Assembly: GCA_028712885.1 (NCBI GenBank)
Contig: JAQTPK010000007.1
Location: forward strand, 49,103 to 86,248
Reading direction: 5' to 3'
Origin: Syntrophales bacterium
Lineage (GTDB): Bacteria; Desulfobacterota; Syntrophia; Syntrophales; UBA4778
Length of the DNA: 37,146 nucleotides
Shown here: piece by piece, positions 1 through 37,146 of the stretch
Numbering within the stretch: position 1 is the stretch's first letter
How the letters are laid out: every line of letters starts with the position of its first letter
The notes under the pieces: model-generated
Seen by the model: the letters and a program-made list of their open reading frames with translations, nothing else
The model's database searches: none
Told to the model about the DNA's origin: nothing
Translations under genes and position numbers: made by a program

Positions 1-80
1 GGCAAAGGGCGAAGGGCTGATGGAGAAAATAGACTGCAGGACATTTAGCCTTTAGCCGTTTGCATTTAGCCCCCTTTCTG
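1..80. repeat. Heptamer inverted array C1 (left part may be cut by window edge)
   Basis: The left arm reads as tandem heptamers GGCAAAG, GGCGAAG. After a short spacer the right arm carries TTTAGCC twice, then GTTTGCA and TTTAGCC again, the same word type on the other strand. It ends just before the coaBC ribosome-binding site. It belongs to the same architectural class as eight other gaps in the window. The outer edge is not visible. Confidence 0.6.
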
Positions 81-92
81 TAAGGAGATTTT

Positions 93-1334
93 ATGTTGAA
101 GAACAAAAAGATTCTGCTCGGCGTAACGGGAGGGATCGCTGCTTACAAGGCTGCGGAATTGACGCGGGAGTTCGTGAAAAGAGGCGCCTCCGTCAAGGTC
201 ATCATGACCGCGAATGCGTCGAAATTCATCACGCCCCTGACGATGCAGACTCTGTCGGGAAATCCGGTGTACACGGAAATGTTTTCGCTCGTGGAAAGCC
301 CCGAAATCAGCCATATCTCCCTCGCAGACTGGGCTGACGTCTTCGTCATTGCACCCGCGACGGCGAATATCATCGGAAAGGCCGCCGCCGGGATCGGCGA
401 TGATCTTTTGTCCACGACGATCATGGCGGCGCGCATGCCGGTTCTGTTCTGCCCGGCAATGAATTCGAACATGTATGCCGGCCCGATCGTGGGGGAGAAT
501 ATCGGCAGGCTCCGGCGTTCGGGTTACAGGATCCTCGAGCCCGAATCGGGAGAGCTGGCGTGCGGCGTGGAAGGAGCGGGAAGGCTGCCTTCCGCAGGTG
601 AAATCCTCGATGAAGTGGAAAGGATGCTGACGCCCCAGGACCTCGCCGGGGAGAAAATACTTGTCACCGCCGGTCCGACCCGGGAGCCGTTCGATCCGGT
701 GAGATTTATCACCAACTATTCCTCCGGAAAGATGGGCTATGCCCTGGCGGAGGCGGCGTGCAAGCGGGGCGCCTGCGTCTTGCTGGTCAGCGGGCCCGCC
801 GCCCTCACGTGCCCCCGCGGGGTCGAGCTGGTCGGCGTATCGAGCGCCGTCGAGATGAAGGAAGCGGTGATGCGCCGTCTTCAGGATTCGACGGTGATCA
901 TCAAGGCGGCCGCCGTGGCGGATTACAGGCCGGCTCAGACCTCCGGGGCGAAGATCAAGAAAGAAGCCGGCCCTCTCCGTCTTGCGCTGGAGAGGAATCC
1001 CGATATCATAGCGGAAATCGGAAGGAAGAAGGGAAGAAGGATCCTCGTGGGCTTCGCGATGGAAACTGAAAACCTCATCGGCAACGCGCGGATCAAGCTT
1101 AAGGAAAAGAATATGGACCTGATCGTGGCCAACGATCTCAGCCGCCCCGGGTCGGGATTTCAGAACGATACCAATATCGTCAAAATCCTGGACCGACGCG
1201 GCGGAATAGAAGAACTGCCCATCATGGAAAAGAGCGCGGTGGCGAACCATATTCTCGACCGTGTGCTTGCTCTCAAGGCCAGGGAGCCGGAAAAGAAGCA
1301 GGGGAGGGCGAAGAAAAATGTCCGTCGACCCTGA
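93..1334 (+). CDS. coaBC: Bifunctional phosphopantothenoylcysteine decarboxylase / phosphopantothenate-cysteine ligase
   Basis: CoaBC carries out two consecutive steps of coenzyme A synthesis: ligation of cysteine to 4'-phosphopantothenate, then FMN-dependent decarboxylation to 4'-phosphopantetheine. The 413-residue protein has the normal full length. The N-terminal flavoprotein half shows the catalytic-His context ISHISL (His74), the PAMNSNM motif (121-127) and the ACGVEG cysteine loop (Cys157). The C-terminal synthetase half starts near residue 186 and shows VTAGPTREP, NYSSGKMG, AAVADYRP with KIKK (287-290), and VANDL near the end. The start has a clear Shine-Dalgarno, TAAGGAG at 81-87. It is the first visible gene of a same-strand series running to radC and overlaps the next gene by 17 bp, implying translational coupling. 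Confidence 0.96.
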   Translation: MLKNKKILLGVTGGIAAYKAAELTREFVKRGASVKVIMTANASKFITPLTMQTLSGNPVYTEMFSLVESPEISHISLADWADVFVIAPATANIIGKAAAGIGDDLLSTTIMAARMPVLFCPAMNSNMYAGPIVGENIGRLRRSGYRILEPESGELACGVEGAGRLPSAGEILDEVERMLTPQDLAGEKILVTAGPTREPFDPVRFITNYSSGKMGYALAEAACKRGACVLLVSGPAALTCPRGVELVGVSSAVEMKEAVMRRLQDSTVIIKAAAVADYRPAQTSGAKIKKEAGPLRLALERNPDIIAEIGRKKGRRILVGFAMETENLIGNARIKLKEKNMDLIVANDLSRPGSGFQNDTNIVKILDRRGGIEELPIMEKSAVANHILDRVLALKAREPEKKQGRAKKNVRRP

Positions 1335-2028
1335 AGAGGCGCGCCGGGAACTCCTGGAAATCGTCCGGTCCGTGCGGTCCCATCTGACCGCGGAGAACGG
1401 AGCGGAAGCGCCGCACGGCTTTTTTCCGGGCGGGAAGCGCGAAAAAGACGACAATGTCCGGAAGGCGCCGCCGCCGCCCGCCTCCAGGCATAATCTCGAC
1501 GCGGTCAGGAAGGAGCTGGGGGATTGCAGAAGATGCGCCCTTCATGAAGCGCGCCGGAATATCGTTTTCGGGGAGGGGAACCCGCGCGCCGCGCTGATGT
1601 TTATCGGCGAGGGGCCGGGAGAGGAAGAAGACAAGCAGGGAAGGCCGTTCGTAGGCAGGGCGGGACAACTGCTGGACCGCATCATCCAGGCAATGGGGCT
1701 GCGGAGGGAAGACGTCTTCATCGCAAACATCGTCAAATGCAGGCCTCCGAAGAACAGGGCCCCGAAGCCGCAGGAAACTGAGGCGTGCGCCCCTTTTCTC
1801 GAGAAGCAGATCGCCGCTGTACGCCCCCGGGTAATCTGCGCCCTCGGGACTGTGGCGGCGCAGCATCTGCTGAAGACGGACGTCCCCGTGTCCCTGCTCC
1901 GCGGCAGGTTCCAGGACCGGGGAGGAATCAGGCTGATGGCCACGTATCACCCGGCGTATCTGCTGCGAAACCCCCAGGCGAAAAAGCAGGTCTGGGAAGA
2001 CATGAAGAAAATAATGGAAATTTTATGA
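1318..2028 (+). CDS. Uracil-DNA glycosylase, family 4 (iron-sulfur type)
   Basis: This predicted base-excision repair enzyme removes uracil from DNA. From the chosen ATG it has 236 residues: about 60 low-complexity basic and proline-rich residues, then the UDG fold. Four cysteines placed as in the 4Fe-4S family-4 enzymes are seen: Cys70-x2-Cys73, Cys141 (in KCRPPKNR) and Cys157. Motif A is GEGPGEEED (97 onward) and motif B is HPAYLLR (His211 onward). An in-frame upstream start at 1261 exists, but 1318 has GGGGAGGG in front of it, and the upstream residues look like out-of-frame coaBC sequence. It overlaps coaBC by 17 bp and its stop overlaps the nfeD start (ATGA). Older annotations call this family phage-type DNA polymerase, which is a misnomer. 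Confidence 0.92.
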
Positions 2029-3368
2029 GATCGATCCGCTTGCCGAGGAGAATGCCGTTCCGGGCGGTGAGGACGAAGGCCGCCGTCCTGCTCTTCATGC
2101 TGATCCTCGCGGCCCCTTTATGGACGGTGTTTTCAGCGGAGAAGGAAGGCGATGGGCCGGTCTTCGAAGTGATCACGGTCGACACGACTATCACGCCCCC
2201 GATTGCCTCGTACATCGACCGGAGCATCCAGGACGCGGTGAAGAACAGCGCCGCGGGGCTGGTGATCCTTCTTGATACCCCCGGAGGCCTCGACCTTGCC
2301 ATGAGGGGCATAATCAAATCGATTCTCAACTCCCCCCTGCCCGTGATTGTTTACGTCCACCCGGCCGGGGCGCGGGCCGCTTCCGCCGGGGCGCTGATCA
2401 CGATTTCCGCGCACGTCGCCGCCATGGCGCCGGGCACCAATATCGGGGCGGCCCACCCGGTGGCCGTGGGATTCGGCAAGATGGACGAGACCATGACCAG
2501 GAAGGTTGAAAACGACGCGGTCGCCTACGGACGGGGGATCGCCCGAAAAAAGAACCGCAGCGAGGATTGGATCGAGCGGGCGATTCGCAAGAGCGAGTCG
2601 ACCCCCGCCGAAGAGGCCCTGAAGCAGAAGGCGATCGATTACGTCGCCTCGGACCTGAACGATCTTCTCCGGCAGATGGACGGGAAGAAAGTGAGCCTGC
2701 CCTCCGGCGAGGTATCTCTCAACACCAAGTCCGCCAGGGTAAATCATAAGAAAATGGGAATCAGGGATTCGGTCCTGAAGACCATCAGCGATCCGAATAT
2801 CGCCTATCTGCTGTTTCTGGTTGGCCTGGCCGGCCTTTATTTCGAATTTTCCAACCCCGGCGCGGTCATTCCCGGCGTGGTCGGCGGCATTTCGCTGATC
2901 CTTGCATTTTTCGCGCTTCAGACTCTGTCCGTGAACTATGCCGGCGTGCTGCTTATTCTTTTCGCCGTCATTCTTTTCATCGCCGAGATAAAGGTGGTCA
3001 GCCACGGCATCCTGACCATCGGGGGGATAACAGCGCTGGTGCTGGGGTCGCTCATGCTCTACGACGCCCCGGATCCCGCGCTGAGGGTCTCCCTGGGCGT
3101 CATGATCCCGGCCGTCATCGTCATGTCCGTCTTTTTTATAAGCGTGATTACGCTGGCCCTCAAAGCGCAGATGCGCCGGCCAAAGACGGGCCGGGAGGGA
3201 ATGCTCGGGCAGAAAGGAACGGCGGTAACGGACGTTGCGGAAGACGGGAAGGTGCTCATTCAGGGAGAATACTGGAACGCCTTCAGCCGCCGGGCTGTGG
3301 CGAAGGGAAGCGAGATCCGGGTCGTCGCCGTTGACGGATTAAGACTTGAAATAGAAGAGAATAAATAA
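2025..3368 (+). CDS. nfeD: NfeD-family membrane-bound serine protease (ClpP class, long form)
   Basis: The protein has 447 residues. Residues 15-37 form a signal or anchor segment. Residues about 47-215 form a SppA/ClpP-like protease domain with DTPGG (84-88) and the serine in [10 protein letters not shown] (Ser120). Lys160, in TRKVENDA, matches the Ser-Lys dyad known from archaeal 1510-N proteases. Several membrane segments follow (about 258-380), then a C-terminal NfeD OB-fold (about 390-447). The family acts in the membrane, and its archaeal members cut the C-terminal part of the partner stomatin. Here the slipin gene lies 14 bp downstream, the classic nfeD-slipin pairing. The start at 2025 overlaps the upstream stop as ATGA; an in-frame extension to 1785 would lie inside the glycosylase gene and is rejected. 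Confidence 0.94.
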
Positions 3369-3382
3369 CAAGGGAGGATTTT

Positions 3383-4132
3383 ATGTACGCGCTGATCATC
3401 ATCATCGTGCTCGTCGTGATGTTTCTGGCGGCGGCATTGCGTGTTCTTAACGAATACGAACGGGCCGTCATCTTCCGCCTGGGCAGGATTCTCGATACGA
3501 AAGGCCCCGGGCTGATCGTCCTCATCCCCGTGATCGACAGGATGGTAAAGGTCGACATGCGGACGATCGCCATGGATGTTCCACCTCAGGACGTCATCAC
3601 GCGTGACAATGTCTCGATCAAGGTGAACGCCGTTATCTATTTCCGGGTTATCCAGGCCAATTCCGCCGTCATCGAGGTGGAAAATTACCTTTACGCGACC
3701 TCCCAGCTCGCCCAGACGACCCTGCGGAGCGTCTGCGGACAGGTCGAACTGGACGAGATCCTCTCGGAGCGCGAGAAGATTAATCTCAGCATCCAGGAAA
3801 TCCTGGACCGCAGCACGGACCCGTGGGGGATAAAGGTAACCCTGGTGGAAGTCAAGCATATCGACCTCCCGGAGGAGATGAAGCGCGCCATGGCGAAGCA
3901 GGCCGAAGCCGAGAGGGAGCGAAGGGCGAAGATCATCAACGCGGAAGGCGAGTTCCAGGCGGCGCAGAAGCTTGCCGACGCAGCGGCTGTCATCTCCGAA
4001 CAGCCGATTGCCCTCCAGCTCAGGTACCTGCAGAGCCTGGTCGTGATCGCGGCGGAGAACAACTCGACAACCATATTCCCGGTCCCGATCGACATGTTCA
4101 AGCCGTTTCTGCAAATGAACGATAAGAAGTGA
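3383..4132 (+). CDS. Slipin (stomatin/SPFH-domain membrane protein)
   Basis: The 249-residue protein has an N-terminal membrane segment (about 2-20) followed by an SPFH/PHB domain ([13 protein letters not shown] at 23-35, typical of slipins) and an A/E/R-rich helical stretch (about 165-205) for oligomerisation. It ends with the conserved region [11 protein letters not shown]. Slipins assemble in membrane microdomains and are thought to be clients or scaffolds for the NfeD protease encoded just upstream. The ribosome-binding site is GGGAGG about eight bases before ATG. The biological role in bacteria is poorly defined. The C-terminus lacks a long extra tail, so this is a slipin, not a flotillin or HflK/C. 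Confidence 0.95.
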
Positions 4133-4139
4133 AGATTGA

Positions 4140-4206
4140 GGGAAAGACGAAGGGCAAAAGGCGAAAGGTAATCAAGAAAGTACTCTGGAGCCCTTGCCCC
4201 TCCGCG
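4140..4206. repeat. Heptamer inverted array C2
   Basis: The left arm carries the consecutive heptamers GAAAGAC, GAAGGGC and others (4142-4169). The right arm, GAGCCCTTGCCCC (4188 onward), carries the complementary word. It uses the same word class as arrays C1, C3 and C5. It lies in the gap between the slipin gene and the LiaF-like gene. Confidence 0.55.
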
Positions 4207-4228
4207 TAATTCAAGACAGGAGTTGACA

Positions 4229-4543
4229 GTGGAGACGAAGGATACCAAGCGGATTTTTACGGGCGGTGCAATTCTTGTCACGCTCGGAGTACTTATTCTT
4301 CTCAACAGTTCGGGGGTATACGGATTCAACAAGAGCTGGCCGATCCTTCTCCTGGTCATCTCGGCGGGAACGCTGGTTCAGAATGTCAGGGATATGATCG
4401 GCTGGTTTATCGGGGCCGTCGCCGTTATTTTTCTCGTTATCCGCAACTGGTATGTCAATATCGGGGAGCTCGCCACATACGGACTTCCGCTCCTGCTGAT
4501 CGCCGCCGGCGTCGTCGTCCTTCTGAAAAGCTTGAAAAAATAG
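4229..4543 (+). CDS. Small LiaF/LiaI-like transmembrane protein (DUF5668-type)
   Basis: The 104-residue protein is made almost only of hydrophobic helices: about 10-28, a pair around 35-65, and 78-100, ending in basic LKSLKK. The pattern (GAILVTLGVLILLNSSG, then WPILLLVISAG) resembles the N-terminal membrane module of LiaF/DUF5668 proteins, which sense or protect against envelope stress. I chose GTG 4229 because CAGGAG at 4217-4222 is six bases upstream; the TTG at 4223 would abut that site. Placement after nfeD and slipin fits a membrane-quality role, but that is inference. No enzymatic motif is present. Confidence 0.75.
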   Translation: METKDTKRIFTGGAILVTLGVLILLNSSGVYGFNKSWPILLLVISAGTLVQNVRDMIGWFIGAVAVIFLVIRNWYVNIGELATYGLPLLLIAAGVVVLLKSLKK

Positions 4544-4558
4544 ACGCGGAGCGCGGTA

Positions 4559-5254
4559 TTGAAAAATAAAGTAACTTCACGGCGGAAAGACAAAACCCTG
4601 GCGATATGCGATTTCGACGGCACCGTCAGCACGGTCGATATCGGACACGAGGTCCTGAAAAAGTATTCAGGCGACAAGTGGGATGATATCGATGCCGCTT
4701 ACTGCTCCGGCAGGATCGGTTCGATGGAGGCATACCGCCTGATTGCCTCGATCGTGCGGATCCCGCGCAAGGACCTCGAGGCGTACCTCTCCGGCCTGAA
4801 CAGCATAGATCCGTATTTTGAAGAATTCCACCGAATCTGCAGAAGCAGGTCCATAGATATCGCGATAATTTCGGACGGGCTCGATTTTTACATCGAGGAC
4901 TTCCTGCGGCGGCACGGATTTCCGGACCTGAAATTCTATTCGAACAAGGTCGTTTTCACGGGCCGGGACCGGATAAATATCGAGTTCCCGCGCTTCAACG
5001 AGCAGTGCGGGAAGTGCGGGACCTGCAAGCGGATGCTCCTTGAGTCGATGCGGAAAGATTACTCGCGCATCATATACATCGGGGACGGATACTCGGATAT
5101 ATGCCCCGCCCGGCAGGCGGACCTCGTGTTCGGCAAGGAAATCCTCTTCCGGAGCTGCGTGAAGGCCGGGAAAGAATGCATTTACTACCGGGATTTCCGG
5201 CGGATCATCGAAGAAATCAGGGACAGGGAGGGGAGCGGGCCTGCGGAAAATTAA
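4559..5254 (+). CDS. HAD-superfamily phosphatase, MtnX/SerB-like
   Basis: The 231-residue protein has HAD motif I DFDGT (Asp18 nucleophile, Asp20 acid/base), motif II IISDG, and motif III/IV GDGYSDICPA near residue 180. A cysteine cluster QCGKCGTCK (C-x2-C-x2-C) sits before motif III, as in MtnX-like phosphatases. MtnX itself acts in methionine salvage on a phosphorylated keto-enol intermediate, but no salvage genes are nearby, so the substrate here is unknown. The start is TTG 4559, with CGGAG at 4547-4551. The gene begins 15 bp after the LiaF-like gene and overlaps the 5' end of radC. Confidence 0.8.
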   Translation: MKNKVTSRRKDKTLAICDFDGTVSTVDIGHEVLKKYSGDKWDDIDAAYCSGRIGSMEAYRLIASIVRIPRKDLEAYLSGLNSIDPYFEEFHRICRSRSIDIAIISDGLDFYIEDFLRRHGFPDLKFYSNKVVFTGRDRINIEFPRFNEQCGKCGTCKRMLLESMRKDYSRIIYIGDGYSDICPARQADLVFGKEILFRSCVKAGKECIYYRDFRRIIEEIRDREGSGPAEN

Positions 5255-5981
5255 GAAAGACGTCATCCGGCTCGCGGAGCATGCCCCGATCCCGCGCTGG
5301 AACCCGGAGGAGCGGCCCCGTGAACTTCTGCTCAGCCGCGGTCCGGAAGCCGCTTCCGATGCCAGTCTTCTGGCCATAATCCTTCGCACGGGGAAGAGAG
5401 GTTTGAACGCGGAGGAGCTTGCCGGCAGGATTCTCAGCAGATATGGATCGTTGCGGGCGCTCGACGGGGTTTCCGTTGCCGAGCTCTGCAGGATAGAGGG
5501 GATCGGAAAAGCAAAAGCCGCCCAACTCAAGGCTGCTTTCGAGCTGGGGAAAAGGCTCCAGCGCGAAGACGCGGCGAAAGCCAACAAGTCGATCAGGATG
5601 GCCCAGGACGCGGTGGACTACGTCGCCGAGCGGCTGGGTCCTTACCTGAGAGACGCCAGAAAAGAGTTCTTTTACATCATTCTCCTGGACGTGAAGAACA
5701 AACCCCTGCGGGAGATCGAAATCGGAAAGGGAAGCGTTCAGGCCAGCATCGTGGATCCGAAAGAAATAATCCGGGAAGCTTCCCTGCATTCCGCTTCGGG
5801 AGTGATCCTCATCCACAACCATCCTTCCGGCGTCACCGAGCCGTCCGGAGAAGACGTCCGGATCACGAGAGCTATCTGCCAGTCATGCGAACTGGTGGGG
5901 GTGCGCGTTCTCGACCACATCATCGTAGGCAAGAACAGGGAGGATTACTTCAGCTTCTCCCGCTCCGGGCTGTTGCCCTGA
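5241..5981 (+). CDS. radC: RadC-family JAMM/MPN+ protein, probable CTG start
   Basis: Visible features are an N-terminal UPF0758 segment (RPRELLLSRGPEAASDASLLAIILRTG), a helix-hairpin-helix (about 84-104) and the JAMM metal motif HNHPSG...PSGED (His192, His194, Asp205 from the chosen start). The first ATG/GTG/TTG in this frame is TTG 5403, which would delete the conserved N-terminal module encoded at 5310-5400. No in-frame ATG, GTG or TTG precedes that module closely. The best candidate is CTG 5241, five bases after GGAGGGGAG (5227-5235); ATT 5250 is an alternative. The gene overlaps the HAD gene by 14 bp, consistent with coupling. Despite the name, RadC proteins have no settled role in DNA repair. 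Confidence 0.85.
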   Translation: MRKIKKDVIRLAEHAPIPRWNPEERPRELLLSRGPEAASDASLLAIILRTGKRGLNAEELAGRILSRYGSLRALDGVSVAELCRIEGIGKAKAAQLKAAFELGKRLQREDAAKANKSIRMAQDAVDYVAERLGPYLRDARKEFFYIILLDVKNKPLREIEIGKGSVQASIVDPKEIIREASLHSASGVILIHNHPSGVTEPSGEDVRITRAICQSCELVGVRVLDHIIVGKNREDYFSFSRSGLLP

Positions 5982-5986
5982 GACAG

Positions 5987-6110
5987 GCTGTTCAGAAATG
6001 CCCATCTGCGTTGTTGCGCTCCGGGCGGCAATGTTGAAGCACCCATCAGTCCCACTGATGAGTGCTTCGATTCGCAGGACAAGTATTCCCACGAGTACGC
6101 ATGGAAAAGG
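5987..6110. repeat. Repeat family A, copy A1 (altered core)
   Basis: The left end, GGCTGTTCAGAAATGCCC followed by ATCTGCGTTGTTGCGCT, matches the reverse complement of the right end of copy A2 with several mismatches. The far end is not conserved. The core holds a strong hairpin with 15-bp arms (6036-6050 and 6054-6068, one mismatch, 3-nt loop). It sits six bases after radC, between convergent radC and hemW. The right boundary is approximate. Confidence 0.6.
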
Positions 6111-6128
6111 CAAAAAGGATCTACCCAT

Positions 6129-6158
6129 AAAATTGGAAGAAAGTACTAACCCAATTTT
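6129..6158. terminator. Possible bidirectional terminator hairpin between radC and hemW
   Basis: An 8-bp inverted repeat, AAAATTGG (6129-6136) and CCAATTTT (6151-6158), lies between convergent genes. The stem is AT-rich at the base, so T-runs would occur on either strand. The short stem makes this tentative. Confidence 0.35.
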
Positions 6159-6166
6159 CCAGATAA

Positions 6167-7306
6167 TTAAGCTAGAAAAGCCTTGGCCAGGGCGTCGGCG
6201 ACGGCCATGCCCTTGACGGTCGGTGAGATCCGGTCATTATCGATTCGGAGCAGACCGGAATTGATACAGGCATCAAGAATGGCTGTTTTGGTATTTACGA
6301 GATCCAGTCCGTAGTGCTGCAGTTCGGATAACGAGACGCCCCGCGCTGTTCTCAATCCGAGAAACAGGAATTCCTCGCCCATCTGTTCATCCTTCAGATC
6401 TTCCCCGGCTTCGACTGGACTTTTCCCGGATTGAAGCGCGGCTGTGTACTCTTCCACCGAAGACAGATTCCACCAGCGCCTGCGGCCGCGGAAGGAATGG
6501 GCCGAGGGGCCGAGGCCGAGATAAGGAGTATGGTCCCAGTACTTGCTGTTGTGCCGGGATTCCATGCCGGGAAGGGAGAAGTTGGACACCTCGTAATGGA
6601 CGTAGCCGTTTTCCGCCAGCGCTGCGGATGTAGTTTCAAGAACGGAAAATGTTTCATCATCCGTCCGGAATTGCCCGTCGCGAAATTCTTCGGCCAGCGG
6701 CGTTCCGGGTTCCAGCGTCAGCTCGTAGCAGGAGAGATGCTCGGGACGGATGAGGACCGCCTGTTCAAGAATTCTCAGCCACTGATCTGTTGATTGGCGG
6801 GGGATACTGTAGATAAGGTCCAGGCCGATGTTCCGGAATCCAGCGGCGCGGACGCATTTGATCGACGCGAGGGCATCTCCGGGGGAATGCCTGCGTCCGA
6901 GGAATTTCAGGACTTCGCTGTCAAACGACTGCACTCCCAGGTTCAGCCGGTTAATGCCGCTGCGGAGCAATTCAGCAGCATACTGCGGGCTTATATCGGC
7001 GGGATTGGCTTCAACCGTGATCTCGGCGCCGGGCTCGATGCGAAAATTCCGCCGGACGGAATTCAGGATCAAATATATCTGTTCGGTGTCGAGGACAGAC
7101 GGCGTGCCTCCGCCGAGATAGACCGTGTCGAACGGCCCGCAGTCCCTGTAAAGCTCCATCTCGCACGCCAGCGCCGATACAAATTTTTCCACCAGGTCGG
7201 AAGAAGGGGAGGGCAGGGAATAAAAAGCGCAGTACCGGCATTTGCTTGCACAAAAAGGAACGTGAATATAAAGTCCCCAGGGTCTATTTTGGTTATCTTG
7301 AGACAT
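6167..7306 (-). CDS. hemW: HemW-type radical SAM protein (heme chaperone, HemN-like)
   Basis: From the chosen start the protein has 379 residues. The radical-SAM cluster is C-x3-C-x2-C (Cys19, Cys23, Cys26), followed by AF as in HemW rather than the extra cysteine of true oxygen-independent coproporphyrinogen oxidase HemN. YLGGGTPS, the LGVQSF segment and a C-terminal HemN domain follow. HemW binds heme and is thought to deliver it to respiratory enzymes; many databases still label it coproporphyrinogen oxidase. An in-frame start at 7378 adds 24 non-conserved residues. I prefer ATG 7306, with AAGAG eight bases upstream and the family N-terminus PWGLYIHVPFC just after it. Confidence 0.9.
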   Translation of the reverse strand: MSQDNQNRPWGLYIHVPFCASKCRYCAFYSLPSPSSDLVEKFVSALACEMELYRDCGPFDTVYLGGGTPSVLDTEQIYLILNSVRRNFRIEPGAEITVEANPADISPQYAAELLRSGINRLNLGVQSFDSEVLKFLGRRHSPGDALASIKCVRAAGFRNIGLDLIYSIPRQSTDQWLRILEQAVLIRPEHLSCYELTLEPGTPLAEEFRDGQFRTDDETFSVLETTSAALAENGYVHYEVSNFSLPGMESRHNSKYWDHTPYLGLGPSAHSFRGRRRWWNLSSVEEYTAALQSGKSPVEAGEDLKDEQMGEEFLFLGLRTARGVSLSELQHYGLDLVNTKTAILDACINSGLLRIDNDRISPTVKGMAVADALAKAFLA

Positions 7307-7425
7307 GACTTTAACTCTTAATATCAGCCTGGCGGTCGGAGTCTCCCGGCGACACGGACTTTTCTGCCGCTCTGCCACCTTCTATGTTGAAGGGCGCCGT
7401 CCGCGCGCATTGAGGGTATATTTAC

Positions 7426-7449
7426 CTCTTCCTGCGTTAGAAAAGAGGC
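7426..7449. other. Short hairpin upstream of hemW
   Basis: CCTCTT and AAGAGG are separated by 12 nt within the gap between hemW and lepA. It could be a leader or processing hairpin. Nothing else is recognised between 7307 and 7460. Confidence 0.3.
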
Positions 7450-7460
7450 AGAATCGGGCC

Positions 7461-7580
7461 GGCTGTCCAGAATTGCCCGGATGCAAGGCCCCCGCAGGCC
7501 CGAGGAGCGGAGCGTACTCAAGCGTACGTGAGCATCCGAGGGCCAAGGGAAACGCAGCAGACGGGTGATTCTGGGCAGCC
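7461..7580. repeat. Repeat family A, copy A2 (complete inverted element)
   Basis: This 120-bp element has 18-bp terminal inverted repeats, GGCTGTCCAGAATTGCCC (7461-7478) against 7563-7580, with three mismatches. It contains GATGCAAGGC near the left end, AACGCAGCAGACGGG near the right end, and a central GCGTAC/GTACGTGAGC palindromic core. It ends three bases from the lepA stop codon. Similar intergenic elements are, from memory, common in deltaproteobacterial genomes. No coding capacity is seen. Confidence 0.75.
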
Positions 7581-7583
7581 GGC

Positions 7584-9380
7584 TTATTCCTGATCCGTTT
7601 TAAGGACCGCCAGAAACGCGCTCTGCGGGATCGTCACGGATCCGACCATCTTCATCCGCTTCTTCCCTTTCTTCTGCTTTTCGAGGAGCTTGCGTTTTCG
7701 CGTGATGTCGCCGCCGTAGCATTTGGCCGTTACGTCTTTGCGGAAGGGGGAAATGGTCGTGCGGGCGATGACCTCTCCGCCTATCGCGCCCTGGATGGCG
7801 ATCTTGAACATGTGGCGGGGGATCTCCTCTTTGAGCCTCTCGCAGGACTGAAGCGCGCGCGCGCGGGCGCGGTCCCGGTGGACGATCTGGGACAGGGCGT
7901 CGACGCGCTCCCCGTTGACCAGTATATCGAGCAGGGCCAGGTTGCTTTCCCGGTAATCGATCAGGTCATAGTCGAAGGAACCGTATCCCTGGGTTACCGT
8001 CTTGAACCGGTCGTAGAAGTCGAAGATGACTTCCGACAGGGGCATTTCGTACGTCAGCTCCGCACGGGTGGGGCTGGTGAAATTCAGCACGGAATTCACC
8101 CCCCGCTTCTCGGTGCAGAGCTTCATGACCGCGCCCAGGTATCTTTCCGGCAGCAGCATCGTGGCCCGGATGAAGGGCTCCTCCGCTTTCGCGATCTGCA
8201 TCGGATTCGGGTACTGCGAAGGGTTGTCGATCTGGACGAGGCTGCCGTCCCTCATCGTGAACCGGAAGCGCACGCTCGGGACGGATAAAATGATGGACAG
8301 GTTAAACTCGCGCTCGAGACGCTCCTGGACGATATCGAGATGCAGGAGGCCGAGAAAACCGCAGCGGAAACCCTGGCCGAGGGCGACGGACGAGTCTTTC
8401 TGGTATATGAAGGAGGCGTCGTTCAGCTTGTACTTCTCCAGGGAGACGGCCAGGTCCTCGTAGTCGTCCGAGGCAATGGGATATATCGAGGAGAAGACTA
8501 CCGGCTTGACTTCCCGGAAACCGGGAAGCGGTTCGCCGCAGGGTTTCGCGTCGCTGGTGATCGTGTCTCCGATGCGAACGTCCGAAACGGTTTTCACGCC
8601 CGCAATAACGTAGCCGACTTCGCCGGCGGAAAGGGAATTCTGTTTTTGCCGGGCAAGGGCGAAGCGCCCGACTTCCTCTACTTTGTAAACAGCGCCGTTC
8701 GACATGAAGCGGATCATGTCACCCGCCTGGATCCGGCCGTCCATTACCCGGCAGTTTATTATCGTGCCGCGGTATGAATCGTAATGGGCGTCAAAGATCA
8801 GAGCCGCCAGGGGGGAATCCGGGTTTCCCTTCGGCGGAGGGATTCTCTCTACGATCGCCTCGAATATCTCCTCGATCCCGGTCCCCGCTTTTGCGGAGCA
8901 GGCCAGATGAGTATCGGGGTCGAGGCCCAGCTCGGCGTCGATCTGCTCAAGGACGCGCTCGACGTCCGCCGCGGGAAGGTCGATCTTGTTGATGACGGGG
9001 ATGATCTCGAGATTGTGGTCCATCGCGAGGTAAAGATTGGCGATGGTCTGGGCCTGAACGCCCTGCGCCGCGTCTATCAGAAGCAGCACTCCTTCGCATG
9101 AGGCCAGCGCGCGGGAAACCTCGTAGGAAAAATCGACGTGCCCCGGGGTGTCGATCAGGTTGAGCATGTAAATGCCGCCGTCTTCTGCACGGTAGGGAAG
9201 GGTGATCGCCTGGCTTTTGATCGTGATCCCGCGCTCGCGCTCTATATCCATGTTGTCCAGGATCTGGTCCTGGAAGTTGCGCGCGTCCACGACGCCGGTA
9301 TACTGGATCAGGCGGTCGGCGAGAGTCGACTTGCCGTGGTCGATATGGGCGATGATGCTGAAATTACGAATATGGTCCAT
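7584..9380 (-). CDS. lepA: Elongation factor 4 (LepA), ribosome-associated GTPase
   Basis: The 598-residue product is the normal LepA length. The G1 loop AHIDHGKST (11-19) and G3 DTPGHVDF carry the canonical catalytic His; NKIDLP is G4. The LepA-specific C-terminal domain ends KRMKMVGSVTIPQSAF. LepA acts on ribosomes during initiation, subunit biogenesis or back-translocation. The start at 9380 gives the family N-terminus MDHIRNFSIIAHIDHG. Sixteen extra in-frame codons to 9428 are heptamer-array sequence and are rejected. Only a weak GAG lies upstream, because array C3 directly abuts the start codon. Confidence 0.96.
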   Translation of the reverse strand: MDHIRNFSIIAHIDHGKSTLADRLIQYTGVVDARNFQDQILDNMDIERERGITIKSQAITLPYRAEDGGIYMLNLIDTPGHVDFSYEVSRALASCEGVLLLIDAAQGVQAQTIANLYLAMDHNLEIIPVINKIDLPAADVERVLEQIDAELGLDPDTHLACSAKAGTGIEEIFEAIVERIPPPKGNPDSPLAALIFDAHYDSYRGTIINCRVMDGRIQAGDMIRFMSNGAVYKVEEVGRFALARQKQNSLSAGEVGYVIAGVKTVSDVRIGDTITSDAKPCGEPLPGFREVKPVVFSSIYPIASDDYEDLAVSLEKYKLNDASFIYQKDSSVALGQGFRCGFLGLLHLDIVQERLEREFNLSIILSVPSVRFRFTMRDGSLVQIDNPSQYPNPMQIAKAEEPFIRATMLLPERYLGAVMKLCTEKRGVNSVLNFTSPTRAELTYEMPLSEVIFDFYDRFKTVTQGYGSFDYDLIDYRESNLALLDILVNGERVDALSQIVHRDRARARALQSCERLKEEIPRHMFKIAIQGAIGGEVIARTTISPFRKDVTAKCYGGDITRKRKLLEKQKKGKKRMKMVGSVTIPQSAFLAVLKTDQE

Positions 9381-9386
9381 ACAAAA

Positions 9387-9494
9387 AAGGCTCAAGGCTA
9401 AGGGCTGAAGGCAAAAGGCTGAAGGCAAAAGGTAAAGGCAAAGCAGGCACTATATCCGTATTTTACCCTTTGCTTTTGCCATTGGCCTTGAGCC
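9387..9494. repeat. Heptamer inverted array C3, forming the lepA leader
   Basis: Eight contiguous heptamers of the AAGGCNA type run from 9387 to 9442 with no phase break. The facing arm (9461-9494) carries the same words inverted, for example GGCTCAAGGC against GCCTTGAGCC. The array starts seven bases from the lepA start codon and ends where the predicted transcript starts, so the lepA leader RNA would be this array. Confidence 0.75.
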
Positions 9495-9500
9495 CGGTTT

Positions 9501-9509
9501 ATTATATCA
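9501..9509 (-). promoter_or_regulatory. Extended -10 promoter for lepA
   Basis: On the minus strand this reads TGATATAAT, a perfect extended -10 (TGn plus TATAAT). No good -35 is seen at 17 bp. Transcription would start near 9494, at the outer edge of array C3. Confidence 0.6.
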
Positions 9510-9546
9510 AATCCCGCAGACAAGAAAAGCCCTCCGGCTATATATA

Positions 9547-9697
9547 AGTCCCGAGTCCGGAGTTCCGAGTCCGGAGTTAAGGCAAGAAAGTTGAATCAAG
9601 GTGTACGGCAGGTTTTACATGACCGGCTTTACTCTGAGCACCTCGAATGCCGGACTTTTTTGCTTAACTCGGAACTCGGAACTCGGGACTCCGGACC
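9547..9697. repeat. Heptamer inverted array C4
   Basis: The left arm has five heptamers of the AGTCCGG type (9547-9581), ending in TTAAGGCAAGAAAGT. The right arm starts with the complement of that end (9654 onward) and has AACTCGG three times exactly (9666-9686), then GACTCCG. It lies 3' of adk and upstream of the lepA promoter, so it may fall in the adk 3' untranslated region. Confidence 0.75.
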
Positions 9698-9734
9698 ATT
9701 CCGCTGGAAGGCTCCTTGTCCGTCCTGGAAAACA

Positions 9735-10406
9735 TTATGCCAGTTTTTTGAGCAGGCTCTCCGATACTTCTTTCACGCCGGGAAGACCGTCCACCTCGAG
9801 TACTTTGACCCTGTCCTTGAAATAGTTCACGGCGGAAAGGGTCCCGGTCTTCGTATCGTAATAGATGGAATGCCTCTTATCGATCGCCGACTCGTCCTGA
9901 TCGTCGGCCCGGGCGCTCAGACTGCCTCCGCATACCCGGCACACAAACCCGCCGTCCTTCTTCGCCGGCTTGATGGCATCGATAAAGATGTTATTGGGAT
10001 GGTTGTTGTCGTTGGCGCACAGACGCCTGCCCATGATCCGCTTCTTGGAAGTGTCGCGGTCGAGCACGATTTCGATCACGTAATCCAGCTTCATGCCGGC
10101 CTGCTGGAGGGCCTTGTAAAGGGCTTCGGCCTGGGCCAGGTTGCGGGGAAATCCGTCGAGAAGCCAGCCGTTCTTTGCATCGGCTTCCTTCAGGCGGTTC
10201 AGGATCATAGGCACCGTAATATCGTCCGGGACGAGGTCGCCCTTATCGATATATGCCTTTGCCTTTTTCCCGAGATCTGTCCCCTTCTTGATGTTATCAC
10301 GGAAAATCACGCCCGTTTCGATGTGCGGAACGCCGAATTTCTTCTGCACAACGGCTCCCTGGGTGCCTTTGCCGCTGCCGTTCGGACCGAAAATCAGAAT
10401 ATTCAT
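9735..10406 (-). CDS. adk: Adenylate kinase with unusual zinc-type LID domain
   Basis: Adenylate kinase interconverts ATP plus AMP and two ADP in the cytosol. The 223-residue protein has the P-loop GPNGSGKGTQ (7-16), the AMP-binding segment with GWLLDGFPRN (80-89) and RADDQDE near 166. The LID has four probable metal ligands in a non-standard layout: Cys130-x5-His136-x19-Cys156-x2-Cys159, where Gram-positive zinc enzymes have two C-x2-C pairs. The P-loop has Asn where Ala/Pro is usual. The start has AAGGAG upstream. The gene follows the metallo-beta-lactamase gene by 22 bp and is probably cotranscribed with it. Confidence 0.93.
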   Translation of the reverse strand: MNILIFGPNGSGKGTQGAVVQKKFGVPHIETGVIFRDNIKKGTDLGKKAKAYIDKGDLVPDDITVPMILNRLKEADAKNGWLLDGFPRNLAQAEALYKALQQAGMKLDYVIEIVLDRDTSKKRIMGRRLCANDNNHPNNIFIDAIKPAKKDGGFVCRVCGGSLSARADDQDESAIDKRHSIYYDTKTGTLSAVNYFKDRVKVLEVDGLPGVKEVSESLLKKLA

Positions 10407-10428
10407 CCTGCAACTCCTTTCAGATCTT

Positions 10429-11316
10429 CTATTTTCCTTCGGCGATCGCCCTTATCTTGGCTTCCAGATTGATAAGATAGGCCGTTTCGGGTTGGAGGAT
10501 CGCCTGGGTATCCACGTAATCCTTTTTGAATATCTTCTGTTTGACCGCGCCGCGGTCCCCGTTGAACTCGTCCAGTCCGTCAAGAATTTCCTGCCGGAAT
10601 TCCTTCGTCCTGTTTATCGTTTTCCGTATATAACCCTTAGCATCCTCGCCGGTCAGGACGAAGAGATGGCTCATCATGATGATATCAACATCGAGTGCGG
10701 CCAGCTTCTCGAGTGACGCCATGTACTCTTTATAGCTGGAGAGGAATTCCGGGCTGATAATGTAATTCAGGTCGTAAACGCCGACCGCCTCGCCGGGGAT
10801 GAGGGCCTTCAGGCTCGGGATATAATACGACACCGAATCGCGGGTGTGTCCGGGGGTGAAAATCGTTTTGAAGGAAGGTCCGCCTCCTTCCGGCTGGAAT
10901 TCCTGGCCGTCTTCGATAAGGATATCAACCTCAAGCCCGGTAAAAACAAGGTCGCCGGAGTCCTCGACGCCTTCGAGGAAAGGGGAGTTCAGCGCCTGGA
11001 TCAGCCGGATTGCATTCGGCTTCCGGAAGGTCTCGGCCGTCATCCGGCTTGCGCCGACCTTCAGGCCCCCGATGCGACTCTTCAGGAAGGCGGCCGCCCC
11101 GCAATGGTCGAAATGCGAATGGGTCAGGAAAAGATAAGCGAGTTTTCCGGGGTTTCCGAGCGTTTTTTGAATGTCAGAAAGATAGCGGGGGCCCACGAAC
11201 GACATCCCGGAATCGAAGAGGATCGGTTTTCCCCCTGAAAGCAGGAACGCGGGCAGTTCAGGCTCACCCAAGGCATACAGGCCATCCGCTATTTTGCCGC
11301 TCTGTCTGAGAATCAT
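10429..11316 (-). CDS. Metallo-beta-lactamase fold hydrolase
   Basis: The 295-residue protein shows the MBL motif THSHFDHCG (His66, His68, Asp70, His71), a third-ligand histidine in FTPGHT (His157), and a later histidine in MMSHLF (His217). The usual bridging Asp of motif 4 seems to be Glu, in IPGEAVG (Glu176). About 80 helical residues follow, ending in QPETAYLINLEAKIR. Substrate is unknown; glyoxalase-II-like or lactonase-like hydrolysis is possible. Its place between a FmdB-type protein and adenylate kinase does not reveal a pathway. AAAGAGAG precedes the ATG. Confidence 0.85.
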   Translation of the reverse strand: MILRQSGKIADGLYALGEPELPAFLLSGGKPILFDSGMSFVGPRYLSDIQKTLGNPGKLAYLFLTHSHFDHCGAAAFLKSRIGGLKVGASRMTAETFRKPNAIRLIQALNSPFLEGVEDSGDLVFTGLEVDILIEDGQEFQPEGGGPSFKTIFTPGHTRDSVSYYIPSLKALIPGEAVGVYDLNYIISPEFLSSYKEYMASLEKLAALDVDIIMMSHLFVLTGEDAKGYIRKTINRTKEFRQEILDGLDEFNGDRGAVKQKIFKKDYVDTQAILQPETAYLINLEAKIRAIAEGK

Positions 11317-11365
11317 CAGCTTCTCTCTTTAAGGACGGACGCACGGTCCGTTACGACCGCCCCGG

Positions 11366-11572
11366 TCAAGTGAATTCGTTGCTGCATCCGGAGCAGGGCG
11401 CAGCCGCGGGAGCACTCGATTTTTCCACCCGGGACCCGAAAACGGACAAGATTTTCTCCGTCTTGCCGGATTTGCAGTGAGGGCATTCCGTCGCCGGTGA
11501 TTCATCCCTCGACTTGAAAAGGATTTCGAAGACCTTTCCGCAATTTCCGCATTTGAATTCAAATATGGGCAT
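11366..11572 (-). CDS. FmdB-family zinc-ribbon protein
   Basis: This 68-residue small protein begins MPIFEFKCGNCGKVFE, the hallmark of FmdB/CxxC-CxxC regulatory-type proteins. The zinc ribbon is Cys8-x2-Cys11 with Cys30-x2-Cys33, and a further C-x2-C (60, 63) lies at the C-terminus. FmdB proteins are annotated as putative regulators, but the role is not established. The start at 11572 has AGGT upstream; the longer reading from 11608 adds twelve non-conserved residues. A well-formed promoter lies at 11645-11673, and the leader holds two alternative hairpins. Confidence 0.85.
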   Translation of the reverse strand: MPIFEFKCGNCGKVFEILFKSRDESPATECPHCKSGKTEKILSVFGSRVEKSSAPAAAPCSGCSNEFT

Positions 11573-11600
11573 GGATCCGACCTGAAGATGACTCTCGGCG

Positions 11601-11637
11601 GGACGCAAAATAAAAAATTCCTTTGCGTCCGCAAAGG
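11601..11637 (-). promoter_or_regulatory. fmdB leader with two mutually exclusive hairpins
   Basis: CCTTTGCG and CGCAAAGG (11620-11637) form a perfect 18-bp palindrome. The GGACGCAAA segment can instead pair with its complement at 11601-11609, across an A/T-rich loop. One segment shared by two helices is the layout of attenuators. No T-run terminator follows, so function is unproven. Confidence 0.4.
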
Positions 11638-11644
11638 CATGGAA

Positions 11645-11673
11645 ATCCTAAAAGATACCTCTGAAAAAGTCAA
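11645..11673 (-). promoter_or_regulatory. Sigma-70 promoter for fmdB-MBL-adk
   Basis: On the minus strand, TTGACT (11668-11673) and TAGGAT (11645-11650) are separated by exactly 17 bp. Transcription would start near 11638, giving a leader of about 66 nt. Confidence 0.6.
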
Positions 11674-11680
11674 GATTATT

Positions 11681-11714
11681 GGAGACTCTCCGGAGCAGGC
11701 TCCGAAGAGTCTCC
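11681..11714. repeat. Long inverted repeat, 16-bp arms
   Basis: The arms 11681-11696 (GGAGACTCTCCGGAGC) and 11699-11714 pair with one mismatch across a 2-nt loop. There is no T-run. It lies between the divergent promoters of fmdB and the aminotransferase, next to repeat B1. Confidence 0.6.
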
Positions 11715-11727
11715 GATCCTCAGGGAA

Positions 11728-11778
11728 GATGCTTAAACATGATTCGCTCGCCTTCACTCGCTGCCGGATTCAGGATTG
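11728..11778. repeat. Repeat family B, copy B1 (short core)
   Basis: This copy has a left flank ending GATTCGCTCGC and a right flank GCTGCCGGATTC. By eye it matches copy B2 (inverse orientation, 20704-20791) at 22 of 24 left-flank and 17 of 19 right-flank positions. Only about 8 bp lie between the flanks. Confidence 0.65.
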
Positions 11779-11784
11779 GGGCGA

Positions 11785-11814
11785 TTGACGGGGAGAACCG
11801 GTATATGCTATTTG
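11785..11814 (+). promoter_or_regulatory. Tentative promoter for the aminotransferase
   Basis: TTGACG (11785-11790) and a poor TATTTG (11809-11814) are separated by 18 bp. The start codon is 25 bp further on. Confidence 0.3.
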
Positions 11815-11838
11815 AGCCGAAAAAAAGGAAAAAGGGAG

Positions 11839-13020
11839 ATGGCCGTATCCAAAAAAATAGAAGGATTCATATCGCAGGCATCCTGGATAAGGAGAATGTT
11901 CGAGGACGGAATCCGGCTGAAGCAGGAATACGGGGCGGAGAACGTTTTCGACTTCACCCTCGGAAATCCCGATGTGGAGCCTCCGCCGCGGTTCAAGGAA
12001 ATCCTGCGGGAGATCGCGGCCGATCCTTCGCCGGGAAAACACGTCTACATGCCCAATGCGGGTTATCCCCGGACCAGGAGGGCAGTGGCGGAATATCTCA
12101 GCCGCGTCCAGCAGGTGCCTCTCGCCGAAGCCAATATCGTCATGACCAGCGGGGCCGGGGGCGCGCTTAACGTCATCCTGAAGACACTGCTGGATCCGGG
12201 CGACGAGGTCGTCATCCCGACACCTTTTTTCGTCGAATACAGGTTTTACGTGGACAACCACGGGGGAACGGCGCGTCTTGTCCCCACCCGGGACGATTTC
12301 TCGCTCGACCTGAAGGGAATGGAAGAGGCCGTGACGGAAAAGACGAAAGCGGTTCTGATAAATTCACCGAATAATCCTACGGGAAAAGTCTACGGCGAAA
12401 CTGAAATCCGGGCCCTTGCCGGAATCATCGCAAGGAAGGGAAGGGAATTCGGGCGGGATATATACCTCATCTCCGACGAGCCCTACAGGGATATAGTTTA
12501 CGACGGGGCGGTCGTGCCTTCCATAATGGCCGCCTGCCCCAACAGCGTCATCGCCACTTCTTATTCAAAGAACCTGTCGATACCGGGCGAGCGGATAGGG
12601 TACATTGCGGCGCATCCCGGCATGAGCGGCTTCGGGAAGATCATGGAAGGATTCATCCTGTGCAACAGAATTCTTGGGTTCGTGAATGCCCCGGCCATCA
12701 TGCAGCGGGCTGTCGCCCTGATGCAGGGCGAGACAGTGGATCCGTCCCTGTACAGGACGAGGCGCGATCTCCTGTGCGACGGTCTGTCGGAGGCCGGTTA
12801 CAGGTTTGAAAAACCGAAAGGCGCTTTCTACCTGTTTCCCAGAACGCCGATAGAGGACGACGTCAAATTCGTCAAGGCTCTCCAGGAAAAGAAAATTCTT
12901 ACCGTTCCCGGGAGCGGCTTCGGCGGGCCGGGCCATTTCCGCATTGCCTACTGCGTGGAAGAGAAGACGATCACCGGCGCGATGAAGGGGTTCCGGGAAG
13001 TGATGGAGGGTTTTAAGTAG
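11839..13020 (+). CDS. Class I/II PLP-dependent aminotransferase
   Basis: The 393-residue fold-type I aminotransferase shows NSPNNPTGKV (175-184), SDEPYRD (212-218, the PLP-ring Asp and Tyr), the PLP lysine in SYSKNLSIPGER (Lys244, Arg252) and a C-terminal arginine context HFRIAYC. The overall pattern resembles aspartate or alanine/aromatic aminotransferases of the AspB group, but the substrate cannot be fixed from sequence. ATG 11839 has AAGGA about eight bases upstream. A longer reading from 11776 adds 21 residues that do not look like the family. It is a monocistronic gene, divergent from fmdB and followed by a repeat-rich gap. Confidence 0.9.
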   Translation: MAVSKKIEGFISQASWIRRMFEDGIRLKQEYGAENVFDFTLGNPDVEPPPRFKEILREIAADPSPGKHVYMPNAGYPRTRRAVAEYLSRVQQVPLAEANIVMTSGAGGALNVILKTLLDPGDEVVIPTPFFVEYRFYVDNHGGTARLVPTRDDFSLDLKGMEEAVTEKTKAVLINSPNNPTGKVYGETEIRALAGIIARKGREFGRDIYLISDEPYRDIVYDGAVVPSIMAACPNSVIATSYSKNLSIPGERIGYIAAHPGMSGFGKIMEGFILCNRILGFVNAPAIMQRAVALMQGETVDPSLYRTRRDLLCDGLSEAGYRFEKPKGAFYLFPRTPIEDDVKFVKALQEKKILTVPGSGFGGPGHFRIAYCVEEKTITGAMKGFREVMEGFK

Positions 13021-13145
13021 GCAAAGGGCGAAGAGTGTCCCAACGTTAGCTGAATAAATCCAGTTGGTTTTCCAAATAAGCCTACGCTTTTTTCAACCTG
13101 CCAAAGCAAAGTCAGGATTAGCCCTTAGCCCTTTGCCCTTCGCCC
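13021..13145. repeat. Heptamer inverted array C5
   Basis: A short left arm (GCAAAGG, GCGAAGA) starts immediately after the aminotransferase stop. The right arm has four in-phase heptamers, TTAGCCC twice, TTTGCCC and TTCGCCC (13118-13145). It interleaves with the 14-bp inverted repeat described separately. Confidence 0.7.
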
Positions 13146-13164
13146 AACGGAACGTTGGGACACT
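13034..13164. repeat. 131-bp segment bounded by perfect 14-bp inverted repeats
   Basis: AGTGTCCCAACGTT (13034-13047) and its exact reverse complement (13151-13164) bound a segment that contains the right arm of C5 but not its left arm. The segment is MITE-like in form. No clear target-site duplication is seen. Bases 13165-13305 hold no recognised gene or motif. Confidence 0.6.
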
Positions 13165-13305
13165 ACTGAGTCTGGATGAATTTCAATTCGATATTTTTTT
13201 AAGCTTTGAATCTGGAAGGCAGCCTTTACTGCAGCGTATGTCCGGTATTCCTTCGGGCTCGGGTTCGGGTTATTTGATCAGGGACGATGAACTATTGGCC
13301 CAGGC

Positions 13306-13596
13306 TCAGAATCTGATGCTGAAATTCCTGAACTCTCCCCGCCAGGCCTCCTCTGAAATCTGAATACCCGTGACATCGGCCAGGCGGGGACCTTTGCGGC
13401 ACCATTCGACCATTTCGCGAACCTTGTCTTCCGGTCCCTCGAATACCGCCTCGACGTCCCCGTTATGGAGATTGCGGACCCAGCCGGTCAGCTCCATCGA
13501 TTCCGCCGTTCTCTTTGTCCAGGCGCGGAAAGATACGCCCTGAACGCGGCCCGAAATAGTAATTTTTACTCTCTTCCGGCGATTCTGATTATCCAT
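13306..13596 (-). CDS. acyP: Acylphosphatase
   Basis: The 96-residue protein hydrolyses acyl-phosphates such as acetyl phosphate. It carries the signature GRVQGVSFRAW with the phosphate-binding Arg24 and the second signature GWVRNLHNGDVE with catalytic Asn42. Length and both motifs are canonical, so activity is likely. No clear ribosome-binding site precedes the ATG at 13596, because heptamer array C6 fills the whole gap to ligA. It may be translated poorly or from a transcript that reads through C6. Confidence 0.94.
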   Translation of the reverse strand: MDNQNRRKRVKITISGRVQGVSFRAWTKRTAESMELTGWVRNLHNGDVEAVFEGPEDKVREMVEWCRKGPRLADVTGIQISEEAWRGEFRNFSIRF

Positions 13597-13602
13597 TAAT
13601 GA

Positions 13603-13692
13603 GTTCGCAGTTTCCGGTTCGCAGTTCCCGGTTCATTCTGAAAGGCAGGATTGTCTTTCCGCAACTGTAAACAGTGAACCGCGAAGCGTGAA
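13603..13692. repeat. Heptamer inverted array C6, filling the ligA-acyP gap
   Basis: The left arm has GTTCGCA, GTTTCCG, GTTCGCA, then two more heptamers (13603-13637). The right arm (13665-13692) is the same word inverted, ending exactly at the ligA stop codon. The 96-bp gap contains almost nothing else. Confidence 0.75.
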
Positions 13693-15711
<2,019 letters not shown>

Positions 15712-15981
15712 CTATTTTACCAGCTTAAGGTCAGGCTTGTGCTTGGAGGTTTTTTTCCGGGGGGCAGGCGGACCGTGCTTCTGAAGCAGGCGCTCGTTGA
15801 AGATCTGGTTCTTCACGCGGACGGCGTTGATGATGAAGAAAATAATAACTGATTTTTCCCATTCTTTTGTTGTTTCGAATTTTTCCATCCGGTCCCTGTA
15901 TTTTTCCCACAGGGAGGTCAGGGACGCTTCATCAAGCGCCAGGATCTTTTCCGCTATCTTCTCCAGCGTGGATTCGAGCAT
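15712..15981 (-). CDS. Small hypothetical protein, helical, basic tail
   Basis: I do not recognise this 89-codon gene. The product begins MLESTLEKIAEKIL, is predicted to be mostly helical and charged (WEKYRDRMEKFETTKEWEK), has a hydrophobic stretch SVIIFFIINAV around residues 43-53, and ends with a lysine-rich tail KTSKHKPDLKLVK. The start at 15981 is set by a good promoter at 16007-16035; a longer reading to 16113 would run through the promoter. It directly precedes ligA without a gap, so a role tied to DNA metabolism is possible but unsupported. Confidence 0.65.
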   Translation of the reverse strand: MLESTLEKIAEKILALDEASLTSLWEKYRDRMEKFETTKEWEKSVIIFFIINAVRVKNQIFNERLLQKHGPPAPRKKTSKHKPDLKLVK

Positions 15982-16006
15982 GTCCGCATCCCGTAAAAGA
16001 TAACAA

Positions 16007-16035
16007 ATAGTAATTGCCGGGTGGGGAAAAGTCAA
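16007..16035 (-). promoter_or_regulatory. Sigma-70 promoter for small gene-ligA-acyP
   Basis: On the minus strand, TTGACT (16030-16035) and TACTAT (16007-16012) are 17 bp apart. The predicted leader is about 19 nt. Confidence 0.6.
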
Positions 16036-16076
16036 ACCAAAATGGCTGACCGGCAGAGCTAAATACGAAAAAAATC

Positions 16077-16104
16077 TTGTCTTTTTGCGCAACATGGTGA
16101 TAAT
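16077..16104 (+). promoter_or_regulatory. Sigma-70 promoter for the phosphodiesterase operon
   Basis: TTGTCT (16077-16082) and GATAAT (16099-16104) are 16 bp apart. The start codon is about 25 nt after the predicted transcription start. Confidence 0.55.
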
Positions 16105-16135
16105 TTTTGGCATACATCAGCGTGAAGGCATCGGC

Positions 16136-16633
16136 ATGAAAATCGGCGTTGTTTCCGATACCCATCTCAAGGGTTATGACGAGCGCCTGAAGAGAATTGC
16201 GGACAAGTATTTCGCGGACGCCGGATTGATCCTCCACGCCGGCGACCTTGTCGATCTTCGCGTCCTGGACGCATTCAGCGGACGCGAGGTCAGGGCAGTG
16301 CACGGCAACATGGATCCCGGGGAAACCCGCGGGGCCCTGCCTGAGAAGACTGTGGTTGAAGCGGGCGGGTTCCGGATCGGCTTGATTCACGGGTGGGGCT
16401 CTCCGTTCGGTCTCGGGCGCAAATTGAGAAAAGAATTCGCCGATATAGATTGCCTGGTGTACGGTCATTCGCATTATCCCGACAACCGCCGGGACGGCAT
16501 ACTTTATTTCAACCCCGGTTCTGCGGCGGGAAATCTCATGTGGACCGGGAAAACAATAGGGATGCTGGAAATAGGCGAAAATGGGATCTCGGGAAGGATC
16601 ATCGGTCTTCGCGATTCTTCCCGCGCGTTCTGA
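16136..16633 (+). CDS. YfcE/MJ0936-family metallophosphoesterase
   Basis: The 165-residue calcineurin-fold phosphodiesterase carries the full metal-ligand series: SDTH (Asp8, His10), HAGD, HGNMD, IHGWG and YGHSHYP. YfcE-type enzymes hydrolyse phosphodiesters such as bis-pNPP in vitro, and the natural substrate is unknown. ATG 16136 is preceded by AAGG at seven bases. An in-frame start at 16085 would overlap the -10 box at 16099-16104, which argues against it. It leads a three-gene series with the HIT and LapA-like genes. Confidence 0.92.
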   Translation: MKIGVVSDTHLKGYDERLKRIADKYFADAGLILHAGDLVDLRVLDAFSGREVRAVHGNMDPGETRGALPEKTVVEAGGFRIGLIHGWGSPFGLGRKLRKEFADIDCLVYGHSHYPDNRRDGILYFNPGSAAGNLMWTGKTIGMLEIGENGISGRIIGLRDSSRAF

Positions 16634-16640
16634 AGGGACC

Positions 16641-17132
16641 ATGGAGAATATAATAGCTCACGGAAGAATGGAATTCATCAGGAGCAAAAAGCCTGAAGGG
16701 TGCGTATTCTGCAAGAAATCGATCCGCGAGGAATGCCTTGTCCTGTTTGAAAACGAACAGGTATTCATCCTTGTCAACAAGTACCCGTACAATTCGGGTC
16801 ATCTCCTGATCGCGCCGCAGAGGCACATATCCGGCCTGGAAGAGCTCACTCCGGAAGAGAGCGCAGCCATGGTCGAATGCCTCCACATTTCCGTCCGAAT
16901 TCTTATAGAAGTCATGCATCCGGAAGGGTTCAACATAGGAATGAACGTGGGAAAAGTGGCCGGAGCCGGAGTGGCCGACCACATTCACCTGCATATAGTG
17001 CCGCGCTGGAACGGCGATACGAGTTTCATGACGTGCCTGGCCGATACGAGAGTTACGCCGGAAGATCCGGTAAAGACATATGAAGGGCTCAGACCCCATT
17101 TCGATGATCGATGCGGAGGCGCAAAGAAATGA
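16641..17132 (+). CDS. HIT-family nucleotide hydrolase/transferase
   Basis: The 163-residue protein has the histidine triad HIHLHIV (His114, His116, His118) and an N-terminal metal-type pair Cys21-x2-Cys24 (CVFCKK), as in Ap4A-phosphorylase-like HIT proteins. NKYPYNSGHLLIAP and the NVGKVAGAGVADH segment are typical of this branch. It likely cleaves a dinucleoside polyphosphate or a nucleotidyl-X substrate, releasing AMP or ADP. It starts seven bases after the phosphodiesterase stop. The GAAGGG upstream is close to the start (about three bases), so initiation may rely on coupling. Confidence 0.9.
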   Translation: MENIIAHGRMEFIRSKKPEGCVFCKKSIREECLVLFENEQVFILVNKYPYNSGHLLIAPQRHISGLEELTPEESAAMVECLHISVRILIEVMHPEGFNIGMNVGKVAGAGVADHIHLHIVPRWNGDTSFMTCLADTRVTPEDPVKTYEGLRPHFDDRCGGAKK

Positions 17133-17452
17133 AATTCTTTTCGATGATTTTCCTCATGGCGTTCCTGTTCCTCGCCGTCACGTTCTCCATGCAGAACACG
17201 GGGCCGGTTATTCTCCGCTATTACAATCTGCTTGACTTCCAGACACCCGTCTATCTCCTTGTCTTCATCGTTTTTTTTACCGGGGTCGTCTTTTCCGGAC
17301 TGGCCGGTCTGATCGAGCGATTCAAGCTTTCCCGCAACATCTCCAGGCTGAAAAAGGAGATAAAGGATCTCGAAGCGGAGCTCTTCGAAGTCCGGAAAGT
17401 GCAATTAACCGATCAGAATACCGCGCCGATACGGAATGAATACCTTTCCTGA
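17129..17452 (+). CDS. LapA-like membrane protein (DUF1049)
   Basis: The 107-residue protein has two hydrophobic helices (about 5-22 and 41-62) separated by TGPVILRYYNLLDFQTPVYL, the characteristic LapA/YciS pattern, followed by a coiled coil (SRLKKEIKDLEAELFEV, about 72-90). In E. coli LapA works with LapB in regulating lipopolysaccharide synthesis; no LapB is seen here. ATG 17129 overlaps the upstream stop (ATGA) and has GGAGG nine bases upstream. A start at 17111 would add six basic residues and is less likely. Confidence 0.85.
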   Translation: MKFFSMIFLMAFLFLAVTFSMQNTGPVILRYYNLLDFQTPVYLLVFIVFFTGVVFSGLAGLIERFKLSRNISRLKKEIKDLEAELFEVRKVQLTDQNTAPIRNEYLS

Positions 17453-17456
17453 AAAC

Positions 17457-17532
17457 GGTAATAGGTCATAGGTTACAGGTGATGGGTTTTTATAATCCAT
17501 TCCTGTAACCCATTACCCATCACCCATCGCCC
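17457..17532. repeat. Heptamer inverted array C7
   Basis: The left arm has four in-phase heptamers: GGTAATA, GGTCATA, and two more (17457-17484). The right arm has ACCCATT and ACCCATC twice in phase (17508-17528). It lies directly after the LapA-like gene, 42 bp before the Mut7-C gene. It uses the same word class as C9. Confidence 0.75.
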
Positions 17533-17573
17533 GTTCATCCTCCAATCATGAAATCATTCTAATTTGAATAAAA

Positions 17574-18047
17574 ATGAAATTCATGACTGACAGAACGCTG
17601 GGGAGACTGGCCCGGTGGCTCAGATTGCTTGGCCACGATACGGCCATGTACGAAGGGAAGGAAAAAAGCGGCCGGGATTTTCTGAACGCCGCGCTTCGGG
17701 AGAGGCGAATCGCGCTCAGCCGGAACCGCTCGCTGGCGAAAAGACAGTATCGCGGCGAGCTGAAGATCGTCAGGTCGGATCGCATTGAAGAACAGTTGCG
17801 CGAGATGGCTGAAGAATTCGGGCTGGGACCGTCGGCAGAGGGCATGTTTCAAATCTGCATGGTCTGCAACGAGAAGCTGCTCCCGGCGGACAGGCGCGAA
17901 GTGAAGGGGCTGATTCCGGATTATGTGGAGGAAACACAGGCGAGCTTCAGGAAGTGCCCCTGCTGCGGAAGAATATTCTGGCCCGGAACGCATCTGCAGC
18001 GGGCCGAAGCCTTTATGAAGCGGCACATTCCGAAGGATCGCCCTTGA
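17574..18047 (+). CDS. Mut7-C RNAse-domain protein with zinc ribbon
   Basis: The 157-residue protein matches Mut7-C: KFMTDRTLGRLARWLRLLGHDT at the N-terminus, then a zinc ribbon with Cys95-x2-Cys98 and Cys128/Cys131, ending FWPGTH. The family is a PIN-like nuclease domain named from nematode MUT-7. The usual second catalytic acid, in LTRDR, reads LSRNR here (Asn51), so nuclease activity may be reduced. No ribosome-binding site is visible before ATG 17574, although the conserved N-terminus fixes the start. Its 3' end overlaps convergent mogA by 35 bp. Confidence 0.88.
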   Translation: MKFMTDRTLGRLARWLRLLGHDTAMYEGKEKSGRDFLNAALRERRIALSRNRSLAKRQYRGELKIVRSDRIEEQLREMAEEFGLGPSAEGMFQICMVCNEKLLPADRREVKGLIPDYVEETQASFRKCPCCGRIFWPGTHLQRAEAFMKRHIPKDRP

Positions 18048-18504
18048 TCTTCAGGATCATGTGGGGAAGGGCCGGAAGGACGATGGAAAGCCCCTCTCTG
18101 GCGGCTTTGGGGCTTCCGGGGAGGTTCACGATCAGGGTGCAGCCGCGTATTCCCGCCGTCGCCCGGGAAATTAAAGAATAAGGGGTTATCTCGAGTCCCT
18201 TCATCCGCATCGCCTCGCCGATCCCGGGGACCTGTTTTTCTATCACCTCGAGCGTGGCGTCCGGCGTAATGTCGCGCGGCCCGACTCCCGTCCCTCCGGT
18301 GGTCACGACGAGGTCCAGACCCTTTTCATCCGCGTACTCCACGAGCTTCCGCCGGATTACGTCCTTCTCGTCAGGGACGATGTCGCGGCACACGACTTCC
18401 ATGGAAGAATCCTCCAGGAGCCGCGCGACTTCCAGGCCGCTCAGGTCCTCCCGGAGGCCCGCCGATCCCTTGTCGCTGACTGTGATGACGCCGGCACGGA
18501 TCAT
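18013..18504 (-). CDS. mogA: MogA/MoaB-family molybdopterin adenylyltransferase
   Basis: The 163-residue protein belongs to the MoCF-binding family, which adenylates molybdopterin before molybdenum insertion. It shows GVITVSDKGSAG at the N-terminus, TTGGTGVGPRDITPDAT (68 onward) with the conserved substrate-binding residues, and LPGSPKAA near residue 130. MogA and MoaB cannot be separated with certainty by eye. It starts 26 bp after the EF-G stop on the same strand, so it is probably cotranscribed. There are no other molybdenum genes in the window. Confidence 0.9.
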   Translation of the reverse strand: MIRAGVITVSDKGSAGLREDLSGLEVARLLEDSSMEVVCRDIVPDEKDVIRRKLVEYADEKGLDLVVTTGGTGVGPRDITPDATLEVIEKQVPGIGEAMRMKGLEITPYSLISRATAGIRGCTLIVNLPGSPKAAREGLSIVLPALPHMILKIKGDPSECAAS

Positions 18505-18530
18505 TTTGTCTCTGCTCTGGCCCCCGCCGC

Positions 18531-20612
18531 TCAGCCCTCTTTCTCCTTCTTTGCCGCCGCGATTATCTTCTCGGCGATGGAAGGGGGGACTTCCTCGTAG
18601 TTGGAATGCTTATAGGTGAACATCCCCCGGCCGCTGGTGATCGATCTCAGGTCGGGCGCATACGTGAGCACTTCCGCAAGCGGCACCTGGCCTTTGATGA
18701 TCTGGATGGAGCCTTTCGTTTCCATTCCGAGCACCCTGCCGCGGCGGCTGTTGAGGTCGCCGATGACGTCGCCCATGTATTCCTCGGGGATCTCTATGTC
18801 GATGTTCACGATCGGCTCGAGCAGGATGGGCTGGCACTCGAGAACGCCTTTTTTGAATCCCATCGACCCCGCGATCTTGAACGCCATTTCGGAGGAGTCC
18901 ACCGTGTGGAAGGAGCCGTAGACAAGCGAGACCTTCACATCAACCACCGGATAGCCGGCGACGACGCCTTCGTTCATCGCCTCGACAATGCCTTTCTCCA
19001 CGGCGGGAATGTACTGCTTGGGCACGACGCCGCCGACGATCTTGTCCTCGAACTCGAATCCGCTCCCGCGGGGCATGGGCTCTATTTCCAGAACGGCGTC
19101 GCCGTACTGGCCGCGTCCTCCGGACTGCTTCTTGTACTTGCCCTGCACCTTCGTCTTGCCCTTGATGGTCTCCTTATAGGGAACCTTCGGGGTGCTCAGG
19201 GTTACTTCTACGCCGAATTTCCTCTTCAGCCGCTCTACCGCAACCTCGATATGTACCTGCCCCATCCCGGAGAGGATGATCTCCTTCGTCTGCTCGTCGC
19301 GATGAACAGTGATGGACGGGTCTTCCTCGATCAGCCGGTTGAGGGAGGTCATGATTTTCTCTTCGTCCCCTTTCGCCTTCGGATGGACGGCGAAAGACAT
19401 GACCGGCGGAATGGGAGGAATCCGGTCGAACACGATCGGCTTTTTCTCGTCGCAGATGGTGTCTCCCGTCGTGGTCTCTTTAAGCTTGGCCACGGCGGCG
19501 ATGTCGCCGGCGATAAGGGAATCGGCGGGCTTCTGGTTCTTACCCTCCAGGAAGAAGAAGCTTCCGAAGCGCTCGTTGATTTTCTTTGTGGAGTTGTAGA
19601 AATTGAAATCCGAGGTTGCCGATCCGGAGAAGACGCGGAAGATCGTGAGCTTTCCCGCATACGGGTCGGCCAGGGTCTTGAAAACGTACGCCGAAAAGGG
19701 AGCGGACGTTTCGGGCTTTCTTTCCTCTTCCTTGTTTTTTCCGGGCACTGTTCCCTTGACGGCGCCCCGGTCGGGGGGCGACGGCAGCAGCTGTATGATC
19801 CAGTCGAGCAGGGGACGGATGCCGGTATTCTTCAGGGCGGCGCCGCAGGCGACCGGGACGAGATCCAGGGCGAGGATGCCTTTGCGAAAGCCGGTGCGCA
19901 GTTCATCGGGGCTCAGCTCGCCGCTTTCAAGGTACTTGTCCATCAGTTTCTCGTCCGTTTCGGCGATATCCTCGACCATGGCGTCGTGGAAAGTCTTGGC
20001 TTCATCCGCGAGGTCCGCCGGGATATCAGACGACTTGAATCCGCCCTTGGCGTCGTCAAAAATCAGGGCCTTCATGCTGAGGAGATCGACAATGCCCTTG
20101 AAGGATTCCTCGGCGCCGATCGGAATGCAGACAGGCGTGGCCTTTTTGCCGATCTTCTTCCGGACGCTCTCGACCGCCCCGGCGAAATCGGCCCGCTCGC
20201 GGTCCATCTTGTTGATAAAAATCATGCGGGGAAGCGAGAATTGATTGGAGTACTCCCATACCTTCTGGGTCTGGAATTCCACGCCGCTCACCGCGTCAAG
20301 AACGACAATAACACCGTCCATGACGCGCAGCGAGTTGATTGTGTCCGTGGCGAAATTCGCGTCTCCGGGCGTATCGATGAAATTGATCTTGTGTCTGTCC
20401 CACTCGACGAAATTGGTCGCGGCGCTGATGGATATGCGCCTTTTCTGCTCTTCCGGCTCGAAATCGAGGGATGAAGTGCCTTCGTCGACGCGCCCCAGGC
20501 GGTCGGTCTTTCCCGATACGAAGAGAAAGGATTCACAGAGCGACGTCTTGCCCGTGCCTCCGTGACCTACAATAGTGATATTCCTAATGGAATTAGGTTC
20601 GTATTTTGCCAT
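18531..20612 (-). CDS. Elongation factor G paralogue (EF-G2 type) with altered G1 and G3 motifs
   Basis: The 693-residue protein has all five EF-G domains. Its P-loop is GHGGTGKTS (16-24) instead of AH(I/V)DAGKTT. Its G3 reads DTPGDANF (80-87), so Asp84 replaces the histidine that activates water in EF-G and EF-Tu. G4 NKMD (134-137) is intact. The domain IV loop, SGGRGQYG, is conserved. This fits the second EF-G group (as in Thermus EF-G-2), whose cellular role is unsettled, not the main translocase, which should be encoded elsewhere. AAGGAG precedes the ATG. A TTGACT-17-TAAAAA promoter lies upstream. Confidence 0.93.
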   Translation of the reverse strand: MAKYEPNSIRNITIVGHGGTGKTSLCESFLFVSGKTDRLGRVDEGTSSLDFEPEEQKRRISISAATNFVEWDRHKINFIDTPGDANFATDTINSLRVMDGVIVVLDAVSGVEFQTQKVWEYSNQFSLPRMIFINKMDRERADFAGAVESVRKKIGKKATPVCIPIGAEESFKGIVDLLSMKALIFDDAKGGFKSSDIPADLADEAKTFHDAMVEDIAETDEKLMDKYLESGELSPDELRTGFRKGILALDLVPVACGAALKNTGIRPLLDWIIQLLPSPPDRGAVKGTVPGKNKEEERKPETSAPFSAYVFKTLADPYAGKLTIFRVFSGSATSDFNFYNSTKKINERFGSFFFLEGKNQKPADSLIAGDIAAVAKLKETTTGDTICDEKKPIVFDRIPPIPPVMSFAVHPKAKGDEEKIMTSLNRLIEEDPSITVHRDEQTKEIILSGMGQVHIEVAVERLKRKFGVEVTLSTPKVPYKETIKGKTKVQGKYKKQSGGRGQYGDAVLEIEPMPRGSGFEFEDKIVGGVVPKQYIPAVEKGIVEAMNEGVVAGYPVVDVKVSLVYGSFHTVDSSEMAFKIAGSMGFKKGVLECQPILLEPIVNIDIEIPEEYMGDVIGDLNSRRGRVLGMETKGSIQIIKGQVPLAEVLTYAPDLRSITSGRGMFTYKHSNYEEVPPSIAEKIIAAAKKEKEG

Positions 20613-20672
20613 CCGGATCTCCTTCGCCCTATTCCTCGGCTCATGTTCTTTAAGAGACTGTTAAAGCTGCAA

Positions 20673-20701
20673 TTTTTAGTTAATAGATGCCTCAAAGTCA
20701 A
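20673..20701 (-). promoter_or_regulatory. Sigma-70 promoter for the EF-G2-mogA operon
   Basis: On the minus strand, TTGACT (20696-20701) and TAAAAA (20673-20678) are 17 bp apart, nearly the same layout as the hom promoter. The leader would be about 54 nt. Confidence 0.55.
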
Positions 20702-20703
20702 GA

Positions 20704-20791
20704 CAATTTTGAATCCGGCAGCTCGCATACCCGTCCGGCTGGGGTCCGTTTTCAGCGGACGGGGTATGCGAGCGAATCTTGTTTGAGCATC
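20704..20791. repeat. Repeat family B, copy B2 (long hairpin core)
   Basis: This is an inverse-orientation copy of B1: flanks CAATTTTGAATCCGGCAGC and GCGAGCGAATC. The core forms a long hairpin, left arm 20721-20737 (GCTCGCATACCCGTCCG) against 20756-20773, with one bulged G. It sits exactly between the divergent promoters of EF-G2 and recG. Confidence 0.7.
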
Positions 20792-20818
20792 AATTTTCCA
20801 CGTCATCCGGGCGGGCTG

Positions 20819-20827
20819 TGATATAAT
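20819..20827 (+). promoter_or_regulatory. Extended -10 promoter for recG, probably giving a leaderless mRNA
   Basis: TGATATAAT is a perfect extended -10, identical to the one before lepA. The TATAAT box ends eight bases before ATG 20836, so the transcript would start within about two bases of the start codon. No ribosome-binding site is present. Confidence 0.6.
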
Positions 20828-20835
20828 CCGCGGCC

Positions 20836-23289
20836 ATGCCGGAGACAAAAGAAATACTGGGCAGGGTAGAGGAGGCGCTCCTCTTCGCGTCGCGGGAAGA
20901 TTGCCGCCATCTGGGCTCTGTCAGCGGCCTGGAGAAGATGGTCCTGAAGCAGATGGAAATCCTCAACCTGTCCGGGCATGATACAGGCGGCGGGTGGAAG
21001 AAAGCGATAATAAGGATCCGCAAGGCCGTCACCGGGTTCGATTCCCTTTCCGGGGCCGGCAAGGCGGCGGCCGTCATGGAGGCCGTGGCGCTGATCGGAG
21101 AGTTGAAGCGGCTTTGCGGGAAAACCGGCGGCGATCACGTCTGCGCCCAGGCGCCGGCGCCGGCCGGGGCGAAGGCCTCCGCAACAGTCCGGGACCCGGT
21201 TTCCGTACCGGCGACCGACCTGAACGGCGTGGGGAGCAGGACGGCGGAGCTTCTGCGGCGGAAGGGCGTCGAGACGGTCAGGGACGTACTTTTCTTCCTT
21301 CCCATCCGGTACGAGGATCGCAGGATATTGAAGACCGTCGCCGAAGCGGAACCGGGCCGCCGGGAAACCGTACTCGGGAGCATCGCCTCGGCCGGAATCC
21401 GCTGGTACGGACGCAGGAAGGTCTTCGAGGCCGTCATCGAGGATCAATCGGGAGGGATCGTCACGGCGAAATGGTTTCAGGGCAGGGCAGCCTACCTCCA
21501 GAAACTCCTTTCCCCGGGGGCAAAGATTATTCTGACAGGCGAGATAAAGGGGAACAGGCTGCTCAAGGAGACGCTCCATCCCGATTTCGAGATACTGGAC
21601 GGGGACGAAAACGATCTTCTGCATTTCCGCAGGATCGTCCCGGTTTATTCCGCGACGGAAGGCCTGCACCAGAAATGGATGCGGAGGATAGCGAAACAGG
21701 CGGTCGAAAAGTACGCAGATCTTGTCCCGAGCCCCATTCCGGATCACGTGTGCCGGAGGCATCGCCTGCCCTCCATGGGCGAGAGCATCCGGAGGGTCCA
21801 TTTTCCCGGGGACGAAGAGGATTTCTCATCCGTCATCCGAATGAAGACGGACGTCTTCCGGCGCCTCGCTTTCGACGAGCTGTTTTTCTTCGAGCTGGCG
21901 ATGGCGCTCAGGAAGAGCGGGAACGCCGGCGAAAAGGGGACAGCATTTGCCCCGCAGCGCGAGCTGATCGGCAGGTTCCGGCGCGTTCTCGATTTCCCGC
22001 TGACGGCGGCCCAGGATAAAGCCATGGCGGAAATATTCGAAGACATGGCTCTGCCGCGGCCGATGAACCGCCTGCTCCAGGGAGACGTCGGGTGCGGGAA
22101 GACAGTCGTCGCCATGGCGGCCGTGCTGACCGCCTGCGGGAACGGATTTCAGGCGGCGGTAATGGCTCCCACCGAAATCCTGGCCGAACAGCATTTCTCC
22201 CAGATAAGGCGGTGGGCGGAAGCCCTCGATCTCCCGTCCGTACTGCTGACCGGGAGCATGCCGGCCGGGAGCCGGAAAGAGTCCCTGGAAAAAATAGAGG
22301 CCGGAGCGGCCGCGGTAATTGTCGGCACGCACAGCCTGATTCAGGAGACGGTTAATTTCCGCAGGCTCGGGCTGGCGGTAATAGATGAGCAGCACAGGTT
22401 CGGCGTCGTGCAGAGAGGGCATCTGCGCGAAAAGGCGATTTCTCCGGACATGCTTTTTATGACCGCGACTCCCATTCCCAGGACGCTCGCCCTCACCGCA
22501 TACGGCGACCTGGACATTTCCGTGATAGACGAGCTGCCCCCTTCGAGAATACCGGTCAGCACAAAGATCGCAAGGGAGAAAGACCGCGGCCGCGTTTACG
22601 AAGCGGTGAAGAGGGAAGTGGAAAAGGGAAACAGGGTTTTTATCGTCTATCCCCTCGTCGAAGAGTCGGATGCACTCGACCTGAAAGATGCGACGGGGAT
22701 GGCGGACAATTTGCGCGAGAAGGTCTTCCCCCGGTTCCGCGTGGGCCTGGTCCATGGGAAAATGAGAGCCGAAGCGCGGCAGAAGGAGATCGAAGCGTTC
22801 CGGTGCGGAAAGACGGACATTCTCGTGGCGACAACAGTGGTCGAGGTCGGGGTAGACGTTCCGGAAGCTTCACTGATGATCATCGAGCATGCGGATCGTT
22901 TCGGGCTCTCTCAGCTTCACCAGCTGCGGGGGAGAGTCGGCAGGAGCGGCCTGCCGGCTACCTGCATCCTGATGACCGGCTGCACCCCTTCCGAGATAGC
23001 GGCGCGGCGCCTCCGCAAGATGGAGGAAACCAATGACGGCTTCCGCATCGCGGAGGAGGATCTCGCCATCCGGGGTCCGGGGCAATTCATGGGGACGCGC
23101 CAATCGGGGTTCCCCGATTTCCGGATCGCCTGCATATTCAGGGATTATGCCCTGCTGGATGCCGCAAGGCGGGAGGCCTTCATGATCATCGGGGAAGATC
23201 CTCTTCTTGAAAAGGCCGGGCATCGGCGCCTGCGGGATGCTCTTTTCCTCCGATGGGGTGACCGGCTGCGGCACCTGGATGCCGGATAG
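20836..23289 (+). CDS. recG: ATP-dependent DNA helicase RecG, long form
   Basis: RecG remodels stalled replication forks and branched DNA. The 817-residue protein is longer than the E. coli enzyme (693) because of an N-terminal extension of about 130 residues of mixed helices and an Ala/Pro linker, before the wedge domain that begins DLNGVGSRTAELLRRKGVETVRDVLFFLP. Helicase motifs: GDVGCGKT (416-423), DEQHRFG (517-523), TATPIPRTLALTAYGD, and the C-terminal TRG-type region with LRGRVGRS. Such extensions are known in other bacteria. The gene is monocistronic, divergent from EF-G2 across repeat B2, and appears to be translated from a leaderless message. Confidence 0.96.
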   Translation: MPETKEILGRVEEALLFASREDCRHLGSVSGLEKMVLKQMEILNLSGHDTGGGWKKAIIRIRKAVTGFDSLSGAGKAAAVMEAVALIGELKRLCGKTGGDHVCAQAPAPAGAKASATVRDPVSVPATDLNGVGSRTAELLRRKGVETVRDVLFFLPIRYEDRRILKTVAEAEPGRRETVLGSIASAGIRWYGRRKVFEAVIEDQSGGIVTAKWFQGRAAYLQKLLSPGAKIILTGEIKGNRLLKETLHPDFEILDGDENDLLHFRRIVPVYSATEGLHQKWMRRIAKQAVEKYADLVPSPIPDHVCRRHRLPSMGESIRRVHFPGDEEDFSSVIRMKTDVFRRLAFDELFFFELAMALRKSGNAGEKGTAFAPQRELIGRFRRVLDFPLTAAQDKAMAEIFEDMALPRPMNRLLQGDVGCGKTVVAMAAVLTACGNGFQAAVMAPTEILAEQHFSQIRRWAEALDLPSVLLTGSMPAGSRKESLEKIEAGAAAVIVGTHSLIQETVNFRRLGLAVIDEQHRFGVVQRGHLREKAISPDMLFMTATPIPRTLALTAYGDLDISVIDELPPSRIPVSTKIAREKDRGRVYEAVKREVEKGNRVFIVYPLVEESDALDLKDATGMADNLREKVFPRFRVGLVHGKMRAEARQKEIEAFRCGKTDILVATTVVEVGVDVPEASLMIIEHADRFGLSQLHQLRGRVGRSGLPATCILMTGCTPSEIAARRLRKMEETNDGFRIAEEDLAIRGPGQFMGTRQSGFPDFRIACIFRDYALLDAARREAFMIIGEDPLLEKAGHRRLRDALFLRWGDRLRHLDAG

Positions 23290-23291
23290 TG

Positions 23292-23326
23292 GCGAAGATG
23301 CGAGGATGCGAGGATGCGAAGATAGG
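23292..23326. repeat. Octamer tandem repeat after recG
   Basis: GCGAAGAT, GCGAGGAT, GCGAGGAT, GCGAAGAT occur in tandem, starting two bases after the recG stop. Unlike the nearby arrays the unit is 8 nt, and no facing arm is seen. Confidence 0.6.
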
Positions 23327-23333
23327 AAATTAA

Positions 23334-23484
23334 ATTCCAAATCCCAGGCACCAGGCTCCAGACAATATCGAAATCCCAAATTCGTATTTCCAAAGTCCTC
23401 AATAGAAAACGATTCCGGGTGTTTGGAATTTGGATATTGGTATTTGGGATTTCCTTGGTATTTGGTGCCTGGGATTTGGGATTT
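23334..23484. repeat. Heptamer inverted array C8
   Basis: The right arm has TTTGGAA, TTTGGAT, ATTGGTA and TTTGGGA in phase (23422-23449), then three more after an 11-bp break. The left arm carries TCCCAAA-type heptamers. The strongest pairing is a perfect 15-bp inverted repeat, AAATCCCAGGCACCA (23339-23353) against 23463-23477. Confidence 0.75.
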
Positions 23485-23520
23485 ATTATCAGTCCTTACA
23501 CCACGCTTGGTTAAATTCCT

Positions 23521-23549
23521 TTGACATTTCCGGGACTTTGTAATAAAAA
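23521..23549 (+). promoter_or_regulatory. Sigma-70 promoter for the hom operon
   Basis: A consensus TTGACA (23521-23526) is followed after 17 bp by TAAAAA (23544-23549). The leader would be about 52 nt. It explains why the in-frame TTG at 23521 is not a translation start. Confidence 0.65.
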
Positions 23550-23607
23550 TTTCCGTTCCGGATTTTGCCGGGAAGGGGAAACGATTTCTGCGGAAGGAAA
23601 GAACGTC

Positions 23608-24921
23608 ATGAAAGAGATCGTTGTGGGCCTGATCGGTTTCGGCACCATCGGCAGCGGCGTAATTAAACTTCTCCAGGAAAACAGGGAGCAGCTCGAGAGG
23701 CGTCTGGGGGCGGGAATCCGCTTCAAGAAGATTTCGGATCTGGACATAACGACGCCGCGGGTCGTTTCCGTCGACCGGAACATGCTGACAAAAAGCGCGG
23801 CGGATATTATCCATGACCCGGAGATATCGATAATCGTCGAGCTTGTGGGCGGTTATGAGCCCGCCAGGACATTCATTCTGGATTCAATGCGCCGGAAAAA
23901 GCACGTCGTCACGGCAAACAAGGCGCTCCTGGCCACTTACGGCGACGAGATATTCGAGGCGGCGGAAAGGGAAGGCGTCAACATCGGTTTCGAGGCGAGC
24001 GTCGGCGGCACCATCCCCATCATCAAGACCCTTAAAGAGAGCCTGGTGGCGAACAGGATAAAAGCCATCTTCGGCATCATGAACGGGACGTCGAATTACA
24101 TTCTGACCAGGATGACCGACGAAGGGAAGCCGTTCGAGGAGGTCCTGAAAGAGGCCCAGCGGCTCGGATTTGCCGAGGCCGACCCCACGTTCGATATTGA
24201 GGGGATAGATACGGCCCACAAGCTGGCGATCACCCTTGCCCTCTCTTACCGGAGGAAAGTAAAGCTGGAAGAGATATATCGCGAAGGGATTTCGGGCATC
24301 TCGCAGATGGATATCGAATTCGCGAAAGAGCTGGGCTACCGGATCAAGCTCCTGGCCATCGCCGTGCAGAAGGAGAACGCGATCGAGGCGCGCATCCATC
24401 CGACGATGATCCCGTTCGGCCGCCTCCTTGCCAACGTCAACGGGAATTACAATGCATTCCATGTCGTCGGGGACGCCTCGGACTCCATCTTCCTCTACGG
24501 CCAGGGTGCGGGAATGATGCCCACGGCCAGCGCCGTCATGAGCGACATAATAGACATCGGCAGGGATATTCTCAAGGGCATTTCCAGAAGGGTGCCTTCC
24601 CGCGCGCACCGGGAGAACCAGATCGAAAGCATCGACCTGCTGCCGATGGACGAGGTCTTCACCCGCTATTATTTCCGCTTCTCCGCGGTCGACCGGCCCG
24701 GCGTCCTTTCCAAGATCGCAGGAGTCCTCGGGGAAAACGACATCAGCATCGCGAGCGTCATCCAGAAGGGAAGGAAATTCGACGGCGCGGTTCCGGTGGT
24801 CATGACGACCCACGAATCCAAAGAGGCGAACGTGAGAAAGGCCCTCGCGTTGATCGACCGGTTAGATATAGTGCGCGGAAACACCGTCCGGATACGCATC
24901 GAGGAAGAAATATCGCAATGA
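23608..24921 (+). CDS. hom: Homoserine dehydrogenase with ACT domain
   Basis: The enzyme reduces aspartate semialdehyde to homoserine with NAD(P)H, feeding threonine and methionine. From ATG 23608 it has 437 residues: a Rossmann fold (GLIGFGTIGSGV, 7-18), the catalytic core GGTIPIIKTLKE with NGTSNYILTRM, and a C-terminal ACT domain (about 361-437, DRPGVLSKIAGVLGEN) for feedback control, probably by threonine. AAGGA lies about nine bases upstream. It leads a likely eight-gene operon and overlaps the next gene by 4 bp (ATGA). Confidence 0.96.
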   Translation: MKEIVVGLIGFGTIGSGVIKLLQENREQLERRLGAGIRFKKISDLDITTPRVVSVDRNMLTKSAADIIHDPEISIIVELVGGYEPARTFILDSMRRKKHVVTANKALLATYGDEIFEAAEREGVNIGFEASVGGTIPIIKTLKESLVANRIKAIFGIMNGTSNYILTRMTDEGKPFEEVLKEAQRLGFAEADPTFDIEGIDTAHKLAITLALSYRRKVKLEEIYREGISGISQMDIEFAKELGYRIKLLAIAVQKENAIEARIHPTMIPFGRLLANVNGNYNAFHVVGDASDSIFLYGQGAGMMPTASAVMSDIIDIGRDILKGISRRVPSRAHRENQIESIDLLPMDEVFTRYYFRFSAVDRPGVLSKIAGVLGENDISIASVIQKGRKFDGAVPVVMTTHESKEANVRKALALIDRLDIVRGNTVRIRIEEEISQ

Positions 24922-26144
24922 AATATGCAATTCTGATCGGCGACGGCATGGCGGACTACCCGCTGGACGTCCTCGGGGGCGGGACTCCGCTCTCGGCCGC
25001 CGCCACGCCGAACATGGACATGATTTCCTCCCGGGGATCGATCGGACTGATCAACACCATTCCCGCGGGCTTCCCTCCGGGGAGCGATGTGGCGAACCTC
25101 ACCGTCCTCGGTTACGATCCTGCGGAATCTTATACCGGCCGCGGACCGCTGGAGGCCGCCAGCCTCGGCGTCAGGCTTTCCCCCGGGGAGGTTGCATTCC
25201 GGTGCAACCTCGTCACGCTCGGTCCCGGCGAAGCGCCGGCCATGGAGGATTACTCCGCCGGACATATCTCCACGGGGGAGGCGAAGGAGCTTATCCTCGC
25301 GCTGGACCGGGAGCTCGGCGCGGGAGCTTTTCGCTTTTATCCGGGAGTGGGTTACCGGCACCTGCTGGTCTGCAGGGGGGGAGGCTCGCTGAAAACCACC
25401 CCTCCGCACGACATCGTGGGCCGGTCGGCCGTGAAGTATCTGCCGGCGGGCGAAGACGAGGCGCCCCTGCGGGAGCTTATGAGAAAAGCGCGGGAAATCC
25501 TGGAGGCCCATCCGGTGAACGCCTCCCGCCTCAGGGCGGGGGAAAACCCCGCCAATTCAATCTGGCCCTGGGGACAGGGGACTTCGCCGCGGATGACCCC
25601 GCTGACTTCAAGGTACAATATCCGGGGCGGAATAATATCGGCGGTTGACCTGCTCAGAGGGATCGGAGTGTTGGCGGGACTGGAGGTCATTCCGGTGGAA
25701 GGCGCCACGGGCTATATCGATACCAACTATGCCGGCAAGGCGGCGGAAGCCGTCACGGCCCTGCACCGGGGCTGCGATCTCGTGATAGTCCACGTGGAGG
25801 CCCCGGACGAGATGGGTCACGAGGGAAAGGTCAAGGAAAAGATGCGGGCGATTGAGGACTTCGACGCCAAGGTCGTCGGCCCGGTTCTGCGGGAAATCGC
25901 GCTGCTCGGATCCTTCCGGCTGCTGGTTCTCAGCGATCACCCGACGCCTATTGTAAAGAGAACGCATGTGGGAGACCCCAGTCCATTCTGCGTCCTCTCG
26001 TCCGAACCGGGCGAGAACCGGGGAAGGGGAATGCCCTTTACCGAAAAGTCGGCGGCGGAGAGCGGGATCATCGTTTCTCCGGGCCATTCGCTGATCGGCT
26101 GTTTTCTGGGCGACTGGGGGGCGTTTGTTGCCGCACGTCGTTAA
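24918..26144 (+). CDS. Archaeal-type cofactor-independent phosphoglycerate mutase family; possible homoserine kinase
   Basis: The 408-residue protein belongs to the alkaline phosphatase superfamily. It shows GDGMAD (metal Asp9), the phospho-acceptor serine in PGSDVANLTVLGYDP (Ser56), the metal site HVEAPDEMGHEG and SDHPTP near the C-terminus. The family as a whole is called aPGAM (2-phosphoglycerate/3-phosphoglycerate). When next to hom, comparative genomics has proposed that members replace homoserine kinase (ThrB). The ATGA overlap with hom supports that role here. No classical GHMP-type thrB is in the window. Both roles remain possible from sequence alone. Confidence 0.88.
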   Translation: MKYAILIGDGMADYPLDVLGGGTPLSAAATPNMDMISSRGSIGLINTIPAGFPPGSDVANLTVLGYDPAESYTGRGPLEAASLGVRLSPGEVAFRCNLVTLGPGEAPAMEDYSAGHISTGEAKELILALDRELGAGAFRFYPGVGYRHLLVCRGGGSLKTTPPHDIVGRSAVKYLPAGEDEAPLRELMRKAREILEAHPVNASRLRAGENPANSIWPWGQGTSPRMTPLTSRYNIRGGIISAVDLLRGIGVLAGLEVIPVEGATGYIDTNYAGKAAEAVTALHRGCDLVIVHVEAPDEMGHEGKVKEKMRAIEDFDAKVVGPVLREIALLGSFRLLVLSDHPTPIVKRTHVGDPSPFCVLSSEPGENRGRGMPFTEKSAAESGIIVSPGHSLIGCFLGDWGAFVAARR

Positions 26145-26535
26145 ACACCGCGTCATCTACGCCGATACGGACGCGATGGGGGTCGTTTATCACACTAACT
26201 ATATCCGCTGGTTCGAGATCGGCCGGACGGAACTGATGCGCGAGCTCGGCTGGGTGTACGCCGACCTGGAGCGGCGGGGGTATTATCTGCCCGTGACGAA
26301 GGTATTCTGCCATTATTTCCTTCCGGCGAGATACGACGAGATCGTCAGGATCGAAACGAGAATAGATTACCTGAAACGGGTGAGCGTCAAATTCGATTAC
26401 GAAATCTGGGACGAGCAAAGGGAAAGGAACCTTTCCGAAGGTTACACGGTTCACGCTTTCGTTAACGGAGAGGGAAAAATCACGAGGCCGCCCCCGGATC
26501 TGGCCGAGTCGATCCGGAGGGCGACGGGCCGTTGA
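26125..26535 (+). CDS. YbgC/FadM-type acyl-CoA thioesterase (hot-dog fold)
   Basis: The 136-residue 4HBT-family protein has the active-site segment YADTDAMGVVYHTNYIRWFEIGR, with catalytic Asp16, and a typical hot-dog length. It hydrolyses an acyl-CoA thioester; YbgC members act on short chains or on acyl groups tied to phospholipid synthesis. Start is TTG 26125 or TTG 26128, both after GGGGGG (26115-26120); the difference is one residue. It overlaps the apgM-like gene by 20 bp. No tol-pal genes are near, unlike the E. coli ybgC locus. Confidence 0.88.
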   Translation: MLPHVVKHRVIYADTDAMGVVYHTNYIRWFEIGRTELMRELGWVYADLERRGYYLPVTKVFCHYFLPARYDEIVRIETRIDYLKRVSVKFDYEIWDEQRERNLSEGYTVHAFVNGEGKITRPPPDLAESIRRATGR

Positions 26536-26585
26536 CCGGCGGACCGGTCCTGTTTTCCGGCAGAAATTGTGAGGAGGCGTTTGAG

Positions 26586-27269
26586 ATGAACAATCCGAAA
26601 AAGCAGGACCTGGAAAAACCGGACCTGCTTCAGGAGAAAACCGCGGCATTGCTCGAATTCGTCATGAGGAACAGAAAGGCGCTCCTGGCCGGGACAGCCG
26701 CACTGGTCCTCCTTATTCTGGGCGCCGGCGGCTGGTACATGTACAGCCTCGGCGTGGAAGCCGAGGCGCAGAAGGCGTATTCGCAGGCGATGCAGGTCTT
26801 GAGGATGTCAGGACCCGAGATCACGGCGGAAACCGCCGGGCCGGCGCTGACGATGTACGAGGAAGTGATCCGGAAATATCCGGGCACGGATGCCGCGGCA
26901 TTCGCCAGGTACGACCTGGGGAATATCTATTACCGGATCGGCGATTACGACAAATCGATCAGGTCCTACACCGAATTCCTGAATAAATCTTCCGGCGGCG
27001 ACGACCTGAAAACTTTTGCCTATGCCGGCCTCGGGTATTCATACGGCGCGAAAAAGGAGTACGCCCGGGCGATCGAGTCCTTCGAGGAGTCACTGAGGAC
27101 GGTGAAGGGGTCCTCTATGACCGGCATGATTTACGGCAGCATGGGAGACGTTTACGTGGAAATGGGTAAACCGGCGGAAGCGGCGGAGTCGTACCGGAAG
27201 GCGCTGGAGCAGAAGAACGATCCGTTCATGGAAACGCTGCTGCGCAGGAAATTATCGGAAACAGGCTGA
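26586..27269 (+). CDS. Membrane-anchored TPR protein (YfgM-like)
   Basis: From ATG 26586 the protein has 227 residues: a charged cytoplasmic head (1-31), one transmembrane helix (about 33-54, ALLAGTAALVLLILGAGGW), then tetratricopeptide repeats to the end (DAAAFARYDLGNIYYRIGDYDKSI, then two or three more units). The topology resembles YfgM/DUF2133-type proteins of the periplasmic chaperone network. GAGGAGG lies eight bases upstream. The operon context offers no direct partner. Confidence in the family is moderate, and in gene and topology high. Confidence 0.85.
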   Translation: MNNPKKQDLEKPDLLQEKTAALLEFVMRNRKALLAGTAALVLLILGAGGWYMYSLGVEAEAQKAYSQAMQVLRMSGPEITAETAGPALTMYEEVIRKYPGTDAAAFARYDLGNIYYRIGDYDKSIRSYTEFLNKSSGGDDLKTFAYAGLGYSYGAKKEYARAIESFEESLRTVKGSSMTGMIYGSMGDVYVEMGKPAEAAESYRKALEQKNDPFMETLLRRKLSETG

Positions 27270-27290
27270 GATGCGGGAGAGTATAAGAGG

Positions 27291-29078
27291 ATGAAGGAAC
27301 TTCTTTCAGGAAACGAAGCGATCGCAAGGGGCGCCTATGAGTGCGGCGCCCGTTTCGCAGCCGGATATCCGGGCACGCCGAGCACGGAGATCATGGAGGA
27401 ATTTGCAAAATACCCTGACGTTTACGCAGAGTGGGCGCCCAACGAGAAGGTGGCCCTCGAAACGGCGATCGGGGCCGGACTCGCGGGCGCGAGGGCGATG
27501 GCGGTCATGAAGCACGTCGGCGTGAACGTGGCGGCCGATCCGCTTTTCACGGTGAGTTATACCGGCACCAACGGCGCGCTCGTCATCATTACGGCGGACG
27601 ATCCGTCCCTGCACAGCTCCCAGAACGAGCAGGACAACCGCAACTACGCCAAGTTCGCCAAGGTTCCCATGCTCGAGCCGTCGAGCAGCCAGGAGGCGAA
27701 AGATTTTGCCAGGCTGGCCTTTGAAATCAGCGAGCGGTTCGACACGCCCGTCTTTCTGAGGACCACCACCCGCCTGTCCCACTCGAAATCAATCGTGAAT
27801 ATCGGAGAGCCGGATGTTCGGGAGGGCAGGGAAGGGATTAAAATCAATCCCGCGAAGTATGTGATGGTTCCTATGAACGCCCGGGCCCGCAGGATGGAAG
27901 TGGAAAAGCGCCTCGGCGCCCTGCGGGATTTTGCGGAGACTTTCCCGGAAAACCGGATCGAATGGAACAGCCGCGAGGCGGGCGTCATCGCCTCGGGGAT
28001 GGCGTATAATTACGCGAAGGAGGCGTTCCCGGAATATTCATTCCTGAAGCTCGGGATGGCTTATCCCATGCCGGACAGGATGATCCGGGAGTTCGCGGCC
28101 GGGGTCAGGAAGCTTTACGTGGTGGAGGAGCTGGACCCCTTCATCGAGGAGCACGTCCGGACGCTGGGGATCGAGGCAACGGGAAAAGAAATATTTCCGG
28201 CCATGAACGAGTTCGATCCGGGGATCATCGAGCATGCAATTACGGGTATCAAGCCGGAAAGCCGCATCACCCCGCCGAAGATCCCGGCGAGGCCGCCCAA
28301 TCTGTGCCCGGGGTGCCCGCACCGGGGCCTGTTCTACGTTCTCGGAAAACTCAACGCCTTCGTTTCGGGAGATATCGGCTGCTACACGCTTTCATTCATG
28401 GAGCCGCTGATGGGCCTCCATTCCTGCATCTGCATGGGGGCGAGCATCGGAATGGCCCACGGCATGAGCCGCGCCCTCGGCGATAAGGGGAGGGGAAAGG
28501 TCGTCGGCGTCATCGGCGACTCGACGTTCGTGCATTCGGGAATCACCCCCCTGTTGAATTCGGCGTACAACCGCAGCAATATCGTCGTCGTAATCTGCGA
28601 CAACAGGACGACGGCCATGACCGGAATGCAGGACCATCCGGCGACCGGGCGCACTCTGCTCGGAAATGAAACGGTCAGGCTCGATTTTGAAAAGCTGGCG
28701 GCGGCGCTCGGCATCGAGAGCATCCGGGTAATCGATCCCCGTAAGATCCGGGAGACGCGCACGGCGCTGAAAGAGGAATTGCTGAAAGAAGGCCCCTCGG
28801 TCGTGATATCGAGGGGGGCATGCGTCCTGCTGCGGACCGGAAAGAAAGAGGAGACGAGAAAGAAACTGCGTGTCGACGCGGATAAGTGCACGGGCTGCGG
28901 GGTCTGCCTCGGCCTGGGGTGCCCCCCGATCTCGTGGAAGAAGTTCGAAAGCGCCCGGACGAGCAGCAGAGGGAAAGTCCAGGAAGGGACGGCGGTGATC
29001 GACCCGGCGCTCTGCGCGGGCTGTACTTTATGCCGTCAGATCTGCGGGGCCGGCGCCATTCAGGAGGCTGTGGAATGA
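27291..29078 (+). CDS. iorA: Indolepyruvate ferredoxin oxidoreductase, alpha subunit
   Basis: IorA with IorB oxidatively decarboxylates aryl pyruvates (from aromatic amino acids) to aryl-acetyl-CoA, reducing ferredoxin; it is oxygen sensitive. The 595-residue subunit shows the pyrimidine domain (AAGYPGTPSTEIMEE, 23 onward), the TPP pyrophosphate region (GDIGCYTL, then GVIGDSTFVHSGI) and two C-terminal 4Fe-4S motifs, CTGCGVCLGLGCP and CAGCTLCRQICG. Length and motifs are complete. The GGGAG at 27275-27279 is a little far upstream. It overlaps iorB by 4 bp (ATGA). Confidence 0.97.
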   Translation: MKELLSGNEAIARGAYECGARFAAGYPGTPSTEIMEEFAKYPDVYAEWAPNEKVALETAIGAGLAGARAMAVMKHVGVNVAADPLFTVSYTGTNGALVIITADDPSLHSSQNEQDNRNYAKFAKVPMLEPSSSQEAKDFARLAFEISERFDTPVFLRTTTRLSHSKSIVNIGEPDVREGREGIKINPAKYVMVPMNARARRMEVEKRLGALRDFAETFPENRIEWNSREAGVIASGMAYNYAKEAFPEYSFLKLGMAYPMPDRMIREFAAGVRKLYVVEELDPFIEEHVRTLGIEATGKEIFPAMNEFDPGIIEHAITGIKPESRITPPKIPARPPNLCPGCPHRGLFYVLGKLNAFVSGDIGCYTLSFMEPLMGLHSCICMGASIGMAHGMSRALGDKGRGKVVGVIGDSTFVHSGITPLLNSAYNRSNIVVVICDNRTTAMTGMQDHPATGRTLLGNETVRLDFEKLAAALGIESIRVIDPRKIRETRTALKEELLKEGPSVVISRGACVLLRTGKKEETRKKLRVDADKCTGCGVCLGLGCPPISWKKFESARTSSRGKVQEGTAVIDPALCAGCTLCRQICGAGAIQEAVE

Positions 29079-29653
29079 GCGATTCAACCCGAAGCATTCT
29101 ACTGGCAGGCGTGGGGGGACAGGGCATTCTGCGCGCGAGCGACATTATCTCGCTCGCCCTTATGTCCGCGGGACACGATGTAAAGAAAAGCGAGGTCCAC
29201 GGCATGGCCCAGCGCGGGGGGTGCGTCACCAGCCATGTCCGGTACGGGAAAAAGGTTTATTCGCCCATTTCGAGAAAGGGGGAAGTCGATATTCTCCTTT
29301 CCTTCGAGAAGCTTGAAACCCTGCGTTACCTGGATTATCTTAAAGCAGACGGAGCGGTGATCGTGAACGAGGAAGAGATCTATCCCCCCTCCGTCAATCT
29401 CGGCCTGGAGAAATACCCGGCGGGTATAGAAAAGACCGTGGGCCGGTACTTCAAAAAAGTAAAATCGGTCAATGCCTCGCGGATTGCGGAACAGGCGGGA
29501 AATCCGCGCACGGCGAACACCGTGATGATCGGCGTTCTTTCCAATTGCCTTGACCTGGCTCTTGTCGTCTGGGAAAGGGTGATCAACAGGGCCTTTCCGG
29601 AAAAACTGGTCAAGGACAACATAACGGCGTTTCACCTCGGAAGAAGCGCGTGA
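29075..29653 (+). CDS. iorB: Indolepyruvate ferredoxin oxidoreductase, beta subunit
   Basis: The 192-residue gamma-type domain protein begins SILLAGVGGQGILRAS, the family hallmark, and continues HDVKKSEVHGMAQRGG, which contacts the alpha subunit. ATG 29075 overlaps the iorA stop and has AGGAGG seven bases upstream. A longer same-frame reading from 28886 is the shadow of iorA. Together the two genes encode a complete enzyme, pointing to an anaerobe that ferments amino acids or uses the reverse reaction for amino-acid synthesis. Confidence 0.96.
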   Translation: MSDSTRSILLAGVGGQGILRASDIISLALMSAGHDVKKSEVHGMAQRGGCVTSHVRYGKKVYSPISRKGEVDILLSFEKLETLRYLDYLKADGAVIVNEEEIYPPSVNLGLEKYPAGIEKTVGRYFKKVKSVNASRIAEQAGNPRTANTVMIGVLSNCLDLALVVWERVINRAFPEKLVKDNITAFHLGRSA

Positions 29654-30588
29654 ACCTGATGCCGCTTAGGACATGGGTCGTTCTTTTCCTCCTTGGCCCC
29701 CTCCTGATTGCCGGGAGCGGCCTTTCGGAATTGCGCGCTCAGTCCCTGCCGCAGGTTCAGGAACGGGAAAGAATCTTCGGATTCGCCGAAGCACTCTTCG
29801 CGGAAGGGGATTATTTCCGCGCCATAACGGAATATAAGCGCTTTCTTTTCCTCTTCCCCGCGGACGACGGGGCGGAAAAGGCCTTTTTCCGCATTGCCGA
29901 GAGTTATTTCAAGGCCGGCCGCTGGGCGGAAAGCGCGGACGCCTTCCAGGCGTTTCTCGACCGATACCCCGGGACGCTCCTGCGGGACGAGGCGATTTAC
30001 CTGAAGGGAATTTCCGAAAAGAATCAGAAGAAGCACAAGGAAGCGCTGTCTTCCTTCGAGCTTCTCGCCCGTTCGGTTGACCCTCTTTACCGTGACCGGG
30101 CGGCCTATCAGCAGGCGCTCGTCCTTATGGAAAGAGAGGACTGGAAGGGGGCGATCGCTTCATTCTCCCGGATTCCGCCGGACAGCGAGCTGCACCGCTC
30201 GAGCAATATCATGGCGGAAGGGCTCGCGCGTATTGACGACATTCCGCGCAAGGACCCCAAGACCGCCGGAATCCTTGCCGCCCTGCTTCCCGGCTCCGGC
30301 CACCTCTACACCGAACGGCCCCGTGATGCGCTCGTGGCCTTTCTCCTGAACGGGGCTTTCATCTGGGCTGCCGTCGAGCTTTATGACAGGGGGGATTATG
30401 TCACAGGCGGCATCGTAACTTTTTTTGAACTCGGCTGGTATGGAGGCAACATTTACAGCGCGGTGAACAGCGCGCATAAATACAACGAGAGGTCGAAAGC
30501 CGAATTCCTCCAGAAGTTGATCCAGGCGGGAGGGGTGGCTAAAGTTCCTGCAAATGGACCGATGGTCGTCTATCGGTTTCGCTTTTGA
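29650..30588 (+). CDS. Exported TPR protein with C-terminal membrane domain (DUF5683-like)
   Basis: The 312-residue protein has a signal peptide (about 1-30, cleavage near LRAQS), TPR or outer-membrane-assembly-type helical repeats (about 40-190; AEALFAEGDYFRAITEYKRFLFLFP), and a C-terminal segment (about 200-285) with GILAALLPGSGHLYTERPRDALVAF and two hydrophobic helices, typical of DUF5683. Start is GTG 29650 (GTGA overlap with iorB) or ATG 29659; only the former is coupled. The adjoining gene encodes a secreted YidD domain; the two may form a functional pair in envelope assembly. Confidence 0.82.
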   Translation: MNLMPLRTWVVLFLLGPLLIAGSGLSELRAQSLPQVQERERIFGFAEALFAEGDYFRAITEYKRFLFLFPADDGAEKAFFRIAESYFKAGRWAESADAFQAFLDRYPGTLLRDEAIYLKGISEKNQKKHKEALSSFELLARSVDPLYRDRAAYQQALVLMEREDWKGAIASFSRIPPDSELHRSSNIMAEGLARIDDIPRKDPKTAGILAALLPGSGHLYTERPRDALVAFLLNGAFIWAAVELYDRGDYVTGGIVTFFELGWYGGNIYSAVNSAHKYNERSKAEFLQKLIQAGGVAKVPANGPMVVYRFRF

Positions 30589-30621
30589 AAGCAAAAACTG
30601 AAGCGAAGAGTAAAGAGTAAA

Positions 30622-31068
30622 TTGCAGAATAACAAGGGATTAACATTTATATTTAAAGTTATACTTTCTGTATTGATCTGGCTCGCGGCAGCGGCCCCGG
30701 CGCAGGCGGCGGATGGATTTTCCCCCTGGGATTTTTCCCGCCCCGCGGCCTCCTCAGTTTCAAAGAATCATGCCGGGACGACGGATCCCGCCTCTCCCCC
30801 GGCGCGAGCCCTGGAGGGCGCCTTCCGCCTTTTCCGCGACTACGTCTCCGCCGTCGATGGAGACCGCTGCTCCATGTATCCGACCTGTTCGCAGTATGCC
30901 GTTGAGGCTGTCCGCAAGCACGGGTTCTTCGCAGGATGGTTGATGGCGGCGGACCGCCTCATTCATGAGTGGGATGAATCCGGACTGGCGCCGCAGGTCG
31001 TCACCGATAAGGAGACGCGCTCCTATGATCCGGTAAGCAGTAACGATTTCTGGTGGCACAAAAAATAG
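30622..31068 (+). CDS. Secreted YidD-domain protein
   Basis: The 148-residue protein has a predicted signal peptide (1-29, cleavage after AQA), a Ser/Pro-rich linker (about 32-62), then a YidD domain (about 65-117) with CSMYPTCSQYAVEA and HGFFAGWLMAADRLIHE. Ordinary YidD is a small cytosolic, membrane-attached insertion-efficiency factor of about 70-90 residues, with its gene beside yidC. Here it is exported and its gene lies after iorAB and a DUF5683-like gene. The start is TTG 30622 with AAAGAG about five bases upstream. Since the domain is on the other side of the membrane, its role may differ from that of YidD. Confidence 0.82.
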   Translation: MQNNKGLTFIFKVILSVLIWLAAAAPAQAADGFSPWDFSRPAASSVSKNHAGTTDPASPPARALEGAFRLFRDYVSAVDGDRCSMYPTCSQYAVEAVRKHGFFAGWLMAADRLIHEWDESGLAPQVVTDKETRSYDPVSSNDFWWHKK

Positions 31069-31074
31069 ACGCGC

Positions 31075-31102
31075 TTGACAGCAAATCCGGAATGGATAAT
31101 CT
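31075..31102 (+). promoter_or_regulatory. Sigma-70 promoter for the dnaJ-like gene
   Basis: A consensus TTGACA (31075-31080) is followed after 16 bp by TAATCT (31097-31102). The transcript would start near 31109, at the edge of array C9. Confidence 0.55.
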
Positions 31103-31110
31103 AATCTCCG

Positions 31111-31197
31111 GGTTATGGGTTATGGGTAATGGGTAGAAGAAATGTAGTTTCCTGAATCTCTATCACCCATTATCCAGTACACATAACCAATTACCTG
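31111..31197. repeat. Heptamer inverted array C9, forming the dnaJ leader
   Basis: The left arm has GGTTATG twice, then GGTAATG (31111-31131). The right arm (31163-31197) has five degenerate inverted units (CACCCAT, TATCCAG and so on). It ends just before the ribosome-binding site of the DnaJ-like gene. Confidence 0.75.
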
Positions 31198-31215
31198 TTT
31201 TTAAGGATTTTAATC

Positions 31216-32157
31216 GTGGCTGATGACTATTACAAGGAGCTCGGGGTAGGCAAGGAAGCTTCCCAGGATGAGATAAAAAAGGCCTATCGGAAACTGGCCC
31301 TGAAATATCATCCTGACCGCAATCCGAGCGACAGGAAAAAATCGGAAGAACGATTCAAGAAAATCAGCGAAGCCTACGCCGTACTGAGCGATCCGGAGAA
31401 GAGGAAGCAGTACGACAGTTTCGGCTCCGAACAGTTCAGCAGGCAATTTTCCCAGGAAGACATATTCCGCGACTTCGATCTGAACGAAATACTGAGGGAT
31501 CTCGGCTTCGGCGGAGCAGGCGGAAGATGGAGCTTCTCCATGGGAGGGGGGCCGAGAAGGGGCGGTTTCAGCCGGCAGCGCGGGGAGCCGTTCGATTTCT
31601 TTCAGCAGCAATCCGCCCGCAGACCCATGCCGCAGAAAGGCGACGATGTCGAATATACGCTTGCCATATCTCTCGAGGATGCCGCGAACGGAGCGGAGAA
31701 AAAGATTTCCTTGAGGAAAGGGGACAAGATCGACGAAATCAAAGTAAAAATACCTCCGGGAATCAGTTCCGGACAGCGCCTCAGGCTGGCGGGGAAGGGC
31801 ATGCCCGGACGGCAGGGAGGGCCTCACGGCGATCTTTACCTGAGCATCCAGATGCAGCCCCACGACCGCTTCAAGCGAGAGGGAGACGATATCGTGTATG
31901 AAACCCAGATATCATTCTCTCAGGCCGCGCTGGGGACGACTATAGAAGTACCCACCGTAAACGGCGGATCAAAGAAGCTGCGCATTCCGCCAGGCACCCA
32001 GGCCAACACCCGCATCCGGATGAAGGGATACGGCATACCGCATTTCAAGGGGACCGGAAAGGGCGATCAGTACGTTCGCGTCACCGTGCGGGTGCCGAAA
32101 ACCCTTACCGGCCGCCAGCAGGATCTGGTCAACAAACTTGCTTCCGAGGGACTGTAG
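31216..32157 (+). CDS. CbpA-type DnaJ co-chaperone (no zinc finger)
   Basis: The 313-residue type II Hsp40 has a J domain (1-70) with HPD at 32-34, a Gly/Phe-rich linker (about 95-120) and two C-terminal substrate-binding beta domains (about 140-305, [24 protein letters not shown] and GDIYL-type segments). The cysteine zinc repeats of true DnaJ are absent, as in CbpA. It stimulates DnaK and delivers clients. Start is GTG 31216, with AAGG about eight to ten bases upstream. It has its own promoter and is not linked to dnaK here. Confidence 0.93.
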
Positions 32158-32187
32158 CGATCCCCGTGAAAAAAAGTTTTAATAAAC

Positions 32188-32216
32188 TTGACTAAAAGAC
32201 CGATATAGAGGAGAAT
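32188..32216 (+). promoter_or_regulatory. Promoter for tetR-acrA-acrB
   Basis: TTGACT (32188-32193) is followed after 17 bp by a weak GAGAAT (32211-32216). The -10 overlaps the operator. Confidence 0.5.
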
Positions 32217-32228
32217 GAACGTTCACTC
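32213..32228. promoter_or_regulatory. Probable TetR-family operator
   Basis: GAATGAACGTTCACTC is a 16-bp palindrome with one mismatched symmetric pair. It resembles GAATGAACGTTCATTC-like operators of RND-pump TetR repressors. Its overlap with the -10 suggests that the repressor blocks its own operon. Confidence 0.65.
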
Positions 32229-32247
32229 CTGCAAGCTGAGGGATGGA

Positions 32248-32823
32248 ATGAAGAGAACTGCCAAACGTGATGATATCATCAAGGCGTCTCTGGATTTGAT
32301 CGCGGAGCACGGTTTCCATGGCGCCCCCATAGCGCTGATCGCCGAGAAAGCGGGAGTGGGGGCGGGGACCATTTACCGCTATTTCGACAGTAAGGACGTC
32401 TTGATTGCGGAGCTGTACCGCGAACTGGAAGAAGAAATCGTAAGCACTCTCCAGGAAGGCTGTCAGGAGGAAAAATCCGTCCGGGACAGATATATCTTCA
32501 TGTGCAGAAAGCTTCTCGAATACCTGATCACGCACCCCCTCAATTTCAGGTTCATGGAGCAGTACTTCAACTCGCCTTACGGAATATCGCTCCGCAGGGA
32601 CAAAATTATCGGGAAACGCGATGAACGGAATGCGTTCGAGAGGCTGTTTGAAGAGGGAATATCCCGGCAGGTTCTGAAAGACCTGCCCGTCTACGTGCTC
32701 GCCGCATTGACGTTCAGTCCCATTGTATCCCTGGTGCGCGACCATACTCTCGGGCTGATCAACCTCGACGGCGATGTAATTGCAAAGAGTATAGATGCCT
32801 GCTGGGACGGCATTAAAAGGTAG
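32248..32823 (+). CDS. TetR/AcrR-family repressor
   Basis: The 191-residue protein (from ATG 32248) has the N-terminal helix-turn-helix: IIKASLDLIAEHGF, then IAEKAGVGAGTIYRYFDSKDVLIAELY, an exact match to the TetR pattern. The ligand-binding domain is all helical. A start at 32215 exists in frame, but it falls inside the operator and next to the -10; the ATG at 32248 has GAGGGA upstream and avoids this. It lies 65 bp before acrA on the same strand. It probably represses the operon until an efflux substrate binds. Confidence 0.92.
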   Translation: MKRTAKRDDIIKASLDLIAEHGFHGAPIALIAEKAGVGAGTIYRYFDSKDVLIAELYRELEEEIVSTLQEGCQEEKSVRDRYIFMCRKLLEYLITHPLNFRFMEQYFNSPYGISLRRDKIIGKRDERNAFERLFEEGISRQVLKDLPVYVLAALTFSPIVSLVRDHTLGLINLDGDVIAKSIDACWDGIKR

Positions 32824-32888
32824 CCCGATGCAGATCGGCGGTTAAAGTAATGGTAAATAAGCGTTCAGTTGCAGAAGTGAGGTGTTTT

Positions 32889-34160
32889 ATGCGCGGCAGG
32901 ACCATTGCAGTCGGAATCCTTCTTGTCATACTTGCTTTATTTTCCGGCTGTGGAAGACAGGAAGGCAAGGCCCAATCGCAGGCACAGCTTCCGGAAGTTG
33001 CGGTTTTCACCGTTCAACCGAAAGAAATAATCGTCACTACCGAATTGGCCGGCAGAATTTCGGCCAACCTCGTAGCCGAGGTGCGCCCGCAGGTGGGCGG
33101 CATCATCAAGAAACGGCTCTTTAACGAAGGGTCGGACGTCAAGGCCGGCCAGACCCTTTATCAGATTGATCCCGCGACTTACCGGGCTGCTCTCGATAAT
33201 GCCAAGGCCGCCCTCGGCAGGTCGGAGGCGAATCTGCCCGCTCTTCGGACAAAAGCAGCGCGCCTGAAGGAGCTGCTTGCGGAAAAAGCTGTCAGCCAGC
33301 AGGACTATGACGACGTTTCCGCCGCCCTGAACCAGGCGGAGGCGGACAGCAAGTACTGGAAGGCCATGGTTGATACCGCCCGCATCAACCTCAGATACAC
33401 TTCCGTCACGGCGCCGATTTCGGGACGCATCGGACGGTCCAGCGTTACGGAAGGCGCCCTGGTTACGGCGAATCAGCCTGCGCCGCTGGCCGTCATCCAG
33501 AGGCTCGATCCCGTATATGTCGACGTGCCGCAATCGACGACAGACCTGCTTCAGTTGCGCCGGCGGCTCGCAGAAGGCCGGCTCAACCAGAACGGCCGCA
33601 ACAAGGTCCGCATCCTTCTCGAAGACGGCACGAGCTACCCTATGGCGGGGACGCTGCAGTTCCGCGATATAACGGTCGATCCCACCACCGGGTCGGTAAT
33701 GGTCCGGGTGGTCGTTCCCAATCCGAAAGGGCTCCTGCTTCCAGGGATGTTTGTCCGCGCCGTAGTGGAAGAGGGCGTGAACCCGAACGCCATCCTGGTT
33801 CCCCAGCAGGGGGTATCGCGCACTCCGAAAGGTGAGCCCGTCGCGCTGGTCGTGGACGCCAAGGACAAAGTTGAGCAGAGGATGCTTGTTCTGGACCGCG
33901 CCGTCGAAGATCAATGGCTCGTTGCGACGGGCCTTGCGGCGGGCGAACGGCTTATAGTTGAGGGATTGCAGAGGGTGAAGCCCGGCGCAGCCGTGAAGAC
34001 CGTTCCTTTCAAAGCCGCTGCGGAAAACAAGGGGGATGCTCCGCCTCCCGCCCGGGAGAAGCCTGAGGCTGAAACGGGAAAAGTCGCGGCTCCTCCGGCC
34101 GCTTCCAAGTCGGCGCCCGAAACGGAAAAAGTCGCGGCGCCTTCGGCCCCGGCGAAGTAG
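32889..34160 (+). CDS. acrA: RND efflux periplasmic adaptor (AcrA/MexA family) lipoprotein
   Basis: The 423-residue protein has a type II signal peptide with lipobox LFSGC (Cys21), a biotinyl-lipoyl-like hairpin (VRPQVGGIIKKRLFNEGSDVKAGQTLYQIDP), a helical hairpin (about 95-165), beta-barrel and membrane-proximal domains, then a low-complexity Ala/Pro/Lys-rich tail in which ETxKVAAP occurs twice (about 390-423). The tail is unlike common AcrA. It bridges AcrB to an outer-membrane TolC-type channel that is not in the window. The start has GAGGTG upstream; the reading from 32850 adds 13 residues before the signal peptide and is less likely. Confidence 0.94.
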   Translation: MRGRTIAVGILLVILALFSGCGRQEGKAQSQAQLPEVAVFTVQPKEIIVTTELAGRISANLVAEVRPQVGGIIKKRLFNEGSDVKAGQTLYQIDPATYRAALDNAKAALGRSEANLPALRTKAARLKELLAEKAVSQQDYDDVSAALNQAEADSKYWKAMVDTARINLRYTSVTAPISGRIGRSSVTEGALVTANQPAPLAVIQRLDPVYVDVPQSTTDLLQLRRRLAEGRLNQNGRNKVRILLEDGTSYPMAGTLQFRDITVDPTTGSVMVRVVVPNPKGLLLPGMFVRAVVEEGVNPNAILVPQQGVSRTPKGEPVALVVDAKDKVEQRMLVLDRAVEDQWLVATGLAAGERLIVEGLQRVKPGAAVKTVPFKAAAENKGDAPPPAREKPEAETGKVAAPPAASKSAPETEKVAAPSAPAK

Positions 34161-34172
34161 CGGAGGGGGCCG

Positions 34173-37146
34173 ATGCTGTCCAGATTTTTCCTTGATCGTC
34201 CGGTTTTCGCGTGGGTTATTGCCATTATCATCATGGCGACGGGCCTGCTCGCCATATATAACCTTCCCATTTCCCAGTACCCTCCCATCGCGCCTCCGTC
34301 AATCGCGATCAGATCCTTTTATCCGGGTTCATCGGCCGAGACCGTTGAAAACAGCGTCACCCAGATAATCGAACAGAAAATGACCGGATTTGACAGGCTC
34401 CTTTACATGTCCGCGACCAGCGATTCGGCGGGGAGCTCCCGGATCGAGCTGGCTTTCGCCCCGGGGACGGATCCCGATATCGCCTGGTCCCAGGTCCAGA
34501 ACAAGCTGCAACTCGCCATGTCGAGCCTTCCCGACGTGGTCAAGGACCAGGGAGTCGTCGTCAGCAAATCCACCCGCAACTACCTGATGATCGTGGGGAT
34601 CATCTCGGAAGACGGCAGCATGGACGGTAACGACCTGCGGGATTATGCGCAATCCAACCTGGAAAAGGTGATCGCGCGGGTGCCGGGCGTGGGCGAAGTG
34701 GAAATTTTCGGTTCCCAGTACGCCATGCGGGTCTGGTTCAACCCCGACAGGCTGAACGATTACCGCCTGACGCCGGACGATGTGCTGGCGGCGCTTCGTA
34801 CGTACAACGTCGAGGTCTCAGCCGGACAGCTGGGCGGAGCGCCCTCCGTTCAGGGCCAGCGGATGAACGCCTCGATTGTCGTCCAGAACATGCTCAAGAC
34901 GCCGGAAGAGTTTGCCGCCATTCCCGTCCGCATCAATCCGGACGGTTCTATCATCAGGGTCAGGGACGTCGCCCGCACGGAACTGGGCACCGAGTTCTAC
35001 GATATAGATGGCGCTTACAACGGCATGCCCGTGGCGGGACTCGCGATCCGCCAGGCCGCCGGCGCCAACGCCCTCGACACCGCCGACGCCGTCAAGGCGA
35101 AGCTGGCGGAAATGTCCCGGTTCTTCCCTTCGGGGATGAAAGTCGTCTATCCGAACGACACCACTCCTTTTATCAGGGTGGCCATCAAGGAAGTCGTAAA
35201 AACGCTGATTGAGGCGATCGTGCTCGTTTTCCTGATCATGTGGCTGTTCCTGGGGAACATGCGGGCGACGCTGATACCGACTATCGCGGTCCCGGTGGTC
35301 ATTCTTGGGACCTTCGCCGTCCTGGGGCTGTTCGGTTTTTCCATAAACATGCTGACGATGTTTGCGATGGTGCTCGCTATCGGCCTCCTCGTGGACGACG
35401 CAATTGTCGTCGTCGAAAACGTGGAGCGGATCATGCGGGAAGAGGGGCTGCCGCCCCGGGAAGCCACGGCCAAGTCGATGGATCAGATCACGAGCGCGCT
35501 CATCGGCATCGGGCTGGTGCTCTCGGCCGTTTTCGGCCCCATGGCCTTTTTCCCGGGCTCCACCGGCATAATTTATCGCCAGTTCTCCGTGACCATTATC
35601 TCCGCCATGCTCCTGTCCGTGATCGTGGCTTTGATCCTGACTCCGGTGCTGTGCGCATCGCTGCTCAAGCCGGTGAAAGCGGGGCATGAGCCCGGAGACA
35701 ATGCAATCTTCTTCCTGCGTCCCATTTTCAAAAGATTCGATAAATTCTTTTTCCGGCTTCGCGACAGGTACGTTGAACTCGTCGGCCATTCCCTGGCAAA
35801 AAGAATACGTTACGGGACGGTATTCATCGTGATCGTGGCGGTGCTCGGTTTCCTGATTATGCGAATGCCGACCGCGTATCTGCCCGACGAGGACCAGGGC
35901 ATGCTCCTGTCCCAGGTGATCATGCCGAAAGGCGCCACCCTGGAGCAGACTCAGGAGGTCAACAGGCAGATAGAGAACTACTTCAAGGAGAACGAAAAAG
36001 AAGCGGTGGCGGCGACCATGACCCTTGCCGGCGTCGGCTTCTCGGGAAGAGGGCAGAACAACGGCATGGTCTTTGTCCGGCTGAAGGACTGGGACCTGCG
36101 GGACCGCTCCGATCTCAGGGCGAAGGCCGTGGCGGGGAGGGCCATGAAAGCCCTTGCCAATATCCGCCAGGCCATGGTGTTCACGTTCCCGCCGCCCGCA
36201 GTGACGGAGTTGGGCATGGCCAAGGGATTCGATTTCCAGTTGCTGGACCGCGGCGGCATGGGGCACCAGGCCCTGGCTGACGCTCAGAATCAGCTTCTCG
36301 GGATCGCGGCCAGGGACCCCAGGCTGAGCGCCGTCAGGCCCAACAGCATGGACGACGTCTCGGAGTACCGGGTGGACGTGGACTGGGAGAAGGCGGGCGC
36401 CCTGGGAGTCCCCATCTCCTCCATTCACCGGACGATCTCGGCGTCATTCGGCAGCTCGTACGCCAATGACTTCATCCAGGGCGGCCGGGTCAAACGGGTC
36501 TATATCCAGGCCGATGCGCCGTACCGGATGCTGCCGAAGGATCTGGAAAAGCTTTACGTCCGGAATTCGGAGGGAAAAATGGTTCCTTTCTCCTCGTTCG
36601 CATCAGGCCGCTGGACGTCGGGGCCTCCGCGGCTGGCTCGCTTTAACGGCTTCCCTTCTATTAATTTCTGGGGCGAAGCCGCGGCGGGAAAAAGCTCCGG
36701 GGAGGCGATGCAGGCCATGGAGGAGGCGATTGAAAAGCTGCCCAGGGGCTTCGGCTTCGACTGGACCGGGCTTTCCTACCAGGAGCGCATGTCGAGCACC
36801 CAGGCGCCGCTGCTGTACACGTTTTCCATTTTCGTTATTTTTCTGTGCCTGGCGGCTCTCTACGAGAGCTGGCCTATACCGATTTCGATCCTGCTGACGC
36901 TTCCGCTGGGTGCGATCGGAGGCGTGATCGCATCGAGCCTGCGGGGTCTTCCCAACGATGTTTATTTCCAGATCGGGCTGTTGACTACGCTCGGGTTGAC
37001 GACAAAGAACGCCATTCTAATCGTCCAGTTCGCCAAGGACGGGCTGGAAAGAGGCATGGGCCTGGTCGAGGCCACGATGGAGGGAGCGAAATTGCGGTTC
37101 CGGCCGATAGTCATGACGTCACTGGCTTTCGGTTTCGGCGTCCTCC
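34173..37146 (+). CDS. acrB: RND multidrug efflux transporter (AcrB/HAE1 family), 3' end cut by the window
   Basis: The visible 991 codons begin MLSRFFLDRPVFAWVIAI, the canonical HAE1 start, and cover all but the last few dozen residues of the usual 1,030-1,050. The proton-relay residues are present: Asp408-Asp409 in LLVDDAIVVVEN and Lys945 in TTKNAILIVQFAKDG. The large periplasmic loops are intact. It is an inner-membrane trimer that exports drugs or lipophilic compounds with proton entry. It starts 12 bp after acrA, and GGAGGGGG lies seven bases upstream. The end is missing only because of the window border. Confidence 0.95.
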   Translation, partial: MLSRFFLDRPVFAWVIAIIIMATGLLAIYNLPISQYPPIAPPSIAIRSFYPGSSAETVENSVTQIIEQKMTGFDRLLYMSATSDSAGSSRIELAFAPGTDPDIAWSQVQNKLQLAMSSLPDVVKDQGVVVSKSTRNYLMIVGIISEDGSMDGNDLRDYAQSNLEKVIARVPGVGEVEIFGSQYAMRVWFNPDRLNDYRLTPDDVLAALRTYNVEVSAGQLGGAPSVQGQRMNASIVVQNMLKTPEEFAAIPVRINPDGSIIRVRDVARTELGTEFYDIDGAYNGMPVAGLAIRQAAGANALDTADAVKAKLAEMSRFFPSGMKVVYPNDTTPFIRVAIKEVVKTLIEAIVLVFLIMWLFLGNMRATLIPTIAVPVVILGTFAVLGLFGFSINMLTMFAMVLAIGLLVDDAIVVVENVERIMREEGLPPREATAKSMDQITSALIGIGLVLSAVFGPMAFFPGSTGIIYRQFSVTIISAMLLSVIVALILTPVLCASLLKPVKAGHEPGDNAIFFLRPIFKRFDKFFFRLRDRYVELVGHSLAKRIRYGTVFIVIVAVLGFLIMRMPTAYLPDEDQGMLLSQVIMPKGATLEQTQEVNRQIENYFKENEKEAVAATMTLAGVGFSGRGQNNGMVFVRLKDWDLRDRSDLRAKAVAGRAMKALANIRQAMVFTFPPPAVTELGMAKGFDFQLLDRGGMGHQALADAQNQLLGIAARDPRLSAVRPNSMDDVSEYRVDVDWEKAGALGVPISSIHRTISASFGSSYANDFIQGGRVKRVYIQADAPYRMLPKDLEKLYVRNSEGKMVPFSSFASGRWTSGPPRLARFNGFPSINFWGEAAAGKSSGEAMQAMEEAIEKLPRGFGFDWTGLSYQERMSSTQAPLLYTFSIFVIFLCLAALYESWPIPISILLTLPLGAIGGVIASSLRGLPNDVYFQIGLLTTLGLTTKNAILIVQFAKDGLERGMGLVEATMEGAKLRFRPIVMTSLAFGFGVL

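Follow-up and report, generated by a model that had tools for sequence, protein, structure and literature searches.

The gap between adk and lepA in this Syntrophales genome holds a tandem heptamer array, here called C3, that runs almost to the start codon of lepA, the gene of elongation factor EF4. The question is whether C3 is a leader through which EF4 synthesis is controlled, or a repeat that has displaced the lepA start site; both readings had been put forward in a first-pass annotation. The window, meaning the whole stretch of 37,146 nucleotides analyzed here, comes from a genome (G000) of 2.93 Mb in 97 contigs.

Layout of the adk-lepA gap

In the window, lepA lies at 7584-9380 on the (-) strand (TIGR01393, E 4e-286) and adk at 9735-10406 on the same strand (NF011102, E 4e-116), with adk also found as the upstream neighbor of lepA in Syntrophales relatives. 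Translation from the ATG at 9380 gives a protein beginning MDHIRNFSIIAHI, and sequence comparison finds the same start residue in relatives. An N-terminally extended EF4 read from TTG 9428 through the array was also considered and rejected: this frame is open, but relatives begin at the ATG. Read in the direction of lepA, the 354-bp gap comprises the 5' half of the adk terminator (AGCCTTCC, 9713-9706, a motif shared with relatives), a second two-armed heptamer element (9547-9696), the terminator 3' half (GCCGGAGGGCTTTT, 9538-9525, a motif that aligns with adk-lepA gaps of relatives), an extended -10 (TGATATAAT, 9509-9501), C3, six T, GT, and the ATG. The second element belongs to a GAGTTCC/GGAACTC dialect, has two arms around a 67-nt middle (inverted repeats I1, I3, and I4), and has related arrays elsewhere in the genome. 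It sits within the loop of the conserved adk terminator (9525-9713), which it splits and whose loop now spans about 170 nt; the adk terminator of the window is probably weaker.

The promoter-like site of lepA

The perfect extended -10 previously noticed at 9501-9509 (-) was recovered by pattern search as TGATATAAT and is likely the lepA promoter; from its position, a transcription start near 9494 is predicted. Exact TGNTATAAT occurs twice in the 37-kb window against 0.22 expected, and two occurrences were reached in 2 of 100 shuffles. A promoter scan of the gap region reported no -35 partner on the (-) strand. On the opposite strand, a promoter-like TTGCCA-18-TATTAT (9476-9505, 10/12) is aimed antisense at adk and is probably due to chance. 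The sole other exact copy of TGATATAAT in the window, at 20819-20827 (+) within the region 20819-20838, has its end 8 nt upstream of a RecG-like gene's ATG and contains an in-frame TAA, which suggests that this gene probably has a nearly leaderless start. If C3 and the T6 run were removed, the spacing from -10 to ATG at lepA would resemble that of the RecG-like gene.

It could be objected that lepA is transcribed mainly by readthrough from adk, with the -10 incidental and C3 not a leader as such. The adk-lepA order is kept, in many relatives the adk terminator and lepA lie too close together to leave much space for a promoter, and the split terminator of the window is a probably weaker one. 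We nonetheless consider readthrough unlikely as the main source of lepA mRNA: a perfect extended -10 in the correct orientation is unlikely to be a chance occurrence in a gap this short, and TTGACA-type promoter-like sites were seen by eye before lepA in some relatives (L012, L045, and L046).

The C3 array and its predicted hairpin

C3 extends from 9494 to 9389 (-) and is followed by six T (9388-9383), GT, and the ATG. Tandem Repeats Finder reports an array at 9385-9443 with period 7/14 and a score up to 81, and period 7 stands out in the window as a whole, with eight segments at lag 7, zero or one at lags 4-6 and 8-13, and two at lag 14. The description of C3 as a heptamer array holds, with a minor correction: strong heptamers are confined to the arm adjoining lepA (9389-9442; repeats D1 and D2), which is C-rich in lepA sense and built of TTTTGCC/TTCAGCC units, while the distal arm (9462-9494; inverted repeats I2 and I5, and the fold) is its degenerate complement. 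The ends of the arms pair as GGCTCAAGGC (9494-9485) with GCCTTGAGCC (9398-9389), 9389 being the last paired base. Folding of the predicted 114-nt leader gives a minimum free energy (MFE) of -40.5 (z -3.1), with none of 200 shuffles equally stable, and -42.1 (z -2.6) when the start region is included, in line with the long imperfect hairpin that had been proposed beside the start codon.

In this fold, the AUG is left unpaired and the hairpin is closed by a perfect 10-bp stem, GGCUCAAGGC/GCCUUGAGCC, with UUUUUU immediately after it, 2 nt before the AUG. Because of the free AUG and of this stem with its U6 run, the modeled hairpin looks closer to a terminator than to a switch of translation. Transcripts from 9501-9509 might accordingly be thought to pause on U6 and mostly end before the AUG, with lepA expressed through readthrough of an attenuator. 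The stem immediately before the U run points this way, as do another element of the class (L009), in which A6-GGCGCAAGG..CCTTGCGCC-T6 follows a gene end, and many relatives in which a terminator likewise comes shortly before lepA, the ATG lying just 8-22 nt downstream of the adk terminator. However, the loop of C3 is long and structured (about 86 nt), a consensus terminator scan of 9300-9800 found no terminator, and C3 is not conserved, making such an attenuator a rather improbable primary role.

A hairpin that controls EF4 translation by blocking or opening 30S access to the AUG is a much weaker candidate still, and very unlikely. A stable hairpin 8 nt from an AUG that has no Shine-Dalgarno (SD) sequence would suit such a device, but the AUG stays outside the pairing, which disfavors simple blocking. 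An Rfam search of the C3 leader returned no family at the gathering score, giving only a sub-threshold match to a microRNA family on the opposite strand, and a literature search on lepA leaders yielded nothing specific.

The missing Shine-Dalgarno sequence

No SD precedes ATG 9380 in the window, as had been noted, and the array had been held responsible for the lack of a normal ribosome-binding site. The absence stands; its attribution to the array does not. Across 43 syntenic loci with adk directly upstream of lepA (that of the window plus 42 relatives), an SD precedes adk in 39 (AGGAG in 35) and lepA in six, and the 37 loci whose lepA is SD-less are nearly all array-free. Similarly, an SD-like tetramer is absent from 45 of the 61 distinct Syntrophales-like lepA leaders. 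Because of this disparity between the two genes, we read the missing SD at lepA as an ancestral trait of the order that predates C3 and was not caused by it. Other C3-like elements near starts keep the SD outside the array (L150, L155, L003, and L008, for example; a handful of cases, by eye).

Whether lepA was also leaderless in the ancestor was considered. TANNNT at spacer 6 before the lepA ATG occurs in five of 61 leaders against zero to two at most spacers, but five are also found at spacer 0, and TATAAT-N4-10-ATG is in no excess genome-wide (72 vs. 77 for N24-30). As the spacer-6 -10 is thus weakly enriched and has no genome-wide counterpart, a leaderless lepA was rejected as a proven ancestral state and is kept as a possibility for the Syntrophales.

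C3 among relatives

The adk-lepA gaps of relatives are mostly 60-150 bp long. The relatives compared include one same-family genome with a scorable lepA, G001, and none of the same genus. In G001, the gap is 76 bp and array-free, and a TTTGATA.. segment like that holding the -10 of the window abuts the lepA ATG. Since the TTTGATAAATCT-ATG of G001 aligns with TTTGATATAATAAACC of the window, C3 is placed between the -10-bearing segment and the start codon. A lag-7 array is present in two of 94 distinct lepA leaders, the window's own (L011) and L107, and a lag-8 array in L018. L107 comes from a distant deltaproteobacterial genome, and its array (L107:2890-3003), of CCAGTAT/CCAGCAT heptamers, continues right into the start codon of lepA. 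Because the repeats differ, the arrays of L011, L107, and L018 probably arose independently; L018 and L107 could hint at a local preference of repeats for the lepA start, though three of 94 are few. By comparison with the relatives examined, C3 is specific to its lineage. The comparison of leaders thus fits the proposed displacement of the start site, given the short gaps of relatives and the array-free segment at the ATG of G001, while C3 itself is not conserved.

A dispersed class of two-armed elements

C3 has many counterparts. At least 40 C3-like places were found in its own genome, where array counts are based on searches and fetched stretches, and matches to C3 occur in 16 of the 60 genomes searched, its own included. 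The heptamer arrays form a dispersed class adjoining many unrelated genes, with GGCNNAA, GAGTTCC, and GGTNNNN dialects, and many elements consist of two complementary arms. Further arrays of other dialects lie in the window at 13110-13153, 13603-13692, 17448-17539, 23418-23452, and 31100-31188; those starting at 13603, 17448, and 31100 form two-armed hairpins, and those at 13110 and 23418 appear single. An 8-mer array (GCGAAGAT) at 23281-23335 starts where the RecG-like gene ends.

The arms are strictly ordered: of 25 neighboring same-dialect array pairs in the genome of the window, 22 run from G-rich to C-rich, none in reverse, and three are same-sense. When the heptamers of one arm were permuted, most elements paired less well (mean z -1.94, 13/22 below -1.64); for C3 alone, the match of arm order is borderline and not significant by itself (z -1.55, 19/300 permutations). 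The two arms thus agree in unit order more closely than a shared consensus heptamer would explain, which suggests that one was copied from the other or that pairing is under selection. This statement concerns the genome of the window; few pairs turned up at the 20 places covered in G001, G025, and G007, and a stricter complement search also missed most of the pairs of the window's genome. A specific copying process, in which one arm is templated on the other via a hairpin, G-rich arm first, and the elements spread into leaders and terminators and rewire expression as at adk-lepA, is a speculative idea that we regard as doubtful, if conceivable.

A probable displacement of the promoter

Altogether, the reading that we favor, at a probability of roughly 0.6, is that C3 is a lineage-specific insertion or expansion of a dispersed repeat by which the lepA promoter has been pushed about 110 bp away from the start codon. 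It draws on what computation and comparison showed: the class is dispersed, the relatives examined do not have C3, lepA was SD-less ancestrally, and the leader is computed to fold into a hairpin. C3 would be one copy of an intergenic class in which a G-rich heptamer arm is followed, across a short middle, by a C-rich heptamer arm complementary to it. Within the adk-lepA gap, it would have inserted or grown downstream of the lepA -10 region and upstream of the start codon. With lepA starts already SD-less in the order, it could extend almost to the AUG and destroy no binding site. A short leader would thereby have become a 114-nt hairpin leader with a U6 end. Expression of lepA would probably be somewhat lowered, by early termination or slower initiation, or C3 is tolerated; an evolved EF4 switch is less favored. 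The transcription start, insertion as opposed to growth in place, and the effect on expression are the parts that we infer. Of the two readings in the first-pass annotation, displacement of the start site thus agrees with the comparative data. Translational control of EF4 found no support, as lepA is SD-less where arrays are absent, the AUG is unpaired, G001 has no array, and the class is dispersed; EF4 regulation by C3 is possible but unsupported.

Comparison with known heptamer repeats

C3 falls within the broad class of dispersed intergenic heptamer repeats, having tandem 7-bp periodicity, many copies, and convergent pairs. The GGGNATC heptamer repeats of Xanthomonas and Nostoc are dispersed, mostly intergenic, and arranged as convergent inverted pairs, with 70-75 per Xanthomonas genome (Rehm et al. 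2015, PMC4692102). The C3 class shares with them the 7-bp unit, the dispersed and mostly intergenic placement, mostly between same-direction genes, the convergent pairs and, in C3, a G-rich strand antisense beside starts. However, the units of C3 are AAAGGCT/GAAGGCA, with GGCNNAA, GAGTTCC, and GGTNNNN as dialects of the class, and its tracts are mostly GG with one GGG in the strong arm, so the G-quadruplex argument is not transferable. In Geobacter metallireducens, paired tandem hepta- and octanucleotide sites with GTTGCTYN, TCTCCGTS, and MTYCTGA units were proposed to bind protein, a proposal untested there (PMC2700814, 2009). Like the elements described here, they are short tandem repeats that occur between genes in many copies, as pairs whose members lie on opposite strands and a varying distance apart, in a host formerly classed as deltaproteobacterial, but their unit sequences differ. 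In marine Beggiatoaceae, TAACTGA direct repeats adjoin start codons of SD-less genes, and a translational role was proposed (MacGregor 2015, PMC4679880). C3 likewise lies next to an SD-less start codon, but array-free relatives are SD-less too. Whereas the Beggiatoaceae arrays are single and direct, have one TAACTGA unit, and are concentrated at starts, the arrays described here are often inverted pairs, also occupy other intergenic positions, and usually leave the SD in place.

Little follows for lepA itself, its lack of an SD being ancestral in the order and not a product of the array. With two heptamer elements in one gap, a conserved terminator has been split and a promoter parted from its start codon, and the cost of such repeats thus becomes measurable. 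Strict arm polarity and matched unit order bear on the origin of heptamer repeats, which are widespread and poorly understood.

Follow-up and report, generated by a model that had tools for sequence, protein, structure and literature searches.

A predicted exported YidD-domain protein and an exported TPR protein form a conserved gene pair in Desulfobacterota, Nitrospirota and Bacteroidota

Results

In a 37,146-nucleotide stretch of a Syntrophales genome (assembly GCA_028712885.1, contig JAQTPK010000007.1, positions 49,103 to 86,248; hereafter the window), a YidD-domain protein with a predicted signal peptide (eYidD) is encoded directly downstream of an exported TPR protein that carries a C-terminal hydrophobic module (TPR-TM). 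Judged from sequence, eYidD, bearing either a signal or a lipoprotein signal, and the exported TPR-TM form one conserved unit. The two almost certainly constitute a real functional module.

A YidD domain behind a predicted export signal

The eYidD open reading frame (ORF; 30622..31068, plus strand, as are all window features given below) begins with TTG and encodes 148 amino acids. An earlier note on this DNA had read a YidD domain here, and two curated models agree: Pfam PF01809 matches residues 65-121 with an E-value of 9.1e-15 (54.6 bits against a cut-off of 27), and TIGR00278 scores 57.1 bits against a cut-off of 40. A PHROGs search with eYidD returned no match. Residues 1-29 (30622..30708) constitute a predicted Sec-type signal peptide that is kept in relatives, in which Lys5 and Lys12 precede a hydrophobic core (mean Kyte-Doolittle value 2.71 over residues 13-24) followed by APAQA-AD, with the cut placed by eye at AQA-AD. 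Residues 30-64 (30709..30813) are a variable linker, poorly conserved in alignment A2; the signal and linker described in the earlier note are borne out. The YidD domain itself, residues 65-121 (30814..30984), was delimited by the Pfam match; it contains the C-x5-C (CRFxPTC) motif as CSMYPTC at residues 83-89, and column counts place Cys83, Cys89 and Glu116 at the C, C and C/E/D positions of the family. The C-terminal extension, residues 122-148 (30985..31065), carries SYDPVSSNDFWW, which is conserved in many exported forms, and SYDPVSSNDFWWHKK also sits inside it.

Among 134 distinct exported YidD ORF sequences the first Cys is present in all 134 and the second in 133, while the third-Cys position is occupied by Glu in 86, Cys in 29, Asp in 18 and Asn in one; it is Cys in 10 of 10 canonical YidD sequences, where eYidD has Glu116. 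Since Glu, Cys or Asp could act as a ligand at this position in every sequence except one, a metal site is a reasonable hypothesis. A disulphide between the first two Cys residues may be the alternative.

The export signal does not hinge on the choice of start codon. As determined by eye, the only other in-frame ATG, GTG or TTG before Met85 is the TTG at codon 18; it falls within the signal, which therefore persists with any likely start, and the earlier note's own objection, a true start downstream of the signal peptide, falls away. Upstream the frame opens 11 codons before the start, with one CTG and no ATG, GTG or TTG. Of 132 distinct ORF sequences of non-canonical YidD, 130 keep a hydrophobic N-terminal part, a count that is not two-sided because the same hydrophobicity cut was used to set canonical YidD aside, and in which a few sequences may be incomplete duplicates of other entries. 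One of the two misses (L032) ends at a contig edge; in the other (L083) the motif was misplaced by the script, and its N-terminus does contain a hydrophobic stretch. A mis-called start for eYidD was rejected, signals being preserved in relatives.

As the earlier note had suggested looking for, a second, normal yidD lies beside yidC in the same genome. PF01809 matches twice there, on contig C35 with 101 bits and on C74, as eYidD, with 56 bits, and C35 has the order rpmH-like ORF, rnpA, yidD, yidC (rnpA and yidC confirmed by Pfam, rpmH by eye). The separate ordinary gene implies that eYidD is not the standard copy. Of the 11 genomes from which the named relatives come, 10 give two PF01809 matches. 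Unlike canonical yidD, the eYidD gene is not in the rnpA-yidC position. In a YidD tree the 10 canonical sequences form one group (98/99), but the tree retains only 62 columns and contains long branches that meet, so it would be a poor guide to the origin and direction of the Bacteroidota forms.

An exported TPR partner with a hydrophobic module

The partner, TPR-TM (29650..30588), is an exported protein of 312 amino acids with TPR_6 (E 5.9e-14) and YfiO (E 4.1e-8) matches, and it recurs as the partner in relatives. Its stop codon lies 33 bp from the eYidD TTG, the distance given in the earlier note. The hydrophobic module (30241..30519), delimited from the query row of alignment A3, is weakly TM2/DUF5683-like and contains 15 invariant columns across the 21 sequences of A3. 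The window protein reaches E 0.032 with DUF6677, below the Pfam cut-off, and the matches of its relatives are likewise below cut-off (DUF5683 E 0.0011 to 0.055, DUF6677 E 1.4e-4, TM2 E 0.029). Of the earlier description as a DUF5683-like membrane module, the hydrophobic C-terminal module therefore stands, whereas the family label is weakly supported, its matches falling below cut-off.

Behind the module, a C-terminal tail (30526..30585) ends in VVYRFRF. An aromatic terminal residue with alternating hydrophobics is the pattern of outer-membrane beta-signals. Counting tail residues in 111 TPR-TM ORFs of Desulfobacterota and Nitrospirota, we found an aromatic last residue in 101 and hydrophobic residues at -2, -4 and -6 in 92, 105 and 101, compared with only 25, 13 and 58 at -1, -3 and -5. 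Bacteroidota TPR-TM proteins end in an aromatic residue in 8 of 27 cases. Such a beta-signal-like tail is odd on TPR-TM, a helical protein.

Co-occurrence, adjacency and fusion

A partner profile (A3) and an eYidD profile (A4) were searched in 395 genomes of the phylum. Among the strong matches listed, 69 genomes carry both genes, 7 TPR-TM only, 3 eYidD only and 316 neither; these genomes are related, so the co-occurrence counts are not independent, and the cut-offs were chosen after viewing the lists. Partner matches fall into two groups, at 8.1e-21 or better and at 1.5e-8 or worse, of which the first alone entered the table; for eYidD, matches were accepted to 1.8e-20, the next one standing at 6.3e-18, and the weaker ones listed look mostly canonical. 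In the 100 relatives (own genome included) both genes occur in 40, the partner alone in 2, eYidD alone in 3 and neither in 55, a table that includes five eYidD matches at E 1.4e-8 to 2.5e-7 on the partner's contig and reads 35/7/3/55 without them. Carriers of a single gene, 10 of 395 and 5 of 100 genomes, count against the assembly-helper role proposed below. An eYidD gene without a partner match was seen in G021, G037, G082, G270, G244 and G148. Conversely, at L195 and L196 (G016 and G069, of one genus) the partner precedes a DnaJ-like ORF and eYidD is missing.

At 52 of the 80 partner loci in the phylum eYidD is adjacent on the same strand, first in 34 and behind the TPR gene in 18, the genes mostly overlapping or touching. 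The other 28 lack an eYidD gene in the surrounding 2.5 kb or so, which also speaks against an assembly helper; the draft contigs are short, and contig ends truncate some of these loci. In 16 of the 69 genomes with both genes the two are not neighbours (on different contigs in 14, far apart on one contig in 2), and the association therefore does not rest on linkage alone. The partner was found in the fetched stretch at 31 of the 40 first loci from other genomes.

The pair extends beyond Desulfobacterota. In Bacteroidota, 55 of 198 genomes gave a match, 24 of them with an E-value no worse than 2e-12 and the remaining 31 with weaker scores, and at the best 20 loci eYidD is adjacent or fused in all 20, two of these being visible only after extension of the locus. 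The Bacteroidota partner is usually a tandem doublet in the order eYidD, TPR-TM a, TPR-TM b (L147-L164, L186-L194), with a mostly lower-scoring second copy. An exported gene that neighbours the Bacteroidota set at L190, L192 and L194 looked LolA-like by eye, a reading that was dropped because Pfam gave it no support. In Nitrospirota, the partner was found in 6 of 148 genomes, with eYidD adjacent or fused at 6 of 7 loci. A single fused protein, signal peptide-YidD-TPR-TM, occurs in four genomes (L042; L043; L146/L185, one genome; L225); the fusion of 428 amino acids at L225 (511-1794) emerged when Nitrospirota were searched and is distinct from those of Bacteroidota. That two otherwise separate genes are fused is good evidence that their products work together. 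The earlier note had accepted that a pair not conserved in relatives would sink the idea; the 69/7/3/316 distribution among the listed matches, the adjacency at 52 of 80 loci and the fusions point the other way. Its guess at an unknown envelope system fits the co-occurrence, the adjacency in either order, the fusions and the predicted lipoprotein forms.

Gene neighbourhoods

In the window the conserved run begins with a TPR_21 protein (26583..27269; PF09976, 54 bits against 25.5), a Pfam model that presumably contains YfgM. It is followed by the two subunits of a 2-oxoacid:ferredoxin oxidoreductase (27291-29078 and 29075-29653), which we take to be IorA and IorB and for which POR, POR_N and TPP_enzyme_C matches were obtained on the pair as a whole (27291..29653). 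Downstream of TPR-TM and eYidD lies a DnaJ/CbpA-type J-domain protein (31216..32157; DnaJ E 2.3e-28, DnaJ_C E 2.9e-51). Twelve loci, picked from those already known to carry the pair, were extended: 9 have the order TPR_21, IorA, IorB, TPR-TM, eYidD, DnaJ, two further ones are the same without IorAB, and one has the pair alone, with two ORFs between. TPR_21 upstream of the pair and, within the window's order, DnaJ are hence each conserved in 11 of the 12. In the nine loci with the complete order, the IorAB-like pair separates TPR_21 from the envelope pair.

Other lineages place the module in type II secretion (T2SS) operons. The order gspE-eYidD-TPR is found at L035, L037, L038, L041, L072 and L121, the partner alone follows gspE in 11 further loci with a gap of up to about 250 bp, and gspE or gspD lies within about 2.5 kb of 14 of the 80 partner loci. 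All 8 extended examples, chosen among loci where gspE had been identified beforehand, show gspD-gspE-TPR. Pfam confirmed GspC, GspD, GspE, GspM and a GspL/PilN protein at L201 and GspD at L204; GspN was named by position only. No gsp match was obtained in the window.

We also inspected 20 unlinked eYidD loci, from the 16 phylum genomes with unlinked eYidD plus four from the window's order. Seven (L169, L172-L177; at L175 and L177 the znu assignment comes from BLAST to the other loci, without Pfam) adjoin znuABC genes, six of them co-directionally, and at one of the seven eYidD opens a run that also contains znuA, znuC, znuB and a gene of the Fur family. Six of the seven znu-adjacent eYidD sequences match the lipobox pattern, which lends further support to export. 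At L165-L168 an unlinked eYidD is found near an AAA+ ATPase-like gene, directly upstream in L166-L168; by eye this gene resembles what we assume to be RarA.

Structure and literature searches

The AlphaFold2 model of eYidD is poor (pLDDT 59.5), and a Foldseek search with it found no fold match (best E 2.9); these outcomes count against the assembly-helper reading, as do the weak YidD part of the fused model and the PDB result given next. No YidD chain was found by PDB sequence search; matches of eYidD to designed PPR proteins (E down to 2.3e-6, residues 104-129) were judged to reflect one short helix and not homology. For the fused L042 protein the mean pLDDT is 72.3, with residues 251-390 over 90, the earlier TPRs at 58-89 and the YidD part at about 49-73. 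Among the matches listed for this model nearly all are TPR-type folds, over residues 134-297; a PpiD-YfgM chain is one of many such matches, and nothing was drawn from it. A literature search that covered few subscription journals returned no paper on exported YidD or its TPR pair among the matches listed.

Discussion

We tentatively propose, at somewhat less than even confidence, that eYidD and TPR-TM are a dedicated envelope-assembly helper on the periplasmic side, the TPR protein anchoring eYidD and recruiting clients. In this model eYidD would first be exported by Sec, and its YidD domain would then lie on the periplasmic face of a membrane by way of an amphipathic N-terminal helix. The TPR partner would hold it at the membrane and recruit client proteins through its repeats, and the pair would assist the insertion or assembly of membrane or outer-membrane proteins that have just been exported, with secretins as possible clients in lineages that carry the module in a type II secretion operon. 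The pair would be a periplasmic counterpart of E. coli YidD, which acts beside YidC on the other face. TPR proteins do such envelope jobs elsewhere, as described for YfgM-PpiD at SecYEG (PMC9643414) and for the TadD/PilF pilotins and BamD (PMC10499894), and it is by analogy to these systems that we assign anchoring and client delivery to the partner. Neighbouring genes with a part in the envelope or in proteostasis (TPR_21, DnaJ, gspC-gspD-gspE) favour the assembly-helper reading, as do the co-occurrence, the adjacency, the fusions and the beta-signal-like tail of the partner, whereas the IorAB and znuABC neighbours are plainly metabolic and count against it. A more specific version, in which a metal-dependent exported YidD and a beta-signal-mimicking TPR partner make up an unrecognised machine for inserting or assembling outer-membrane complexes, for instance secretins, across Desulfobacterota, Nitrospirota and Bacteroidota, is speculative and, on balance, unlikely.

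The assembly-helper reading has to be weighed against a role restricted to secretins, in which the pair would resemble a pilotin and promote the arrival of GspD at the outer membrane or its insertion there. The gspE-eYidD-TPR order in six loci, the TPR gene behind gspE in 11 more, the uniform extended gspD-gspE-TPR runs and the gsp genes near 14 of 80 partner loci all argue for it. Strong GspD matches (at least 50 bits), however, were obtained in 27 of the 40 genomes that carry the pair and in 35 of the 55 that carry neither gene; GspD being about as common without the pair as with it, T2SS is no general client, and a T2SS-specific role for all copies was ruled out by these counts. Several of the 13 pair genomes that lack a strong GspD are nearly complete (G001, G017, G033, G038, G070), and fused forms exist in Bacteroidales, a group generally without T2SS. 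A pilotin-like assembly factor is quite improbable as the role of the pair. An equally doubtful view is that the pair, a YfgM-like TPR_21 protein and the J-domain neighbour form a chaperone node on the trans side of Sec, acting on emerging secretory proteins and not on insertion. The run from TPR_21 to DnaJ in 11 of 12 extended loci, two of them lacking IorAB, would fit such a node, as would TPR_21 relatives by the partner also in L077, L078, L114, L128 and L040/L093, and the TPR_21 protein matches chain 8zht_B of an entry titled PpiD-YfgM complex (E 2.7e-4). This match is ordinary among TPR proteins, though, with designed TPRs scoring far better, and the J-domain protein, which shows no signal by eye, would be cytoplasmic.

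Periplasmic metal handling, with eYidD binding and then buffering or delivering a metal, probably zinc, and the TPR partner docking it at the membrane, is likewise unlikely. Possible ligands do occupy both Cys positions and the third position in nearly all of the 134 exported sequences, and eYidD stands by znuABC in 7 of 20 unlinked loci, six co-directional and six with a lipobox. Yet three Cys residues also occur in canonical YidD (10 of 10), for which we know of no metal role, and two Cys residues in the periplasm may simply form a disulphide. Moreover, no metal-uptake gene is among the six scanned neighbours of the window eYidD; ZnuA/ZnuB relatives are near eYidD only in the seven loci, apart from a znuB on the outermost margin of L082 and of L084, and the znu loci may stem from few events. 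It is scarcely credible that eYidD is an ordinary duplicate of cytosolic YidD whose start was mis-called, or that it neighbours the TPR gene by chance and has no functional link to it: the TTG start and the lack of a clear ribosome-binding site by eye speak for it, and the signals kept in relatives, the lipoboxes, the co-occurrence and the fusions against it.

YidD is widespread and its molecular action is barely understood. An exported YidD with a constant, sometimes fused partner offers a second, simpler system in which to test the domain apart from YidC and the ribosome, and the C/E/D swap at one position makes a YidD metal site a testable idea. If the pair does act from the periplasmic side to help membrane proteins, bacteria would own an envelope-assembly helper that automatic naming has hidden, because the curated model labels eYidD an ordinary insertion efficiency factor.

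Canonical YidD reportedly resides on the cytoplasmic side without a cleavable signal. The exported forms share with it a domain above both curated cut-offs, the Y, S, C-x5-C, P, S, Y, G and R positions and the terminal DPV. They differ in carrying a predicted signal peptide or lipobox, in an Asp (114 of 134) where canonical sequences have Lys (8 of 10) and in about 10 more residues between this position and DPV; in the window eYidD the third Cys (RCHP) is replaced by HE, and an NDFWW tail and the constant TPR partner set it further apart. As read from its sequence, eYidD thus lacks three canonical traits, namely the gene location, the third Cys and the absence of a signal.

With BamD/YfiO and CpoB/YbgF-type proteins, TPR-TM shares TPR repeats in an exported protein and scores 33.7 against the YfiO Pfam cut-off of 25, but it misses the NCBIfam models for BamD (TIGR03302, 58.7 against 81.4 bits) and YbgF (46.5 against 90.1 bits), and it differs from both types in its hydrophobic C-terminal module and in having no lipobox by eye. 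The PGxGxxY-type motif and weak profile matches recall TM2, DUF5683 and DUF6677 proteins; in contrast to these, the TPR-TM module exceeds no curated cut-off and is attached to exported TPRs. We know of no relation of YidD to PpiD. The pilotins PilF/PilW and TadD (PMC10499894) resemble the pair in that some lineages link a TPR protein with a secretin operon and in that some eYidD copies are predicted lipoproteins; unlike them, the window TPR partner has no lipobox, and the pair often occurs without T2SS. YfgM, which associates with PpiD at SecYEG (PMC9643414), is likewise a membrane-bound periplasmic TPR protein, and a PF09976 protein neighbours our pair, whereas the topology predicted for TPR-TM is a signal plus a C-terminal module.
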